This document shows, in pieces, positions 1 to 64,000 of a stretch of 64,000 bases of DNA; position 1 is the first letter of the stretch, and each line of letters starts with the position of its first letter. Under the pieces are notes generated by a model. The model ran no database searches and had not been told where the DNA came from. It saw nothing but the letters and a program-made list of their open reading frames with translations. The DNA is from Bacillus sp. es.036 (GTDB taxonomy: Bacteria > Bacillota > Bacilli > Bacillales > Guptibacillaceae): positions 1,178,001 to 1,242,000 of the forward strand of contig NZ_PDIZ01000001.1 in the NCBI RefSeq assembly GCF_002563635.1. Direction: 5' to 3'. The translations under genes and the position numbers were made by a program.

Positions 1-104
1 TTTACATACTTGTAATTATCCAATTTAACGTTTTCAAGTAAATTATAGGGGGTTAAAACTGGGGAGTGTAATAATTCGAAAATGTTTTTTATATCACTCT
101 TCAC
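1..104 (-). CDS. Partial unknown protein, N-terminal end only
   Basis: An open frame of about 34 codons runs off the left edge of the window. It starts at a GTG (104 down to 102) preceded by a good AAAGGAGG ribosome binding site, and the frame has no stop up to the edge. The first residues read VKSDIKNIFELLHSP. It lies 53 bases downstream of the minus-strand helicase and on the same strand, so the two are probably co-transcribed and may form a two-gene accessory or defence unit. Too little is visible to name a family. Confidence 0.55.
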   Translation of the reverse strand, partial: MKSDIKNIFELLHSPVLTPYNLLENVKLDNYKYV

Positions 105-157
105 CAAAATACCCTCCTTTTCATTATATTATTTATTTCTTATAATACATTATTAAT

Positions 158-2047
158 TTACTGGTTTAAATAGTCATCAAGAATTTTTTCTACATAATCA
201 ACCATTGGAGGGAGTTTTTCATATGCAATATCGTAGTCATCTATTGTCCATTTGTCCTTACTAGCACCTATCTCATTCTTTAAGTAGGTCATGAAATATA
301 CAGCTAACATACCACCGTTGTCACGTATCCGAGTCTTAATCCAGGAATATTTGTTTTTGAATAAACCACAATCCTGAATTGTAGCGGTTGTTTTATCAAT
401 ATCAAATTTCATTAAAATATTTGGTACAATATTTTCCTTAATACTTACATCGATATCTTTTCTTTTACTTGCAAAATATAAATCTGGACGTTTAATATTT
501 GATTGTGAACTAGCAGTAGTATCTACAATACTTTCAGCTTCTTCTCTATTAATTTCCAATACGCTCTGTAGTTCTATTATTTTCTTTTCACGAGCTCTAT
601 CCTCTGATTTTTTTTGTTTTATTAATTCAGTAGTTAAATATACGTCCCCAATGATTTTACCTTCACCTATTTCTGTAGCCGTTCCCAAATCTAATTCTCT
701 AGTACCCGAACTTCCGGGAACATCTGAGATTATAGGTTTGAGAATGTCAAAATCTTTTAGATGCTTAATTATTTCACTTTCTTGAATTTCTACTTTATAA
801 AAATCCCAAAGTTGTTCTATTGCTAAGTGCTTATGCGAAATGATTTGTCCTATGTTATCATCTGCTTTTTTTACTTCATCATCAGGAATAGATCTTAAAA
901 TTCGGCCAACGAATTGAGCATAAGGTAGGGGATTTCTAAAAGCACGGAAAACTGCAGCAATTGATAAATATGGATGATCATATCCTTCACCTAACATAGA
1001 GACATTGATTACTACTTTAGTTCTATGATTTTTAATATCTGAAAATGCTTTCTCCCTTTCTTGTTCATTTAAATCACTATGCACAATAGTTGTAGGAAGG
1101 TCATACTCATTGTATAATCCTTGGATTATTTTTGCTTGTTTAATATCTGAAGCCACTGCAATGATTTTATGAGGGACTGTAGTTCCTCTTAATTTAGTTT
1201 CGAGCATTTTTACGCTCATATTGACTACGCTTCTAGCGCATTCTTCTGAATACGCGACTGATCTACTTACCCAATCCTCGTCTTTAATACCCATCTGGTA
1301 TATTTCGTCTATAGAGTACTTTTTGGATGAATCATCGTCAATAGTTAGCATTAGTTTTTCTGGGATGTATGTTAGGTTTTCCAACGATTTCACATATTTA
1401 TTTGCCATAGCTTGACTTAATTTGTATTTATATGCTAGGTCACCAGTAATTTTTTCTTTGTCAGTTCTAAAAGGAGTACCTGTTACTTTAATAACTTTTG
1501 CTTGAGAAAAATGTTGTATTGTTTCTACCCAAGTCCTTGCAGTAGAATGATGAGCTTCATCAATAATAATCATATCGAAAAAGTCCTCTGGCAAATGGTT
1601 AAGAGGTGAAGAGTCTAATCGTCCCTGTAACTTCTGAATATTGACTACAACAACATTAGCAGCTTCTAAAACTTCTTTACTAGTTTTTGAACCTTCAAAT
1701 TCAATTAGGGCAGGTAATTGTTGAGGTCTGTCAAATACATGTCTTTTAATCCAAAAGTTTTCTGGTTTATCAGGGTTAAGAGCATCTATAACAGTTTCCT
1801 TAATTACAATTTGAGGAGCAATTATTAATACTCTACCTTGACTGATACTGTACGGAAGAATTGACATAAGCCCGGTTTTTCCTACGCCGGTAGGTAAAAC
1901 AATAACTGCATGAGATTTCTTTTGTTTTACAACAAAATGGTCGTATACATGATAGTAACCTTGTACCTGAGGTTCTCTTAAGTTTTCATTTCCATAAATA
2001 AATGGTACCGTTTTCATGAAGTAATCTTCATCGTAACTAAAAGCCAT
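158..2047 (-). CDS. DEAD/DEAH-box helicase, type III restriction Res-like
   Basis: A 629-residue superfamily 2 helicase/ATPase. Walker A (PTGVGKT, about residues 52-58), the DEAH box (IIIDEAHH, about 160-167), motif III (TGTPFRTD, about 189-196) and a motif VI (QFVGRILRS) are all present, so the ATPase core looks intact. The C-terminal 230 residues match no family I can name. I chose the ATG at 2047 because an AGGGGGT site lies just upstream; an upstream GTG at 2074 is possible. The gene opposes the late operon and is AT-rich, typical of an accessory gene inserted at the early/late junction of a prophage. Helicases of this type are common in restriction and anti-phage systems, but no nuclease partner is visible here; the truncated gene downstream is the obvious candidate. 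Confidence 0.85.
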   Translation of the reverse strand: MAFSYDEDYFMKTVPFIYGNENLREPQVQGYYHVYDHFVVKQKKSHAVIVLPTGVGKTGLMSILPYSISQGRVLIIAPQIVIKETVIDALNPDKPENFWIKRHVFDRPQQLPALIEFEGSKTSKEVLEAANVVVVNIQKLQGRLDSSPLNHLPEDFFDMIIIDEAHHSTARTWVETIQHFSQAKVIKVTGTPFRTDKEKITGDLAYKYKLSQAMANKYVKSLENLTYIPEKLMLTIDDDSSKKYSIDEIYQMGIKDEDWVSRSVAYSEECARSVVNMSVKMLETKLRGTTVPHKIIAVASDIKQAKIIQGLYNEYDLPTTIVHSDLNEQEREKAFSDIKNHRTKVVINVSMLGEGYDHPYLSIAAVFRAFRNPLPYAQFVGRILRSIPDDEVKKADDNIGQIISHKHLAIEQLWDFYKVEIQESEIIKHLKDFDILKPIISDVPGSSGTRELDLGTATEIGEGKIIGDVYLTTELIKQKKSEDRAREKKIIELQSVLEINREEAESIVDTTASSQSNIKRPDLYFASKRKDIDVSIKENIVPNILMKFDIDKTTATIQDCGLFKNKYSWIKTRIRDNGGMLAVYFMTYLKNEIGASKDKWTIDDYDIAYEKLPPMVDYVEKILDDYLNQ

Positions 2048-2303
2048 ATTAGTACCCCCTAAAAATATTGTCACAAAGATTATACCTCAAAAACAAGAAA
2101 TATTGTTAAAAATTTCAAAATGTTAACTCTAATTCTTTATATTAATACATTGTGTAATTAGTAATCATTAATCATTTAGCTGAAGGTATACCGTGTGTTT
2201 AAAGGATTAGATGAGTTAAACACAATATAAGATATGGGTAATTAGTATGTAAAAAAATAGAATTTTAGATTATAATTGGTATGAATGGTTAGGAGGCATG
2301 ATT

Positions 2304-3293
2304 ATGTTCATTGACAAGCACATTGATGAATTTTTAAGTAAAGCACCTGATGGATATTCTACTCACCTTTATAGATTTAAAGAATTCTTAATTAATCAAT
2401 GGAACTTAAATCCGCAAAACGAAAGAGAGCTGCTACAAGGCCTTAGTACTTCCACAGTAATTAAAAGTATTAGTTATTTAGTAAGTGAATATAAAATCAG
2501 TTCAGCAAGTAGGGTAACCCATTACTCAACAGCCTTAAAAGAATTTATTTATTATTTGTTTAGTTACGGGGAATTTAAAAACCGAGAAATTTTAGATGAA
2601 ATAGGAAAATCAGCATTTGATGAAAAATCTTATAGAAATCAGATAAATACTCACATTAAAAAGCTTGAATTAAATAGTGTACATAGTGATTTTGAGGCGT
2701 TTACAGATGAAGAAGTATTAATCGTTGTAGAAGAATGTAATAATACTCTACAGTCAGCTGAAATGAGAGTAAGTTCTTTAGAAAATAAAAGTGCCTATGA
2801 AAAAATCAGATCAAGTTTAATATTCAAATTTATAATTCAATATGGATTTAGATACAACACTATGACTGACATTCTGGAAACGGATGTAAATATTGAAAAA
2901 AGAGAAATTACTGTTAACGGATTTATTGTTGATATACCTTATGATTTAATTTTAAACATTAATAATTACCTAATATTAAAACGAGACTTAAACATTTCAA
3001 ATATATCCAACTTTTTGTTTGCAGAGTATAATGGCGATCAATTGAGAAAGACGACCACTTCAACTGCATCTTATTTGAAAACTCTTGTCGGTAGGAATGA
3101 CTTAACTGGGTTAATAAAATATTCAATTTGTAAGATGATTACCAATGAAGTTCAAAAGGACGTAATTATGAAATTTACTAATATAGGTTTGAGGATATAT
3201 GATGATTGTTATGAAATTTGTTTTCCGAATCAAGAGTTACTTAACAGAAATCTAAACTCTAAATTAAAATTTATACAGTTATCGTCATTATAG
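2304..3293 (+). CDS. Degenerate tyrosine recombinase-like protein
   Basis: A 329-residue protein with the layout of a phage integrase: an N-terminal SAM-like DNA-binding region (about 1-110) and a C-terminal region resembling the catalytic fold. The first catalytic Arg is preserved in a QYGFRYNTMTDIL stretch, which corresponds to the usual TGLRxSEL box. The HxxR box seems replaced by GLIKYSI, and a Tyr in IYDDCYE could be the nucleophile or its relic. Start chosen at ATG 2304, seven bases after AGGAGG; the ATG at 2298 is too close. It is followed 51 bases later by a RelA/SpoT-like gene on the same strand, so the two likely form one operon. With two catalytic residues missing it may bind DNA without recombining it. 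I do not recognise a named subfamily. Confidence 0.6.
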   Translation: MFIDKHIDEFLSKAPDGYSTHLYRFKEFLINQWNLNPQNERELLQGLSTSTVIKSISYLVSEYKISSASRVTHYSTALKEFIYYLFSYGEFKNREILDEIGKSAFDEKSYRNQINTHIKKLELNSVHSDFEAFTDEEVLIVVEECNNTLQSAEMRVSSLENKSAYEKIRSSLIFKFIIQYGFRYNTMTDILETDVNIEKREITVNGFIVDIPYDLILNINNYLILKRDLNISNISNFLFAEYNGDQLRKTTTSTASYLKTLVGRNDLTGLIKYSICKMITNEVQKDVIMKFTNIGLRIYDDCYEICFPNQELLNRNLNSKLKFIQLSSL

Positions 3294-3344
3294 CCGTCAA
3301 TTAATAAGCTAAGGCTTAAGAATACTGAGAAAAGGTGATATTAA

Positions 3345-4331
3345 ATGTCTAAAGTATTAGATAGTATTCAACTAGAATACGAGACAGAAAAAGATAAATA
3401 TGAATCATTTTGCAGAGTAATTACTGAACAATTGAATGAGTTGCTAAGAAATTTCCATTTACCTTTACCTATTGAATCTAGAGTTAAGGAATGGAAATCT
3501 ATTAAAGACAAAATTGAAAGAAATAAGCTTAGGATCAATAGAGTTGAAGAAATAAACGATTTAGCAGGAATAAGAATCATAGTATTATTTAGAAGAGACT
3601 TAGAACTAGTTAGTAAAATCATTGAAGAAAACTTTGTTGTCTTCAGAAAAGAGAATACAGAAGAAAGATTAACAGAGAATCAATTTGGATACGGCTCATA
3701 TCATTTTGAAATTTCAGCAAATGATTCCTGGTCATTAATACCTACTCTTAGTAAATATCAAAATTGTAAAGCTGAGATACAATTGAGAACGGTGTCTCAG
3801 CATAATTGGGCAGCTACATCACATGTACTACAATACAAAAACGAACATGATGTACCACTTCCGTTAAGAAGGTCTATAAATAGAATAGCAGCATTATTAG
3901 AAACGGTTGATTTAGAGTACGAAAGATTATTAACTGAGAGAGAAATATATAATAACAACTTAGATGAACCAACTGATGAGTTAAATGTTGAATTAGTGAG
4001 AAAACTATTAATGAGAACTTTTCCTGATAATGAAATTGAAGATGAACCTTATTCAGTTATTTTAGACACCTTAAAAAACTTTAATATCAATACTATTAAA
4101 GATTTAAATCAACTAATACAGAATAATAAAGAAATGGTTTTAACTGATGAATCTGCACAATTAGAAAATTCTAAAAGAGATGTGCGCTTAGGATTGAGTC
4201 CTAGTGGTACAACTATAGAACGATTAGAAAATGGCGTATATTATAGCTACTTAGGATTAGTTAGAGTATTATTAAGATGTGAAATTGGTGATGAAAAAAT
4301 AAATGATTATTTAAAAAGAACCAATGCTTAG
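3345..4331 (+). CDS. RelA/SpoT synthetase-domain protein (small alarmone synthetase or toxic SAS)
   Basis: A 328-residue protein whose residues about 45-190 match the nucleotide pyrophosphokinase (SYNTH) fold of RelA/SpoT: DLAGIRIIVLF, FGYGSYHFEI and EIQLRTVSQHNWAA...HVLQYK are in the expected order. There is no HD hydrolase, TGS or ACT domain. The C-terminal 130 residues are not a domain I recognise. Known stand-alone enzymes of this family make (p)ppGpp, while toxSAS enzymes, often phage-borne, make (pp)pApp or pyrophosphorylate tRNA and act in toxin-antitoxin or anti-phage roles, some with a fused C-terminal antitoxin. Location in a prophage next to another accessory gene favours the second option, but substrate cannot be told from sequence. 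RBS AAAAGGTGA lies nine bases before the ATG. Confidence 0.8.
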   Translation: MSKVLDSIQLEYETEKDKYESFCRVITEQLNELLRNFHLPLPIESRVKEWKSIKDKIERNKLRINRVEEINDLAGIRIIVLFRRDLELVSKIIEENFVVFRKENTEERLTENQFGYGSYHFEISANDSWSLIPTLSKYQNCKAEIQLRTVSQHNWAATSHVLQYKNEHDVPLPLRRSINRIAALLETVDLEYERLLTEREIYNNNLDEPTDELNVELVRKLLMRTFPDNEIEDEPYSVILDTLKNFNINTIKDLNQLIQNNKEMVLTDESAQLENSKRDVRLGLSPSGTTIERLENGVYYSYLGLVRVLLRCEIGDEKINDYLKRTNA

Positions 4332-4439
4332 ATAGCAAAACGACATGGCAGAATTATTACAGATATTATGCAATCTGATACTGTATTGATAAAGTATTAT
4401 AGTAATAGGTAGAAAACAAAATAACAACACATATTTAAG

Positions 4440-4457
4440 TATCCTTTAGGATGCTTT
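4440..4457 (+). terminator. Short hairpin plus T-run after the SAS gene
   Basis: An ATCC/GGAT stem with a TTTA loop followed by GCTTTTTT, about 110 bases after the synthetase stop. It separates the accessory pair from the packaging operon. The stem is short, so read-through is likely. Confidence 0.4.
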
Positions 4458-4477
4458 TTTATTTTGGAGTGATAAGA

Positions 4478-4789
4478 TTGGATCTAAAAAATCTTAAAGA
4501 TCTAATAGAGAAAAATAATTTGGTAAAGTTCTATCAATGTACAGAGTGGCGTACTTTAAGAAAAAAAATACTCTCCAGAGACGACTTTGAATGTCAAACG
4601 TGTAAAAGAAAAGGCAAGGTAGGTAATGCGGAGAACGTTCACCACATAAAAGAAGTGAAAAAATACCCAGAGCTTGCACTTGTTTTTAGTAACTGTGAAA
4701 GCATCTGTATTCCATGTCACAATGAAGAGCATGACCGGTTGAAGAAATACATTCGAAAGAAGAAATTATTCGATGATGAGAGATGGTGA
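4478..4789 (+). CDS. HNH endonuclease of the packaging module
   Basis: A 103-residue HNH nuclease. Two zinc-binding CxxC pairs (CQTC and CIPC) flank the VHHIKEV motif, and NCESICIPCHNEEH supplies the rest of the beta-beta-alpha-metal fold. I start it at TTG 4478, eight bases after GGAG; an in-frame ATG at 4451 sits inside the preceding hairpin. In many cos-type siphoviruses an HNH protein encoded directly before the small terminase works with the terminase to cut cos DNA during packaging. Position here, just upstream of a cos-like sequence and terS, fits that role. Confidence 0.88.
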   Translation: MDLKNLKDLIEKNNLVKFYQCTEWRTLRKKILSRDDFECQTCKRKGKVGNAENVHHIKEVKKYPELALVFSNCESICIPCHNEEHDRLKKYIRKKKLFDDERW

Positions 4790-4960
4790 TACAAGGGATT
4801 AGTAAACAAATTAAGGATGCATTCAAAGCTCTTGAGATGTTCCATAAGAAGTGATTTATAAGAGAAGGCACTAAGTGGATTCTTCCTTCAAGAAGATATG
4901 ACAGTTGTAGTGAAAGGAATGATAGTCTACGCATATGAAATTGGGGGAAATAATTTCACT

Positions 4961-5065
4961 AGTCCCCCCCTAAAAATTTTTAAGAATTTTTAGGGGACCC
5001 GTGAAACGGGGAGGGGGCTCGACTTTCCAAATTTTTTATCAAAATCTCACGATAGGGGGGGGGCC
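4961..5065 (+). other. GC-rich cos-like packaging region
   Basis: A striking island of homopolymer G and C tracts inside AT-rich phage DNA, between the HNH nuclease and the small terminase. It contains a 7-C run, a 12-bp perfect inverted repeat, a second hairpin CCCGT-GAA-ACGGG (4998-5010), GGGGAGGGGG and a run of nine or more G just before terS. In phages with an HNH-terS-terL order the cohesive-end site lies here. That this is cos is inference from place and composition; the nick positions cannot be seen. Confidence 0.5.
4967..4996. repeat. 12-bp perfect inverted repeat
   Basis: Arms CCCCTAAAAATT (4967-4978) and AATTTTTAGGGG (4985-4996) surround a six-base loop. It could be a terminase/HNH binding site within cos or a terminator, although it has no T-run after it on either strand. 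Confidence 0.85.
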
Positions 5066-5069
5066 ATGA

Positions 5070-5399
5070 TTGAAAGCGGCCTTAAGAACTGACGTAAGTA
5101 TAGATAAAATAAAGGATTATTTGATGTCCAGGGTTGATACAACTAGTCCTGTTGAAGTGGAAAAAGTCGGTAGGTACTTGAAGCATATTGAAATTTATAG
5201 ACGAATGGAACGCACAGTTAAAAAAGAGGGCGTTTCGATCATGGTAAAGAATGCTACCCAAACATTTGTGAAGTCCCACCCTCTGTTGAATGAAATGAGC
5301 AAAGTAAATACATCCATCATGAATATAGAACGAACTTTTCATTTTATAGACGATGAAAACAAGGGAAATCCAAAGTACTCAGCAGACGATTTGATGTAA
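5070..5399 (+). CDS. terS: Terminase small subunit, P27 family
   Basis: A 109-residue DNA-recognition subunit of the packaging motor. The middle section (VEKVGRYLKHIEIYRRM...KEGVSIMVKNATQTFVKSHPLLNEM) is the pattern of P27-type small terminases. Start is a TTG at 5070 directly after a long G tract that can serve as Shine-Dalgarno; the ATG four bases earlier is in another frame and stops after eight codons. The stop codon abuts the ATG of terL without a gap, so the two are translationally coupled. Confidence 0.85.
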   Translation: MKAALRTDVSIDKIKDYLMSRVDTTSPVEVEKVGRYLKHIEIYRRMERTVKKEGVSIMVKNATQTFVKSHPLLNEMSKVNTSIMNIERTFHFIDDENKGNPKYSADDLM

Positions 5400-7046
5400 A
5401 TGAAAATAAATAAGCATGTAACCTTTTATATGGACCAATACGAAGCTGACAAAATTAAAGTCAGCAAGTATGTGGTCCTTTTATTTTCATATTTGAAAAA
5501 CCATGTTCTTAATCGGGATGATATCTACTTTGATGAAACAACACATAAGCGTTATATCGCTTTTACAGAAAAGAATTATTTTACCTTAATGCCTTTTCAA
5601 AAATTTATTACTGCCTTTGTTTTTCTCTATTACAAAGAAGGCAACTATCCATTTTTCGAACAGTTCTTTTTATACAAAGCCCGTGGAGCCGGTAAGAACG
5701 GATTGATTTCATCGCTAACAAATTTCTTTATCAGTGATCTGCATGGAGTTGAAAATTATAATGTATCGATCGTAGCGAATAGCGAAGAACAGGCTAAGAC
5801 TTCTTTTAACGAAATTTACAGCACTATTAAAAACTCAGATAATCACAAAGTGTTGGAATCATTGTTTTATGCGACGAAATCTGAAGTCATTAGTCGAACG
5901 AACAATAGCAAACTCAAGTTCCACACATCGAATCCGAAGACAAAAGATAGTTTACGTGACGGTTGTGTCGTATATGATGAAGTTCATGAATATGAAGATT
6001 CAGCAATCATTGATGTCTTTTCATCTGGTCTGGGGAAGGTCAAACACTCCAGAGAATTCTTTATCACTACAGATGGGTTTGTTCGTGGTGGTTATTTGGA
6101 TGATCTGAAAGAACGGGCAACCAGGGTTCTAAATGGAGAATCGTTAGAGGATCCGTTATTTGTCTTTATGGCTACACTGGACAGTGAATCGGAAATGGAA
6201 GACTCTTCAAACTGGCAAAAGGCAAATCCGATGTTCCATGAACCATTGGGTGAGTATGCCAAAGAGTTATTCCGTAAAGTGAGAACGCAGTACATCTCAT
6301 TAGGAAATTCTAAGCCATCTGCACGCATTCGATTTATGACAAAGCGTATGAATTTACCAGCCACCGATTTAACTGCATCTGTTGCGACTTGGGAAGAAAT
6401 CAAAGCGACTAACAGACCTTTTCCGGAATTAAAACACAGGGAAGCAGTTGGCGGTTTGGACTTCGCTTCTATACGTGACTTTGCTGCTGTCGGATTATTA
6501 TTTAAAGTTGGTGAAGATTATATTTGGAAATCACATTCTTTCGTTAGAAGAGGTTTTCTAAAGGATGCAAATTTACAAGCGCCAATCCATGACTGGGAAG
6601 AGGAAGGTTTACTTACCATTTTAGATGGTCCGGTTATTGATATAAAACAAATCGTAAATTGGTTTGTAAGAATGAGAGAGTTGTACGGGGTTAACACCAT
6701 AGTTGCGGATACCTTTCGTCTTGATCTTGTTAAATCAGCACTTGAAGCAGAAGGTTTTCTTTTAATTTATATACGAAATCCAAAAGCAATCCATTCACAA
6801 CTTGCACCGCGAGTTGAAACGGTATTTGCAAATAAGCAGATTATATTTGGCGACAATCCATTAATGCGATGGTACACAAATAATGTGTATGTGAAAATCA
6901 AAAAGGATGGCAATAAAGAATACTTAAAGAAAGATGAAATCAAACGTAAAACCGATGGATTTCAGGCATTTATCCATGCCTTATGGCAAGCGGATAATGT
7001 CCTGGTAGAGGAAGAAGAATTTTACCTTGACGATATTTCATTTTAG
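5400..7046 (+). CDS. terL: Terminase large subunit, HK97/Terminase_1 type
   Basis: A 548-residue packaging ATPase and nuclease. Walker A-like KARGAGKN is at residues 93-100 and Walker B VVYDE at 190-194. The RNase H-like nuclease domain begins near residue 345 with GGLDFASIRDFAA, and further acidic residues occur in LDGPVID and VADTFRLD. Length is normal for the family. It drives DNA into procapsids through the portal encoded next, and cuts concatemers at cos together with TerS and probably the HNH protein. No separate ribosome binding site is evident, consistent with coupling to terS. Confidence 0.95.
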   Translation: MKINKHVTFYMDQYEADKIKVSKYVVLLFSYLKNHVLNRDDIYFDETTHKRYIAFTEKNYFTLMPFQKFITAFVFLYYKEGNYPFFEQFFLYKARGAGKNGLISSLTNFFISDLHGVENYNVSIVANSEEQAKTSFNEIYSTIKNSDNHKVLESLFYATKSEVISRTNNSKLKFHTSNPKTKDSLRDGCVVYDEVHEYEDSAIIDVFSSGLGKVKHSREFFITTDGFVRGGYLDDLKERATRVLNGESLEDPLFVFMATLDSESEMEDSSNWQKANPMFHEPLGEYAKELFRKVRTQYISLGNSKPSARIRFMTKRMNLPATDLTASVATWEEIKATNRPFPELKHREAVGGLDFASIRDFAAVGLLFKVGEDYIWKSHSFVRRGFLKDANLQAPIHDWEEEGLLTILDGPVIDIKQIVNWFVRMRELYGVNTIVADTFRLDLVKSALEAEGFLLIYIRNPKAIHSQLAPRVETVFANKQIIFGDNPLMRWYTNNVYVKIKKDGNKEYLKKDEIKRKTDGFQAFIHALWQADNVLVEEEEFYLDDISF

Positions 7047-7053
7047 GAGGTGA

Positions 7054-8187
7054 GTGACAATAGGATTATTAGACATATTCAAACGTAATACTGAGCTGGA
7101 GTGGATGTATGATGTCGATTTATTAGAAGGTACTTCTGAACGGATTAAAATGAAACAATTGGCGATTCAAACTTGCGTAAATATGATCGGTCGTATTATC
7201 AGTCAGTCTGAATATCGAGTAAAGAAGAATAAAGAAACGATAAAAGATGAACTGTACTACCGGTTAAATGTTCGACCAAATAAAAACATGTCAGCAAGTT
7301 ATTTTTGGCAAACGGTCGTATATAAACTCATTCATGACAATGAATGCTTGATTATCAAGTCTGATTCAGATGATTTATTAATTGCTGATGATTTTGATCG
7401 CGTGGTATATGGACTAGTCGAGGATACGTTCAAAAATGTTACTGTCAAAAACTTTACCTTCCAACGAACCTTTACGATGAGTGATGTGTTTTATTTAGAA
7501 TTCGATAATGAAAATCTATCCAAATTGATTGATAGTCTTTTTGTGGATTATGGGTCCTTGTTTGGAAGAATGGTAGAATTCCAGAAATATAAAAATCAGA
7601 TTCGTTCGACGGTTGATCTTGAGACCACGGGTGCGAAGGATCCAGAAACCCAACGAAAATTACAGAGCTTCATTGACCGTATGTACCAAGCGATAAAAGA
7701 AAAGACGTTTGCCATCATCCCACAACAAAAAGGATTCACTTATACCGAACAGGCAGCTTCCTCTGGTGCAAGTGTAGATGAAATCAATAAAGTCAGTAAC
7801 GGCTTTTTAGATCATGTTGCAAAGGCATTAGGTATTCCGGTCGCTTTAATTCATGGTGAAATGGCAGATGTAGAAAAAGCGACTCGTAACATGATGACCT
7901 TTTGTATTGATCCATTACTTAAAAAAATTAAAGACGAGTCAGATGCCAAATTTATCGATAAGAAAGAGTACCTTGCTGGTAGGCGAATCGATATTAAGCG
8001 AGTCTCTTACAGTAATATGTTTGATGTGGCAACTTCAGTTGATAAATTAAGGTCATCCGGGGTGGCTAATGGTCATGAGTTAAGAGATGCGATCGGTCTC
8101 GAACAAATGGATGATCCGATTCTAGATAAATTTGTAATTACGAAAAACTACCAAGAGACAAATGAACTTGAAGGGGGTGATAAATAA
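7054..8187 (+). CDS. Portal protein, HK97 type
   Basis: A 377-residue portal that forms the dodecameric ring at one capsid vertex and is the docking point for terminase and connector proteins. Recognisable family features are the N-terminal VDLLEGTSERIKMKQLAIQTC region, the RPNKNMSASYFWQTV segment and the C-terminal LDHVAKALGIPVALIHGE helix/loop. Start is GTG 7054 within AGGAGGTGAGTGACA. The stop TAA shares its last base with the ATG of the protease gene. Confidence 0.93.
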   Translation: MTIGLLDIFKRNTELEWMYDVDLLEGTSERIKMKQLAIQTCVNMIGRIISQSEYRVKKNKETIKDELYYRLNVRPNKNMSASYFWQTVVYKLIHDNECLIIKSDSDDLLIADDFDRVVYGLVEDTFKNVTVKNFTFQRTFTMSDVFYLEFDNENLSKLIDSLFVDYGSLFGRMVEFQKYKNQIRSTVDLETTGAKDPETQRKLQSFIDRMYQAIKEKTFAIIPQQKGFTYTEQAASSGASVDEINKVSNGFLDHVAKALGIPVALIHGEMADVEKATRNMMTFCIDPLLKKIKDESDAKFIDKKEYLAGRRIDIKRVSYSNMFDVATSVDKLRSSGVANGHELRDAIGLEQMDDPILDKFVITKNYQETNELEGGDK

Positions 8188-8954
8188 TGTCAAAAGAATA
8201 CAAAGATCAAATTAAGAACATGATGAACAAAAAAACCGACGTGCGTTTTGAAGCGGATGAAAAAGACAAGGAATATTCCCTGTACATCTATGGACCCATT
8301 GGTGGTTTTTGCTTTAGCGACAATAGTGCACAGAGCATTCGAAGAAAGTTGCAAAATGTTGATGCTGAAAAAATTCATGTCCACATCAATTCTCCAGGCG
8401 GTTCTGCATTTGATGGTGTAGCCATTGGCAATATTCTTAAAAACCATAAAGCAGAGATTATTGTTCATGTAGATGGTATGGCTGCAAGTGCTGCTTCTGT
8501 AATAGCAGTTGCTGGCGATAAAGTCATCATGCCTGAAAACACTATGATGATGATCCACAGAGCTTCAACATTCGAATATGGTAATGCTGCAGTTTTTGAA
8601 AAGACGGCTTCAGATTTAAGAAAAATTGATGCCTCACTTGCTGCATCGTATAAAAAGCGCTTCGTTGGTGAGCAGTCTGAATTGGAACAACTTCTTGATG
8701 AAGAAACCTTTCTTACCGCAGAGGAAGCCGTTGCTTTTGGACTTGCTGATATCGTTGGGGAAGAGATTGAAATTCAAGAACTTGAAGATCTAGACGATGG
8801 TGAAGAAGAAGAGGAAGAATACGATAATTTAAAAGACAAGTTGGTTGCCAAGTATTCAGCAAAGAAAAACGCACATAAAAATGAATCTCCAGAACCAAAG
8901 CCTACTCCTGCTAATAAGCAGAATATGAGTAAGCTTTTTTTAAATTTAAAATAA
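8187..8954 (+). CDS. ClpP-like prohead maturation protease
   Basis: A 255-residue Ser protease of the phage ClpP/S14 group. HINSPGGSAFDGVAI (about 67-80) forms the oxyanion region, Ser101 in MAASAAS is the nucleophile and His124 in MMIHRAS the base. It digests the scaffold and trims the capsid protein during head maturation. A very acidic stretch (DDGEEEEEEYDN, about 208-219) precedes a basic tail and may be a scaffold-like delta domain, since the capsid gene beside it lacks a long N-terminal scaffold. Start overlaps the portal stop by one base. Confidence 0.93.
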   Translation: MSKEYKDQIKNMMNKKTDVRFEADEKDKEYSLYIYGPIGGFCFSDNSAQSIRRKLQNVDAEKIHVHINSPGGSAFDGVAIGNILKNHKAEIIVHVDGMAASAASVIAVAGDKVIMPENTMMMIHRASTFEYGNAAVFEKTASDLRKIDASLAASYKKRFVGEQSELEQLLDEETFLTAEEAVAFGLADIVGEEIEIQELEDLDDGEEEEEEYDNLKDKLVAKYSAKKNAHKNESPEPKPTPANKQNMSKLFLNLK

Positions 8955-8967
8955 GGGAGCTAAAGAC

Positions 8968-10095
8968 ATGACCATTAAATTTAACAATTTCGAAGAAAAG
9001 AAACAGGCCTTTGCTCAGGTTACATTAAACGGAACAGAGGCAGAACAATCTGAGGCCCTATCAAATATGCTTGAAGCCCTAGCAAACGACGTTCAGGGTG
9101 ATATTCTGAATCAAGTAAATACTCAAATGGCTGATAATGCAGTCATGCAGGCTCGGGGTCAAAATGTATTGACTTCAGAAGAACTCAAATTTTTTAATGC
9201 TGTTGTCGAAGATGGTGGTTTCAAAGATACAGAGACATTACCTAAAACAACACAAGAGCGCGTCTTTCAGGACCTAGTTGAAGACCATCCTCTCTTACAA
9301 GAAATCGGGATTCAAAATCTAGGAGCCGTAACCGAGTTTATTTATTCTGATCCTGAAGGGGCAGCTGTATGGGGACCTTTATTTGGGGATATCAAAGGCC
9401 AATTAAATGCTGCCTTCCGTAAAGAAACTATTAGTCAGTTAAAATTAACAGCATTTATCCCCCTTGCCAATGATATGTTGAAATTGGGTCCAGTATGGAT
9501 TGAACGTTACGTACGTACCATGATCAAAGAAGCCATGTCTGTTGGGCTTGAAAAAGGATACGTTACTGGCACGGGGATCAATCAACCTATTGGCCTTCTG
9601 AAAAGTGTGGATGCTAGCACTGGAGCCATTTCAGATAAAACGTCATCTGGCACTCTAACTTTTGAACCAGGTAAAACAACGATTCAAGAATTAAAAGGCG
9701 TCGTTGAAAAATTATCGATTCGTAATGTAAATGGAAAAGATAAAGTTCGAAACGTCGCTGGAAAAGTTGTGATGGTTGTGAATCCCTTTGATAACTTTGG
9801 CATCCAAGCGAACGCCACGATTCAAAATGCGAATGGTGCCTATGTAACGAGCTTGCCTTTTAATCCGAAGATTACTGAATCACAATTTGTTCCACAAGGC
9901 AAAGTACTTTTCTTTGTTCGAGGAGAATACATTGCTGCTATTGGTGGAACGGAACCGATCAAAAAGTACACGGAGACGATGGCATTAGAAGATGCGACGT
10001 TGTATATCGCTAAACAATTTGCTACCGGTAAGCCAGTAGACAATTATGCTGCTCAAGTCTATGACCTACAGTTAACGGAAGAACCAGCAGTATAA
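8968..10095 (+). CDS. Major capsid protein, HK97 fold
   Basis: A 375-residue capsid protein of the HK97 family. The first ~100 residues are rich in Glu, Gln and Leu and predicted helical, like the delta or scaffold segment removed by the upstream protease; the remaining sequence has hallmark strings such as GYVTGTGINQPIGLL and VVMVVNPFDNFGI. The start follows a GGGAGC site by nine bases. Its position straight after the protease is the invariant head-module order. Confidence 0.93.
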   Translation: MTIKFNNFEEKKQAFAQVTLNGTEAEQSEALSNMLEALANDVQGDILNQVNTQMADNAVMQARGQNVLTSEELKFFNAVVEDGGFKDTETLPKTTQERVFQDLVEDHPLLQEIGIQNLGAVTEFIYSDPEGAAVWGPLFGDIKGQLNAAFRKETISQLKLTAFIPLANDMLKLGPVWIERYVRTMIKEAMSVGLEKGYVTGTGINQPIGLLKSVDASTGAISDKTSSGTLTFEPGKTTIQELKGVVEKLSIRNVNGKDKVRNVAGKVVMVVNPFDNFGIQANATIQNANGAYVTSLPFNPKITESQFVPQGKVLFFVRGEYIAAIGGTEPIKKYTETMALEDATLYIAKQFATGKPVDNYAAQVYDLQLTEEPAV

Positions 10096-10121
10096 ACAAT
10101 TTGAAGGGAGCATAAGGACTT

Positions 10122-10484
10122 ATGATTTATAAAGTAATGAATGGATTTAAAGATACCGATGATCATGGGACAATCTATAAACCTGGGGAAGAATATCCAA
10201 AGGGAGATTACAAACCTAGCCAGAAAAGAATTGCAGAACTATCGACAGAACATCCGAAATATAAGCGTGTCTTCATCAAAGAAGTGGAAGAAGAGTCCAA
10301 TGAATCTATCGAACGTTTAACTGCAACAGATATTAAGAAGTTAAACAAAACGCCTCAAGAAGATTTAATCAAAAAGCTAAATGGAAATCCAAGCGGGGCT
10401 AGTAACGAGGAAGAACGAATTTCTCTTATTTTAGATCTGCAAAAACAGCTAGAAGAAAATGAAAAGCCATCTCCAGAGAAATAG
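10122..10484 (+). CDS. Small head-module protein of unknown role
   Basis: A 120-residue acidic and lysine-rich protein. The N-terminal part (MIYKVMNGFKDTDDHGTIYKPGEEYP) resembles short phage proteins often encoded between capsid and connector genes, and the C-terminal half (LTATDIKKLNKTPQEDLIKKLNGN) could be a small helical DNA- or protein-binding module of the HeH/LEM kind. No function is established. Position between capsid and head-tail connector suggests a head completion or decoration job. Confidence 0.7.
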   Translation: MIYKVMNGFKDTDDHGTIYKPGEEYPKGDYKPSQKRIAELSTEHPKYKRVFIKEVEEESNESIERLTATDIKKLNKTPQEDLIKKLNGNPSGASNEEERISLILDLQKQLEENEKPSPEK

Positions 10485-10496
10485 GGGGCGGCTTTC

Positions 10497-10808
10497 TTGG
10501 GTGAAGAACAATTGGAAGGTTTAAGAGATCAATTGAAAAGCTATCTGCACATTACGTGGAATGAAGAGGATACCACCCTGCTAGATAAGGTGAAAGAAGG
10601 GGTAGCTTATCTTAATGAAATTGCTGGTAATGAAATTGATTATAGCTCCGATTTGAAGGTGAGACCTTTATTAATAGATTACGGACGTTACGCTTATAAT
10701 CATTCCTTGGAATTGTTTGAGATTAACTTTGAAAGAGAACTCTTCAAGCTATCTCTCAGAGAGGGGATTAACGCATATGAAGCGACGAATACAGAGACCA
10801 GTTCATGA
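10497..10808 (+). CDS. Head-tail connector (gp6-like)
   Basis: A 103-residue mainly helical protein of the gp6/QLRG connector group. The pattern LLDKVKEGVAYLNEIAG...RPLLIDYGRYAYN...F is typical: these adaptors form a ring under the portal and help close the head. Start is TTG 10497 after AGGGGGCGG. Its 3' end overlaps the next gene by 32 bases. Confidence 0.8.
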   Translation: MGEEQLEGLRDQLKSYLHITWNEEDTTLLDKVKEGVAYLNEIAGNEIDYSSDLKVRPLLIDYGRYAYNHSLELFEINFERELFKLSLREGINAYEATNTETSS

Positions 10809-11169
10809 AATATTTAATGATGGGTACTTGTCTTACGGTTTTCGCTCAATTGAACGATCCTCTCAGGGGAAAAGGATAGGGGAAACGTTTTTCCAAAGAG
10901 GAAAGCTTGCCTTTAAATTAATGAGTGCTCGTGATCAGGACTATCAGTTGGTTGGGACGATGGGAAGTAGCTTGGATCTAAAGGTTAAAACAATGTTACC
11001 ACCTACGATCCCCACTTTATTTTCGGAGAATTACACGGACTTAAGAAAATCGAACATAAAAGTACGTGTTGGGTCAATTGAATATGATGTGATCACCGTG
11101 GACTTTGATAACAGTCGACGGTATTTGTTTTTCTATCTCCAAGAAGTTGGAGGGTTTAACGATGAATGA
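10777..11169 (+). CDS. Head closure / head-tail adaptor protein (SPP1 gp16-like)
   Basis: A 130-residue basic protein placed where head closure proteins always lie. Beta-strand-rich sequence such as KLAFKLMSARDQDY and NIKVRVGSIEYDVITVDFDNSRRYLFFYLQ fits the small beta-barrel of this group. I use ATG 10777, which follows GAGAGGGGAT, rather than the upstream ATG at 10717 inside the connector gene. Both ends overlap neighbours, showing tight coupling. Confidence 0.8.
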   Translation: MKRRIQRPVHEIFNDGYLSYGFRSIERSSQGKRIGETFFQRGKLAFKLMSARDQDYQLVGTMGSSLDLKVKTMLPPTIPTLFSENYTDLRKSNIKVRVGSIEYDVITVDFDNSRRYLFFYLQEVGGFNDE

Positions 11170-11554
11170 TAAAGCCAAAGCGTTAATTAATAAACAAAAC
11201 GAAAAAATTTATCAAAATCTCGTAGATACCTTCCAGCTTCCTGTTTTCCAAGATGACGTCGCAGAAAGTGAGCGTCCTAATGAATTGAATCTCTTTTTGA
11301 TTATATATGGAGAGTTACAAGAAGGCGAAAATCAAGGGAATATCAATCAGGAGATTTATATTACGTATCTGGCTGAAAATAGCAATACGGTTGAAACAGA
11401 TCAATTGGATATCATTTCGTCAATTACGAAAATTAATGCGATTCGTTTTGTGCGCACCGAACGAGACAGGGTACAGAAATTAGAAACAGATGAATTTGTT
11501 GACCGAGTAAACTTTATTTTTAGAAGAGGAATTCGTTATGAGTGTTCGCTTTGA
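11162..11554 (+). CDS. Head-tail joining protein, probable minor structural protein
   Basis: A 130-residue protein in the slot between head closure protein and the HK97 gp10-like gene. ATG 11162 has GGAGGG ten bases upstream. I see no catalytic or metal motif; sequence is mixed alpha/beta. The gene overlaps both neighbours (8 and 17 bases), so it is translated as part of the connector cassette. Function is by position only. Confidence 0.7.
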   Translation: MNDKAKALINKQNEKIYQNLVDTFQLPVFQDDVAESERPNELNLFLIIYGELQEGENQGNINQEIYITYLAENSNTVETDQLDIISSITKINAIRFVRTERDRVQKLETDEFVDRVNFIFRRGIRYECSL

Positions 11555-11942
11555 AATAGATTATGAAGAAATTAGGAAACTTCAAGAAAAGTTTGCTCGA
11601 ATCCCAGATAAAGTTGAAGCGAGAGTTAACGCTATCTTGCATTCATTTGGGACGAAGACTGTTGAAGACAAGATCATTTCAAGGATTCCTGTTTCTAGAA
11701 AATCTAAGAAAAAGAAACATGCCAGAGATGCTAAGCCTCTTAAGAGCACAACATTTAACTTAGGATTTGAAACGAAACCAAAAAAGACTTACAACTATCT
11801 GGTTTTCCCTGATAAGGGGTTAGGAACGTCTATCGGAAGAGCACCAGACGAATTCATGACTGAGGGAATGAATGAAGGGACGCCACGTATCCTGCAAGAA
11901 ATCAATGACCAATTAGATCAATTAATCGAGGAGGAATTTTAA
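11538..11942 (+). CDS. HK97 gp10-like tail completion protein
   Basis: A 134-residue protein with the gp10 pattern: an N-terminal helix (EIRKLQEKFARIPDKVEARVN), a very basic centre (SRKSKKKKHARDAK) and a FETKPKKTYNYLVFPDKG strand pair. Family members terminate or stabilise the tail tube at the head end. Its stop overlaps the ATG of the major tail gene by one base. Confidence 0.85.
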   Translation: MSVRFEIDYEEIRKLQEKFARIPDKVEARVNAILHSFGTKTVEDKIISRIPVSRKSKKKKHARDAKPLKSTTFNLGFETKPKKTYNYLVFPDKGLGTSIGRAPDEFMTEGMNEGTPRILQEINDQLDQLIEEEF

Positions 11943-12529
11943 TGGCCACTGTTGTCGAATCATTTGATTCAACGAAAATCACGAATGCGAGCACGCAATT
12001 TTTCGCAGAGGATGGGACTCAGCAAGATGGGGTGAAATTTCCCTGCATTGGCTCTGTGGAAGGCGAAACGACCTTAAAGGAGTTAATTAAGAAGTGTGAA
12101 GGCGTGGAAGTCGCCAAGAAGACCAAACCAGAAAAACATGACCTTACCATATCGGCTCATGTTCCAGTCGCAATTGTTCGTGAACTATTTGGTATTACGA
12201 ATGAGGATTTAAAACCAGGTGTTTATAAATACTCTCAAAATTCGAAAGGAAAACGTTTTGTATTCACGGCTGATGTGATTGATGAATTTGAAGAAATCAC
12301 AAAATTAATCGCTTTTCCTAATGTGGTATCAACCACTGGATTTAAATTTGCGATTGAAAATGGCGCTGATGAAGTGGCTGAAATGGAAGTGGAAGTAACA
12401 GCTTATCCTGATGCCAAAACTAACCTCTATTACGAGGCATACATTTCAGAACTTGAAGATCCATCCATTGCGGATACCTGGCATACAGCATTTGATTATT
12501 CGTTAGTGGAGGCAATCCCTTCACCATAA
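11942..12529 (+). CDS. Major tail tube protein
   Basis: A 195-residue tail tube subunit. Sequence is strand-rich and acidic, with GGxx-poor loops and the C-terminal AIENGADEVAEMEVEVTAYPDAKTNLYYEA region seen in siphovirus major tail proteins. It is preceded by GAGGAGG and followed at once by a hairpin terminator, a usual way of making far more tail tube protein than downstream tail tip proteins. Confidence 0.88.
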   Translation: MATVVESFDSTKITNASTQFFAEDGTQQDGVKFPCIGSVEGETTLKELIKKCEGVEVAKKTKPEKHDLTISAHVPVAIVRELFGITNEDLKPGVYKYSQNSKGKRFVFTADVIDEFEEITKLIAFPNVVSTTGFKFAIENGADEVAEMEVEVTAYPDAKTNLYYEAYISELEDPSIADTWHTAFDYSLVEAIPSP

Positions 12530-12556
12530 AGACTGACATATTGTCGGTCTTTTTTA
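12529..12556 (+). terminator. Attenuating terminator after the major tail gene
   Basis: Stem GACTGACA/TGTCGGTC with a TAT loop, extended by AA/TT, then TTTTTT. It begins at the stop codon of the major tail protein. It likely lowers, but does not abolish, transcription of the downstream tail genes. Confidence 0.8.
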
Positions 12557-12582
12557 TTTGGTAAGAAAAAGGAGGAAGTCAG

Positions 12583-13044
12583 TTGGGAACAAAAATAAGT
12601 ACGATTGAACTTAAAGAGGTCGAAGTAATTGAGCTCGAAAACAATGAATTTGAAACGCGATTTGTGAATCCAAAGAAATACCCTGCATTCTTAACGAATC
12701 GTTCTCTTGCAACAGGGAAACGTCTCGGGATTACAAAAACCTCGTTAATCACGAACTTGGTTCAGATGCAGGGGTTAGTTGGAGAAGATGGAAAAATTGA
12801 TCCAGAACATATTTCAGAGGAACAAGCTGAATTTATCGATGCGGATCGCTACTTGCCTGTGATTTACCTCGGGATTATGGGAGCCAATAAAAGTCTAGAC
12901 CTTACGTTTGAAGAATTTCTTGATCTCTACCATGCGGATCTTGAAAAACTACTGAATGATTATCTCGATCTTGTCATGGTCTACTTGAATCAAAACCCGA
13001 ACGAGTTCAGGAAGGGGTTAGAAGAGAGCACCTCAAAAAAGTAG
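12583..13044 (+). CDS. Tail assembly chaperone, short form (gpG-like)
   Basis: A 153-residue chaperone that keeps the tape measure protein soluble and recruits tail tube subunits. It starts at TTG 12583 after AGGAGGAAG. Position between major tail and tape measure is invariant in siphoviruses. The end of the gene carries a canonical slippery heptamer, so a minority of ribosomes continue into the next frame to make the long gpGT form. Confidence 0.88.
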   Translation: MGTKISTIELKEVEVIELENNEFETRFVNPKKYPAFLTNRSLATGKRLGITKTSLITNLVQMQGLVGEDGKIDPEHISEEQAEFIDADRYLPVIYLGIMGANKSLDLTFEEFLDLYHADLEKLLNDYLDLVMVYLNQNPNEFRKGLEESTSKK

Positions 13045-13232
13045 AGAAAGGCGAGAAAGTAAAAGCGCCTCAACTTAACATTGAATGCGTTGAAGATTTG
13101 TACGTGCTTTATGTTCTTGTCTATGGGATTGATCCTGAGGTGTTCTGGGATTTTCCAATCGTGGAAGTCGATCGGATATTCGAAAATAAACAGGCTTATG
13201 ATACTTGGTCCAATAATCCGAAAAAGCAGTAG
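12583..13232 (+). CDS. Tail assembly chaperone, -1 frameshift form (gpGT-like)
   Basis: The long form of the chaperone. After a -1 slip on A-AAA-AAG (13035-13041) the ribosome reads GTA GAG AAA ... for 63 more codons up to TAG 13230-13232, giving about 215 residues. The added T domain (about residues 154-215) contains IECVEDLYVLYVLVYGIDPEVFWDFPIVEV split by typical aromatic residues, and resembles T domains of other phages. Shift direction and site match the lambda G/GT paradigm. No independent start with a ribosome site exists for the T part. Confidence 0.85.
13035..13041 (+). promoter_or_regulatory. Programmed -1 frameshift slippery site
   Basis: The heptamer A AAA AAG lies directly before the TAG stop of the short chaperone (zero-frame TCA AAA AAG TAG). 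A weak GGCG/CGCC stem follows seven bases later. This is the classic X XXY YYZ arrangement. Confidence 0.85.
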
Positions 13233-13247
13233 AAAGGGGGTGGATGA

Positions 13248-16235
13248 ATGGCAGGAAACCCCGAAACGAAAATCAAGTTTAGTGTATTTAATAAAGAGTT
13301 TAATTCAGCAATGCGTGATATGAAAAATGAAAGTTCTAAGCTGAGACAAGAATATCAACTACAAGCTGAACAACTGAAATTAAACGGAAGTGAAACTGAA
13401 AAGCTTCAGGCTAAAATGAATTATCTTCAACAGGCTCAACAGTTAGCATCAAGAAAAACACAAGAAACTGCTACACAATTAACGCGAGCTAGAGAAATGT
13501 ATGGAGACAATTCTAGGGAAGTTGAAGCTCTCTCTCGAAGGTTATTAAGCGCACAAACGGCTGAACAGCGTCTATCAAATGAGTTAGCCGAAACGACGGA
13601 TCGATTCCAAGAACAAACGGACGTTGTTCGCCAGACTTCAGAGGCCATATCAGAACAAGGGGATAAACTGAAAAATATTGGCGGCGCGATGACCGCAACC
13701 GTAACCCCTGCTTTAACAGGTTTAGGTGCTGTGGCAATGAAGGCTGCAGATAACTTCGACCAGGCACAAGGCAAAATGCAGGCTTCATTGGGATTAACAG
13801 AATCAGAAGCTGAAGAGTTTGCAGAAATTGCAGAGAATCTTTGGGCAGATGCTTTTGGTGAAAATATTGACGAGGCAGCAGCTGCTGTCACAACAGTTTC
13901 GCAAAATATGCGAGAAATACCAACAGATCAATTACAAGCAGCAACTGAAAAAGCATTTATTCTAGCAGATACTTTTGACGCTGATATTGTAGATAGTACG
14001 AAAACGGCGAATACTCTCATGAAGAACTTTGGTATCGAATCAGGACAGGCATTTGATTTAATGACCGTTGCTTTCCAAAAAGGCGGGAATTTTTCCGATG
14101 AGTTGCTGGATACGCTAAATGAATACGCTCCTCAATTTAAAGCTATGGGATATGATGCAGAAGGGTTTACTGCGACGCTTATTGCCGGTGCAGAAAGTGG
14201 AGCATTTAGTCTTGATAAACTTGCGGATTCTGCTAAAGAAGGATTCTTATTAATGGGCGAAGGCTCTGATGATACGAAGGACGCTTTAAATGCAATGGGT
14301 TTAGATGCTGATAAAGTAATTACTGATATCAATGCAGGGGGAAAAGACGCACAGAGTGCTTTTATGGCCGTATCATCTGCCATTTCAACGATTGAAGATC
14401 CTGCTAAACGTAATCAAGCTGCGATTGCAGCTTTCGGTACGCCATTAGAAGACCTTGGACCTGAGTTCCAAACGTTTTTTGGTAGTGTGAATCAGGATCT
14501 TGAGGGTGTTGAAGGAGCAACCGATAAGGCTGGTGAGGCATTATACGATAATTTCGGTACAGACCTTCAGGCTGTCATGAACCAATTGCAATTAGCCTTA
14601 GTGCCACTCGGGGAAGTGTTACTAGGTTTTGTGAGAGATATCTTACCCAGGTTAACAGCTGGGATTCAAAGTGTTGCAAACTGGTTTGGTAGTTTATCAC
14701 CCTTAGGTCAAAAATTAACCGTCATTTTTGGAATGATCGGTGCAGCACTGGGTCCATTTCTTGTTGTTCTGGGGTACGTAGTAGGAGCAGTTTCAAATTT
14801 AATACCGATATTCGCAAAAATATGGAGCTGGTTATCAAAACTGGGTCCTCTTTTTAATGTTTTACGTACAGCATTGTTGTTTTTAACTGGTCCAGTGGGC
14901 ATTGTCATTGGAATTATTGTAGCCCTTGTAGCTGCATTTGTTCTTCTCTGGAATAAAAGTGATGCGTTTCGAAACTTCTTCATCAATTTATGGACACAAA
15001 TCAAAGCAGCTCTTGCGGTCGCTTTACCTGCCATTAGAGATTTTTTGATCATGGTTTGGAATGGCATTTTAATAGCCATTAAAGTCACCTTAGCCTTTAT
15101 GAAAAGCGCGATTCTAAATACTTGGAATGCGATTAAGGGCTTTACCCTCATGGTCTTTAATGGTTTGAAAACAGCCCTTATTGCGATATGGACCGCAATC
15201 AAAACCGCGGTGATCACGATCGTGACAACTTATGTCGCGATTGTCAAAGCCATCTTTAATGCATACGTAACGGCTGTGAAATTCATTTTTAATGCTTTAA
15301 AAATCTTTTTTACGACGGTTTGGAATGCGATAAAAACAGCTGTTGTGGCTATCGTTACGGCTTATGTGAATGTTGTGAGAGCTTTGTTCCAGGTCTTTGT
15401 GAGTGGTATTAAAGCGATCTTTTATGGGGTTAAAGTCTTTTTCTCAACCGTCTGGAACGCTATAAAAAACACTGTGACATCCATCGTTACAGCTTTAAAA
15501 AGTACGGCTATTTCAATCTTTAATGCGTTAAAATCCAGTGTAAATGCTATCTTCAACTCAGTGAAGTCAACGATCAAGAGTATTTGGAATGGTATTAAAT
15601 CAATCATCATTCGTGTCGTGAATGAGGCGAAAAGTCGTGTGACATCGACGTTTGACTCGATGAGTAGTAGAATCAGCTCCATTTTTTCATCGATCAAATC
15701 TACAGCAACGAGCATCTTTAATAGTGTCAAATCTGCTATTACGAGGCCGATTGAGTCAGCGAAGGATACAGTGATCGGCATTATTGATTCCATTAAGGGT
15801 GCTTTCAGTCGGATGAAAATTACCATCCCAAAACCAAAGATTCCTAAAATCAATGTCAGTATGGGATCAAAGAAGGTCGGACTAGTCAGTGTTCCTTACC
15901 CGAAATTCAATGTTAACTGGCACAAAACAGGTGGTGTTATGACTAAGCCTTTCACCGCGGGTAATGCTGGATTTGGAGATGTAGAAGAAGGCATTGTCCC
16001 ATTTGAAGGACCACACGCAATGAAAATTGCCAAACTGATTGCCAGTGCTCAATCCAGGCTATCAAACGTTTCAACAGGGCTAGTTAATCGTGTAATGGAC
16101 AAGTTAGTGGAAGTGAATATCGCCTCTTCTGATGTGGTAATGGATGGACAAACCGTAGGAAGAATTACGTGGGATACCGTCCGAGATGAAATTGAACGAG
16201 AAGAAGAAATGAACAGTCGGGCTCTGGGGGAGTGA
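13248..16235 (+). CDS. Tape measure protein, TP901 family
   Basis: A 995-residue tail length ruler. The first ~160 residues are coiled coil (Gln/Glu/Lys-rich), followed by a TP901-type core (LKNIGGAMTATVTPALTGLGAVAMKAADNFD, about 142-172). Residues 480-600 hold hydrophobic segments (MIGAALGPFLVVLGYVVG and FLTGPVGIVIGIIVALVAAFVLLW) that may enter the host membrane. Residues 600-870 are repeats of a VWNAIKTAVxxIVTAY type. By the rule of about 1.5 angstroms per residue the tail would be near 150 nm. No lysozyme or peptidase domain is evident. Confidence 0.95.
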   Translation: MAGNPETKIKFSVFNKEFNSAMRDMKNESSKLRQEYQLQAEQLKLNGSETEKLQAKMNYLQQAQQLASRKTQETATQLTRAREMYGDNSREVEALSRRLLSAQTAEQRLSNELAETTDRFQEQTDVVRQTSEAISEQGDKLKNIGGAMTATVTPALTGLGAVAMKAADNFDQAQGKMQASLGLTESEAEEFAEIAENLWADAFGENIDEAAAAVTTVSQNMREIPTDQLQAATEKAFILADTFDADIVDSTKTANTLMKNFGIESGQAFDLMTVAFQKGGNFSDELLDTLNEYAPQFKAMGYDAEGFTATLIAGAESGAFSLDKLADSAKEGFLLMGEGSDDTKDALNAMGLDADKVITDINAGGKDAQSAFMAVSSAISTIEDPAKRNQAAIAAFGTPLEDLGPEFQTFFGSVNQDLEGVEGATDKAGEALYDNFGTDLQAVMNQLQLALVPLGEVLLGFVRDILPRLTAGIQSVANWFGSLSPLGQKLTVIFGMIGAALGPFLVVLGYVVGAVSNLIPIFAKIWSWLSKLGPLFNVLRTALLFLTGPVGIVIGIIVALVAAFVLLWNKSDAFRNFFINLWTQIKAALAVALPAIRDFLIMVWNGILIAIKVTLAFMKSAILNTWNAIKGFTLMVFNGLKTALIAIWTAIKTAVITIVTTYVAIVKAIFNAYVTAVKFIFNALKIFFTTVWNAIKTAVVAIVTAYVNVVRALFQVFVSGIKAIFYGVKVFFSTVWNAIKNTVTSIVTALKSTAISIFNALKSSVNAIFNSVKSTIKSIWNGIKSIIIRVVNEAKSRVTSTFDSMSSRISSIFSSIKSTATSIFNSVKSAITRPIESAKDTVIGIIDSIKGAFSRMKITIPKPKIPKINVSMGSKKVGLVSVPYPKFNVNWHKTGGVMTKPFTAGNAGFGDVEEGIVPFEGPHAMKIAKLIASAQSRLSNVSTGLVNRVMDKLVEVNIASSDVVMDGQTVGRITWDTVRDEIEREEEMNSRALGE

Positions 16236-16239
16236 GAAG

Positions 16240-17703
16240 ATGAAGAGTAAATTGAATTTCAAAATCGAATATACGAACAATCAAATCATCGATATGGATG
16301 AGATGGGGCTCTGGGTCGATTCTTTTCACATCTTCTCTCCTGACGTTGAGCGAAATACCATTAACATACCGTATCGACATGGGGCTTCGCTGGCTTCTTC
16401 TCGTATCAAAACCCGGAAAGTCAAACTCTCTTTTACCGTGGATACTGATAGTATCGAAGACCTGGATTATTATCGGCACGTGATTTTCCAAACCTTTTAC
16501 TCAGAAGAACCGTATAAAATCATCCGAGATGTCAATCCGAATCGTGAGCTCTATGCTATTCAAGATGGGGAGTATGATATCGAGAATGTGACTTTTTCAG
16601 ATGGGGCATGTTCGATTGAATTGATGATGTTGGATCCTATTCTTTATTCCCTTGAACGTAACCAGGTGATCAATGATCCAGACGGACCATTTGATCCGAT
16701 TATCACCAACCATGGCACGGAAAAAGCTTTTCCAATCTTTATGATCGATATCTTAAAGCCAACGACGTTCCTTTCGATTATTACTCCAGAGGATTACATT
16801 CAAATGGGGCAACCAACGGAAGTAAAAGAACGATCAGTAGAAAAAGAACAGCTGTTGTTGCGTCATGGTTGTAGCGATATGACCGGTTTTATGCCTGGGA
16901 CACTGGTAGAAGGTGGCACAGTTTCTGGATCGATGTATTCAAATGGAAAAGGACTACTTGCAGGTTCTTATGGATCGGGGACCTATTGGCATGGCCCGGC
17001 GCAAAAATTGGAATTGGGTGAAACACTTCAAGATTTTCGAGTCGAGGCTACGATTACAAATGAAAGTATCTCTCCCCTTAATGTAGGACGTGTGGAAATC
17101 TCTTTATTAGATGATCGAGATCAAGTGATTGGCAAAATGGCAATGAAAGATAGTAACAATCAAGTGACCTCGAATCATGGTGAGATGCGAGTAGGAAATT
17201 TAACAAATGGCCATTACCTGATTAGTGAACGAAGAAGGACCTGGAACTATATGAAAGGAGGGCTTCTCAGTTTACAACGGATCGGCACACGTTTTCGAGC
17301 TTATATTGCTCAACAAGACCCGAATGATTCGAACCATCATTATGCCAGAGAAACAGAATTTTATACGGATTTGGATGAGGCATATTTGGACAAGTTGGCT
17401 CAAATACAAGTTCATTTAGGGGCTTATGGGACCTATTCAACGCCGAAGCTATCCGTCCAACATTTGCAAGTGTTCAAGATTAACAGCAATACAGAGGAAG
17501 AGATTCCTTACATTGCGATCCCAGGCGACCAAATCCTTTTAAATCATAAACGGGCACGCATTGAAAAGAATGGCGCCCTAATAAATAAAGAAAAGGATAT
17601 CGCTTCCAACTTCTTTGGAATAGGGAAAGGGGAAACGGAGTTGAAGGTTTATCCATCAGATGCAGCTAGAGTAGTAGCCAAGTGGAAGGAGGGATCGATT
17701 TAA
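16240..17703 (+). CDS. Distal tail protein (Dit), enlarged form
   Basis: A 487-residue tail-tip hub. The N-terminal ~150 residues are the standard siphovirus Dit/tail family domain (SFHIFSPDVERNTINIPYRHGA, KVKLSFTVDTDS). Typical Dit proteins are about 250-300 residues; this one has an insertion at about 190-410 (GSMYSNGKGLL...FRVEATITNES...LLSLQRIGTRFRAYIAQ) with the beta-rich look of a jelly-roll carbohydrate-binding domain, followed by the usual C-terminal part. Such evolved Dits bind host wall polysaccharide. Four bases separate it from the tape measure gene. Confidence 0.87.
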   Translation: MKSKLNFKIEYTNNQIIDMDEMGLWVDSFHIFSPDVERNTINIPYRHGASLASSRIKTRKVKLSFTVDTDSIEDLDYYRHVIFQTFYSEEPYKIIRDVNPNRELYAIQDGEYDIENVTFSDGACSIELMMLDPILYSLERNQVINDPDGPFDPIITNHGTEKAFPIFMIDILKPTTFLSIITPEDYIQMGQPTEVKERSVEKEQLLLRHGCSDMTGFMPGTLVEGGTVSGSMYSNGKGLLAGSYGSGTYWHGPAQKLELGETLQDFRVEATITNESISPLNVGRVEISLLDDRDQVIGKMAMKDSNNQVTSNHGEMRVGNLTNGHYLISERRRTWNYMKGGLLSLQRIGTRFRAYIAQQDPNDSNHHYARETEFYTDLDEAYLDKLAQIQVHLGAYGTYSTPKLSVQHLQVFKINSNTEEEIPYIAIPGDQILLNHKRARIEKNGALINKEKDIASNFFGIGKGETELKVYPSDAARVVAKWKEGSI

Positions 17704-20700
17704 TTGATTCATATCCTCAATCGTTTTGATGAAATCATCGGATTCTTATCGAATGATAATCCTGAAACCCCCGTTTACTGGGGAGGAAAGCATACAGAGA
17801 AATTAAATAGTGCAGCCAATTATTACGAGTTTTCGACTGTGACGGACCATGAATACGTTAAGGAACTGACCAATATGAATAAGGTGGTAGCCAGACATCC
17901 AGATGGTTACTTTATTCCGTTTCGCATTCACCGCGTGACACAACGAAACAAAGACGGTATCCGTGAAAAGTTCGTGGAAGTAGAAGGAGAGCACATGCGC
18001 CTTCGTACGGCGAAGGTGTTAAGTCCAATTACGCTCACAAGTGCGACGTTGAAGACAGCTGCCCGTTTTATTTTGTCAGGGACAGGGTGGCAAGTGGGGC
18101 TCATTGAGTTTGCCGGGGCAAAAACTATTGAATTCAAAGATTTTACGAATGCATTGAAAGCCTTACATCAAATAAATGAGCTTTTTGGCATGGAAATTCG
18201 TTTTCGTATCGTGGTTCAACGAAATAGGGTTGTGGGCAGATACGTCGATTTCCTTGAACGAGTTGGGAAAGATAACGGCAAAGAAATTGTTCTTGGAAAA
18301 GACCTGATAAGTGTTGAACGGATAGAAGACTCTAATGATGTTTATACGGCTTTAATTGGAATTGGAAAAGCCAATGAAGAAGGGGAAGTCATCACCTTTG
18401 AAGGCATTAATGGTGGGAAGAATTACGTGGAAGACCAAGAAGCCTTTCAACGATGGGGCGATGAAAGTGGTCATCATATTGGTGTGTATTATGTCGAACC
18501 TAAAGAAGGTGAAGAGCTTACACCTGAAATCGTGAGGGAGCGAACAAGAGAGGCATTAAAACACCACATTGAAAGTGTGGTCCAATATAAAGTGACGGGA
18601 GCTTCCTTAGAGAAGGTGTTCGATCTTGACCATGAAAAGGTGCGTAAAGGAGACACTGTTCGCATTAAAGATACAGGATTTACACCACCTCTCTATTTGG
18701 AAGCGCGGGTTCTCGAAACCTTCCGGTATGATGATCCGGGGAAAGATGATGAATTTCTTTTAGGAAACTATCAGGAATTGAAGATCAAGCCTAACCAGAT
18801 TCTGCTGGACTTACAAAAGCAGCTGTTTCGAAATGAACGTAAATGGAGCAGTGCGGTTCGAAAAGTGCGAAGTACGTTACCTCCAGAGGATCGGACCGTG
18901 ATCTGGATTGATACAACCGAGGTACCGAACATTGTAAAAACCTATAATGAATCAGAAAGTACCTGGGAGAAGGCAAGTCCTACAGTAGCAGCTGAAGTAG
19001 GAGCTGAAACGCCTGAGGGTGCTGAAGCAAAAGCCAATACGGCAAAAACAGAAGCTATCGACTATATGAATACACAACTGACGAATTATGTGAATGCGAC
19101 GCTTTATAGTGATGATATCTCTGAGCTTCAGGCTCAAATTGATAATCAAATTCAATCGCATTTTAAACCATATGAACCCTCTTTATCCAATGAACCAGCA
19201 AGTGGTTGGCGTACTGATGAAGAGAAAAGGAATCATGTTGGAGATTTATTTTACAATACCGAAACGGGTCATTCTTATCGCTTTGCATTAGATGGCACTA
19301 CCTTTACATGGCTAATGGTTCGAGATGAGGGCATCGCTAAAGCGTTAGCTGATGCTGCTCAAGCACAAGATACAGCAGATAGCAAAAGAAGAACGTTCGT
19401 TTCACAACCGAATACTCCTTATGATGAAGGCGACTTATGGGATAAGGACGGAGCTGTTTTCCGTTCCACTGTGACCAAAACAAAGTCGGCTTCTTTTTCA
19501 TTGTCTGATTGGGTGAAAATTGGGGACGTGACGAGTGAAAATAAAGCGAAAGATACAGACTCTGTAGGTGGCGTTCCAGCAGAGGATATCGAAACAAAAG
19601 AGGGTGCTTCTGGGAAAGCCACTCAAGCCAAATCCGATGCCCAAACTTTTACAGAGACCTATGCCAATAAAAAGGTGACACAAAGCAAATCCCCACCTGA
19701 GAGCCCCTCCCATGACGATCTGTGGATTGACATTTCAGTCAGTCCCTATGTGTGGAAACGATGGGATGGGGAGACATGGAAGAAAGCGACTCCGACTACA
19801 GCTGATGAGGTGGGAGCAGAAACGCCGAATGGTGCTCAATATAAGGCTAACCAAGCGAAAGAGGATGGTGTTTCTATCGCTCAGCAAGATGCAGCCAAAA
19901 AGGCTGCGAGTGCTGTAAGTGAATCCCGAACCTTTACGGAAGAATTTGCGAATAAGAAAATATCTCAAGGAACATCAGCTCCATCAGCTGCTTCTGCTGA
20001 CGATTTATGGATCGATACTTCCCAAACACCTTACGTTTGGAAACGGTACACCGGATCATCGTGGGTGAAAGCAACACCTACAACAGCAAGCGAAGTTGGT
20101 GCAGAAACGCCGGGCGGTGCCCAAGCGAAAGCAAATGCTGCTAGAGACGCTGCGATTAGTACTGCTGCTAGTGATGCTGAATCGAAAGCTACAGCTGCGG
20201 AAACTGCTGCGAAATCATACGCTGAAGCTCAGGCAATTGCAGCCCAAACAGCAGCCCAAACACATGCTGACGGTAAAGTAACGGCAGAAGAAGAAGCGCG
20301 TATTCAACAAGCCCATGCGAATCTAGCTGATGCGAAGAAACATGCTGATGATGCTGCTGAAGCAGCGAAGTCTGCGGCTAAAAATTATGCTGATATTGTT
20401 GCTGAATCAGCTGGGGCAAGTTCGAAAGCATTCACGCAAGATTATGCACAAAAGCAAGTCACACAACAGGCTTCTGCGCCATCTAATCCAGAAACGAATG
20501 ACCTATGGATCGACACATCGAAAAATCCACATATCTGGAAGAAGTGGAACGGATCGTACTGGATCAAGCTAACACCAACCACGGCTGCTGAAGTTGGTGC
20601 TGAAACCCCAGCAGGCGCACAAGCAAAAGCGAATGCTGCAAAGGCGAATGCTGAATCAGCAGCTAAATCTTATACCGAAGAATATGCAGAAAAGAAAGTT

Positions 20701-23700
20701 ACGAAATCATCGACTGCTCCTTCTAATCCGAGTAATGGCGACATGTGGATCGACAGTATTGAAAACGTCTGGAAACGTTGGAATGGAAGCTCCTGGGTGA
20801 AGTTAACAAGAACAGCTCTTCCTGAACTAACTGGAAAAATAAGTGCCGGACAATTGTCGGCAAATATCATCACCAGTGATCATATTACGACTGCTGGATT
20901 GGATGCAGGTGTGATCACAACGGGAGTATTGGATGCAGGTCGGGTTAGAATAGGCAATGGCACCACCTTCGACTCATCAATGAAAACAGTCGGCAATAAC
21001 CTTAATGAGTACAGAACGTTAGACACAACAGAAACAGGAAAGTGGAGAAGAATCGCCATGAACTCTGGAAGCAGAGCACACGGTCGATTCATATTGAAAA
21101 ATACGTCTAGTGGAAAGCACGCCACAGTTACTTTAGAAGCAGGCATTAATTACGGTAACCACCCTTACATTAACCTTTTATCTTACAGCCATTATTCTGG
21201 AGTAGTATTCTCAAAAGCACGAATAGTAAGGAAAAGCACCTACGACGATGTATGGCTTGAAATTTTTATTCCTAGTCAAGATACGGTTGGTGTTGAATAC
21301 TGGTGTACTGACAATATCCAAGATTCAGGTTGGTCAGAAGGCGGTTGGGACGATGGAGACATAATACCTGATGGTTATTCAACCCTTGTAAAGAATCTAA
21401 ATGAAGGTGAAACAATAACGGCCATCGCGGATAATGCCAATAGTATGGTTGAAGGTTGGAAGTACAGCAATACTACGTATATCGACGGCGGAAATATTTA
21501 CACAAATAGCCTAACTGCGAATGCCATAGCTTCAAAAACAATTACAGCAAACGAACTGAAGGCAGGAATCATTGATTCCGATCTGATTGTGACTGCCGGG
21601 CTTGATGCTGGTGTTATTAAGTTTGGTGTGATGTCCGGATCCCGCATCCAGGTGGGAACTTTAAATGCTGACAGAATTGGTGCTGGAGTGATCGATGCGA
21701 GAAGAATCTCCATTGGAAGTGAAACTTCTTTTGAAAGTGGATTTGATCCTTCAGAAAAGGAAACACCGAGTGGTGCTCAGTCAAAAGCAAATGCAGCTAA
21801 ATCTTCAGCTATAAGTACTGCTGCAAGCGATGCGACTTCAAAAGCGAATGCTGCAGAGTCTGCTGCGAAGAAACATGCTGACGACACGTATTCCAGTACA
21901 AAATCACTTGTCGATGGTTGGAAGTACGGATCAACCACGTATATTAATGGTGGTGACATCTATACAAACACGATCACGGCAAATCAGATCGCTTCAAAAA
22001 CAATTACAGCTAATCAATTGAAAGCTGGAATCATTGATTCTGATCTGATTGTGACTGCGGGTCTTGACGCAGGTTTGATCAAATTCGGCACAATGGACGG
22101 AAAGCGTATTACAGCCAAAACCATCACAACCGATGAATTGAATGTTCTGGCACGTAACTTGGTTAATAACTTCAGTGTCACGGGCGATCTAGCAGGATGG
22201 TCAAGTTCGAGTTCAAAAGGAGCTTCTTCATCCGTGTCAGTATATGGCGGGTCTATTGTCAAAGACGTAGATCGAGGAAATGTACTGAAAATAGCACGAT
22301 CGTCTAAAACGTACTATTTTTCAGAGTGGTTTGAAGTCGATCCGACACAAGATTACAAGGTCTCGCTGGGTGTAAAGGTTCCGAACAATATTGAACGGGT
22401 TTACTTCGGGGTTGAGACATACGATGAAGACGGTAGTCAGGTAGGCACTCAGACATATAACGGAAATACTTGGACCACCGAATACAATTCTAATGCGTAT
22501 TTCTGGAATTCAGGCGACCAACAAGACCTTTCTGAGTGGCGCGATATGTATGGTCACGTCATGGGTATGAATGCTGATCCTGAAGATACACCAGAAGGAA
22601 AAAATGTATCTAGCCAGTTCAGGTTCCATCCAAAGACGAAGTATCTGCAAATCAGGTTCCTTCATTACATGGATGGGTCAGAATCATTCTGGTACAGCCC
22701 TTCGGTGGCGGCGATATCTGGCGGTCAAATCACTACAAATCAGATTACAGCTGGAGGGTTGAATGCAAATGTTATTACATTCGGAACCATGCATGGAGAT
22801 AGAATTGATGTAAGGACATTAAACGGAAATCGTATTGAAACAAATACCATAGATTCAAACCATATTGTCACAGGAGGTTTAAATGCAAATGTGATTAAGT
22901 TCGGATCGATGGATGGTGAGAGAATCGCTACCAACAGCCTCCATGCGAATCGCATCCAGTCGCAAACCATTGATTCAGATCTAATCGTCACGGCTGGACT
23001 TGATGCAGGTGTGATCAAATTCGGAACGATGCACGGAAATCGTATTATTTCGAACTCCTTACACGGTGACAAAATCACAGCTGGAACATTGAATGCTGAC
23101 CGTCTGGAAGCCAACAGTATTATTGCAGATGATATTAAGTTCACTGGAACGCTCGATGGGGCAACAGGTAATTTCGCGGGTGAGTTAACAGCTTACTCAT
23201 TGAAAGTGGATACACAAATGGGTGGTGAAATCCTTATCGGTACCGGAAGTTATGGATCTGGTGGTGCCGTTTGGAATGATGGTGGAGATGTACGGATCGG
23301 GAACGATTCCCTAAACGGAACCGGAAGAGCTATTAATATTGAATCCAGTTCTGGGGATGTGGAAGTTGACATTAGAGGTACACTTCATGCGAAGCATATC
23401 AATTTCGTCGAATCTATCAGCGCTGACGAAGTCTATGGAACAGAAGTACGTGGCACCAACATCTATGGCACTACTTACCGTGGCAATAACGTCATTTCGG
23501 ATAAAGTCACCACAAGTGTAGTTGAGTTAGCATCTGGTGACGCCAATATTGTTTTGTCTGACGATAACCCAAATTTCAGGGGATACAGTATGGGCGCTGT
23601 TATTCAGTTTAACGGTGATGGACGCGCTGATGGTGCTTTAATTAAAGCAGCTGGTATTCATGCGACGAGTGTTCTGGACTTAGGAACGGGACGTATGTAT

Positions 23701-24144
23701 GGCGATAATGGCACTTTGTTCAGGTTTGGTGACGATGGATCCAGTTATCAGCACCACACATTCAAGTTTGGAAATGCGATGTTAAAATCATTAAATAGTT
23801 CAATGTCGTCAATTCAAGCGCGGAACCTAACCGATTCAGACTATATTCAACTAGCTGCATCTGATTTCCGAGTTGGATCTTTACGGGCTTATAAGAAGAA
23901 TATTGAACCTTATACAGGTGAAGCTCTTCAAAAAGTATTAAGCACTCAAGTTTACCATTACCATTTGAACTCTGATGATGATCGAGAACTAAAGCGTGTA
24001 GGTTTGATTTATGAAGAATCTGATGCCGATGTCGTTGATCCAGCTGGTGATGGAATGTCCTCTTATTCCATGACAGCAGTATTATGGAAAGCACTTCAAG
24101 ATTTAAACAATAAAGTCGTGAATTTAGAAAATAAAATTGGATAA
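17704..24144 (+). CDS. Giant tail-associated protein with repeats and S74-type chaperone end
   Basis: A 2146-residue tail-tip or fibre protein. Residues 1 to about 370 match the phage Tal/prophage endopeptidase tail domain. Residues about 398-1040 carry five tryptophan-rich repeats. Residues about 1040-1820 hold repeated units built on DSDLIVTAGLDAGVIKFG and TITAN, with a beta-sandwich-like insert near 1480-1680. The last ~100 residues (KKNIEPYTGEAL, RVGLIYEES, coiled C-terminus) match the intramolecular S74 chaperone that trimerises fibres and cuts itself off; the Ser of the self-cleavage dyad is not obvious to me. It is the likely host-range determinant. Start is TTG 17704 after GGAGGG. Confidence 0.88.
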   Translation: MIHILNRFDEIIGFLSNDNPETPVYWGGKHTEKLNSAANYYEFSTVTDHEYVKELTNMNKVVARHPDGYFIPFRIHRVTQRNKDGIREKFVEVEGEHMRLRTAKVLSPITLTSATLKTAARFILSGTGWQVGLIEFAGAKTIEFKDFTNALKALHQINELFGMEIRFRIVVQRNRVVGRYVDFLERVGKDNGKEIVLGKDLISVERIEDSNDVYTALIGIGKANEEGEVITFEGINGGKNYVEDQEAFQRWGDESGHHIGVYYVEPKEGEELTPEIVRERTREALKHHIESVVQYKVTGASLEKVFDLDHEKVRKGDTVRIKDTGFTPPLYLEARVLETFRYDDPGKDDEFLLGNYQELKIKPNQILLDLQKQLFRNERKWSSAVRKVRSTLPPEDRTVIWIDTTEVPNIVKTYNESESTWEKASPTVAAEVGAETPEGAEAKANTAKTEAIDYMNTQLTNYVNATLYSDDISELQAQIDNQIQSHFKPYEPSLSNEPASGWRTDEEKRNHVGDLFYNTETGHSYRFALDGTTFTWLMVRDEGIAKALADAAQAQDTADSKRRTFVSQPNTPYDEGDLWDKDGAVFRSTVTKTKSASFSLSDWVKIGDVTSENKAKDTDSVGGVPAEDIETKEGASGKATQAKSDAQTFTETYANKKVTQSKSPPESPSHDDLWIDISVSPYVWKRWDGETWKKATPTTADEVGAETPNGAQYKANQAKEDGVSIAQQDAAKKAASAVSESRTFTEEFANKKISQGTSAPSAASADDLWIDTSQTPYVWKRYTGSSWVKATPTTASEVGAETPGGAQAKANAARDAAISTAASDAESKATAAETAAKSYAEAQAIAAQTAAQTHADGKVTAEEEARIQQAHANLADAKKHADDAAEAAKSAAKNYADIVAESAGASSKAFTQDYAQKQVTQQASAPSNPETNDLWIDTSKNPHIWKKWNGSYWIKLTPTTAAEVGAETPAGAQAKANAAKANAESAAKSYTEEYAEKKVTKSSTAPSNPSNGDMWIDSIENVWKRWNGSSWVKLTRTALPELTGKISAGQLSANIITSDHITTAGLDAGVITTGVLDAGRVRIGNGTTFDSSMKTVGNNLNEYRTLDTTETGKWRRIAMNSGSRAHGRFILKNTSSGKHATVTLEAGINYGNHPYINLLSYSHYSGVVFSKARIVRKSTYDDVWLEIFIPSQDTVGVEYWCTDNIQDSGWSEGGWDDGDIIPDGYSTLVKNLNEGETITAIADNANSMVEGWKYSNTTYIDGGNIYTNSLTANAIASKTITANELKAGIIDSDLIVTAGLDAGVIKFGVMSGSRIQVGTLNADRIGAGVIDARRISIGSETSFESGFDPSEKETPSGAQSKANAAKSSAISTAASDATSKANAAESAAKKHADDTYSSTKSLVDGWKYGSTTYINGGDIYTNTITANQIASKTITANQLKAGIIDSDLIVTAGLDAGLIKFGTMDGKRITAKTITTDELNVLARNLVNNFSVTGDLAGWSSSSSKGASSSVSVYGGSIVKDVDRGNVLKIARSSKTYYFSEWFEVDPTQDYKVSLGVKVPNNIERVYFGVETYDEDGSQVGTQTYNGNTWTTEYNSNAYFWNSGDQQDLSEWRDMYGHVMGMNADPEDTPEGKNVSSQFRFHPKTKYLQIRFLHYMDGSESFWYSPSVAAISGGQITTNQITAGGLNANVITFGTMHGDRIDVRTLNGNRIETNTIDSNHIVTGGLNANVIKFGSMDGERIATNSLHANRIQSQTIDSDLIVTAGLDAGVIKFGTMHGNRIISNSLHGDKITAGTLNADRLEANSIIADDIKFTGTLDGATGNFAGELTAYSLKVDTQMGGEILIGTGSYGSGGAVWNDGGDVRIGNDSLNGTGRAINIESSSGDVEVDIRGTLHAKHINFVESISADEVYGTEVRGTNIYGTTYRGNNVISDKVTTSVVELASGDANIVLSDDNPNFRGYSMGAVIQFNGDGRADGALIKAAGIHATSVLDLGTGRMYGDNGTLFRFGDDGSSYQHHTFKFGNAMLKSLNSSMSSIQARNLTDSDYIQLAASDFRVGSLRAYKKNIEPYTGEALQKVLSTQVYHYHLNSDDDRELKRVGLIYEESDADVVDPAGDGMSSYSMTAVLWKALQDLNNKVVNLENKIG
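18895..20816 (+). repeat. Five tryptophan-rich repeats inside the tail protein
   Basis: Copies begin near 18895, 19718, 20002, 20500 and 20740. Each contains LWIDTS...PYVWKRW.G..W.KATPTTA followed by EVGAETP.GAQAKAN and an Ala/Lys coiled segment. The first copy is the most diverged and the fifth lacks the second half. Codons differ between copies, so the repeats are old rather than fresh duplications. Confidence 0.85.
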
Positions 24145-24156
24145 GGAGAGATTTTT

Positions 24157-24333
24157 ATGAGTAATGTTTCAGCAGATGCGAATCGAGTCATTCATATTTT
24201 AAAACAAAAGCTAGGGGATGCCCATCAAGAGCATGCCATCTTGATGGCCGTACTTGAGCAAAAAGAAGAAGAACTGCGATTGGAGAGACAAGAGAAAGAG
24301 CAGAGTGAGTCAGGAAGTGGAAAAGATAAATAA
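24157..24333 (+). CDS. Small coiled-coil phage protein
   Basis: A 58-residue protein starting at ATG 24157 after AAGGAGAG. It is entirely helical in character (VIHILKQKLGDAHQEHAIL, then Glu/Arg-rich coiled coil). Short proteins like this often sit between fibre and lysis genes and may assist fibre folding or count as tail accessory factors. I know no named family. A terminator follows eight bases after the stop. Confidence 0.7.
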   Translation: MSNVSADANRVIHILKQKLGDAHQEHAILMAVLEQKEEELRLERQEKEQSESGSGKDK

Positions 24334-24340
24334 TCAGTGA

Positions 24341-24367
24341 AGAGCATGAATCGATCATGCTCTTTTC
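24341..24367 (+). terminator. Terminator ending the tail operon
   Basis: Stem AGAGCATGA/TCATGCTCT with loop ATCGA, then TTTTC. It separates structural genes from the lysis cassette. Confidence 0.75.
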
Positions 24368-24389
24368 TATTGCTTGAAAGGGGAATTCC

Positions 24390-24761
24390 ATGGGAGGTAG
24401 CGTCAAAACAGCAGAACAAATCGTGTCATCTGATCAAACCTTTGGAGTGTTGTTTATTCTAGTTTTGATCATTGTTTTCTATTACATTAGGCAGCTGATT
24501 AATGACGCGAAAGAAGAACGGATGCAAAACAGAGAGGACAGCCGTGAGAGAGAAGCTGCCTTAATGACTCAGTTAGGTCGTTCGAACGATACTTTAGAAG
24601 AAATCAGTCGAACACAGGCCAATATCCATACTAGCTTGTCAGATATTCAAAAAGATGTTGGGAAGCTAGAAGATCGATTTGATAATCAGTTTGATGATAT
24701 TTGGGATTATGTGAAGCACAAGAATTTTCGTGAACTTAATTTAACTGATAGGAGAGAGTAA
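24390..24761 (+). CDS. BhlA/UviB-family holin-like protein
   Basis: A 123-residue protein with one membrane span (about 18-36, FGVLFILVLIIVFYYI) followed by a charged coiled coil with the YYIRQLINDAKEERMQNREDS signature of BhlA/UviB-like holins or bacteriocin-secretion proteins. It probably helps release the amidase encoded next. The form here is longer than the usual ~70-90 residues because of an extended coiled-coil tail. ATG 24390 has GAAAGGGG upstream. Confidence 0.8.
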   Translation: MGGSVKTAEQIVSSDQTFGVLFILVLIIVFYYIRQLINDAKEERMQNREDSREREAALMTQLGRSNDTLEEISRTQANIHTSLSDIQKDVGKLEDRFDNQFDDIWDYVKHKNFRELNLTDRRE

Positions 24762-24765
24762 AATT

Positions 24766-25773
24766 ATGAGCAATTTTGAGATTATTACTGCTGATCAAGT
24801 TATTGAAATGCTAAAAGGTCGGAAATATTCTAGAGCACAGGTTCACCATACATGGAAACCGAATCACAGTGATTTTAATGGGAAAAATCATATTGCCTTA
24901 CAGGAAAGTATGTATCGGTACCATGTGAATGTGAGAGGCTGGGATAATATTGGGCAACATTTAACTTTAATGCCTGACGGGCTGTTTGTGACCGGGCGTC
25001 CTTTCTGGAGCATGCCAGCAGGAATTAAGGGATATAACACGGGAGCCTTTATGATCGAGCACCTGGCTAATTTTGATAATGGGCATGACAAGTTAAATGG
25101 AGCCCAGTTAAATAGTAGTTTGAAAGTTTATCAATATCTTGTTAAAGAATGTGGTGCTGAAATCATGTTTCATAATGAGCACGCTGCGAAGAGCTGCCCA
25201 GGAACTGGGGTTAACAGACACGACTTCATTTATTCAGTTCTTTCGTATACTCCTAACCAAGTTGAGCCTAAAGTGATTCTCCATCCTACTCAGGAGAAAG
25301 TAAAATCAGGAGTTATTGAGTTTGTTCTTGGAGTGGGTGACGCTGGTAAGCAGGTTAGGGATCTCCAAAATAAATTAAAATCATTAAAGTATGATATTGG
25401 AAAATATGGTGCTGACGGCAAATTTGGAAGAGATACCAAAGCGGCAGTTGAGAAATTCCAACAAGATCACGGTTTGGTGAAAGATGGACTAGCTGGTCCA
25501 AATACTTTCGCAGAACTTAAAGAAGCTATTGCAGCAGAAAAATACACCAAAGCAAAAACGGTTCCTAGTTCGGCTGTTGTTCCCTATCCTGGTCATTTAA
25601 TTAAAATTGGCTCCAGAGGTAAGGATGTTGAACGAATTCAGAGAGCAGTTGGGGTTAAAGTAGATGGAATTTACGGGCCAAACACTGCCTCTGAGGTGAG
25701 GAATTATCAGGAGCGTCATGGTTTATCAGTTGATGGTATTGTCGGTCCAAATACTTGGAATACATTATTTTAG
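24766..25773 (+). CDS. Endolysin: N-acetylmuramoyl-L-alanine amidase with two PG-binding domains
   Basis: A 335-residue lysis enzyme. Residues 1-160 are an Amidase_2 (PGRP-like) zinc amidase: VHHTW (His27/28), and HNEHAAKSCPGTG supplying the distal zinc His and Cys. Two PG_binding_1 modules follow at about 190-255 and 270-335, each ending DG..GPNT. There is no signal peptide, so export depends on the neighbouring holins. Start follows a GGAGAG site. Confidence 0.93.
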   Translation: MSNFEIITADQVIEMLKGRKYSRAQVHHTWKPNHSDFNGKNHIALQESMYRYHVNVRGWDNIGQHLTLMPDGLFVTGRPFWSMPAGIKGYNTGAFMIEHLANFDNGHDKLNGAQLNSSLKVYQYLVKECGAEIMFHNEHAAKSCPGTGVNRHDFIYSVLSYTPNQVEPKVILHPTQEKVKSGVIEFVLGVGDAGKQVRDLQNKLKSLKYDIGKYGADGKFGRDTKAAVEKFQQDHGLVKDGLAGPNTFAELKEAIAAEKYTKAKTVPSSAVVPYPGHLIKIGSRGKDVERIQRAVGVKVDGIYGPNTASEVRNYQERHGLSVDGIVGPNTWNTLF

Positions 25774-25785
25774 GAGGAATGTGAA

Positions 25786-26034
25786 ATGGATTTACAACAA
25801 TTTATTCAGGAAAATTATTTGTTTTTAGTACCTGCTCTCTGGGTGATTGGAACAGCGTTAAAAAAGACTCCGAAAGTACCCGATTGGTCTATCATCTGGG
25901 TGCTTATTTTTATTTCAATTTTTATAGCTACTTTATCATTTGGCTTTAATACTGAAGCTCTTGTGAACGCTATAGTAGCTTCAGGTATTTCAGTAATGGG
26001 GCATCAACTATACAAACAAACAAAAAATATTTGA
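25786..26034 (+). CDS. Phage holin, two-span type
   Basis: An 82-residue membrane protein with two or three hydrophobic segments (FLVPALWVIGTAL, IIWVLIFISIFIATLSFGF, ALVNAIVASGISVMG) and a short basic C-terminus. Size, topology and place right after the amidase match small phage holins. It would form the membrane holes that release the endolysin. AGGAGG precedes the ATG. Confidence 0.85.
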   Translation: MDLQQFIQENYLFLVPALWVIGTALKKTPKVPDWSIIWVLIFISIFIATLSFGFNTEALVNAIVASGISVMGHQLYKQTKNI

Positions 26035-26063
26035 GTTTATAGTTTATATAGATAGGGGCTATT

Positions 26064-26098
26064 AACAGGCGTGTGTTTAAGCATACGCCTGTTATTTT
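26064..26098 (+). terminator. Terminator at the end of the late operon
   Basis: A 12-bp stem AACAGGCGTGTG/CATACGCCTGTT with one G-U pair and loop TTTAAG, then ATTTTTATTATTTT. It closes the phage lysis cassette. Confidence 0.88.
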
Positions 26099-26186
26099 TA
26101 TTATTTTAGTTCTCACTAAAAGTCAACTATGTTAAACTAAATTTATCAAAATTTGGTAAAATATTGACTTGAACTGAGGTATGAAT

Positions 26187-27524
26187 ATGAAAACAAATGA
26201 CATTTTAGAGATATCCACTTCACTAGCTGCAGGATCATTAACACTATTCTTAGGAACTGGGTTTAGTAAACATATGACTAATGGTGAAGCACCAAGTTGG
26301 TTGGAGCTCTTATATGATTGTGCTATACACATCGATGAAACTAATGAAATAGTAAATGATCTTTTTATAAAAGATCAAGGTAAATTAGAAAGTTGCAAAT
26401 TTAATTTAACTGTATGCGCGCAAATACTAGAAGAGGAATATTTAAAACAAGGTAAAAACATTAGAGAAAAAATTTCTGAAATAATCAAAGAAAAAATTAA
26501 TATTGATACAATTGATAAGGAAAAAGTAAAGCAATTTAAAGAACTACTAGAGAAACATAACGAGATAAATATAATCACCACAAACTATGATTCTATTATT
26601 ACGGACTTTATACTTCCATTAAGTAGTAAGGTAGTTGTTGAAGGAAGTTTGATTCCTAAGCTGTTTGACGTAAAACCTGTTTTTCATATTCATGGTTCTA
26701 TTATTAACCCGGAATCCATTGTTTTAACTGAAGCTGATTACTTCAACTTTTTACATAAAGAAAGTTACATGTCTAGAAAACTATTCACAATAATCCAAGA
26801 AACCACCATAGTAATAATGGGTTATTCATTAGGAGATTTTAACCTAAATCGCATTTTGAATGAAGCTAAAGGATTCAAAACTAATACAATACGTAAAAGT
26901 GATATTTACTATCTGAATAGGGACGTAGTAAATGATTTTTATCAGAGTTATTTTTATACTACTTTTGGTGTCAGTGTCATAGATGAAACCACGATTAATG
27001 GGTTTGTTAAGTTGGTAAGTAGGAAGTTTAGTTCGGCTAAAGCGCTTGTGAAGAAAGCAAAAAGATTTCCTATGATAATGGAAGGTCAAAAAAGGTATAC
27101 GGATAACTTCTTGAAATTAAATCAGTCATTTTCCAATATTTTATTATTAGCTGATGCACAAGGATATTCTTTTGAAGATGATTTATTCAAAGAACTAATA
27201 ATTGATATTTTAAATAGAAAAAGAAAATTTACTATGGAAGATGGTGCTTGGAATCAGTATGAGCATTTAGCTAATTGGTTGGTACAGTTGGGGAGGTTAT
27301 ACGATGTAGAAAACACCAAAATAGAAAGGGAGTTTCTAAATTTAGTAGAATATTCATTTGATCATATGAGCGAAAAACTCTATTTTGGATTCTCATGGAA
27401 AGCCCATTCGATTTGGCAATCCAATTGGAATTCTTTAACATCACGAAATAAAGATTTAATTAAAAAGTTGGTTGAAGAAGTTCACTTTGATAGTAAAAAT
27501 GCTGTAGAAAAAATATTTCAGTAA
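26187..27524 (+). CDS. SIR2-like NAD-dependent (anti-phage?) protein
   Basis: A 445-residue protein with an N-terminal SIR2 fold: FLGTGFSKHM (nucleotide-binding), TTNYDS (about 131-136), HIHGS (about 167-171, catalytic His) and IMGYSLGDFN. SIR2 domains of this bacterial type deplete NAD+ in several known anti-phage systems (Thoeris ThsA, DSR). The C-terminal 200 residues are helical and match nothing I can name; they may be the phage sensor. Start at ATG 26187, six bases after GAGGT. The gene is AT-rich, has its own promoter region and lies between lysis genes and the prophage end, a classic moron site. Confidence 0.85.
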   Translation: MKTNDILEISTSLAAGSLTLFLGTGFSKHMTNGEAPSWLELLYDCAIHIDETNEIVNDLFIKDQGKLESCKFNLTVCAQILEEEYLKQGKNIREKISEIIKEKINIDTIDKEKVKQFKELLEKHNEINIITTNYDSIITDFILPLSSKVVVEGSLIPKLFDVKPVFHIHGSIINPESIVLTEADYFNFLHKESYMSRKLFTIIQETTIVIMGYSLGDFNLNRILNEAKGFKTNTIRKSDIYYLNRDVVNDFYQSYFYTTFGVSVIDETTINGFVKLVSRKFSSAKALVKKAKRFPMIMEGQKRYTDNFLKLNQSFSNILLLADAQGYSFEDDLFKELIIDILNRKRKFTMEDGAWNQYEHLANWLVQLGRLYDVENTKIEREFLNLVEYSFDHMSEKLYFGFSWKAHSIWQSNWNSLTSRNKDLIKKLVEEVHFDSKNAVEKIFQ

Positions 27525-27553
27525 TAAATCTAAAAAAAGATTTTAGATTTATT
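27523..27553. terminator. Bidirectional terminator
   Basis: A 13-bp perfect stem AATAAATCTAAAA/TTTTAGATTTATT with loop AAAGA lies between the convergent SIR2 and small minus-strand genes. It overlaps the stop codon of the latter. Confidence 0.7.
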
Positions 27554-27803
27554 TTGGCTGGACACGCTCGTTAGTTATATGATAATAAGCAGAAAAAAAT
27601 TTCTCTTCAATGTAATCTAATGAAGCTGACCTGTTTTCTATTTCCTTTTCGGAAAACATCATCACGGTTCTTAATAAGAAATCAATTGCTAATGATGAAT
27701 TTTTGCTTGATAATTTTTCAAGCTCCAATTCTATGGGAGTATCATTTTCAAGAAGTGATCTACACATCTCAGAAATATTTTTGTATTTTTCATTATCGGT
27801 CAT
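27549..27803 (-). CDS. Small acidic helical protein of unknown function
   Basis: An 84-residue protein (MTDNEKYKNISEMCRSLLEN...) predicted helical and rich in Glu and Ser. Start is ATG 27803, preceded by GAGGTG; an upstream start at 27815 lacks a ribosome site. It is convergent with the SIR2 gene and is the last gene before the presumed prophage end. It may be a regulator or immunity partner, but no family is recognisable. Confidence 0.65.
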   Translation of the reverse strand: MTDNEKYKNISEMCRSLLENDTPIELELEKLSSKNSSLAIDFLLRTVMMFSEKEIENRSASLDYIEEKFFSAYYHITNERVQPK

Positions 27804-28173
27804 AATACACCTCAAGTTTTTGACTTATTATAAATGTTATTCAAATAATAATTAACTTATAACAACAATACCTCTTTTGATTTAATTGGTTTTACGAGTA
27901 GGTGACTATTATTGACCAAAATTCCGACCAAAAAATGACCAAAATGTATTAAAAAAACATACATTAGTTTGTTGTCTATTATATAACAAAACCCTTGTGT
28001 ATCAATGGTTTTCCATGTTGTTAACGTATGAAATAAGGTGTAAAATCTGTTCCGTACGCAAGTACACCCTTGGGAACGCGAGCAGTATATGACGACTTAC
28101 TAAGAGAATCGCTGGGACGGTTCTCGCGATTCATAGTAGAATTTAAAAACAGAATGGGCTTTATATTAAAATT
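27804..28173. other. Gene-free stretch, probable right prophage end (attR)
   Basis: No open frame with a start site is visible. The stretch starts AT-rich like the phage and becomes more GC-balanced after about 28,020. It holds three GACCAAAA direct copies (27914, 27926, 27937), spaced 12 and 11 bases, which could be integrase arm sites, and a GAGAATCGC...GTTCTCGCGATTC inverted repeat near 28,102. The attR core cannot be named because attL is outside the window. Confidence 0.4.
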
Positions 28174-28219
28174 AAAAGCGGCATATCCTCTCAAAATAGA
28201 GTAGGATATGCCGCTTTTT
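28174..28219. terminator. Strong bidirectional terminator
   Basis: Stem AAAAGCGGCATATCCT/AGGATATGCCGCTTTT with a CTC/GAG extension and small loop, flanked by A and T runs, so it works on both strands. It isolates the chromosomal cdr gene from the prophage. Confidence 0.9.
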
Positions 28220-28334
28220 ATAAGCTCTATATTTGTGTAAGAAAGGTGATTAAGGAGACTGAATTAGTAGAACAGTCGAGTTGCGTATGCAATAGTAGCT
28301 TCGTTGTTTTAGTATCAAGAAAATTTCTGAATTA

Positions 28335-29999
28335 CTACTCTGTAATCATTTTCTCCATCATAACCTGTTCATAAGTCCGATACCCCCCATCAAGATTAAC
28401 CGCCTCAAACCCATTCTCCTGAAGTATACGTGTCGCAATATACCCCCGTAACCCAACCTGACAGTGCACATAAATCGTCTCACCCTGCGGTAGCTCAAGA
28501 AGCTTACTCCGTAATTCATCAACTGGAAGATTAATAGCTCCTTTTATAAATCCATTCTTAAATTCTCCAGGGCTTCGCACATCAATAAGCGTACCGCCGT
28601 TTTCCACGATCGCATCAATCTCATGCCACTGAACGGTTTCCAGCATCCCTTCAACCATGTTACTTGCTACATATCCCGCCATATTCACCGGATCTTTCGC
28701 TGAAGAGTAAGGAGGAGCGTATGCCAGTTCTAAGTCAGGGAGGTCGAGAACGGTTAAGCCCCCTTTAATCGCGGTTGCGATGACATCGATTCGCTTATCC
28801 ACGCCATCCTTACCGACTGCTTGCGCACCGAAGATCTTTCCGGTTTCTTTATCGAAAACAAGCTTTAAGGCAATAGGGGAGGCGTTTGGATAATATCCAG
28901 CGTGTGAACCTGGATGAACGTGTACGACTTCATAAGCAATACCAAGGCTTTTTAAGGTTTTTTCATTATTACCTGTCGTAGCAACAGCATAGTCAAACAC
29001 CTTGGCAATCGATGTTCCAAGTGTCCCTTTATACGGCGTTTTTTTGCCGTAAATGTTATCAGCAACGAGTCGTCCCTGTCTATTTGCCGGCCATGCTAAA
29101 GGAATCATGGTTGTTTGCTTGTTAATGAAACATTTTACTTCAATGGCATCGCCAATTGCATAAATGGAAGGATCACTCGTTTGGAGGTATTCGTCTACTT
29201 GAATGCCGCCTCGTGCTCCTACAGATAACCCGGCATGGACAGCGAGTTCATTTTCAGGGCGGACACCGATAGACAATATGATCAGATCCGTTGCGATTTC
29301 TTTTCCGCTTATGGTGAGTAATTTCGTTCCATTGTTTTCGAATGCTTTTACCCCGTCATTTAAAATCAGGTGAATGCCTTTATCTCTAAGGTGCTGGTGA
29401 ACGATTGCGGCCATTTCATAATCGAGCGGTGGCATGATTTGATTTGCCATTTCAATCAGTGTGACGTTCATGCCAAGGTCGCTCAAGTTTTCAGCCATTT
29501 CAACTCCGATAAAACCACCGCCTACGACAACAGCTTGGGACGGGTTCTCTTCATCAACATAAGCCTTGATCCGATCGGTATCAGGAATATTGCGAAGCGT
29601 AAAAAGCGCCTCTGCTTCATTAAGACCAGGGATTGGTGGCACAATCGGACGCGCTCCTGGTGAAAGAATTAGTTGATCATACGTTTCTTCGTAAGTTTGA
29701 CCGGATTTTAAATCGTGCACAAAGATGGATTTTTTTGCACGATCAATTCGTGTAACTTCGCTCAATGTACGAATATCAAAGTTATACCTTGCGGCCATGC
29801 TTTCTGGTGTTTGGACGAGTAGTTTCTTGCGGTCTTCAATCGTTCCACCTATATAGTAAGGGAGCCCACAGTTGGCATAAGAAATATACTCCCCTTTATC
29901 AAACATGACAATCTCTGCCGTTTCATCTAATCTTCTTAAACGAGCAGCTGCTGTTGAGCCACCAGCTACGCCACCAACAATGACTATTTTTTTACTCAT
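28335..29999 (-). CDS. cdr: CoA-disulfide reductase with C-terminal rhodanese domain
   Basis: A 554-residue flavoprotein fusion. Residues 1 to about 445 are a class II pyridine nucleotide disulfide reductase with FAD site GGVAGGSTAAARLR, redox Cys44 in SYANCGLPYYIGG, an NAD(P)H site VVGGGFIGVEMAENL and AIGDAIEV. Residues about 460-550 are a rhodanese with active Cys513 in VHCQVGLRG. Fusions of this kind reduce CoA disulfide, CoA persulfide or polysulfide and serve thiol and sulfane-sulfur balance. AAGGAG precedes the ATG. The CsoR/CstR-like palindrome at its promoter supports a reactive-sulfur role. Confidence 0.93.
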   Translation of the reverse strand: MSKKIVIVGGVAGGSTAAARLRRLDETAEIVMFDKGEYISYANCGLPYYIGGTIEDRKKLLVQTPESMAARYNFDIRTLSEVTRIDRAKKSIFVHDLKSGQTYEETYDQLILSPGARPIVPPIPGLNEAEALFTLRNIPDTDRIKAYVDEENPSQAVVVGGGFIGVEMAENLSDLGMNVTLIEMANQIMPPLDYEMAAIVHQHLRDKGIHLILNDGVKAFENNGTKLLTISGKEIATDLIILSIGVRPENELAVHAGLSVGARGGIQVDEYLQTSDPSIYAIGDAIEVKCFINKQTTMIPLAWPANRQGRLVADNIYGKKTPYKGTLGTSIAKVFDYAVATTGNNEKTLKSLGIAYEVVHVHPGSHAGYYPNASPIALKLVFDKETGKIFGAQAVGKDGVDKRIDVIATAIKGGLTVLDLPDLELAYAPPYSSAKDPVNMAGYVASNMVEGMLETVQWHEIDAIVENGGTLIDVRSPGEFKNGFIKGAINLPVDELRSKLLELPQGETIYVHCQVGLRGYIATRILQENGFEAVNLDGGYRTYEQVMMEKMITE

Positions 30000-30019
30000 A
30001 TGATCGTCTCCTTTTTAAT

Positions 30020-30033
30020 TACCCTGTGGGGTA
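30020..30033. promoter_or_regulatory. CstR/CsoR-like operator before cdr
   Basis: The palindrome TACCCTGTGGGGTA (TACCC-4-GGGTA) lies between the cdr ribosome site and its -10. It closely resembles operators of CsoR-family repressors, including the persulfide sensor CstR, whose targets commonly encode rhodanese fusions. The regulator gene is not in the window. Confidence 0.6.
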
Positions 30034-30045
30034 TTTACATTTTTA

Positions 30046-30051
30046 TTATAG
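30046..30051 (-). promoter_or_regulatory. -10 element of the cdr promoter
   Basis: Perfect TATAAT on the minus strand, about 47 bases from the cdr start, with the palindromic operator just downstream. The -35 is not clear. Confidence 0.55.
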
Positions 30052-30099
30052 ATCATTGAATCAAAAAGAAATGTGACATACCTCACTATTTTAATAGAT

Positions 30100-30400
30100 T
30101 GGTGGAGAAATGAAACGAAGGTATTGTCACTACTAATAGAGCTTCTAAATGTTAATTAGAGAGAAGCATAGAGGGGGGAGTGATAAGGTATTACAAAGAT
30201 ATTCCTTTATGTAAAAAGCGATCATCCAGGCTTAATGACAGTGAAACCTCATTACAGAACTTTTCTGTTAGACTAAGTGAATCGGCTCGAAGGCGTGTGG
30301 AAATCACACGGCAACATCTGCCAGTCGTTACATATCCTAAATTTTCATCTGACTATTAAGTTGCAAACTTCAGCTAGAATCAGTTACAGGAGGAATTTAC
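30100..30400 (+). other. Leader region of the NlpC/P60 gene with possible RNA structure
   Basis: About 300 bases without a gene. From about 30,285 the sequence is GC-richer than its surroundings and holds a stable hairpin GGCGTGTG-GAAAT-CACACGGC followed by AACATCTGCCAGTC. Cell-wall hydrolase genes in Bacillaceae often have riboswitch leaders, but I could not match this one to the ydaO (c-di-AMP) consensus or any other class. Confidence 0.3.
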
Positions 30401-31159
30401 ATGAACAAATCTAGATTAACCGCACGAATTGCTTCATCTACTTTGGTGGCCGCGATGGTCTTTTCTCCGGTCTTAAGTGAAGGGGCTTTTGCTAAGGTCG
30501 ATTCAAATGACGTGAAGCAAAGTGATACAGTTAGTTCATCAATCAACGTTCTGGGTAGTGGAGATCGTGGCGAGGCTGTTACGGCACTGCAATCAGAACT
30601 GGAATCTCTCGGTTATTATACCTATCACGTCGATGGTATCTTTGGTCAGATCACAGAAGATGCTGTTGAAGATTTTCAAGAAGATAAGGGACTTACTGTT
30701 GACGGTATAGCTGGACCTGAGGTTATGGGTGCACTATCTGCTACGGATTCCCGAGCTACTGAACCGAATTCCGATGACACACCTACTGAGTCCGTCTCGC
30801 AATCTGAAGTTGTTTCCACTGCGAAAAGCTTAATTGGAACGCCATATGTTTGGGGTGGTACAACACCAGACGGGTTTGACAGCAGTGGCTTCATCCAATA
30901 TGTGTTTAACGAAGCTGGAGTCGACATATCACGAACGGAACGTGATATGTGGAAATATGATGGAACAGAAGTAGAGTCTCCGGCGATCGGAGATGTTGTC
31001 TTTTTTGAAGGCACGTATGATGTAGAAGGAGCTTCACATAGCGGAATCTATATCGGCGACAACAAAATCATCCACGCTGGTAGCGGCGGTGTAGAAGTCA
31101 CTGATCTTAGCTACGACTTTTGGAAAGACCATTATTTAGGCGTGAAATCATTCAAATAA
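30401..31159 (+). CDS. Secreted NlpC/P60-fold wall protein with PG-binding domain; catalytic Cys is Ser
   Basis: A 252-residue protein. Residues 1-31 are a signal peptide (basic start, hydrophobic core, cleavage after AFA). A PG_binding_1 domain spans about 50-112, then a linker, then an NlpC/P60 domain at about 135-250 (AKSLIGTPYVWGGTTPDGFD). The family nucleophile Cys of the D-C-S-G motif is Ser161 here (GFDSSGFIQYVF), while His213 (ASHSGIYIGD) and His225 (IIHAG) are kept. Active members cut peptide stems of peptidoglycan. This one may be a non-catalytic wall-binding protein, or an unusual Ser enzyme. GGAGG precedes the ATG. Confidence 0.9.
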   Translation: MNKSRLTARIASSTLVAAMVFSPVLSEGAFAKVDSNDVKQSDTVSSSINVLGSGDRGEAVTALQSELESLGYYTYHVDGIFGQITEDAVEDFQEDKGLTVDGIAGPEVMGALSATDSRATEPNSDDTPTESVSQSEVVSTAKSLIGTPYVWGGTTPDGFDSSGFIQYVFNEAGVDISRTERDMWKYDGTEVESPAIGDVVFFEGTYDVEGASHSGIYIGDNKIIHAGSGGVEVTDLSYDFWKDHYLGVKSFK

Positions 31160-31163
31160 ATCC

Positions 31164-31194
31164 AAAGCCAGTGCCCGGCGCACTGGCTTTTTTC
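31164..31194 (+). terminator. Terminator after the NlpC/P60 gene
   Basis: Stem AAAGCCAGTGC/GCACTGGCTTT with a CCGGC loop and a T6 run. Confidence 0.9.
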
Positions 31195-31291
31195 TATGGA
31201 ATAGAAGTACCACAATTCTTTTATGCTCATTTACAGCCGCTTCAAATATGAATATAGTTGTAAGTACATAGGTATGGAATGGAGGTTATTC

Positions 31292-31756
31292 ATGGATTAC
31301 ATACAGCACCTACGTTCCATGGTAGGTCACGAGAAAGTGATTATGGTCGTCGCGGGAGCAATGGTTTTTGATGATGAGAATCGCCTTTTGCTGCAGCTTC
31401 GTACTGATAATGAGTCATGAGGATTGCCTGGTGGGTTTATGGACTTTAACGAATCAGTACAGGAAACGGCAAGAAGAGAAGTGTTGGAAGAGACTGGACT
31501 TGTGCTAAAAGAGATGTCACTCTTTGGTATCTACTCAGGTCCCGATAAAGAGAAAACGTTTGATAATGGCGATCAGGTTTCACCTGTTCAAATCCTCTTT
31601 CGCTGTCACGATTTTGATGGAGAACTGCGCGGAAGTGAAGAATCGTTCGAGACAGCATTTTTTTCACTAGATGCGCTTCCGGATCAACTTTTTACCGAGC
31701 ACAAACTGATGATAAGTGATTTAATAAATGGTAAAGAACAGCCTATAATAGGGTAG
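31292..31756 (+). pseudogene. Nudix hydrolase interrupted by one in-frame UGA
   Basis: A 154-codon Nudix gene, intact except for TGA at 31418-31420. The Nudix box is perfect after it (GGFMDFNESVQETARR and EVLEETG: G-x5-E-x7-RE-x-x-EE-x-G). The TGA stands where family members have Trp before the conserved GLPGG, so one TGG to TGA change explains it. ATG 31292 has GGAGG upstream. It may be a recent nonsense mutation, a sequencing error, or a gene rescued by UGA read-through. The host decodes UGA as selenocysteine elsewhere, but no clear SECIS hairpin follows and Sec replacing Trp is not known. Nudix enzymes hydrolyse nucleoside diphosphate derivatives. Confidence 0.75.
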
Positions 31757-31784
31757 TGGAAAAAATTTAAGAAGGAGTAATTCA

Positions 31785-32318
31785 ATGTCAAAAAGGAAAG
31801 TATCTGTTTACATCGCGACAAGCGTTGACGGCTACGTTGCAACGGAAGATGACTCACTCGACTGGCTTTTTAAAGTTGAACCAGAAGGTGACGCGGGTTA
31901 TGAGGAGTTCATGAAAGATGTGGACACCATGATTATGGGTCGTCGTACGTATGACTGGGTGATGGAACAGGAGAACGGAGTAAATCCGTATCAAGGGAAA
32001 ATATCCTACGTGTATACAACTCAATCAAGAGAAAACACAGAAGATGTGACCTATACATCGGAAGATCCGACGTCACTCATTGAACGATTAAACGAGCAGG
32101 GTGGTGGAACGATCTGGCTCATCGGTGGTGGTGTACTCGTTCATGAATTTCTTGAGAAAAATTTGATTGATGAATTTATTATCTCGCTTGCTCCGGCACT
32201 AATCGGAAAAGGGATTCCACTGTTTCAGAAAAGCGACGTTAAACACGATCTTGAATTAACCGATGTGCGCCAGTATGGACAGTTTGCCCAGCTACATTAT
32301 CGCGTTAAGAAAGTTTAA
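31785..32318 (+). CDS. Dihydrofolate reductase / RibD C-terminal family protein
   Basis: A 177-residue reductase-like protein: SVYIATSVDGYVA at the N-terminus, MIMGRRTYDWV, and IWLIGGGVLVHEFLEKNLIDEFIISLAPALIGKGIPLF are the pattern of the YyaP/RibD_C group. Such proteins bind NADPH; most have no known substrate and are not the main folate enzyme. It follows the Nudix gene by 28 bases with its own AAGAAGGAG site, so they may be co-transcribed. Confidence 0.87.
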   Translation: MSKRKVSVYIATSVDGYVATEDDSLDWLFKVEPEGDAGYEEFMKDVDTMIMGRRTYDWVMEQENGVNPYQGKISYVYTTQSRENTEDVTYTSEDPTSLIERLNEQGGGTIWLIGGGVLVHEFLEKNLIDEFIISLAPALIGKGIPLFQKSDVKHDLELTDVRQYGQFAQLHYRVKKV

Positions 32319-32337
32319 TCCAACTTATCAATAGAGA

Positions 32338-32387
32338 AAAGCCATTCTATAAATGCGCATGTTGCATCTTAGATGGCTTTTTGTTTA
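32338..32387 (+). terminator. Terminator after the DHFR-like gene
   Basis: AAAAGCCAT pairs with ATGGCTTTTT around an internal GCGCATGTTGC stem. A T-run follows. Confidence 0.65.
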
Positions 32388-32488
32388 AGGTAAAAACGTT
32401 TCTAAATAAATGGTAAAAATATGGTATCGTATATTAGTACAATCATTTTTCTTAGAAAAGTGGAAAAACGAGTCTTTGGAGTGGTTAT

Positions 32489-32722
32489 TTGTATTTACTG
32501 TTAGCGATTGTATTAGCGATGATTTTAGGATTTATTTTAATCATGCTAGGTCCACTTGTAGGAGGAATTGTGGCGTTTGGATTAGTAGCGGGATGTTTGT
32601 TTAGAGGGGTGTATTTACTTCATGACATGCATCGAAGAATCTCACGGATTACTCCTAAACCAGATCGAGCAAAAGAAGCGTATCAAAATTACATAAAAGA
32701 ACGTGAAAATGTCTCTTCTTAA
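32489..32722 (+). CDS. Small membrane protein, unknown
   Basis: A 77-residue protein with two hydrophobic segments (LLLAIVLAMILGFILIMLG and VGGIVAFGLVAGCLF) and a basic cytoplasmic tail. Start is TTG 32489 with GGAG eight bases upstream. It lies 28 bases before another small membrane protein gene on the same strand; the two are probably translated together. No family recognised. Confidence 0.65.
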   Translation: MYLLLAIVLAMILGFILIMLGPLVGGIVAFGLVAGCLFRGVYLLHDMHRRISRITPKPDRAKEAYQNYIKERENVSS

Positions 32723-32750
32723 ATGCTATATTATCTGGAGGTGCCGTTGA

Positions 32751-32915
32751 ATGAAGAGGAAGTCGTTTTTCTATGCGGTTTTGGCTGGAATACTGGCTGT
32801 TTTAATTGTTTTTCTTCTAAATGGTTTCGTATTCGAATGGGCACCGTCGATAGGTATTTTTCTTGGGATCGCACTGAGTCAATATTATGGACAGCAGATT
32901 TTAAATAAAAAATGA
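32751..32915 (+). CDS. Very small two-span membrane protein, unknown
   Basis: A 54-residue protein beginning MKRKSFFYAVLAGILAVL. It has two membrane segments and a short basic tail. ATG 32751 follows a strong TGGAGGTG site by seven bases, which is the main reason to believe the gene. It follows the preceding small membrane protein. No function can be given. Confidence 0.6.
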   Translation: MKRKSFFYAVLAGILAVLIVFLLNGFVFEWAPSIGIFLGIALSQYYGQQILNKK

Positions 32916-32982
32916 TATAGGTTGTGCCCACTTGTTAGAAGAGGTCATGATTACTATGACACCCATAGTTGGTTTTCCGTTT

Positions 32983-33010
32983 AAGCGCTCACTTTCTAAT
33001 GTGAGCGCTT
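32983..33010. repeat. 10-bp inverted repeat before the GH2 operon
   Basis: AAGCGCTCAC and GTGAGCGCTT flank an 8-base loop. It is not followed by a good T-run. It may be a terminator for the small membrane genes or a binding site for the sugar operon located 200 bases downstream. Confidence 0.6.
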
Positions 33011-33213
33011 ATTTGAGTAGTCAAAATATTTTTAAATCACTTGCGTAAACTGCTTCTGTTTTTGTCTGTTTTGGAGGTAAAGCTCTCACTATTTTAAAAA
33101 TATTTCGCTTTTTATTACTATTTTAGTTGTAATGAAACTTATAATTATGTAATAATAGAAAATAATTAATGAAAGCCCTTACTTATGAGGGTGCATTAGA
33201 GGAGGAAGGCGGC

Positions 33214-35025
33214 ATGGCGATCAAGACCACATATGTTTTACAAAAACGTGCGAGTACGGAAGAAGAGTATCCTCGACCTCAGTTTAAGCGAACGGCATGG
33301 TACGACTTAAATGGAGAATGGCAGTTTGAATTTGATGATGAAGATCGTGGAGAACCCGAAAAATTGTTTAATCAAAAGAAAGATTTAACGCAAACGATTC
33401 AAATACCTTACGCTTACCAGAGTAAAAAATCCGGCATTGAGGTAGATGAAAACCATGAAGTGGTTTGGTACAAGCGTGAATTTCATTGGGAGAAAGACAC
33501 TAATAAAAAACTTTTGCTGCATTTTGAAGCCGTTGATTATCACACCAAAGTTTGGGTGAATGGAGAATTTATTGGTGAGCATGAGGGTGGCCATACCCCA
33601 TTTAGCTTTTCCATCTCGAATGCCATCTGTAACGGTGAGAACACGATCGTCGTTCGGGTGGAAGATCGCAATAGTGTGGAGCAGCCGGTTGGGAAACAGT
33701 CGTGGAAAGGTGACAACTTTTTATGCTGGTATTCAAGAACGACAGGTATTTGGCAATCCGTTTGGCTTGAGGAAGTGCCTTTTCAGTATATTGAGGATGT
33801 TAAGATGACGCCTCGAGTAGAAGAAGGGAGACTTTCGATTGAAGCGAGTCTACCACGTCAAAAGAAAAAAGCTTACTTCGAGGCAAACGTTTATTTTAAA
33901 GGGGAGTGGATCGATACCGTAGGCGTATGGGTGAAAGAAAATCAAACGAGTGTAGAGCTCACCGCCAACGTTGAATCGGACCAAGCTGATTTTCGCGTCT
34001 TTTATTGGACGCCAGATACACCGAATCTGTATGATGTTACGTTTCAACTATTTGTCGATCAAGAGATTGTGGATACGGTCGAAAGTTATTTTGGGATGAG
34101 GAGTATTGAAGTTCAGGAAGGTCGGATTCTACTTAACAGAGATACTTTTTACCAAAAACTAATTCTCGATCAGGGCTATTATAACGATTCGTTGATGACC
34201 GGGAATTATGAACAGATGGAGTCTGACCTTCTTAAAGTGAAGGAGATGGGGTTCAACGGTGTTCGACGCCATCAAACAATTGCGGACAGACGGTACTTAG
34301 CTCTTTGTGACGAATTAGGTTTAGTCGTGTGGGCTGAGATGCCAAGTAGTTTTAAGTTTAGTAGCACGTCGATGTTTCGCATGATGAATGAAACGAGAGA
34401 GATGGTGCAAAAACATTATAACCATCCGTCGGTTATTATTTATACCCTTATGAATGAATCTTGGGGCGTGAATGAAATCTACCACCGAGAAGATCAGCAG
34501 GCATTTGTAAACGCTCTCTATTATCAGACAAAGGCTCAGGATCCGAGTCGCCTTGTAGTAGGAAATGATGGATGGGAACATACGCTAACCGATATCTTGA
34601 CGATACATGATTACAATTCTGATGCGGAATCTTTAAGAAATAGCTATGAAAAGATGGATTTTGTAAATGGTAGTCCTTCGAAAACAAGCCGGAAGCAAAA
34701 TTATGCGAAAGGCTATGCATACCGAGGGGAACCGATCATGATCAGTGAATATGGCGGTATAGCTTATGGTAATGAACAGAGCGATGTTGAGTGGGGCTAT
34801 GGTAGTCGCCCTCAAACGGAGGAAGAGGTACTCCATCGTTTGGAAGAACTAACAAAAGTGATTATGGAGAATGACAGCATTCAAGGTTTTTGCTATACCC
34901 AGCTGACAGATGTAGAGCAGGAAGTGAATGGACTTCTTGATCATCATCATGACTATAAATTTGATCCAAAAAAAATTAAGAAGATCTTATTATCCAGGCA
35001 GTCCAACGGTTTTATCTTTGAATAA
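33214..35025 (+). CDS. Glycoside hydrolase family 2 (beta-glucuronidase/beta-galactosidase-like)
   Basis: A 603-residue cytoplasmic glycosidase. The N-terminal sugar-binding jelly roll (WYDLNGEWQF ... VWVNGEFIGEHEGGHTPF, about 25-175), an Ig-like domain (about 180-280) and the TIM barrel follow in order. The acid/base Glu is in LMNESWG and the nucleophile Glu in ISEYGG, so it should be active. Substrate, uronide or galactoside, cannot be decided. ATG 33214 is chosen because of AGAGGAGGAA; an ATG at 33169 has none. It forms an operon with the GPH sugar transporter 17 bases downstream. Confidence 0.9.
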   Translation: MAIKTTYVLQKRASTEEEYPRPQFKRTAWYDLNGEWQFEFDDEDRGEPEKLFNQKKDLTQTIQIPYAYQSKKSGIEVDENHEVVWYKREFHWEKDTNKKLLLHFEAVDYHTKVWVNGEFIGEHEGGHTPFSFSISNAICNGENTIVVRVEDRNSVEQPVGKQSWKGDNFLCWYSRTTGIWQSVWLEEVPFQYIEDVKMTPRVEEGRLSIEASLPRQKKKAYFEANVYFKGEWIDTVGVWVKENQTSVELTANVESDQADFRVFYWTPDTPNLYDVTFQLFVDQEIVDTVESYFGMRSIEVQEGRILLNRDTFYQKLILDQGYYNDSLMTGNYEQMESDLLKVKEMGFNGVRRHQTIADRRYLALCDELGLVVWAEMPSSFKFSSTSMFRMMNETREMVQKHYNHPSVIIYTLMNESWGVNEIYHREDQQAFVNALYYQTKAQDPSRLVVGNDGWEHTLTDILTIHDYNSDAESLRNSYEKMDFVNGSPSKTSRKQNYAKGYAYRGEPIMISEYGGIAYGNEQSDVEWGYGSRPQTEEEVLHRLEELTKVIMENDSIQGFCYTQLTDVEQEVNGLLDHHHDYKFDPKKIKKILLSRQSNGFIFE

Positions 35026-35042
35026 TAGAGGGGGAATAAACG

Positions 35043-36422
35043 ATGGAAACAGCGAGAAAGTATGCTTCACCTAATATCGAAACGAAAGAGGATATCCGAC
35101 CGAAAGAATTTGCTTCTTATTTTGGATATGGGTTTGGGCAGTGTATTAGCTTTGGATTGGTAGGATCTTATATTCTCTTTTTCTATACCGACATTTTAGG
35201 AATATCCGCTGCAGCAGCAAGTATAATTTTCCTTATTGCCAGAACGTGGGATGCAATTAATGATCCGATGATGGCTTCTGTGATGGACACGCTTCATTCA
35301 AGACACGGAAAGTTTCGACCTTATTTAAAGGTCATGCCGTTTTTCGTTGCGATCATCACGATTGTCTGTTTTCTCCCCTTAGATGGACTAAGTCCAACTG
35401 CCAAGTTAATTTATGCGGGTGGCACGTATATCCTTTGGGGTATGATTTATACCGTTTCGGATGTACCGTACTGGTCGCTCTCCTCTGTGATGAGTCAGGA
35501 TGCACAGCAGCGCACGAAATTAATTACGTTTGCGAATATGGGCGTTTTCGCCGGTATTGCTTTATCGCCAGTCTTATTTGTCCCCCTTGCTGAGTGGCTG
35601 GGTGGAGACGATATGGGGCAGGGGTACTTCCTTGCAACAGTGGTGCTCATGGTTTTTGCGCTACCGATCATGCTGAATGGATTTAAAAATACGAAGGAAC
35701 GAGTCAAAGCTCCTAAGACAAAAGTAAAGCTCTCTGATGCAGCACGTGCCATCAAAGCAAACAAACCAATGTTCGCCGTATTAGTCGTTTTCTTTTGCAA
35801 CGTTTTTATGAATATTACTCAAGCCTTAAACGTTTTCTTTTTCACATACAATCTTGGAAGCGCTTCACTCATGTCCATTTTCGGTATTATTAGTTTAGCT
35901 AGCTGTATCGGGTTTTTCATTATCCCAACGCTAGCAAAGCGATTCAAGAAGAAGCATATGCTCATGACGATTGTTGCCCTTGATATTGTCATCCGTGTCA
36001 TCTGGTTTACTGTTGGTTACTCCAGTGTATTTGTTTCCTTTGTATTTATCGCGATCACCATGCTCCTTTACACGGCAACGGGGCCATTAATTTCCTCGAT
36101 GCTAGCAGAAACAATCGAATATACCGAATTGAAAACTGGGAAACGAAATGAAGCAATCATCTTCTCTGGACAAACCTTTACAGGGAAACTATCTGTAGCG
36201 ATTGCGGGTGGTGCGACTGGGCTGATCTTAACATGGATTAACTATCGTCCTAATGAGGCTCAAACTGATTTTACACTTGATATGATGTTTTTCGTTATCG
36301 CGCTATTACCTGCACTAGGTTCACTTATAAGATTAATTGTGATGTATTTTTACTCTTATACAGAAGACGAGTACAATGTAATTGTTGAAAAACTGCACGA
36401 AAGAAAATTGAGAGAGCAATAG
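35043..36422 (+). CDS. GPH-family glycoside:cation symporter
   Basis: A 459-residue transporter with about twelve membrane spans. The GPH signatures are clear: AASIIFLIARTWDAINDPMMASVMD, HGKFRPYL and the later GP-rich loops. Such proteins (MelB, UidB, XynP type) import glycosides with Na+ or H+. Neighbouring glycosidase presumably hydrolyses what it imports. GAGGGGG precedes the ATG. Confidence 0.92.
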   Translation: METARKYASPNIETKEDIRPKEFASYFGYGFGQCISFGLVGSYILFFYTDILGISAAAASIIFLIARTWDAINDPMMASVMDTLHSRHGKFRPYLKVMPFFVAIITIVCFLPLDGLSPTAKLIYAGGTYILWGMIYTVSDVPYWSLSSVMSQDAQQRTKLITFANMGVFAGIALSPVLFVPLAEWLGGDDMGQGYFLATVVLMVFALPIMLNGFKNTKERVKAPKTKVKLSDAARAIKANKPMFAVLVVFFCNVFMNITQALNVFFFTYNLGSASLMSIFGIISLASCIGFFIIPTLAKRFKKKHMLMTIVALDIVIRVIWFTVGYSSVFVSFVFIAITMLLYTATGPLISSMLAETIEYTELKTGKRNEAIIFSGQTFTGKLSVAIAGGATGLILTWINYRPNEAQTDFTLDMMFFVIALLPALGSLIRLIVMYFYSYTEDEYNVIVEKLHERKLREQ

Positions 36423-36432
36423 AATAAGTTCC

Positions 36433-36474
36433 ATAACAGTAGTAGCTCCCTTAGTAGGGGGCTACTACTGTTAT
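36433..36474. promoter_or_regulatory. Long palindrome between transporter and regulator
   Basis: A 14-bp perfect stem ATAACAGTAGTAGC/GCTACTACTGTTAT encloses a short CCC/GGG stem. It has no T-run, and a TATAAT-like element lies at 36489-36494. It may be a terminator that works without a U tract, or the operator for the regulator gene just downstream. Confidence 0.6.
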
Positions 36475-36528
36475 GTCGATAGTTTGTTATAATTGGTCCT
36501 AGGAATAAAAGAGGGAGGTCTGAGTCAT

Positions 36529-37443
36529 TTGAAAAAGTTACAGCTATCTTTTGATAACATGGTGCCAATTAATAAAGCTCTTGCAAATCAAACAAGAGTG
36601 CAAATTCTTAAGTTGCTAAGTGACAAACCATATAATGTGAACGATTTAGCAGAAAAGCTTGGATTGCCTTTTTCGACAACTGCTTCACATGTTAGTAAAT
36701 TAGAAGATGTTGCTCTCATTGCCACCGAGCTAGTACCGGGAAGAGGAACCCAAAAAGTGAGTGCGATGAATTATGATCGCATTGTCGTTGATTTATATAG
36801 TTCGGATGAAAAAAAGGAAGAGCAACAAGTCACCTACGAAATGCCAATAGGGGATTATCTCGACTGCCATGTGGTACCGAATTGTGGAATTGTAGATGAG
36901 AAGGGTTTTATCGGAATGCAGGATGATCCTCGTTCCTTTTATGAACCAGATCGAAAGCAGGCACAGCTCCTGTATTTTAAAGATGGGTATGTGGAGTATC
37001 GCTTTCCAAACCGCATTCCTTATGGCTTTAGAGCAAGTGAGTTAGAAATAAGTGCTGAAATTTGTTCAGAAGCGCCCAATCACAAACTAGATTGGCCATC
37101 TGATATAACGGCATGGGTGAATCATGAAGAAGTTGGAACGTGGACCTCACCAGGTGACTTTGGTGGAGAGAGAGGTCAGTTAACACCTGAATGGTGGCGA
37201 ACCAATTTAACGCAGTATGGGTTGCTAAAGCATTGGAAACTGAATAAGAGTGGTTGTTATATAGATGGTGAGAAAATATCTGATCAAACGATTGATGATT
37301 TTCAGTTGTCTAACTACCCTTACATTGCCTTTCGATTAGGGATAAAAGAAGATGCTGTCAATAGTGGTGGAATGAATTTGTTTGGTCCTAAGTTTGGGAA
37401 TCATGAACAGGGAATTGTGGTTCATATCAAATATGATTCGTGA
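36529..37443 (+). CDS. ArsR-type winged-helix regulator with large C-terminal domain
   Basis: A 304-residue regulator. Residues about 10-80 are an ArsR-like winged helix (LANQTRVQILKLLSDKPYNVNDLAEKLGL then STTASHVSKLEDVALI). The remaining 220 residues are an unusual Trp-, Tyr- and Asp-rich domain (WPSDITAWVNHEEVGTW) that may be a carbohydrate sensor. TTG 36529 is used, after GGGAGG. Proximity to the glycosidase and transporter suggests it controls them. ArsR proteins are normally ~100 residues, so this is a domain fusion. Confidence 0.8.
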   Translation: MKKLQLSFDNMVPINKALANQTRVQILKLLSDKPYNVNDLAEKLGLPFSTTASHVSKLEDVALIATELVPGRGTQKVSAMNYDRIVVDLYSSDEKKEEQQVTYEMPIGDYLDCHVVPNCGIVDEKGFIGMQDDPRSFYEPDRKQAQLLYFKDGYVEYRFPNRIPYGFRASELEISAEICSEAPNHKLDWPSDITAWVNHEEVGTWTSPGDFGGERGQLTPEWWRTNLTQYGLLKHWKLNKSGCYIDGEKISDQTIDDFQLSNYPYIAFRLGIKEDAVNSGGMNLFGPKFGNHEQGIVVHIKYDS

Positions 37444-37647
37444 ATAAATGATAATGCTACGGTTGAAGGTGCAAGATAGTTGAAACTTTTAATCTAGCGC
37501 ATCAAACAATGATCCATCTTACAAAGTGGACTACTTCATTCAAACATTTTTTCTTAGAAAGTAAAATTCCTAGTTCCTTACAATAAATATAAAAAAACAG
37601 TGCCGCTGACTAGTTAAAGAACGATTCATTAGAAAGGCGTGATTTCT

Positions 37648-37890
37648 TTGACTCTTTTAAGAAAAGTGAATTTGTTATTGGCAATCGTAGCAATAGGAAT
37701 GGCTTTCTCTCATTTTTTTATTTTTCCTAACGCGATTTCTAGTCAAGTCTTTATATCATTTTTGTTTGTTATGTTTCTGTTATTTGGAATAGAAAAAATT
37801 AGAGAAGAAAAACAAAATAAAAAAATAGCCAATACATACATTGTTACAGCAGTCATTCTTTTCATTGTGTTAATGACTGATTTATTATAA
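37648..37890 (+). CDS. Small three-span membrane protein (YczI/DUF3953-like)
   Basis: An 80-residue membrane protein with segments LLLAIVAIGMAFSHFFIF, VFISFLFVMFLLFG and IVTAVILFIVLMTDLL, the pattern of small Bacillus proteins of the DUF3953 type. AAAGG lies ten bases before TTG 37648; GTG 37639 is an alternative start. Function unknown. It stands alone between the regulator and the dehydrogenase-like gene. Confidence 0.6.
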   Translation: MTLLRKVNLLLAIVAIGMAFSHFFIFPNAISSQVFISFLFVMFLLFGIEKIREEKQNKKIANTYIVTAVILFIVLMTDLL

Positions 37891-37990
37891 AAAAATATAA
37901 ACTAATGAAAAAGACTGCGCCTCAGAATACACCTTATTTCGCAACTTAGTAAACTATAATTAAATTATGTAAACTAGAAAGGGAGATCAT

Positions 37991-39805
37991 ATGCCCGACT
38001 GGTCCTATCATGTGATATTTAAACCTTTTCTATCAAAATGGTGTCCCGAATTTTCACGAGAGTTTATACATCAGTCCATGAATTGTATTGCTTCACTTCC
38101 AGGTGGACAGCATCTCATTCACTTTTTAGGCAGAGAAGAGGTTTCCGATGAGCTGATGGTTAAGATCGAGGACATTACTTTTCCAGGCTGTGTGGGGCTA
38201 TCTAGCAAAATTGATCCCAGACTTTCTGGTTTAAAAGGATTTAGCCACTTAGGGTTTGGCTGTATTGAAATTGGTCCGATTACGAAAGAGCCATCTGAAA
38301 AATACACAAAACCAACAAGGCTTCAGAATGGAAGTATTGCTCTTTCTAAACAGGGAGAGAGAGCGGGTCTTGTAAAGACCCTTCAACGGTTAGGTCAATC
38401 CAAGCTGGTTCAGCCCGCTATGTTCCAGTTAAGCGGTACAAACGCTGAGCTAATTGAGATCGCTAGAGCTTTAAAACCTTATAACGGTGTTTATGAAATT
38501 GATTATAGTGAAATCGATTTTACGAATATGGATGTGCTGAGGTCCATTCGAGAATGGAAAAGCATTTATATTCGCGTGCCAGGTAATCAAATTGAAAAGG
38601 CTGACTTGCATTCTATTTTTCCATACATAACGGGTGTTGTGATTGATGAAGTGCAAGGTTTGGATACGTTGGCAAATCTTGCGATACATAAGGAAGCGAT
38701 TGTCTATTGTCAAAATGAATATCCTTCATTAAGACTGGTGACCGTGGGTGGAGTGAAAGAGCCAGATGATGCTGTACAGCTATTAAATCATGGTGCTGAT
38801 TTGTTGTTCCTATCGGGTGAATATGTCGAAGTTGGGCCAGGCTTGCCTAAGAGAATTTATGAAGCGATCAACGATGAGAGCGCATTTCAAGAAGAACTTA
38901 GTGGATGGAAAGACTACTTCTTGTTTGGATTATTCATCATGATTGGTGGCTTGATTGCTTTAGTGTTAAGTCTCACTTCGATTGTTTTACCTTATGATGA
39001 AAGCTTCATGCAGCTAACTCGTGAGGAGCTTCTGCTCTTTAATGAACGACTCTTATGGTTTATGGCACATGACCGAATGACGTTAGCTGGAACGATGATT
39101 TCTGGTGGCATTGTTTATATGACGTTGTCTTATTACGGAGTTAAAAACGGTTTGCTGTGGGCGAAGCAGGCGATTGATATTGCGGCAATTATCGGTTTTC
39201 TAGGTATCTTGCTTTTCATTGGCTATGGCTACTTCGATTGGCTACACTTGCTGTTTTGGATTATACTATTACCCTTTTACTTGAGAGGATATGTGAAAAC
39301 GAAAGGGATAAAGAGGACGCCGAAATCACGCAACCGTCGAAATGACCTGGCATGGCGTAAAGGCATTATGGGGCAATTTTGTTTTGTTATGCTTGGATTT
39401 TCATTTGTTCTTGGTGGAGTGATTATTTCTGGAATTGGTGTGGCAGGGGTATTTGTGCCAACGGATTTACAATACATCTGCATGCCAGCGGATCTGATTC
39501 ACTCATTCAATGATCGGTTGATCTCTGTCATCGCCCACGACCGTGCTGGATTCGGAGGAGCGATGATGAGCGTTGGATTGTTAGTGCTAATGTCTGCTCT
39601 CTGGGGCTTCCAATCGGGGAATACCTGGCTATGGTGGATGTTTCTTATAGGAGGTTTACCTGCGTTTGTAGCAGGAATTTATGTACACATCATGATTGGC
39701 TACACGACGTTTATTCACTTGCTACCGGCCTACATCGTTCTTGCGCTATTCTTTGGAGGGTTGTACTTTTCAAAAAGTTATTTGATGGGGAAGTATTCAT
39801 ATTGA
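37991..39805 (+). CDS. Dihydroorotate dehydrogenase-like domain fused to a membrane region
   Basis: A 604-residue protein. Residues 1 to about 300 have the FMN-barrel order of dihydroorotate dehydrogenase (PGCVGLSSKIDP, LGFGCIEIGPIT, then VGGVKEPDDAVQLLNHGADLLFLSG and GPGLPKRIYEAI, the FMN-phosphate site). The catalytic loop motif of true enzymes (N-x-S-C/S-P-N) is not visible, so pyrimidine activity is doubtful. Residues about 315-600 are eight or so membrane spans containing two copies of a unit, RLLWFMAHDRMTLAGTMISGG and RLISVIAHDRAGFGGAMMSVG. GGGAG precedes the ATG. This is not the chromosomal pyrD and I know no function for the fusion. Confidence 0.75.
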   Translation: MPDWSYHVIFKPFLSKWCPEFSREFIHQSMNCIASLPGGQHLIHFLGREEVSDELMVKIEDITFPGCVGLSSKIDPRLSGLKGFSHLGFGCIEIGPITKEPSEKYTKPTRLQNGSIALSKQGERAGLVKTLQRLGQSKLVQPAMFQLSGTNAELIEIARALKPYNGVYEIDYSEIDFTNMDVLRSIREWKSIYIRVPGNQIEKADLHSIFPYITGVVIDEVQGLDTLANLAIHKEAIVYCQNEYPSLRLVTVGGVKEPDDAVQLLNHGADLLFLSGEYVEVGPGLPKRIYEAINDESAFQEELSGWKDYFLFGLFIMIGGLIALVLSLTSIVLPYDESFMQLTREELLLFNERLLWFMAHDRMTLAGTMISGGIVYMTLSYYGVKNGLLWAKQAIDIAAIIGFLGILLFIGYGYFDWLHLLFWIILLPFYLRGYVKTKGIKRTPKSRNRRNDLAWRKGIMGQFCFVMLGFSFVLGGVIISGIGVAGVFVPTDLQYICMPADLIHSFNDRLISVIAHDRAGFGGAMMSVGLLVLMSALWGFQSGNTWLWWMFLIGGLPAFVAGIYVHIMIGYTTFIHLLPAYIVLALFFGGLYFSKSYLMGKYSY

Positions 39806-39852
39806 AGAATTAGAAGTGGATTCTCGATTGTTCAATGGAGTCCTATTTTAAT

Positions 39853-39891
39853 CGGAAGCTGAAGTTCACTTTAGGGTGCTTCGGCTTTTTT
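39853..39891 (+). terminator. Terminator after the dehydrogenase-like fusion
   Basis: AAGCTGAAG pairs with CTTCGGCTT (one G-U), then TTTTTT. Confidence 0.7.
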
Positions 39892-40044
39892 ATATGAATT
39901 ATTTCCTAATTTCATCCTAAAGTCGTAGAGAAGTTCATTCATTGTACTAGCGCTATGACGCTGAAGAAAGCTTAAAATATAAGTATGTCTCAATTAGATT
40001 TTTGGAAGTATCGTGCTTATATATAGTAATTGGAGGGAACGACG

Positions 40045-40449
40045 ATGAAATTTCAAGATTTTAACGCAGTTCAAGTTCGAATAGCTAGGCCGACCGATCA
40101 ATTTGATAAGATTATTCAGTTTTACGAACATGGATTAGGTTTGCAGCGAGTAGCTGAATTCACAGGACATGAAGGATATACGGGCGTGGTATATGGTTTA
40201 CCACAACTATCCTATCAACTAGAGTTCACGTCACATGAAGAAGGTAGCCCTTGCCCTGCTCCTACTGCTGATAACTTGATTGTTTTCTATATTCCAAATG
40301 GAGAAGAGCTGAAAAGCGTAGCAGAAAGGCTTCAACAAATGGGGCATAGGGAGGTAGAACCAGAAAATGTGTATTGGAAAAAGAAAGGATTAACGATTGA
40401 AGATCCTGATGGCTGGAGAGTTGTATTAATGAATACAGAAGGGATTTAA
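40045..40449 (+). CDS. VOC (glyoxalase/bleomycin-resistance) family protein
   Basis: A 134-residue vicinal-oxygen-chelate protein: VQVRIARPTDQFDKIIQFYEHGLGLQRV at the start and IEDPDGWRVVLMN at the end are the paired beta-alpha-beta-beta-beta units. Potential metal ligands are limited, so its activity is unknown. ATG 40045 follows GGAGGG by seven bases. Confidence 0.85.
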   Translation: MKFQDFNAVQVRIARPTDQFDKIIQFYEHGLGLQRVAEFTGHEGYTGVVYGLPQLSYQLEFTSHEEGSPCPAPTADNLIVFYIPNGEELKSVAERLQQMGHREVEPENVYWKKKGLTIEDPDGWRVVLMNTEGI

Positions 40450-40606
40450 ACTTAATCGATACCTAACTTTTAAATTTGTAGTTGGAATCGGGAATGGAAT
40501 AATATGTTAAAATCAATGGTGAAGATAAAAATGATTTATTATATTGAAACTGCTTACACCAAAATTACGTAAAGCGGACACCACGTTAAAAAGGAGGAGA
40601 GCGCAA

Positions 40607-40870
40607 ATGACACCTGTTATCTTAACAATTATAACGGTTACAGCCTTAATTATAGCCACATTTATCGTTTTTCGTAAAAGAAAAGCGGCTGGTTTGACCG
40701 GTATAAGAAGTGCCTTAACACCAATGTTTCTCTTTCTCATTGCGATCGTGAACCTTTTAGCTTACTGGTTTGATTTCATGGGAATGATCAACTGGGTTGC
40801 GATGATGGTTTTTCTCTTACTCGGTGCTTATTTTACTAAGTACACCTTCAAAACTGAAAACAAGACTTAA
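40607..40870 (+). CDS. Small three-span membrane protein, unknown
   Basis: An 87-residue membrane protein with three hydrophobic segments (TPVILTIITVTALIIATFIVF, ALTPMFLFLIAIVNLLAYWF, NWVAMMVFLLLGAYF). ATG 40607 follows AAAAGGAGGAG, much better than any upstream start. No family recognised. A tiny hydrophobic peptide gene follows. Confidence 0.7.
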   Translation: MTPVILTIITVTALIIATFIVFRKRKAAGLTGIRSALTPMFLFLIAIVNLLAYWFDFMGMINWVAMMVFLLLGAYFTKYTFKTENKT

Positions 40871-40904
40871 TCTGTTGTTTGGCTGAAAGGGTGTAAGTAA
40901 TTAT

Positions 40905-40997
40905 ATGCCAAAAAACATTAAACTGGCTCTGATTGTCACAGTGTTCTTAGCTTTGCTCCTTGGAGGAATTTTGATCACTGCATGGATCGATTCATGA
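40905..40997 (+). CDS. Tiny hydrophobic peptide, uncertain
   Basis: A 30-residue frame (MPKNIKLALIVTVFLALLLGG...) with one membrane span. AAAGGGTG lies about 12 bases upstream. It may be a real small membrane peptide co-transcribed with the preceding gene. Support is weak because the frame is so short. Confidence 0.4.
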   Translation: MPKNIKLALIVTVFLALLLGGILITAWIDS

Positions 40998-41045
40998 TCG
41001 GTAAAGTTCTTTTATAACAAATGATTTAGCATGGGGGAAAACAAG

Positions 41046-41558
41046 ATGGAAGTTAGAATACATAGACTTCAAGAAAGTGATGCGGAATCATTGTTTCACT
41101 TTGAGGTCGCAAACAGAAGCTTTTTCAATAAGATGGTCCCAGATCGTGGTGAGGATTATTATAAGTTTGAGACGTTTAACGATAAGCTCGTACAATTAAT
41201 AACTGAGCAATCTCTGGGTTTATCGACCTTTTATCTTGTAAGAGATGAAAATGGCACGATTATAGGAAGAATTAATTTAGTTGATTTTAATCACTCTAAC
41301 CAGAGCGTCGAGCTTGGCTACAGAATTAGTGAAAATCAGTCTGGTAAAGGTATGGCTACATTAGGTGTCAAGCGAGTACTAGATGAGGTCTATCATCAAA
41401 ATAAGATTAAGCACATCTCCGCTAGGACAACGAAAGACAATCTTGCTTCACAAAAAGTACTTGAAAATAATGGTTTTACATACATCTCTACAGATCCAGA
41501 TGAAGTGCTATTGAACGGAGTAAAAGTAAATTTAATTCACTATCGGTGGAGTAAATAA
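41046..41558 (+). CDS. GNAT acetyltransferase, RimJ/RimL-like
   Basis: A 170-residue N-acetyltransferase. GRINLVDFNHSNQSVELGYRISENQSGKG is the acetyl-CoA binding motif A region, and KVLENNGF the usual C-terminal motif. The RimJ/RimL group acetylates ribosomal protein N-termini, amines or antibiotics; target here is unknown. ATG 41046 fits GGGGG spacing better than ATG 41031. Confidence 0.87.
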   Translation: MEVRIHRLQESDAESLFHFEVANRSFFNKMVPDRGEDYYKFETFNDKLVQLITEQSLGLSTFYLVRDENGTIIGRINLVDFNHSNQSVELGYRISENQSGKGMATLGVKRVLDEVYHQNKIKHISARTTKDNLASQKVLENNGFTYISTDPDEVLLNGVKVNLIHYRWSK

Positions 41559-41626
41559 TTAACTTATGCTAAGAAATGACCTGGTATCTTGAAAGTTGTG
41601 AAGCGAAATTAAAAGAGGGGGAAGGA

Positions 41627-42006
41627 ATGAATGTATCAGAAATGCTGTCTATGCAGGCGAGAGGGCTTCCTAATCATGAAGCGATTGTATCGAATGGAAA
41701 GAGAATATCTTAAAGTGAGTGGGATACGGTAGTCAATTAGTTAGCTTCCTCCCTACGATCGCATGTCATCGATCGAGGAGATAAAGTGGTTCTTTATATG
41801 CCGAATACGAAAGAGTTTCTCTTTATTTATTATGCTGTTCAACGAATTGGTGCCCTAGTTGTACCGATTAATGCAAAGCTGATTGCAGCAGAAATCACAA
41901 GCAAGGAAGAAAAACCGTTAAATCGATTGCTGATTGTACTAGTGAAAAAGAGTCCGCAGAGCAGGCGGTTCACTTCTCCCATGAAGCGATTATTACAAAA
42001 AACATA
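41627..42006 (+). pseudogene. Decayed 5' fragment of an acyl-CoA synthetase (AMP-binding enzyme)
   Basis: The first ~125 codons match AMP-forming acyl-CoA synthetases (MNVSEMLSMQARGLPNHEAIV, then DKVVLYMPNTKEFLFIYYAVQRIGALVVPINAKL). There are in-frame stops TAA at 41711 and TAG at 41738, a frame change near 41,910, and the remaining ~400 residues of the enzyme are missing. A good ribosome site (GAGGGGGAAGG) survives. It is a relic. Confidence 0.85.
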
Positions 42007-42015
42007 AGTAAAATA

Positions 42016-42056
42016 AAAAGACCTCACCTTCTTACTTATGAAGGTTGGGGTCTTTT
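42016..42056. terminator. Terminator between the relic and ferritin
   Basis: AAAAGACC/GGTCTTTT and CCTTC/GAAGG pair around a loop, with A- and T-runs at the ends, so it probably serves the convergent ferritin gene too. Confidence 0.8.
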
Positions 42057-42076
42057 GTAGGTTTTAAGTAGAAATT

Positions 42077-42568
42077 TTATCCTGGCTGCCTCTGACCAAG
42101 TTCTTGATCGATCAGTAAGAGTGCGGACGTGTTATCTCCTGCTAATTTCAGCCTTTCGACAATCGTAAGTGCCTGTGCTTCTTCGTCAATCTGTTCGCGT
42201 AGGAAATCCTGAACGATGACGGCCGTTTGCGGATCAATTTTTTTGATGTAGTTATAAGCCTGACGATAAGAATTCGTAACATACTGTTCGTGTTCTAAAA
42301 CTTGCTGGAACGTTTCGAGCGGCGTTCCAAAGTCTGTCGATTGTTCTGGGAGAGCACCTAATTTAACAACGCCATCTTTACCGGCTAAGTAATTAATTAG
42401 AGTAAGAAGATGCGTTCGTTCTTCATCAGATTGAATTCTTAACCAACTGGCCATTCCAGTATAATTCTTTCGATCCAAGTAAGCAGACATCGCTAAATAT
42501 AGCGTGGTTGAAATGTGTTCAATTTGAATCAGTGTGTTTAAAAGTTCTTGAACTTCTTTTTGTACCAT
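42077..42568 (-). CDS. Ferritin
   Basis: A 163-residue non-haem ferritin. Ferroxidase ligands are in place: Glu17 (IQIEHIS), Glu50 and His53 (DEERTHLL), and Glu in EHEQYV. It stores iron as a 24-mer shell. ATG 42568 follows GAGGTG. The gene is monocistronic, between two terminators, and is upstream-adjacent to lexA, sharing its strand. Confidence 0.9.
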   Translation of the reverse strand: MVQKEVQELLNTLIQIEHISTTLYLAMSAYLDRKNYTGMASWLRIQSDEERTHLLTLINYLAGKDGVVKLGALPEQSTDFGTPLETFQQVLEHEQYVTNSYRQAYNYIKKIDPQTAVIVQDFLREQIDEEAQALTIVERLKLAGDNTSALLLIDQELGQRQPG

Positions 42569-42662
42569 TACAATCACCTCATCATCTTACTATCATCACA
42601 AGTTATGAAGATGTGGATTGTCTCGTTACGATTAAGAGAGCGACCTTCAAGTAGTAATCGAT

Positions 42663-42693
42663 CATAAAAAAAAGAAGCGCAATTTGCGCTTCT
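42663..42693 (-). terminator. lexA terminator
   Basis: On the minus strand, stem AGAAGCGCAA/TTGCGCTTCT directly after the lexA stop, followed by eight T. Confidence 0.85.
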
Positions 42694-43312
42694 AGTGGAT
42701 TGAGCGGAAAACACCAACCACTTTACCAAGGATCGAAACATTATCAAGAATGATTGGTTCCATCGATGAGTTTTCCGGCTGAAGTCGGAAGTAGTTGCTT
42801 TCTTTAAAGAAACGTTTTACCGTTGCTTCGCCATCGTCCGTCATCGCAACAACGATGTCTCCGTTATTTGCAGTTGGTTGCTGCTTCACGATAACCATAT
42901 CACCGTTATAAATACCAGCTTCAATCATACTATCCCCTTCGATGACAAGAATGAATGTATGCTCTTCATCCTGAGCGAACTGCTCCGGAAGAGGGAAGTA
43001 CTCTTCAACATTTTCAATCGCTGTGATTGGTTGACCAGCTGTTACTTTACCAATGACAGGAACATTAACCGTGTGCTGACGTGGGATGTCGATCGCTTCA
43101 TCAAGGCCCAACACTTCAATGGCTCTTGGCTTTGTTGGGTCTCTTCTGATATAACCTTTTTTCTCGAGTCTTGCCAGGTGGCCATGGACAGTTGAGCTTG
43201 AAGCAAGTCCAACGGCTTCGCCGATTTCTCTAACAGACGGTGGATAACCTTTTTGTTTTACTTCGACTTTAATAAAGTCCAGAATGTCCTGCTGACGCTT
43301 TGATAGTTTCAT
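42692..43312 (-). CDS. lexA: LexA, SOS repressor
   Basis: A 206-residue repressor. Residues 1-65 are the winged helix ([28 protein letters not shown]). Self-cleavage site is Ala92-Gly93 (VTAGQP), with Ser128 (GDSMIEAG) and Lys166 (ATVKRF) as the catalytic dyad. RecA filaments trigger cleavage. ATG 43312 is used; upstream GTG/ATG starts lie in the operator zone. The promoter carries LexA boxes shared with divergent yneA, giving autoregulation. Confidence 0.97.
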
Positions 43313-43358
43313 ATTTCTGGCACCTCGTTCCAATCTATCTATTTGTTACTAGTATACC

Positions 43359-43449
43359 AGAATTTTTGTTCGCATACAAACATAAGTTCGAAGTTACTAG
43401 TTGACACGAACAGGGGTTCTGATTATACTAAAAACAGAACAAATATTCG
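43359..43449. promoter_or_regulatory. Divergent lexA/yneA SOS promoter with four LexA boxes
   Basis: Boxes matching CGAAC-N4-GTTCG lie at 43359-43372, 43377-43390, 43407-43420 and 43436-43449. The plus promoter is TTGACA (43401-43406), 17 bases, TATACT (43424-43429), with the third box filling the spacer. The minus promoter is TTGTAT (43379-43374), 17 bases, TATACT (43356-43351), with the first box in its spacer. The four boxes should give tight repression. Confidence 0.9.
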
Positions 43450-43466
43450 TATATGGGGTGATTGGG

Positions 43467-43787
43467 ATGAGAAAGCAAGCTGGGGGCTTGTCTGGAATTG
43501 ATTTTCTTGTCATTATATCTTTTGTAGCTGTGTTAATTATTGTGTTCGTATCTTTGCGAACAGCTGCAGCTGAGGAGTATGATCGGTATACAACGATTCA
43601 ACTGGAGCACGGTGATACGGTTTTAGAAATTGCTGATGAATATCGTTCCGCACATGAATTGTCTGATCAGAAATTTGTTAGCTGGGTTGAAGACGCTAAT
43701 CGCATAGATGCTAATCGAATTACAGCAGGAGATACTCTCATCATCCCTGTTGAAGCGAACGCTACCGCACTTGGGGGTACAGAATAA
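43467..43787 (+). CDS. yneA: YneA, SOS cell-division suppressor
   Basis: A 106-residue membrane-anchored protein: a transmembrane segment (about 12-34, GIDFLVIISFVAVLIIVFVSL) followed by an extracellular LysM domain (about 50-100, EHGDTVLEIADEY ... GDTLIIPV). In B. subtilis it delays division during the SOS response. ATG 43467 follows GGGGTG. It is the first gene of the LexA-controlled yneA-yneB-ynzC operon. Confidence 0.93.
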   Translation: MRKQAGGLSGIDFLVIISFVAVLIIVFVSLRTAAAEEYDRYTTIQLEHGDTVLEIADEYRSAHELSDQKFVSWVEDANRIDANRITAGDTLIIPVEANATALGGTE

Positions 43788-44441
<654 letters not shown>

Positions 44442-44507
44442 ACTTGTCTATGGTAAAAAGATGCGTTAGCATAGAACGTACAAGTTGCAGTAAAGGAGCT
44501 TTTTTAC

Positions 44508-44744
44508 ATGCTTTCTCAAGATAAAATTCAACGAATTAACGAGCTATCTCGTAAATCAAAAGAGTCATCTTTAACAGATGCTGAGAAAAAAGAACAAAAA
44601 GATCTTCGTCAGGAATATCTGGCAAGCCTTCGTTCTTCTTTTAGTAACCAGCTTCACTCCATCAAAGTTGTGGATGAAGAAGGCACAGACGTAACGCCTG
44701 AAAAATTAAAAGAAAGCAAGAAAAATCGCGGCTTTCTTCAGTAA
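44508..44744 (+). CDS. ynzC: YnzC, DUF896 protein
   Basis: A 78-residue helical-hairpin protein (RINELSRKSKESSLTDAEKKEQKDLRQEYL) typical of DUF896. It ends the SOS operon. AAAGGAG precedes the ATG. Function unknown. Confidence 0.93.
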   Translation: MLSQDKIQRINELSRKSKESSLTDAEKKEQKDLRQEYLASLRSSFSNQLHSIKVVDEEGTDVTPEKLKESKKNRGFLQ

Positions 44745-44789
44745 AAAATAGCCTAATTTTGCATTTAGCAAAATTAGGCTATTTTTATG
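44744..44789 (+). terminator. Terminator of the yneA operon
   Basis: A 19-bp stem AAAAATAGCCTAATTTTGC paired with its complement, loop ATTTA, T5 run. Confidence 0.92.
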
Positions 44790-44865
44790 GTTGCAATTTT
44801 TCAAATATTCGTTATACTGTACTATAACAAGATGTACTAATACAAAAACGGAGAGGGCGGATAAG

Positions 44866-45150
44866 ATGTTTGTTGTAACTGATTCTGCAGCTGAGTTTTA
44901 CAAAAACGAAATGGAACTTGGTCATGGTGATTGTCTAAGATTGTTTGTGCGTTATGCAGGAAGTGGGGACAGCGGTGGTTTTTCCCTTGGAGTCATGTCT
45001 GACCGGCCTTCATATGATGATTATAAGCAAGAAATTGGGGGCGTTACTTACTTTGTTCGACCGGATGATCAGTGGTTTGTTGATCGAATGAAATTAGATT
45101 ATGATGAAAGCAACGGTGGCGTTCTTTGTGACCTGCCGAGTATGGCATAG
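44866..45150 (+). CDS. yneR: YneR, HesB/IscA-like protein
   Basis: A 94-residue HesB-like fold protein (MFVVTDSAAEFYKNEM, CLRLFVRYAG, LDYDESNGGVLCDLP). Of the three IscA Cys only one or two seem kept, so a direct iron-sulfur scaffold role is unclear. In B. subtilis yneR lies further downstream of citB, so its place here is a local rearrangement. Confidence 0.85.
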   Translation: MFVVTDSAAEFYKNEMELGHGDCLRLFVRYAGSGDSGGFSLGVMSDRPSYDDYKQEIGGVTYFVRPDDQWFVDRMKLDYDESNGGVLCDLPSMA

Positions 45151-45155
45151 CAGTC

Positions 45156-45201
45156 AAGGACCTGTACTATAACATCTATGTTATAGTACAGGTCCTTTTT
45201 T
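45156..45201 (+). terminator. Terminator after yneR
   Basis: A 20-bp stem AAGGACCTGTACTATAACAT with its complement and a CT loop, then T6. Confidence 0.92.
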
Positions 45202-45310
45202 GAATTCGACAAAACTAGTGATGTGACGCTCCAAGTATAGACAATCCTTTTAGAGAAGGTGCAGTATACTGTTTTTTATATGATTTGTTCTCTGATAAGG
45301 GGGAAGTGGT

Positions 45311-45754
45311 ATGAGGCATTATGAAATGTATTTTGTTAAACAACACATCGCCGCTCAATATGCTGGCAAAGAACATCTTTTGTATCACCTTTTCCTTGAA
45401 AGAAAGCGAGCGATCCAGGTGGATGAGAAAGACCTTCTCGATAAGCAGGTTTCCTTTATTACTGAGCCCATTGCAGAAGAGGAGCTAAACACTTATCTTG
45501 TCAGCGAACTAGGGGCGTTCCGGACGTACGAATACAAAAACGAAGGGCACCGGTTAAGTATAAATCAATCAAAAAGCGATGCTTCTTTGTTTGTGAGAAA
45601 AGAGAAAGTGAATGTCTATGCGACTGGTGGTACTGAAGTTGAAACAGTCTTTTTTGAGGTGATTCGAAAATTAACTCCTTCTTTCTTCGCGATTGACTTC
45701 CAATCTGGTCGATATGGATGGCTTAACCCGATCAAACAGCAGAAACTAGTTTGA
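45311..45754 (+). CDS. sirA: SirA, sporulation inhibitor of DNA replication
   Basis: A 147-residue protein matching B. subtilis SirA (YneE). The C-terminal stretch ETVFFEVIRKLTPSFFAIDF...RYGWLNP is diagnostic. SirA binds domain I of DnaA and blocks new initiation in sporulating cells under Spo0A control. It lies at its usual place before yneF, but the transketolase gene tkt, normally just upstream, is absent. Confidence 0.92.
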   Translation: MRHYEMYFVKQHIAAQYAGKEHLLYHLFLERKRAIQVDEKDLLDKQVSFITEPIAEEELNTYLVSELGAFRTYEYKNEGHRLSINQSKSDASLFVRKEKVNVYATGGTEVETVFFEVIRKLTPSFFAIDFQSGRYGWLNPIKQQKLV

Positions 45755-45846
45755 ACAAACTCCTACTATTTTAGTAGACGTTATTGTATAATCATTACGG
45801 GTTGTAGTACACTATTGGAAGAGAAAGAATAAGGAGGAAATCTAGA

Positions 45847-46074
45847 ATGTGGTGGATGTACACGCTTGTGGGCGTGCTAGCGTTGATTGCTGGAGTAGCA
45901 CTTGGCTTTTTTATTGCCCGCAAATATATGATGGACTATTTAAAGAAGAATCCCCCTATTAATGAAAACATGCTTCGTGTAATGATGATGCAAATGGGGC
46001 AGAAACCTTCTCAGAAGAAGATTAATCAGATGATGAAGGCTATGAATAGTCAAATGACGAACAACGATAAATAG
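45847..46074 (+). CDS. yneF: YneF, UPF0154 membrane protein
   Basis: A 75-residue protein with an N-terminal span ([25 protein letters not shown]) and the [28 protein letters not shown] signature split by its helices. It is conserved across Firmicutes, of unknown function. AAGGAGG precedes the ATG. Confidence 0.93.
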
Positions 46075-46080
46075 CGTAAT

Positions 46081-46109
46081 GGCACTCTGTTAGCAGAGTG
46101 CTTTTTGTA
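46081..46109 (+). terminator. Terminator after yneF
   Basis: GCACTCTG/CAGAGTGC with a TTAG loop and TTTTT. Confidence 0.9.
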
Positions 46110-46187
46110 TGGAGTAATTTTGGTTGACGGGTCTAATTGGTGTGATGGTATGATAGATTAGACTATAAAAAATCAGGAAGTGTTTAC

Positions 46188-47066
46188 ATGACAATGAAAA
46201 AGTTAGTAGTAGCAACTGGACTTTCGTTTGCGCTTTTAGCCGGATGTCAGGCTGGAGATGAAGAGCAAACGTCTAACGAGCCGCAGAATCAAGCGGAGAA
46301 CGGTGGACAAACGAATAACAACTCCACAACTAATTATGGAAATGCCAGCGATAATCAAGAGAACGATAGCCAGAAAGAAAATCAAGAGAGCAATAAAGAG
46401 CAGGATCAACAAAGTGACGATAAAGAGAGAGCAGCAGCCTATCCGACGATGGCTGAAACAGTCGAGAAAAATGGTGAGAATCAAACGGTCACAAATCCAG
46501 ACAGCATTTATGTTGTTGCTAATAAAGAACGTAATCTACCTTCTGACTTTGTTCCGAAAAATCTTGTGGAACCAGACGTCTCTACATATGCCCCTGAAGG
46601 TGATCCGAAGCGTTTGATGGTAGAAGAAGCTGCCAGAGCGCTTGAACAAATGTTTAAAGGTGCAAAAGAAGATGGCTATGAGTTAAAAGCTGTTTCAGGT
46701 TATCGCTCCTATGAGCGCCAGGAAGCTATTTTTGCTTATAATGCTGAGCAGCGTGGAGAAGAAGTAGCGAACCAGGTAAGTGCACAGGCGGGACAGAGTG
46801 AACATCAGACGGGATTAACGATGGATATTAGCACACCTTCCCTTGGAAGCTCTCTTACTGAAGAGTTTGGTAACACACCAGAAGGGAAGTGGGTAGCGGA
46901 GCATGCGCATGAATATGGCTTCATTGTTCGTTACTTAAAAGGGAAAGAGGATATTACCGGATATCAATATGAGCCATGGCACGTTCGCTATGTCGGGAAA
47001 GAAGCGGCAGCTGATGTTCATGAGGCTGGCGTTACGCTTGAAGAATTTTTCTCTGAAGAAAAATAG
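46188..47066 (+). CDS. D-Ala-D-Ala carboxypeptidase, VanY/M15B lipoprotein
   Basis: A 292-residue lipoprotein. LLAGC (Cys20) is the lipobox, then a long Asn/Gln/Glu linker (about 22-90), then an M15B peptidase: SGYRSYERQ, SEHQTGLTMDIS (zinc His and Asp) and EPWHVRYVG (zinc His). It trims pentapeptide stems of wall precursors outside the membrane. The gene is not part of the B. subtilis order, so it is a local insertion. Confidence 0.92.
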   Translation: MTMKKLVVATGLSFALLAGCQAGDEEQTSNEPQNQAENGGQTNNNSTTNYGNASDNQENDSQKENQESNKEQDQQSDDKERAAAYPTMAETVEKNGENQTVTNPDSIYVVANKERNLPSDFVPKNLVEPDVSTYAPEGDPKRLMVEEAARALEQMFKGAKEDGYELKAVSGYRSYERQEAIFAYNAEQRGEEVANQVSAQAGQSEHQTGLTMDISTPSLGSSLTEEFGNTPEGKWVAEHAHEYGFIVRYLKGKEDITGYQYEPWHVRYVGKEAAADVHEAGVTLEEFFSEEK

Positions 47067-47171
47067 TTATGGAATGTTCATAGTTTGAATAAGATAAATC
47101 GTTTAAAATAAAGGTTGAAAAGGTAACCACATGCACATGATAAGATCATGCATTAGACAGGGAGTAATTCA

Positions 47172-47882
47172 ATGGCAGATTTGAACTTGTTTTTAGCGTT
47201 CGGTGCCGGCTTTTTATCATTTATCTCACCGTGTGTACTACCGCTTTACCCGGCGTTCATTTCTTACATCACAGGGGTTTCTGTGGATGACCTGAAAGAA
47301 GAACGTGGTATGATGCAAAAGAGAGCCATATTTCATACGATTTTCTTCCTAATTGGGTTTTCGATTATTTTCCTAGTGTTAGGAATGTCAACGTCCCTTG
47401 TTGGGAATTTGTTCATTCAGTACAAAGAGCTTCTACGTCAAGTGGGTGCCATTTTAATTGTGGTGTTTGGACTTGTTGTTGTTGGTTTTTGGACTCCGAA
47501 CTTTTTAATGAAAGACCGTCGCTTAAAAATCCGCAACCGTCCATCTGGTTTTATTGGTTCTATTTTAATCGGAATGGGGTTTGCGGCAGGCTGGACGCCT
47601 TGTACAGGCCCGATTTTGGCAGCTGTTATTGCTCTCGGTGTTTCTAATCCTGGAGCTGGACTCATGTACATGGTAGCGTATACGCTTGGTTTTTCCGTGC
47701 CATTTTTCATTTTGTCCTTTTTTATCGGCAAAATGCAATGGATTAAGAGAAATAGCCGATTGATTATGAAGACTGGCGGGTATTTAATGATTGTCATGGG
47801 CGTTTTGCTTTACTTTAACTTCATGACAATGTTTACATCATTCCTTGTAAATAACCTGTTTGGTGGCTTTCAAGGATTCTAA
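47172..47882 (+). CDS. ccdA: CcdA, cytochrome c biogenesis thiol transporter
   Basis: A 236-residue protein with six spans. The redox Cys residues are in [14 protein letters not shown] (Cys21) and [13 protein letters not shown]. It moves electrons across the membrane to reduce thiols of apocytochrome c and spore thioredoxins. GGGAG precedes the ATG. Confidence 0.95.
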
Positions 47883-47902
47883 TTAAGAAAGGATGCGTTG
47901 GT

Positions 47903-48358
47903 TTGAAAGGAACAAATGACCTTATACTTAAAACGACGACAACCATTATCGTCTTTATTATTCTAGGATTTTCGATTTACTTATTTTTCGCAGGTCATAA
48001 TGCACCGGGCGGGGGCTTTATTGGAGGTCTTATGACTGCCGGAGCATTGGTTCTTCTGTATATCTCATATGGTTTTAAAACCATGAAGAGAGTGATACGG
48101 ATTGACTTTAAGAACTTTATTCCGATCGGTTTATTGATCGCCGTTCTTACGGGAGTAGGTTCGTTCATTTTTGGTCAACCCTTCCTAAGTCAAACGGATG
48201 CTTATTTTGAGTTACCGATTCTTGGACATTCTCACCTTGCGACCGCAATGCTATTTGATCTTGGCGTTTATTTCACTGTTGTTGGGGTAACAATGACGAT
48301 TATTTTAAGTATTGCAGCCGATGAAGGAGAAGAGGAGCTTTCCAAATTAAATGGGTAG
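47903..48358 (+). CDS. Orphan MnhB/MrpB-like antiporter subunit
   Basis: A 151-residue protein with four spans and the MrpB signature (GHNAPGGGFIGGLMTAGALVLLYISYG, about 29-56). MrpB is a subunit of the seven-part Na+/H+ antiporter MrpA-G, yet no other mrp gene is nearby. Start is TTG 47903, 20 bases after ccdA, with AAAGGATG; they are co-transcribed up to the terminator. In B. subtilis this slot holds yneI. Confidence 0.87.
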   Translation: MKGTNDLILKTTTTIIVFIILGFSIYLFFAGHNAPGGGFIGGLMTAGALVLLYISYGFKTMKRVIRIDFKNFIPIGLLIAVLTGVGSFIFGQPFLSQTDAYFELPILGHSHLATAMLFDLGVYFTVVGVTMTIILSIAADEGEEELSKLNG

Positions 48359-48363
48359 GGAAG

Positions 48364-48393
48364 AAAGAACGGTGGAATGCCGTTCTTTTTTTC
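48364..48393 (+). terminator. Terminator after mrpB-like gene
   Basis: AAAGAACGG/CCGTTCTTT stem with a seven-base loop and T7. Confidence 0.9.
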
Positions 48394-48468
48394 GTGAGCT
48401 TGTATTTTTAGTCTCTTCCACATACAATGGAAATGATGGGTAGTACGGTATAGGTGAGGGATGAGTAT

Positions 48469-48957
48469 ATGCTGATTTTAAGTACAGTTGTAGGAGCGAT
48501 GATGGCTCTTGCGATGGTAGTAATCAGGTTGAAAGCTTCAAAAAAACCTGCAACGATAAGGAAAATTATACTTCCGCCGTTTTTTATGGCGACCGGTTTT
48601 TTTATGTTTGTCGTTCCAGATGCGAGGGTTCCGTGGTACGAAGCAATTGAAGCGCTATCAGTAGGCGCAGCGTTTTCGCTGTTGTTAATTCGTACGTCGA
48701 AGTTTGAAATTAAAGATAATCAGATCTATTTAACTCGTTCAAAGGCATTTGCGTTTATTCTGATTGGATTACTATTAGTTCGGATTATTTTCAAACTAAT
48801 CATTGGAGAGTCTATACCAGTTCTTCAGACGAGCTCGCTTTTCTTTGTGTTGGCATTTGGAATGATTGTACCGTGGCGAATCTCAATGTATTATCAGTTT
48901 AAGAAAACAGAGCGAAGTAGAACGCATGGAACAACACTTCATCAAACATTACTATAA
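48469..48957 (+). CDS. ccdC: CcdC, cytochrome c biogenesis-associated membrane protein
   Basis: A 162-residue protein with about five spans and the CcdC pattern (AMVVIRLKASKKPATIRKIILPPFFM, VPWRISMYYQFK). ATG 48469 is preferred to GTG 48454 because GAGGGATGAG lies between them. In B. subtilis ccdC is next to ccdA but is dispensable for cytochrome c maturation. Confidence 0.9.
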   Translation: MLILSTVVGAMMALAMVVIRLKASKKPATIRKIILPPFFMATGFFMFVVPDARVPWYEAIEALSVGAAFSLLLIRTSKFEIKDNQIYLTRSKAFAFILIGLLLVRIIFKLIIGESIPVLQTSSLFFVLAFGMIVPWRISMYYQFKKTERSRTHGTTLHQTLL

Positions 48958-48994
48958 AAAAACTCGTTTAGCTTAAGCTAAACGAGTTTTTTTA
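48956..48994. terminator. Bidirectional terminator between ccdC and yneK
   Basis: A near-perfect palindrome AAACTCGTTTAGC/GCTAAACGAGTTT centred on TTAA with A- and T-runs at both ends. Confidence 0.93.
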
Positions 48995-49417
48995 TTGAAG
49001 CAAATGATGATAAGGGGTCATATCGATTCGCTTTTCATCCAGTTTTTTTACGAGCCACTTATGATCTCGTTTCGGAGTCGCGATAATGTACCCCCGAATG
49101 ATTAGATCTTGAGACATGTTTTTTGCTTTTTCTCTTAGCGCAAGCTCACCTATTGTTCCTGCAATTTTATACTTCGCAATATCTCGAAACAATTCAGGTA
49201 CGGGCGAGACCAATTCATCTAAAAGTTTCTTTTGATCGCTGCTCCACATATGCTTCGTTTGTTCAATATAGTGTTCTTGCCAGTCGAGAATAGACTTGCC
49301 ATCTTCTTTAGGAAGGCGTTTTAAAAACTTCCGGAACATAAAGAATCCACCGATTGCGATCAATGAAATTAAGATTACTGTCCATCCGACGATAAACCAC
49401 TGGAACCATCCTGCCAA
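48992..49417 (-). CDS. yneK: YneK, DUF2621 membrane-anchored protein
   Basis: A 141-residue protein with one N-terminal span (FIVGWTVILISLIAIGGFFMF) and a helical soluble part (DWQEHYIEQTKHMWSSDQKKLLDELVSPVPELFRD split by turns) typical of YneK. TTG 49417 follows GAGGTG; GTG 49426 is the alternative. Conserved in spore formers, function unknown. Confidence 0.87.
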   Translation of the reverse strand: MAGWFQWFIVGWTVILISLIAIGGFFMFRKFLKRLPKEDGKSILDWQEHYIEQTKHMWSSDQKKLLDELVSPVPELFRDIAKYKIAGTIGELALREKAKNMSQDLIIRGYIIATPKRDHKWLVKKLDEKRIDMTPYHHLLQ

Positions 49418-49426
49418 CGCACTCAC

Positions 49427-50108
49427 CTCATGGCATCATAATGTAATTGGTTGAATACGGTCACATTATACGCCGAAAGCGCTTTTTAATCAAGAGGTAG
49501 CGGGTTAGTTTGACGGGCCAAGAAATTAGAGTTTCATCATCCTGAAACTAGATGGGAAATTCACTAGCAATCTGGATGAGGGTGGATTGGTAAATTCAAG
49601 TAGATCAACGCTCTTGAATGTGTAATTAAGATATTCTTGCATTTCAATTTTGACTTTCAAGCATACATCAAAATATTGTCTTTGCTAAGAAGAGGGGAGG
49701 GGAGTGACAGCAACACAGGTAGCATCAACAATATTAGCAGGTTCTATTGGAAGAGTAGCGGGATCAATCGATAGCCTTATTGTGTTATAAAAAATGTTGT
49801 GCAGTCGATGTAGTTTTGATGGTGGAGGAAATGCTTGAAAAGATTCCTGTCATGTAAAAATACATCCGGTTTATCAAGACAAGTTTACAATTTTTACGAT
49901 ATGTAAACTGATTAAAAATGAAAATGTAAGAGAGAGAATAGTGAGGAAAAGTTGTGAACGTTATAAGCTGAATAGATCGAAAGAAATCTCGTCATAAATA
50001 ATGTGTCCCAGCCAGAAATGACTGACAGAATAAATGTTGGGGGAGCAGGTTATTTTTGCAGACCGATTTGTGAAGCGACGATCATCTTGCAAATGATTGA
50101 AGTTTAAT
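49427..50108. other. Gene-poor stretch between yneK and tRNA-Sec
   Basis: About 680 bases. In B. subtilis cotM is here, but no CotM-like frame is present. The only candidate is a 28-codon GTG frame at about 49,703 (TATQVASTILAGSIGRV) after a strong GAGGGGAGGGGA site; it may be a relic. Nothing else is supported. The stretch marks the left border of the selenocysteine insertion. Confidence 0.5.
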
Positions 50109-50205
50109 TGGCGGGACTGTGTGGGAATCGAACCCACCGAAGACGGCACGCGCCTCCCAGGCGGTTTTGAAGACCGTGGCACTCACCAGACGTACAACCA
50201 GCCCC
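50109..50205 (-). tRNA. selC: tRNA-Sec (anticodon UCA)
   Basis: A 97-base selenocysteine tRNA. The anticodon loop is CTTCAAA (UCA), the acceptor GGGGCTGG pairs with ACAGTCCC (7 of 8, one G-U, with an A-G mismatch at pair 8), the T arm is GTGGG-TTCGATT-CCCAC, the variable arm is long (GGGAGGCGCGTGCC region), and discriminator G plus CCA is encoded. The long acceptor-T stack is the mark of tRNA-Sec read by SelB. It points away from selB, 495 bases from it. Confidence 0.95.
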
Positions 50206-50226
50206 GAAATATAATGTACTTCTAAT

Positions 50227-50255
50227 ATAGTAACTGAATGAATAGAAATATTCAA
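50227..50255 (-). promoter_or_regulatory. Putative promoter of tRNA-Sec
   Basis: TTGAAT, 17 bases, TACTAT on the minus strand, ending about 22 bases before the tRNA 5' end. Confidence 0.5.
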
Positions 50256-50700
50256 CGCAAGTGCTCAAATTGATTATTTCAGAAAAATAAATAGTAAACT
50301 TTGTAGTAAAGTTTTACTTTAAGGAAATTGTGCAGTTCCTTTTAGTAGAAGGTTGTCGAATAAAGTCCTATTGCAATATAAGTAGTTCGTTCTTTTGTGA
50401 AAATCGACAAAAATCGTTTTGTTTTATGAAATTCGAGTTTTCGACAAATTAACCAATAGAACAGTTTTCTATAACGAACTGATACAGTTTATAGAGTGAT
50501 ACAGGTCATAAATGAAGCTATAACAGTTTTGGCTGTGGATAGCTGTGAATAACTTTATCTTCATGCAGGATTGAATAAATATACAGGGGTGCATAAAAGG
50601 AAATTTCACTATTTTCTTAAACACAATGGTTTAAATTTGCATCCTGTACCTACATTTATTACTGTTAATAGGAGATGACAGGTGATAGGCAGGTGTAAGC
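50256..50700. other. Intergenic region upstream of selB
   Basis: About 440 AT-rich bases with no gene. It has scattered TTCGAC/GTCGAA copies and a TTGCAT-17-TACTGT pair near 50,637-50,665 that might be the selB promoter. The start of selB has AGGTG upstream. No riboswitch recognised. Confidence 0.45.
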
Positions 50701-52581
50701 ATGAACTATTATACGATTGGACTAGCGGGGCACATTGACCATGGAAAAACGACATTAACAGGCGCATTAACAGGCGTTGACACAGATCGGTTGAAAGAAG
50801 AGAAGGAACGCAACATTTCCATTGAACCAGGATTCGCACCGTTTCAACTATCTGATGATATGAAAGTGTCCATCATTGATGTTCCGGGTCATGAACGATT
50901 TATCCGCCAAATGATTGCTGGGGTTGCTGGGATTGATCTAGTTGTTCCAGTTGTCGCTGCTGATGAAGGAGTGATGCCACAAACGCGAGAACATCTTGAA
51001 ATTTTATCGCTTCTAGGTATACAGCGGTCGATTATTGCAATCACAAAAGCGGATATGGTGGAGGAAGACATGCTTTCTCTCGTGCAGGAAGATATTCTTG
51101 AATACATAAAAGGAACCGGGTTTGAGGGATCAAAGATTCATATCGTTGATGGCAAAAGTGGAAGAGGCGTTGCTGAGCTTAAGGATAGCCTTCACTCTTT
51201 TCTTATCAACACACCTTCAAGAAATAAAGCTGGAGCACTGAGGTTACCAATTGATCAAGTGTTTACTTTACAAGGCCACGGCACGATTGCACGAGGAACG
51301 ATTTTTGATGGAGAGCTAAAAGAAGGAGAACTTGTTACACTACTTCCTGATCGCTTAGAAGCGCGAGTAAGACAAATACAAACGCACAGTACAAAAGTGG
51401 AGCAAGCTTTTGCGGGCGAACGAGTTGCGGTAAACCTGACAGGACCAGATCGACAACAGATGGTTCGGGGACAAGTCATTGTTAATTCCAATTACTATCC
51501 TGTTACGTCGACCATTGATCTTTCATTTACGAAAGCTCTTACGATGTCTCATGACTTGAAACAGCGAGCTGAAGTAACGGTACACATTGGAACGGCGGAG
51601 GTAAGAGGAACGATCGTCTTCTTCGATCGCAATACGCTTGAGGCCGGGAATCGAGAAGAACTCTTCTGCCAGATTCGACTCCATGAACCTATTACCGCTA
51701 AAAAAGGGGATCGCGTTATCGTGAGACGTCCTTCACCGGTTGAAACAATTGGTGGCGGCAGTATTCTTAATGTGGCAGGAGAGAAATATAAATTTGGCGC
51801 TGAAACAATCGCGAAATTTGAACAAATGATGAAAGGGACACCAGCTGAACAGCTTGAGCAAATTCTTGAAGCGGAGCAACTGTTATCAAAAGAACAAGTT
51901 ATGCAACAAATTGGATTAAATGAGGAAGCGTTCCGCCAGCTTGAGGATGACGATCACCTTGTCTTTATCGACGGTGGTGTGACTTCACAAAATGTTTTTA
52001 CACGAGTTGTAGAAGCGATTCATAAAAATTTGCAAGCGGCACATGAACGATATCCTATGCGAAAAGGTCCACAGAAAGCGGAAGTGGTGCAGGAGTTAAA
52101 GAAAACTTATCCTAAAAAAGTAATAGATACCGTCTTGAACAATCAGCTTCAGGAAGAATTGCAACAAAAAGGGCCATATCTTTCCATGCGAGCTTTTCAG
52201 CCATCGCTGCCGGCCGCATGGAAAACGCGTATGACAAAGGTACTAAAGCATTTAGAGGAGCAAGGAGTTAACGTCTCGCCAGTAGATCGTTTAATCGATG
52301 AGGAGCAAATTCCAGATCCATATAAGACGGAGTTTAAGAACTATATGTTGGAAGAAGAGATTGCGGTTAAATTAACGGACGAGCTTTATGTGCATGATGA
52401 AAATTGGAAGCAAACCATTGCATCTTTAAAAGCGGAAACAGATCAAGCCTTTACGTTACAGGAGGCGAAAGATGTTCTTAATGTAAGTCGAAAGTATCTA
52501 GTGCCGATCCTAGAGAAGCTTGATAACGAAGGATATACCGTAAGAAAAGATCAGGAGAGATATTGGAGAGTAGAGAAATAG
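50701..52581 (+). CDS. selB: SelB, selenocysteine-specific elongation factor
   Basis: A 626-residue GTPase that carries Sec-tRNA to UGA codons marked by a SECIS hairpin. G1 is GHIDHGKT (10-17), G3 DVPGHE (60-65), G4 ITKAD (114-118); domains 2 and 3 follow to about 340. The C-terminal ~280 residues form winged helices that bind the SECIS RNA (VLKHLEEQGVNVSPVDRL, LNVSRKYLVPILEKLDNEG). Length fits bacterial SelB. It is first in an operon with the ABC transporter genes; phnD-like starts 25 bases downstream. Confidence 0.97.
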   Translation: MNYYTIGLAGHIDHGKTTLTGALTGVDTDRLKEEKERNISIEPGFAPFQLSDDMKVSIIDVPGHERFIRQMIAGVAGIDLVVPVVAADEGVMPQTREHLEILSLLGIQRSIIAITKADMVEEDMLSLVQEDILEYIKGTGFEGSKIHIVDGKSGRGVAELKDSLHSFLINTPSRNKAGALRLPIDQVFTLQGHGTIARGTIFDGELKEGELVTLLPDRLEARVRQIQTHSTKVEQAFAGERVAVNLTGPDRQQMVRGQVIVNSNYYPVTSTIDLSFTKALTMSHDLKQRAEVTVHIGTAEVRGTIVFFDRNTLEAGNREELFCQIRLHEPITAKKGDRVIVRRPSPVETIGGGSILNVAGEKYKFGAETIAKFEQMMKGTPAEQLEQILEAEQLLSKEQVMQQIGLNEEAFRQLEDDDHLVFIDGGVTSQNVFTRVVEAIHKNLQAAHERYPMRKGPQKAEVVQELKKTYPKKVIDTVLNNQLQEELQQKGPYLSMRAFQPSLPAAWKTRMTKVLKHLEEQGVNVSPVDRLIDEEQIPDPYKTEFKNYMLEEEIAVKLTDELYVHDENWKQTIASLKAETDQAFTLQEAKDVLNVSRKYLVPILEKLDNEGYTVRKDQERYWRVEK

Positions 52582-52605
52582 ATTGAAACTGAGGAGTGGA
52601 GAAAC

Positions 52606-53508
52606 ATGAAAAAAGCAATTCTTTTTATAATGGTGCTTATGCTCGGTATTCTTGCGGCATGTAGCTCGAATGAGAACGAAAATGCTTCAAACGATAATAG
52701 TGAAAAAGAAGAAGGGGCCTTTACAATTGGTGTAATCCCAGTTCAAACGGAAGGTGAAATTGAAGAAGCGATGACGAAGCTTCAAGGTGAGCTTTCAGAA
52801 AAACTTGATCGTGATGTTGAAATTACAACGTTTCCTGACTATAACGGTGTTGTGGAAGCGATGAATTATGATCAAATTGATATGGCTTATTTTGGTCCGC
52901 TTACGTATGTGATTGCGCACGAGAAAAGTGGTGCCAAAGCTATTGTGACTCAGTTGATCGACGGTGAGCCTTTCTACCATTCTTACATCATTACGAATAC
53001 AGAAAATGAGTGGGAGACGCTTGAAGATTACCTTGAAAATAGTGAGGAAAGAAGCTTTGCATTTGGCGATCCTAACTCAACATCAGGTTCATTAATTCCT
53101 TCAATAGAGCTCCAAGATCGCGATGTCTTTGAAGATCAGGATACAAATGATTTTGCTTCTGTTGCCTATACTGGCTCTCACGATGCAACAGCTTTATCTG
53201 TTCAAAATAAACAGGTTGACGCAGGCGCAATTGATAGTGCGATTTATAATCAGTTGCTCGAATCAGGGAAAATTGATGGAGACAAGCTTAAAGTGATCTG
53301 GGAATCTGAAAAGCTTTTCCAATATCCATGGGCTGTTTCTAAAGGAACGGATGAAGAGACGATTGATCAGCTACAGAATGCATTTCTAGCTATTGAAGAT
53401 GAAACGATTTTAAATGCATTTGGGGCATCAGGATTTACGAAAGCAAGTAATGAAGATTATGAGAGCATAAGAAGCGCTGCTGATAAGCAAGGGTTGTTAA
53501 CGAAGTAG
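52606..53508 (+). CDS. PhnD-like substrate-binding lipoprotein, candidate selenium-compound binder
   Basis: A 300-residue solute-binding protein. LAAC (Cys19) is the lipobox after a good signal peptide. The PhnD/PtxB family pattern is clear: FTIGVIPVQ, AMNYDQIDMAYFGPLTYVIA, FAFGDPNSTSGSLIPS, VAYTGSHDATALSVQNKQVDAGAIDS. Known relatives bind phosphonates, phosphite or similar small anions. Here the gene follows selB in one operon and is flanked by all Sec genes, so I infer a selenium anion or selenium compound as substrate. GAGGAG precedes the ATG. The substrate is not proved by sequence. Confidence 0.9.
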   Translation: MKKAILFIMVLMLGILAACSSNENENASNDNSEKEEGAFTIGVIPVQTEGEIEEAMTKLQGELSEKLDRDVEITTFPDYNGVVEAMNYDQIDMAYFGPLTYVIAHEKSGAKAIVTQLIDGEPFYHSYIITNTENEWETLEDYLENSEERSFAFGDPNSTSGSLIPSIELQDRDVFEDQDTNDFASVAYTGSHDATALSVQNKQVDAGAIDSAIYNQLLESGKIDGDKLKVIWESEKLFQYPWAVSKGTDEETIDQLQNAFLAIEDETILNAFGASGFTKASNEDYESIRSAADKQGLLTK

Positions 53509-53509
53509 A

Positions 53510-54262
53510 ATGGCCTGGTTTAAATGGAGGCACCTTATTCTATTTTTGATGGTAATTGGATTAATGGTGTGGAGCATAGGTGTTACGGAGTTTGATGTAA
53601 GGAAGTTTAGTCAATTTAACAATATGATCGATTTCCTGTCGAATTGGTTTCCGGTGAATATAGCGGTGCTTCCAACCATGTTAAAAGCAAGTCTTGTTAC
53701 ACTAGGAATGGCGTTTCTTGGAAGCTTTGTGGGTTTACTCGTTGCATTACCCATTAGCTTACTTGCTGCTAAAAATACGGCGGGCCCATTCTATGGGTCT
53801 GCGCGTGTTGGTTTAAGTTTCGTTCGGTCGATTCCAGAAATCGTATTAGGGTTAATGTTTCTTACGATTGTTGGACCTGGACCATTTGCGGCAACGATTG
53901 CGATCATCGTTCATAATGCGAGTGTTCTCTCTAAATTAATTGCAGAATTAATTGAAGCGGCTGATAAAGGCCCTCAGGAGGCTATGAAGGCAGTTGGGGC
54001 AAGACCGCTAACAGGCGCGTTATTTTCAGTCTTTCCTCAAATTTGGCCGAACGTCCTGTCGCATTATTTTTATCGATTTGAAGTGGCGATTCGAACTTCG
54101 TTAATGCTCGGTTTAGTTGGCGGGGGAGGAATTGGACAGCAGTTGTTTGTTCATTTTAAAACATTCCAATACTCGACCGTTGCGGTTGATGTGATGCTGA
54201 TTATGATCATTGTCATTGTCGTTGATTTTCTCGGAAGTAGGGTGAGGCAATATGTCATGTAA
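53510..54262 (+). CDS. PhnE-like ABC transporter permease
   Basis: A 250-residue permease with about six spans. The cytoplasmic EAA loop is EAMKAVGARPLTGALFSVFPQIWPNVLSHYFYRFE, split across helices, and FVRSIPEIVLGLMFLTIVGPGPFA is typical of PhnE. Its ATG lies one base after the stop of the binding protein and no strong ribosome site is present, so translation is coupled. One permease forms a homodimer in this family. Confidence 0.92.
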   Translation: MAWFKWRHLILFLMVIGLMVWSIGVTEFDVRKFSQFNNMIDFLSNWFPVNIAVLPTMLKASLVTLGMAFLGSFVGLLVALPISLLAAKNTAGPFYGSARVGLSFVRSIPEIVLGLMFLTIVGPGPFAATIAIIVHNASVLSKLIAELIEAADKGPQEAMKAVGARPLTGALFSVFPQIWPNVLSHYFYRFEVAIRTSLMLGLVGGGGIGQQLFVHFKTFQYSTVAVDVMLIMIIVIVVDFLGSRVRQYVM

Positions 54263-55007
54263 CGAAGCGTTGTTAACGGTTGAGAATGCATCCGTGCGCT
54301 ATCAAAATGCTGAATCTTATGCGTTAGATCATGTTTCTCTCACCTTTCAAAGGGGCGAATTTGTTTGTATATTAGGAAAAACGGGCGCAGGTAAGTCAAC
54401 GTTCATTCGGACGTTAAATGGTCTGCAATCTTTAACGGAAGGCGACATTATTTATAATGGTCGTTCTTTCCAAACGCTCGATCGAGAAGGGTTAAGAAGG
54501 CAAAGGCGAAGTATGGGGATGATTTTTCAGCATCATCAGTTGATTCCTCGTTTAACGGTCATGCAAAACGTCTACACGGGTTTATTCGGTTCTCGATCAA
54601 CCATTCGCAACCTGGCTGGCTTATTTAATGAAAGTGAAAAAAAACTTGCAAGAGACGTTATCGAACAAGTTGAACTACTTCCTCATTTAAATAAGCGGGT
54701 AGATTTATTGAGTGGAGGGCAAAGGCAACGTGTTGGTATTGCCCGGGCACTTGCTCAATCGCCTGATATTTTTCTTGGAGATGAGCCTGTCGCAAGTCTT
54801 GATCCAGGTACAGCAAATCGCATTTTTCAACTCATTCACCGTTTGCATGAGGAGCGGAACTTATTAACGATTATAAACGTTCATGATGTCAAACTAGCGA
54901 AAAGATATGCCTCTAGAATTGTGGCATTAAAAGAAGGTCGCGTCGTATTTGATGACCGACCAGTAGCGCTTACTGAGGAGTTAGAAGATATGCTGTATGA
55001 ACTATAA
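54252..55007 (+). CDS. PhnC-like ABC transporter ATPase
   Basis: A 251-residue ATP-binding subunit: Walker A GKTGAGKST (42-50), Q-loop FQHHQ, signature LSGGQRQRVGIARA, Walker B IFLGDEP and an H-loop INVHD. It overlaps the permease gene by 11 bases with GGGTGAGG inside the overlap. It closes the selB-transporter operon, followed by a strong terminator. Confidence 0.94.
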   Translation: MSCNEALLTVENASVRYQNAESYALDHVSLTFQRGEFVCILGKTGAGKSTFIRTLNGLQSLTEGDIIYNGRSFQTLDREGLRRQRRSMGMIFQHHQLIPRLTVMQNVYTGLFGSRSTIRNLAGLFNESEKKLARDVIEQVELLPHLNKRVDLLSGGQRQRVGIARALAQSPDIFLGDEPVASLDPGTANRIFQLIHRLHEERNLLTIINVHDVKLAKRYASRIVALKEGRVVFDDRPVALTEELEDMLYEL

Positions 55008-55043
55008 AAAAGGAAGTTGGGGATTCCCCAACTTCCTTTTTTT
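55005..55043. terminator. Bidirectional terminator between transporter and selD
   Basis: AAGGAAGTTGGGG/CCCCAACTTCCTT stem with an ATT loop, and A7/T7 flanks. It ends both convergent units and overlaps the selD stop. Confidence 0.95.
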
Positions 55044-56091
55044 ATTTGCTTGCGGTGATCGCAAATGCACCTTTGTCATTAACGTGACCGACAATGTAAG
55101 CTGATTTCCCTTTAGCATTCATCCGTGATACATATTCATTCGCTTCATACTCAGGCAAGCTAATTAATAGGCCACCAGAAGTTACCGCATCACATAAAAT
55201 GAATTGCTCAAGTTCTGTGAGGTTTTCGTATCTGACAGATTCAGCAATCCAGCGGTGATTTGCTTTTGATCCACCAGGGATATAACCTTGCTCCGCTAGC
55301 TCAACAGTGCCAGGTAAGATAGGCACATTGTTATAGTCGATCTGAATGCTAACGTTGCTTCCGGTTGCCATTTCAAAAGCATGTCCGAGTAAACCGAAGC
55401 CGGTGACATCTGTTACAGCATTAGGTGTTAGACCTGATAGTTCTTCAGCTGCGGTTTTATTTAACTCAGCCATCGTTTCTGATACGCGCTGAAGCTGTTC
55501 AGCGGTTAACTTTTCAGGTTTAATGGCAGTTGTTTGTATGCCAACGCCAATAGGTTTTGTTAACACGATCGCGTCTCCCGGCTTAGCGCCAACGTTCATA
55601 TGGATTTCATCTGGATGAACGAGACCTGTCACAGATAAACCAAACTTTGGCTCCTGATCATCAATAGAGTGTCCTCCGGCAGTAACAGCCCCTGCTTCTT
55701 CAACTTTATCAGCAGCGCCTTTCAAAATTTCTGCAAGGATGGAAGGGTCTAAAGATTTGATCGGAAAACCGACAATATTAAGAACGGTTTTCGGAACTCC
55801 ACCCATTGCATAGACATCGCTTAATGAATTGGCCGCTGCAATTTGACCAAACATATATGGATCATCAACGATAGGTGTAAAGAAGTCTACCGTTTGAATC
55901 ATGGCGAGTTCATCAGTTAGGCGGTACACGCCTGCATCATCGGAGGTTTCCACACCGACAAGTAAATTAGGATCATTTTTCTTATTAGGTAATTGACGCA
56001 AAACTTGCGTCAGGTCCTCAGGACCGATTTTGCATCCTCAACCACCTTTTGTCGATAGGGATGTTAAACGGATGTTTTCTGGATTTGACAT
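55042..56091 (-). CDS. selD: SelD, selenide-water dikinase, itself a selenoprotein (UGA at codon 18)
   Basis: A 349-residue enzyme making selenophosphate from selenide and ATP. The frame from ATG 56091 reads LTSLSTKGG, then TGA (56040-56038), then GCKIGPEDL, matching the SelD active-site loop where Sec or Cys precedes GCK. After it come LVGVETSDDAGVY, AAANSLSDVYAMGG and AGGHSIDD, all normal. So UGA is selenocysteine 18 and SelD needs its own product for synthesis. Standard gene calling splits it into a 5' stub and a frame from TTG 56001. GGAGGTGG precedes the ATG. A promoter TTCAAA-17-TATACT lies at 56139-56111. Confidence 0.95.
55998..56040 (-). promoter_or_regulatory. Putative SECIS element of selD
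   Basis: On the minus strand, 15 bases after the start of UGA, hairpin GGTCC-TGA-GGACC (56025-56013) rests on a lower stem GCAAAA/TTTTGC (56033-56028 with 56003-55998). Bacterial SECIS hairpins lie just after the UGA like this and often have a GGUC in the apical part. Confidence 0.75.
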
Positions 56092-56186
56092 ATTACCACC
56101 TCCTACCATGAGTATAAATCTTTTCTTCGTATTTTTGAAATGATATAGTATGTACAACTTGAAATTCATTAGAGGAGGTAGCCTAA
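56092..56186. promoter_or_regulatory. Divergent promoter region for selD and the SelW-like gene
   Basis: The 95-base gap holds the selD promoter TTCAAA (56139-56134), 17 bases, TATACT (56116-56111). For the plus strand a TAGTAT near 56,146 may be a -10, but no clear -35 is seen. AGAGGAGGT is the ribosome site of the SelW-like gene. Confidence 0.55.
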
Positions 56187-56432
56187 ATGAAGTATCATGT
56201 AACGATCGAATTCTGCATGCAGTGAAACTACGCTCCAAAAGCCGCGAGTTTCGCGGAAGCATTATTTAACCATTTCAGACAGGAAATTAGTTCGCTAGAA
56301 ATGATACCTGGTTCTGGTGGTGTGTTTGAAGTGACGGTAAATGATCAGCAGATGCATTCAAAAAAAGAATTAGGTCAATACCCGGAAGTAGAATCATTTA
56401 TTAAGAAAATGGAAAGCAGAACGTTCGAGTAA
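56187..56432 (+). CDS. SelW/Rdx-family selenoprotein with CxxU motif
   Basis: An 81-residue selenoprotein whose 13th codon is TGA (56223-56225). Translation reads MKYHVTIEF-CMQU-NYAPKAASF. The C-x-x-U redox motif at the end of the first strand, followed by Y.P.A..., is the signature of the thioredoxin-like SelW/Rdx family; GSGGVFEVTVNDQQMHSKK provides the rest of the fold (GGxFEV, then F/S-KK). Function is a small thiol/selenol redox protein, partner unknown. AGGAGGT lies six bases before the ATG. Any annotator treating UGA as stop would miss this gene. It precedes selA by 47 bases on the same strand. Confidence 0.93.
56223..56260 (+). promoter_or_regulatory. Putative SECIS element of the SelW-like gene
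   Basis: Starting 16 bases after the UGA, CCGCGA-GTT-TCGCGG (56242-56256) is a perfect six-pair stem with a three-base loop, flanked by GC pairs. Position and size fit a bacterial SECIS hairpin. Confidence 0.7.
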
Positions 56433-56457
56433 GGCACCCCGTTCAGGGTGCCTTTCG
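56433..56457 (+). terminator. Hairpin between the SelW-like gene and selA
   Basis: GGCACCC/GGGTGCC with a CGTTCA loop and TTTCGTTTC. It may partly end the SelW-like transcript, leaving selA at lower level. Confidence 0.7.
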
Positions 56458-56479
56458 TTTCGATATAGGAGTTGAGAGT

Positions 56480-57871
56480 TTGAAATTACTTAGAGAATTA
56501 CCCCCGATTCATCAAATTCAAGAAGCGATGCTGAAAGAGAACATAGGGAGCGACCTCCCTCAGAAGCTTCTCAAACAAATGGTCCAACAGGAAGTGGACG
56601 AGCTTCGTGGCGCTTTACTAAAGGAAACGTATACCGGACATGCTCAAGATCGCCATGGTTTTCAAGTTGAAATTATAGCAAGCGTGAAAGAAAAATTAAC
56701 GCGAAATGCTTTTAATTTAGTGCCGGTTATTAATGCAACCGGTGTCGTCCTACATACGAATCTTGGAAGAGCGAGATTAAGCGATGCTGCAATAGAGCAT
56801 ATGATTGAAGTAGCCAAAAGTTACTCCACCCTCGAATATAACCTCACAGAAGGACGGCGAGGCTCCCGACACACCATTGTTGAAGAAGCGGTTTGCAAGG
56901 CAACAGGGGCAGAAGCAGCTATGATCGTCAATAACAATGCTGCAGCTGTTTTCATGATTTTGAGCGCCCTTGCAAAAGAAAAGGAAGTGGTTGTGTCACG
57001 AGGCGAACTCGTTGAAATTGGCGGATCCTTTCGGGTTTCTTCAATAATGGAAGAGAGTGGGGCGCGCTTGAAGGAAGTAGGCACCACGAATAAAACGCAT
57101 CCTGCTGACTATGAACAAGCTGTGAATGATGAAACGGCGATGTTAATGAAAGTGCATCGTAGCAATTTTGCCATTGTTGGTTTTACGGCAGAAGTAGAAC
57201 GCGAGCAATTAGCATCCATTGCAAAAAAACAACAGGTCATTTTTTACGAGGATTTAGGAAGTGGCGCATTGTACGATTATCGAAAAGATGGTATTGGAGA
57301 AGAGCCTACTGTTCAAGAAACGCTTGCTGCTGGTGCAGACTTAGTATCTTTTAGTGGTGATAAGCTCCTTGGTGGCCCGCAGGCAGGTATTATCGCTGGT
57401 AAGAAAGAACTTGTCGATCGGTTGAAGAAACATCAGCTGGCACGTGTATTACGCGTAGATAAGTTTACTCTTGCTGCTCTTGAGGCAACCTTACTCGAGC
57501 ATTTGTATGAAGAAGCAAACAATATCCCTGTGATCAGAGATATTACGGTATCGCCAGAAGAGGTGCGAAAGCGTGCACTTCAGTTCAAAGAAAAACTTGA
57601 AACGAAGTGTTCGCATTATCAAATTGATGTGGAAGTGGGTGTTTCCCAAGTTGGTGGCGGGACCATGCCTGCGGTTGAATTGCCAACATCTGTTGTTGTC
57701 ATTCGAACTGGCCGTTTCAGTGTGAATGAACTTGAAGAAAAGCTTCGAATGCGTCATCGCCCAATCATTACCCGTATTAAGGATGAAAAAATTCTAGTTG
57801 ACCTTAGAACTTTAACGAAAGAAGAAGAAGAAGTGCTTTTAAGCGAATTGATGAACATATGTAACGAGTAA
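56480..57871 (+). CDS. selA: SelA, L-seryl-tRNA(Sec) selenium transferase
   Basis: A 463-residue PLP enzyme that turns Ser-tRNA-Sec into Sec-tRNA-Sec with selenophosphate. VINATGVVLHTNLGRA (84-98), TLEYNLTEGRRGSR (117-130) and the PLP lysine Lys295 in FSGDKLLGGPQAG are exactly placed; Lys295 has the same number as in E. coli SelA. TTG 56480 follows AGGAGTTGAG. Use of the one-step SelA route, not PSTK/SepSecS, is normal for bacteria. Confidence 0.97.
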   Translation: MKLLRELPPIHQIQEAMLKENIGSDLPQKLLKQMVQQEVDELRGALLKETYTGHAQDRHGFQVEIIASVKEKLTRNAFNLVPVINATGVVLHTNLGRARLSDAAIEHMIEVAKSYSTLEYNLTEGRRGSRHTIVEEAVCKATGAEAAMIVNNNAAAVFMILSALAKEKEVVVSRGELVEIGGSFRVSSIMEESGARLKEVGTTNKTHPADYEQAVNDETAMLMKVHRSNFAIVGFTAEVEREQLASIAKKQQVIFYEDLGSGALYDYRKDGIGEEPTVQETLAAGADLVSFSGDKLLGGPQAGIIAGKKELVDRLKKHQLARVLRVDKFTLAALEATLLEHLYEEANNIPVIRDITVSPEEVRKRALQFKEKLETKCSHYQIDVEVGVSQVGGGTMPAVELPTSVVVIRTGRFSVNELEEKLRMRHRPIITRIKDEKILVDLRTLTKEEEEVLLSELMNICNE

Positions 57872-57896
57872 AAGGCGGCCGTTTGGCCGCCTTTGT
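57871..57896 (+). terminator. Terminator after selA
   Basis: AAAGGCGGCC/GGCCGCCTTT with a GTTT loop. Poor T-run. It marks the right border of the Sec cluster. Confidence 0.8.
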
Positions 57897-57905
57897 CTTT
57901 GAGTT

Positions 57906-58043
57906 TTAGAACCCTTCACCATTTTTTTGTCGCGTATGGTTTCTGTTTTTAACTTTATGAGAACCTTTCATGGGTTCAGGCTGACCAGTGTGGCCTTTAG
58001 GAGCGTTTTTACGAATATCTTTAAACGTATTACTTTCAGTCAT
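57906..58043 (-). CDS. sspP: SspP, small acid-soluble spore protein P
   Basis: A 45-residue basic spore protein: [19 protein letters not shown] and [11 protein letters not shown] match SspP of B. subtilis. It is made in the forespore and found in the spore core. AAGGAGGG precedes the ATG. Confidence 0.92.
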
Positions 58044-58158
58044 AATAATCCCTCCTTACTCCTTAGTATGGACAGGTTGATGGCTGTTATTCTGATCGAA
58101 TAGGACGTCGTTACATGGTTACACTATGGTGAAAGCAATAGAAAAGGAGGTTGAATGA

Positions 58159-58416
58159 ATGCCATATAATAAAGATAAGCAACAATCATTTCAAGCGGCT
58201 CAACAGGGATATGAACAGGCAGTTGATGCTAAAAAAGAAATCGTTGTAAGTAGCAGTGGGTATGGAAAAGATTTAAAACACCTTCAGCAAGAGGTTGGTG
58301 AGGCGAAACAGCAGATCGAAAGCGCGTTAGTAAATGCATCTGAACATCAGCGCACGCAGTTGCTTCAGTTCCAACAGGATCTGCAGTCCATTGAAGCAGA
58401 AATTAACAACGAGTGA
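58159..58416 (+). CDS. Small helical protein (DUF2564-like?)
   Basis: An 85-residue Gln-rich, fully helical protein (NKDKQQSFQAAQQGYEQAVD ... LHQRTQ-like end). It resembles short coiled-coil proteins of Bacillus such as the DUF2564 or YtzC types, but I cannot decide. AAAGGAGG precedes the ATG. It may be sporulation-linked given its neighbours. Confidence 0.7.
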   Translation: MPYNKDKQQSFQAAQQGYEQAVDAKKEIVVSSSGYGKDLKHLQQEVGEAKQQIESALVNASEHQRTQLLQFQQDLQSIEAEINNE

Positions 58417-58422
58417 CACTAA

Positions 58423-58453
58423 AAAACCCGTCATCCAATTGTGACGGGTTTTG
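58423..58453. terminator. Bidirectional terminator before sspO
   Basis: AAAACCCGTCA/TGACGGGTTTT stem with loop TCCAATTG, serving convergent genes. Confidence 0.92.
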
Positions 58454-58456
58454 CTT

Positions 58457-58606
58457 CTATTGGCGTTTTTTTGTCTTTTTATTATATTGTTTCTGTTCTG
58501 CTGTCATATGCTCATGCGCATACTCATTATCATAGCCAGCACCGTTTCCCTGTGCGCCAGCATCATTCATACCTGGGCGAACACCATTTGCTTTACGTTT
58601 TCCCAA
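58457..58606 (-). CDS. sspO: SspO, small acid-soluble spore protein O
   Basis: A 49-residue protein: GKRKANGVRPGMNDAGAQGNGAGY and TAEQKQYNKKTKKRQ correspond to SspO (CotK). It starts at TTG 58606 after GGAGGTGAT. SspO is a minor forespore-made core protein. It lies divergent to citB, as in B. subtilis. Confidence 0.92.
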   Translation of the reverse strand: MGKRKANGVRPGMNDAGAQGNGAGYDNEYAHEHMTAEQKQYNKKTKKRQ

Positions 58607-58682
58607 TGTTATCACCTCCCTCGTTCTAACATGTCCTGAACAGGGGAAATTATGTGGTGATAAGCTAGACTTATCAATAGCG

Positions 58683-58721
58683 ATAACAATGTTGTTATTT
58701 ACTTATGTTTAGAAATTTACT
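58683..58721 (+). promoter_or_regulatory. citB promoter with CcpC-like dyad
   Basis: A dyad ATAACAATGTTGTTAT (58683-58698) resembles the ATAA-N-TTAT sites bound by the citrate sensor CcpC at citB. It overlaps a possible -35 TTGTTA with TTTACT 17 bases on (58716-58721). Confidence 0.55.
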
Positions 58722-58796
58722 AAACTGGATAAAGGGAAGTTGAAAACGTTTTTTCGACATCCGCTTTGTTATGCAATTTGGAGGAGGGAACTACAT

Positions 58797-61508
58797 ATGG
58801 CAAATCACGAACTTTATAATTCCAAAGCAACATTCGATGCCAATGGTAAATCATACTCCTTCTATCGTCTTCAGGCGTTAGAAGAAGCAGGCATCGCTAA
58901 GGTAAGCAAGCTCCCTTACACGATCAAAATTTTGCTCGAATCCGTGTTACGTCAGTATGACGGTAAAGTAATTAAAGAAGAGCACATTGAAAATCTCGCT
59001 AAATGGGGAACTAGCGAGCAAAACAAAGATATTGACGTACCATTTAAACCTTCACGCGTTATTCTTCAAGATTTCACAGGCGTACCTGCTGTTGTTGACC
59101 TTGCGTCACTTCGTAAAGCAATGGCTGATATCGGCGGAGACCCTGATAAAATCAACCCTGAAATCCCAGTGGATCTTGTTATTGACCACTCGGTACAGGT
59201 TGATAAATACGCATCAGACGATGCACTTGAATTTAATATGAATAAAGAATTTGAACGTAACCTTGAGCGTTATAAGTTCCTTAAATGGGCTCAAGATGCT
59301 TTTGATAACTATCGTGCCGTTCCACCGGCAACTGGTATCGTTCACCAAGTAAACCTTGAGTACGTTGCGAACGTTGTTCAAGAAAATACAGTTGATGGCG
59401 AAAATGTTGCCTATCCAGATACATTATTCGGAACTGACTCCCATACAACCATGATCAACGGTCTTGGTGTTCTTGGATGGGGTGTTGGTGGTATTGAAGC
59501 TGAAGCTGGTATGCTAGGTCAGCCTTCTTACTTCCCAGTTCCTGAAGTAATCGGTGTGAAGCTTACTGGAGAACTTCCAAGCGGAACAACAGCAACGGAT
59601 CTTGCGCTAAAAGTGACTCAGCTTCTTCGCGAGAAAAAAGTTGTTGGGAAATTTGTTGAGTTCTTCGGACCAGGGCTATCTGGCATGCCTCTTGCTGACC
59701 GTGCAACAATTTCCAATATGGCACCAGAGCAAGGTTCTACATGTAGCTTTTTCCCAGTTGATGAAGAAGCACTTGAATACATGCGCCTAACTGGTCGCTC
59801 TGAAGAGCACATTAACCTTGTGCGTGAATACTCAATCGCTAACGGATTGTTCTACACACCAGAATCAGAAGATCCTGAATTCTCAAGCGTTGTTGAACTT
59901 GATCTTGGAACAGTAGAACCAAGTCTTGCTGGTCCTAAGCGCCCACAAGATCTGATTCTTCTTTCAGATATGAAAAAAGAGTTCAATAAAGCAGTCGTTG
60001 CCCCTCAAGGTAACCAGGGTCTAGGTATGGATAAGAAAGAATTCGATAAGGAAGCTGTTGTTAAATTTAACGACGGAAAAGAAGTAACGATGAAAACAGG
60101 TGCAGTTGCGATCGCAGCGATTACAAGCTGTACAAATACTTCAAACCCTTCCGTTATGCTTGGTGCGGCTCTTCTTGCGAAGAAAGCTGTTGAAAAAGGA
60201 CTACAAGTTCCTGAATACGTGAAAACAAGCCTTGCGCCAGGATCTAAAGTCGTAACAGACTACCTTGATAAGTCTGGACTAATGCCTTACCTAAGAGACC
60301 TTGGTTTCCACCTGGTTGGCTACGGATGTACAACGTGTATCGGTAACTCCGGTCCACTGAAAGAAGAGATTGAAGATGCGATTGCGAAGAGCGATCTTAC
60401 GGTGACTTCTGTTCTTTCAGGTAACCGTAACTTTGAAGGACGTATCCACCCACTAGTAAAAGCAAACTACCTTGCTTCACCACCGCTTGTCGTTGCTTAT
60501 GCACTTGCTGGTACTGTAGATTTCGATCTTCATTCTGATTCATTCGGTAAAGATAAAGATGGAAACGACGTTTACCTAAGCGATCTTTGGCCATCACCTG
60601 AAGAAGTGAAAGAAGCCGTTGCTGAAACAGTAACACCAGAAATGTTTAAGCGTCAGTACAAAACTGTATTCGACGAAAACAAACGTTGGAACGAACTAAG
60701 CACAAGTGAAGGAGATCTTTATAACTGGGACGATGAGTCTACTTATATTCAGAACCCTCCATTCTTCGAAAATCTTTCTAAAGATCCAGAAGATATTCAT
60801 GAGCTTAAAGATCTAAGAGCAATCGCGAAGTTTGGTGATTCCGTTACAACGGACCACATTTCTCCAGCTGGTGCCATTGCAAAAGATATGCCTGCAGGGC
60901 AATATCTACAAAATAATGGCGTTCGCCCAATTGACTTTAACTCTTACGGATCACGTCGTGGTAACCACGAAGTTATGATGCGCGGTACGTTTGGTAACAT
61001 TCGTATTCGTAACGAAGTAGCTCCAGGCACTGAAGGGGGCTGGACAACATTCTGGAACACGGATGAAGTTATGCCGATTTATGATGCAGCAATGAAATAC
61101 AAAGAAGAAGGAACAGGTCTAGTTGTTCTTGCTGGTAAAGACTACGGCATGGGAAGTTCACGTGACTGGGCTGCTAAAGGAACAAACCTTCTTGGAATTA
61201 AAACGGTTATTGCAGAAAGCTACGAAAGAATTCACCGTAGTAACCTTGTATTGATGGGTGTGCTTCCACTTCAATTTAGAGATGGCGAGACTGCAGATAC
61301 GTATAACCTTACTGGTAAAGAAACGTTTGCTGTTGAAATCACAGAAAACGTGAAACCACGTGATGAAATTAACGTAACGGCAACATCTCCAGAAGGCGAA
61401 ACGCAAACATTTAAAGTACTTGCTCGTTTTGATAGTGAAGTTGAAATTGACTACTATCGCCACGGCGGTATTCTTCAAATGGTTCTTCGCGATAAAATTG
61501 CAAATTAA
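58797..61508 (+). CDS. citB: CitB, aconitate hydratase (aconitase)
   Basis: A 903-residue TCA-cycle enzyme interconverting citrate and isocitrate. The [4Fe-4S] Cys ligands are in [11 protein letters not shown] and [13 protein letters not shown]; swivel domain motifs [15 protein letters not shown] and ERIHRSNLV are intact. ATG 58797 after GGAGGAGGG is used. In Bacillus the apo-form binds iron-responsive RNA. Codon use here is strongly biased, as expected for a highly expressed gene. Confidence 0.98.
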
Positions 61509-61514
61509 CTTAGG

Positions 61515-61542
61515 AAGGATGGCAAATGCCATCCTTTTTTTG
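61515..61542 (+). terminator. Terminator of citB
   Basis: AAGGATGGC/GCCATCCTT with AAAT loop and T7. Confidence 0.93.
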
Positions 61543-61667
61543 TTTATTACGACATTGTAAACACAAAAAATTCATTATAATAAACAAAAAAATCGGATTT
61601 TTGTAATAAGTTTCAATAAATCGGGAATAATGGTTTTAAAACCTGTTGAAGAGGAAAGGAGACTAAT

Positions 61668-61796
61668 ATGAGAAAGTCTAAGAAGGTTTCATTTAAAGAA
61701 TTGGTTATGCAAAATAAATTGGAAATAATGAGTGACAAGAAAGCGATTGACCGCATTGAAGATAAATTCGAACAAAAACATGCAAAAAATTTGTAA
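61668..61796 (+). CDS. FbpB-family small basic protein
   Basis: A 42-residue basic protein (MRKSKKVSFKELVMQNKLEI). The SFKELV...NK..I...D..A..RIE.K...KH pattern is the FbpB family, small RNA-chaperone-like proteins that help Fur-regulated iron-sparing, including translation control of iron enzymes such as aconitase. AAAGGAG precedes the ATG. A TATAAT at about 61,574 may be its promoter. Position beside aconitase is suggestive but may be chance. Confidence 0.75.
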   Translation: MRKSKKVSFKELVMQNKLEIMSDKKAIDRIEDKFEQKHAKNL

Positions 61797-61853
61797 ACGG
61801 GTAGATATTTCTCCTCTAGTTGCACAGCCTATAGCGTAAAGGAGGAGATTAAT

Positions 61854-61997
61854 ATGAGTAATCCAAAAAAGTTCCCTAAATCATTTAAGCCTAATCACCT
61901 CGCTTCTGTGAATCCTGAAGCAGAGGGGAACAAAGGAAAACAGATGCAAACAAAAGGAAACGCTGAACCGGACTACGCCCCTCCAAAAGGGAAATAG
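61854..61997 (+). CDS. sspN: SspN, small acid-soluble spore protein N
   Basis: A 47-residue protein: KSFKPNHLASVNPEAEGNKG and KQMQTKGN match SspN. AGGAGGAG precedes the ATG. In B. subtilis sspN and tlp form one forespore operon; here two other genes lie between them. Confidence 0.9.
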   Translation: MSNPKKFPKSFKPNHLASVNPEAEGNKGKQMQTKGNAEPDYAPPKGK

Positions 61998-62006
61998 GCT
62001 GATGAC

Positions 62007-62038
62007 AACCAGAAAGGAAAACTCTTTCTGGTTTATTT
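62007..62038 (+). terminator. Terminator after sspN
   Basis: AACCAGAAAG/CTTTCTGGTT with a seven-base loop, then TATTTC. Confidence 0.85.
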
Positions 62039-62134
62039 CAATTTTAACAACTTCTTTTCATTTCATGTAAAGTCGTCCTAAAGGATGGAAGTGTCGCGAA
62101 AGCTTAGGAGACAAACGTTTTCGGGGGGAACATT

Positions 62135-62659
62135 ATGACAATTACAGCAAGAATTGAACCAATCACAGCTAAGGGCAGTGAAGCAGAGCGAAATGAAGAT
62201 CTTCTTGTGAAAGAACTTGAAATAAAAATGCAGCAAATGGGTTATCTCGTTCCATATCGTGAAGAGTTAAATTGGGATCGTACCATTGCAAGTCTAGAGT
62301 TAGGAGAAGCGCAAACTCTTCATCAATTGAAAAAAGCAGCAGCCAAAAATGATCGTGTCCTTCTCATATATGCACGTTTATTTAAAGGGACGATTTTTCA
62401 ACACCTTATTCTACACCCTAACCAGTCTGGTATCTATCTTCCCTTTCGATTTGAAGAACCATTTGTGCTACAAGTAGAAGATAGAAAAATATGGATTGGC
62501 TCTTCTGTAAGGCTTCTTGAGGAATTATCTTGGCTTCAAATTAGCTTTGATCAAGGAAATCATCAGGAAAGTGTGAAAGAATACTGGCAGAATCTAATCG
62601 AGATTTCAAAAAAAAGCGTAACGTACATGAGCCCGATTATTTTTGAAGAAGCCATTTAG
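62135..62659 (+). CDS. Conserved-looking hypothetical protein
   Basis: A 174-residue soluble alpha/beta protein, not recognised. Its middle holds RVLLIYARLFKGTIFQHLIL and the C-terminal part is Trp- and Glu-rich. No signal or membrane segment. GGGGGG precedes the ATG. It is followed 52 bases later by another gene on the same strand and both separate sspN from tlp. Confidence 0.75.
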   Translation: MTITARIEPITAKGSEAERNEDLLVKELEIKMQQMGYLVPYREELNWDRTIASLELGEAQTLHQLKKAAAKNDRVLLIYARLFKGTIFQHLILHPNQSGIYLPFRFEEPFVLQVEDRKIWIGSSVRLLEELSWLQISFDQGNHQESVKEYWQNLIEISKKSVTYMSPIIFEEAI

Positions 62660-62711
62660 AAGATTTTAGTAGAAGAAGAAAGGGTATGGGACTATAGGAG
62701 AGGTGATAGAA

Positions 62712-63200
62712 GTGGATCATAAAGAAGAGTTAGGTAGTGACATTTACCGTATGCTTGAAGCATCTGGGCCACCTTATGGTTGTGGAACTGCATCAATCGT
62801 AGGTGGTTTTGCAGCGAGGCTAGCGGTCATGAGTCTTACAATTTCTGATATCGAGCACGACCTACATGATGTCCCAGGGTCTTTTTTCCTTATGTGTGAT
62901 GAAGATGACCGTGAATTTCAATCTTTCCTTGAGGAAGGAGGAAATCACTCCCCTAACGACGTACCGATTCGATTATTGGAATGCACGTATCGGCTTCTCG
63001 TTGAATTATCTTCGTATGAAGATCAAATTCAGGAAAACGTAGTAGTAGATTATCGGATGGGCATTCGTATGTTGAAACAGGTATTTACAGCAGCTGAAAA
63101 CATCCTTCTTAATAATGGGTGTTCAGCCGACGTTCGGAAAGAGATGTTATTTTATGAAGGGAAGCTAGAAGGGACCTTACCTAAAAGTCTCCAGTCCTAA
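62712..63200 (+). CDS. Helical protein resembling the cyclodeaminase (FTCD_C) family
   Basis: A 162-residue helical protein. Its start, LEASGPPYGCGTASIVGGFAARLAVMSL, recalls the PxPGGGSxAALxGAxxAAL loop of formiminotransferase-cyclodeaminase C-terminal domains, but with several changes (no PGGG). So family membership is tentative and activity doubtful. GTG 62712 follows AGGAGAGGTGAT; GTG 62703 is too close. Function unknown. Confidence 0.6.
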   Translation: MDHKEELGSDIYRMLEASGPPYGCGTASIVGGFAARLAVMSLTISDIEHDLHDVPGSFFLMCDEDDREFQSFLEEGGNHSPNDVPIRLLECTYRLLVELSSYEDQIQENVVVDYRMGIRMLKQVFTAAENILLNNGCSADVRKEMLFYEGKLEGTLPKSLQS

Positions 63201-63279
63201 GCGCATATCTCATGAATTTGTAAGCCATAATAAGCTCGTAACACCTTGTCATTTCACTTATAAACAGGGAGGGCTTACT

Positions 63280-63489
63280 TTGAAAGCAAATGCAGATGAT
63301 CGTCGAGATAACGCAGAAAAATTAAAGAGCATGGTACAAGACACGATTGAGAATATTCATGATGCTGAAGCATCTTTAGAATTTACGGATAGCGATATAC
63401 AAAAAAAGGCGATTAAAGAAAAGAATCAGCGCAGAAAACAAAGTATTGAGTCAATGCGAAATGAAATTAAAGATGAATCAAAACAATAA
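63280..63489 (+). CDS. tlp: Tlp, small acid-soluble spore protein
   Basis: A 69-residue helical spore protein: KANADDRRDNAEKLKSMVQDTIENI is the Tlp signature. TTG 63280 follows GGGAGG. Made in the forespore. Confidence 0.92.
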   Translation: MKANADDRRDNAEKLKSMVQDTIENIHDAEASLEFTDSDIQKKAIKEKNQRRKQSIESMRNEIKDESKQ

Positions 63490-63496
63490 GTAGTTT

Positions 63497-63534
63497 AAGG
63501 ACTGAATGACAAAACGTCATTCAGTCCTTCTTAT
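63497..63534 (+). terminator. Terminator after tlp
   Basis: A 14-bp stem AAGGACTGAATGAC with its complement, loop AAAAC, followed by CTTATT. Confidence 0.88.
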
Positions 63535-63602
63535 TCATGCTTCATGGGAGGTTTATGATAAAATAGAATTGACACCACGTTGAAGTTAGGAGAGGAAACA
63601 GG

Positions 63603-64000
63603 ATGTACATAGCTACTACGTCAATAGATGTTCGATATGCAGAAACCGATCAAATGGGGGTTGTTTATCATGCCAACTATCTTGTTTGGTTTGAACTTGG
63701 CAGAACAGCTTTAATAAATGATTTAGGATTCCGGTACGCTGACATGGAAAAAGAGGGGATTCTATCTCCGGTCATGGATATAAAAGCAAGCTACAAACAT
63801 CCCGTTCGATATGGCGATGAAGTAAGAGTGAAGACCTGGGTGGATTCTTATGATGGTCTTCGCGTCAATTATGGGTATGAAGTAATCAATGGAGACGGTG
63901 ATATTTGCGTGACGGGTGAATCAATGCATACGTGCGTGAAGCGAGATACGTTCCGTCCTGTATCTATTCGAAGAAAGTTTCCGGAATGGCATCAGGCGTA
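63603..64000 (+). CDS. yneP: YneP, acyl-CoA thioesterase (partial)
   Basis: A hot-dog fold thioesterase of the YbgC/4HBT type, open to the window edge (132 codons seen). SIDVRYAETDQMGVVYHANYLVWFELGR carries the catalytic Asp (YAETDQMG) and the usual YHANY. Nearly complete, since the family is ~140 residues. GAGAGGAAACAGG precedes the ATG. It is next to tlp as in B. subtilis. Confidence 0.93.
   Translation, partial: MYIATTSIDVRYAETDQMGVVYHANYLVWFELGRTALINDLGFRYADMEKEGILSPVMDIKASYKHPVRYGDEVRVKTWVDSYDGLRVNYGYEVINGDGDICVTGESMHTCVKRDTFRPVSIRRKFPEWHQA

Follow-up and report, generated by a model that had tools for sequence, protein, structure and literature searches.

The importer family described here bears on the question of how bacteria take up trace selenium. 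SelF, which belongs to the DedA family, and FdhT, both from Campylobacter jejuni, are reported selenium transporters, linked to selenium by test (PMC11237541), and YedE is a selenium transporter predicted from genome context (PMC5322559). The function of a dedicated selenium importer is called unidentified in two other recent studies (PMC9312934 and PMC11097638), and a further study mentions an ATPase related to ABC transporters in the vicinity of orphan selD genes (PMC5029168), which may be related to the transporter that we describe here. A search of largely open-access literature found no paper on Bacillota that connects SelD to a PhnD-type transporter. We describe a selenocysteine (Sec) locus of Bacillus sp. 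es.036 that, judged from its sequence and those of its relatives, is quite probably an old, vertically inherited locus beside citB carrying its own selenium supply line in the form of an importer.

The window, by which we mean the whole stretch of 64,000 nucleotides that was analysed, holds selA, selB, selD, and tRNA-Sec in a single block (Table 1). The first-pass annotation had recognized these genes, together with a SelW-like gene, as a full set for Sec decoding that lies between yneK and sspP or citB, and the curated cut-offs bear this out: all five are over them in that one block, and their scores exclude chance. Its gene names stood, but it missed both the UGA codon of selD itself and the PhnD/E/C-type ABC transporter lying between selB and selD. 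The CCA at the 3' end of tRNA-Sec reads as genomically encoded, SelB ends in the C-terminal winged helices SelB-wing_2 and SelB-wing_3 of Pfam, and the Rdx domain of the SelW-like protein carries CxxU. The left neighbor (48992-49426) is a DUF2621 gene by Pfam, which we take to be yneK; to the right are a short frame on the minus strand, by eye presumably sspP, and a gene starting at 58797 that we take to be citB, the query for which gave a full-length match in all 45 genomes searched. The scan that yielded the terminator-like hairpin of Table 1 found 7 such sites against a shuffle mean of 7.5, which is no enrichment.

Table 1. Features of the Sec block and its embedded transporter, with coordinates in the window
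Feature	Coordinates	Strand	Evidence or remark
tRNA-Sec	50109-50205	-	ARAGORN anticodon TCA; Rfam RF01852 59.4 bits > gathering score 47
selB, Sec-specific elongation factor	50701-52581	+	TIGR00475 361.1 > 242.25
PhnD/PtxB-type substrate-binding lipoprotein (SBP)	52606-53508	+	putative selenium-oxyanion (selenite) binder
PhnE-type ABC permease, same importer	53510-54262	+	TIGR01097 232.3 > 216.7
PhnC-type ABC ATPase, same importer	54252-55007	+	TIGR02315 275.4 > 266.1
Terminator-like hairpin between convergent phnC-type gene and selD	55006-55042	.	17-pair stem + T run
selD, selenophosphate synthetase	55042-56091	-	TIGR00476 416.1 > 125; TGA at codon 18
bSECIS-type hairpin behind selD UGA	55995-56011	-	6 bp stem, AGUUU loop
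selW-like Rdx selenoprotein, CMQU motif	56187-56432	+	TIGR02174 68.9 > 34.2; Pfam Rdx 76.5 > 22.6
bSECIS-type hairpin behind selW UGA	56242-56256	+	5 bp stem, AGUUU loop
selA, Sec synthase, TTG start	56480-57871	+	TIGR00474 565.1 > 267.9

The Sec block itself is of a known, ordinary kind, and it is commoner than the first-pass annotation held when it called Sec use rare in Bacillaceae. SelA was found in 181 of the 397 genomes and 67 of the 135 genera of our sample of the order, and a SelA match without an internal stop is present in 15/15 genomes of the family (Guptibacillaceae). Within this order of Bacilli, Sec decoding is a common trait. The SelW-like protein tracks SelA closely, occurring in 165/397 genomes, all of which have SelA (165/181 with SelA, 0/216 without), and SelD occurs in 219/397.

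The transporter genes (52606-55007) stand directly behind selB, with a gap of 24 bp, then one of 1 bp, and then an overlap, and are therefore apparently cotranscribed with it. The permease and the ATPase score over the PhnE and PhnC equivalog cut-offs (Table 1), and automated annotation would accordingly label the system a phosphonate transporter. The substrate-binding protein (SBP) passes the phosphate/phosphite/phosphonate-type superfamily model TIGR01098 (223.7 bits against a cut-off of 112.05) and falls below the PhnD equivalog TIGR03431 (204.4 bits < 261.1). We also considered it as a member of TIGR04553, the "putative selenate" SBP, and rejected that assignment, since it scores 186.8 bits against a cut-off of 250. 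As a query in its own genome, the SBP returned a single match at an E value of ≤1e-20.

We defined a close SBP as one with at least 48% identity and an E value of ≤5.4e-80, the next match standing at 36% and 1.5e-43, and found one in 98 of the 397 genomes. SelD is present in every one of these (98/98) versus 121/299 of the other genomes, a comparison that ignores kinship, and SelA is present in 91/98. Among 72 control genomes with only distant PhnD-type matches, 52 have SelD and 20 do not; this group is richer in SelD than the whole sample (219/397), and relatedness may be part of the cause. Since 121 of the 219 genomes with SelD have no close SBP, a close SBP is not needed for selenium use as such. 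One genus, which we take to be Jeotgalibacillus, offers an internal contrast: its seven genomes with a close SBP have MnmH and a SelD free of in-frame stops and no SelA, and three tested genomes without a close SBP gave neither a SelD match nor an MnmH over the cut-off. SelD lies 20 to 51 kb from the SBP in the six of these genomes that carry both on one contig.

Linkage on the chromosome points the same way. In at least 70 of the 98 genomes, a listed SelD, SelA, or SelW gene lies no more than 10 kb from the SBP. Among the best 80 of 564 named loci, a set that shares members with the order sample, 61 have SelD and 63 have at least one selenium gene within 8 kb, and the linkage of selB or selD to the transporter occurs in differing gene orders across several families. 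In seven loci, all from Paenibacillus, the transporter adjoins a SelD with Cys at the motif, as would be expected if it goes with SelD and not with Sec itself. For the remaining 17 named loci, neighbor genes were scanned from 11. A selenium metabolism-associated LysR regulator (NF040786) is over its cut-off beside the transporter in two of the 17 (L143 and L162), and a homologue of the L143 gene was found in three more of them; the regulator is also over cut-off beside the transporter in L080, and homologues were found in three more loci. The genes of the window block that were scanned include no LysR gene. In 12 of these best 80 loci, whose neighbors were partly scanned, neither a sel gene nor the LysR gene was found within 8 kb: they belong to Jeotgalibacillus (2), Melghirimyces (2), Alkaliphilus (2), Anaerobacillus, Natroniella, Salipaludibacillus (3), and a Bacillus MAG. 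Phosphonate enzymes were not found among the scanned neighbor genes of the unlinked loci (11 of the 17, partly scanned). Counting against selenium are the PhnE and PhnC cut-offs passed, the phosphite-binder pattern of the binding site, the TIGR04553 shortfall, the 121/219 genomes with SelD and no close SBP, the richness in SelD of the control group, and the 12/80 unlinked named loci.

Selenite is a near-isostere of phosphite, and the binding pocket has the pattern of a phosphite binder with one cap position altered. The structural report on Te_PtxB gives Y55, Y100, S130, T131, S132, and H160 as oxygen ligands, Y208 as the capping residue, and D22 as stabilizing the cap (PMC5700983). The aligned residues of the window SBP are Y79, Y124, S158, T159, S160, and H192, with Y240 as the capping Tyr, and all are invariant in 43/43 SBP sequences. 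At the position of Asp22, however, none of the 43 has Asp (A in 22, V in 12, S in 4, T in 4, and Q in 1).

Given these data, we regard the transporter as a strong candidate for the role of dedicated selenium importer, which co-occurrence and genomic context suggest; its substrate is most likely a selenium oxyanion, with selenite favored and phosphite the main alternative. If it were instead an ordinary phosphite or phosphonate importer that lies in the sel block by chance, the PhnE and PhnC cut-offs passed, the presence of PtxB and PhnD among the closest solved structures, and the conserved phosphite-oxygen ligands and capping Tyr would all be accounted for, and by sequence the cut-offs and the phosphite-binder pattern do leave room for a phosphorus compound. 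Such an importer would not, however, be expected to occur with SelD in 98/98 genomes, including the 7 without SelA, to be linked with selB and selD in differing orders in several families, or to adjoin a selenium LysR regulator in some loci. The SBP score short of the PhnD equivalog (204 < 261), the A/V/S/T/Q in place of the Asp22 of the PtxB cap, and the lack of a phosphonate enzyme among the partly scanned neighbors of unlinked loci weigh against it as well, and we consider chance residence of a phosphorus importer unlikely.

The preferred reading, that of a selenium importer, also accommodates some of the relatives that lack a close SBP. Among 80 genomes hand-chosen from the 397, a TIGR04553-type SBP was found in 6/40 with SelD and no close SBP, in 0/27 with a close SBP, and in 0/13 without SelD; all six genomes over the cut-off thus have SelD. 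The two types were not found together in any genome of this set, which, on these small numbers, is in keeping with one importer replacing another. We put at about even the chance that the PhnD/E/C-type transporter is a dedicated high-affinity selenite importer of Bacillota, derived from the phosphite/phosphonate family and serving Sec, 2-selenouridine, or both, with the TIGR04553 type as its substitute in some relatives.

The age of the locus can be judged from its surroundings. The order yneK, tRNA-Sec, selB, phnDEC, selD, selW, selA, citB is common to all 13 other genomes of the genus, tRNA-Sec being present in each of the 13 loci. The sister genus (one genome) keeps selB-selW-selA at that place and has selD-phnDEC with tRNA-Sec elsewhere. 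More widely, citB lies 191 to 1757 bp from selA in 48 of 71 SelA stretches from several families; these 48 represent 41 different SelA sequences, as some members are common to the named and unnamed collections. Distances between SelA sequences correlate with those between CitB sequences (Mantel rho of 0.566, equaled in 0/999 permutations), and in trees of the 41, with Clostridia left out, the family forms one clade for both SelA (support 96/90) and CitB (100/100). The first-pass annotation had left open whether the block was acquired as a unit or is a retained ancient one. The place beside citB and the SelA and CitB trees point to vertical retention, and retention with losses elsewhere explains the locus better than acquisition in this lineage; it is the acquisition half of that proposal that finds no support.

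Recent horizontal transfer of the whole block into a clean yneK-citB site would fit its compactness and the state of relatives without SelA. We took 20 of the 45 genomes that lack SelA and in which citB was located: none of the 20 showed a sel gene within the 9 kb preceding citB, and in 10 of them yneK was seen, 301 to 5352 bp from citB and free of intervening sel genes, whereas the interval in the window is 9.4 kb. The short interval, however, also fits loss of the block, and a recent arrival is hard to square with the same place in 13/13 other genomes of the genus, with selA adjoining citB in several other families, with SelA distances that track those of CitB, or with a family that is one clade in both trees. 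We therefore regard recent acquisition as very improbable.

The recoding signals of the locus are conserved. From its ATG, selD gives an open frame only when a single TGA, at codon 18 (KGG-U-GCK), is decoded as Sec, and SelD is therefore itself a selenoprotein; the mechanically called frame, from an internal TTG at 56001, omits the Sec site. A search that required a stop codon at the motif returned 61 selW matches (45 different) and 100 selD matches (69 different), all with TGA. The first-pass annotation had named relatives that keep the genes with no UGA-containing homologues as evidence against its view; we looked for these with the stop condition removed, and the check did not overturn that view, an in-frame stop being present in 20/20 SelW and 17/17 SelD matches. 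Among the matches listed for the order sample, TGA is present in all SelW, and each SelD has one TGA inside it. SelD without an in-frame stop occurs in seven genomes without a SelA match, all carrying a close SBP.

The hairpins behind both UGAs have a G in the first two loop positions, which is the rule for bSECIS elements. Across 140 stretches, taken as 48 or 58 bases from each UGA, the selW hairpin is paired in 100% of cells with 16 changed on both sides (45 different sequences), and the selD hairpin is paired in 99.8% with 10 changed on both sides (69 different sequences); 0/500 shuffles equaled either. In-frame UGA genes thus stand with a hairpin kept by covariation just downstream. The first selD hairpin (GGUCC-GGACC) was weaker, paired in 89% and reached by 33/500 shuffles, and for this reason the second hairpin was taken as the bSECIS. 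A covariance model built on 35 hairpins (R1) was then applied to the whole genome, scoring 150 of 722 first-look candidates. It gave 8 matches, the best two of which were selD (33.5 bits) and selW (33.0 bits); no convincing UGA frame was found at the other six (five places), the model covering this hairpin type. One R1 match (L185) has a 221-codon frame that ends in UGA and is followed by a terminator-like hairpin. A Sec-dependent formate dehydrogenase was rejected as the reason for the machinery, as the FdhA match of the genome (831 bits) has no in-frame stop. Since the R1 matches elsewhere have no convincing UGA frame and FdhA no in-frame stop, SelD and the SelW-like protein appear to be what Sec is used for in this organism, other hairpin types aside. 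Selenium probably also enters tRNA, as MnmH is present in the source genome over its cut-off (318.6 bits). That the Sec machinery is a relic, kept and not used, is scarcely credible: the finding of no more than two UGA genes with this type of hairpin in the genome and an FdhA without an in-frame stop would suit it, and compensatory changes that keep the hairpin stems, in-frame stops kept in 17/17 SelD and 20/20 SelW, and a SelA without an internal stop in 15/15 family genomes speak against it.

The roles of SelA, SelB, SelD, and tRNA-Sec are known from their families; the purpose of the SelW-like protein we infer. In the scheme that we propose, the lipoprotein encoded at 52606-53508 would catch a selenium oxyanion, most likely selenite, and the permease and ATPase encoded behind it would import it. 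The cell would presumably reduce the imported selenite to selenide, from which SelD, itself a selenoprotein, would make selenophosphate. SelA would then load selenium onto Ser-tRNA-Sec, and SelB would read the hairpin behind each UGA, placing Sec into SelD and the SelW-like protein. The importer family offers a defined gene set, a phylogenetic signature (98/98 with SelD), and a pocket prediction, and the question of selenium uptake is therefore directly testable.

Several known systems invite comparison. SelF and YedE are membrane proteins of other families, and FdhT is described as unrelated to SelF (PMC11237541); the system here is a binding-protein-dependent ABC importer. PtxB (PDB 5jvb, 5lq1, and 5o2j) has an Asp22 cap, whereas the present SBPs have A/V/S/T/Q and selenium genes as their genomic partners. 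TIGR04553, a hypothetical equivalog of NCBIfam, belongs to the same SBP superfamily and shares the STS-H signature with the window SBP; a member that another family of the order carries close to selA (L050, 327.6 > 250) is 30% identical to it. The NF040786 regulator, associated with selenium metabolism, stands beside the same transporter in L080, L143, and L162. Every part of the bacterial Sec-decoding system (SelA, SelB, SelD, tRNA-Sec, and bSECIS) is present over its cut-off, and the locus does not differ in kind from described Sec-decoding systems; it stands apart by its long-standing position next to citB and by the ABC transporter embedded in it.

The sel genes of the window (50701-57871) are fast-evolving, with within-genus identities of 62 to 95% for SelA and 63 to 98% for SelB, compared with 92 to 100% for CitB and 80 to 99% for YneK. 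Across the order sample, only 1 of the 181 genomes with SelA, G279, had no SelD match, and its SelA match (1.9e-103) was among the weakest in that search. The inverted repeat preceding selA, which is missing from the listed sites of a window scan for terminator-like hairpins, might attenuate selA.

Coordinates of individual features at the window and related loci
Feature	Position	Remarks
Short GC-rich inverted repeat	window 56431-56454	selW stop to selA interval; read from sequence
Family 4-type glycosyltransferase	L055:2839-3867	example; relatives at other loci
TIGR04553 "putative selenate" substrate-binding protein	L050:2538-3407	327.6 bits, above cut-off of 250

At L050, from another family of the same order, selA lies ~7 kb from the TIGR04553 gene. 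At two Alkaliphilus loci (L153 and L155), the phnDEC homologues are directly preceded upstream by a seryl-tRNA synthetase gene, called at 572 bits in L153 and as a homologue by clustering in L155.

In many genera, selD/phnDEC is adjoined by a family 4-type glycosyltransferase gene, found at 25 of the 39 loci in one comparison set and at 38 of 80 named-genome loci (the best 80 of 564); the window locus is without one. A PdaB-like polysaccharide deacetylase often accompanies it (10/39 and 29/80 loci, respectively). The glycosyltransferase of locus L075 scored 89 bits against the SenB selenosugar synthase model (cut-off 300), which hints at a possible selenosugar-type pathway.
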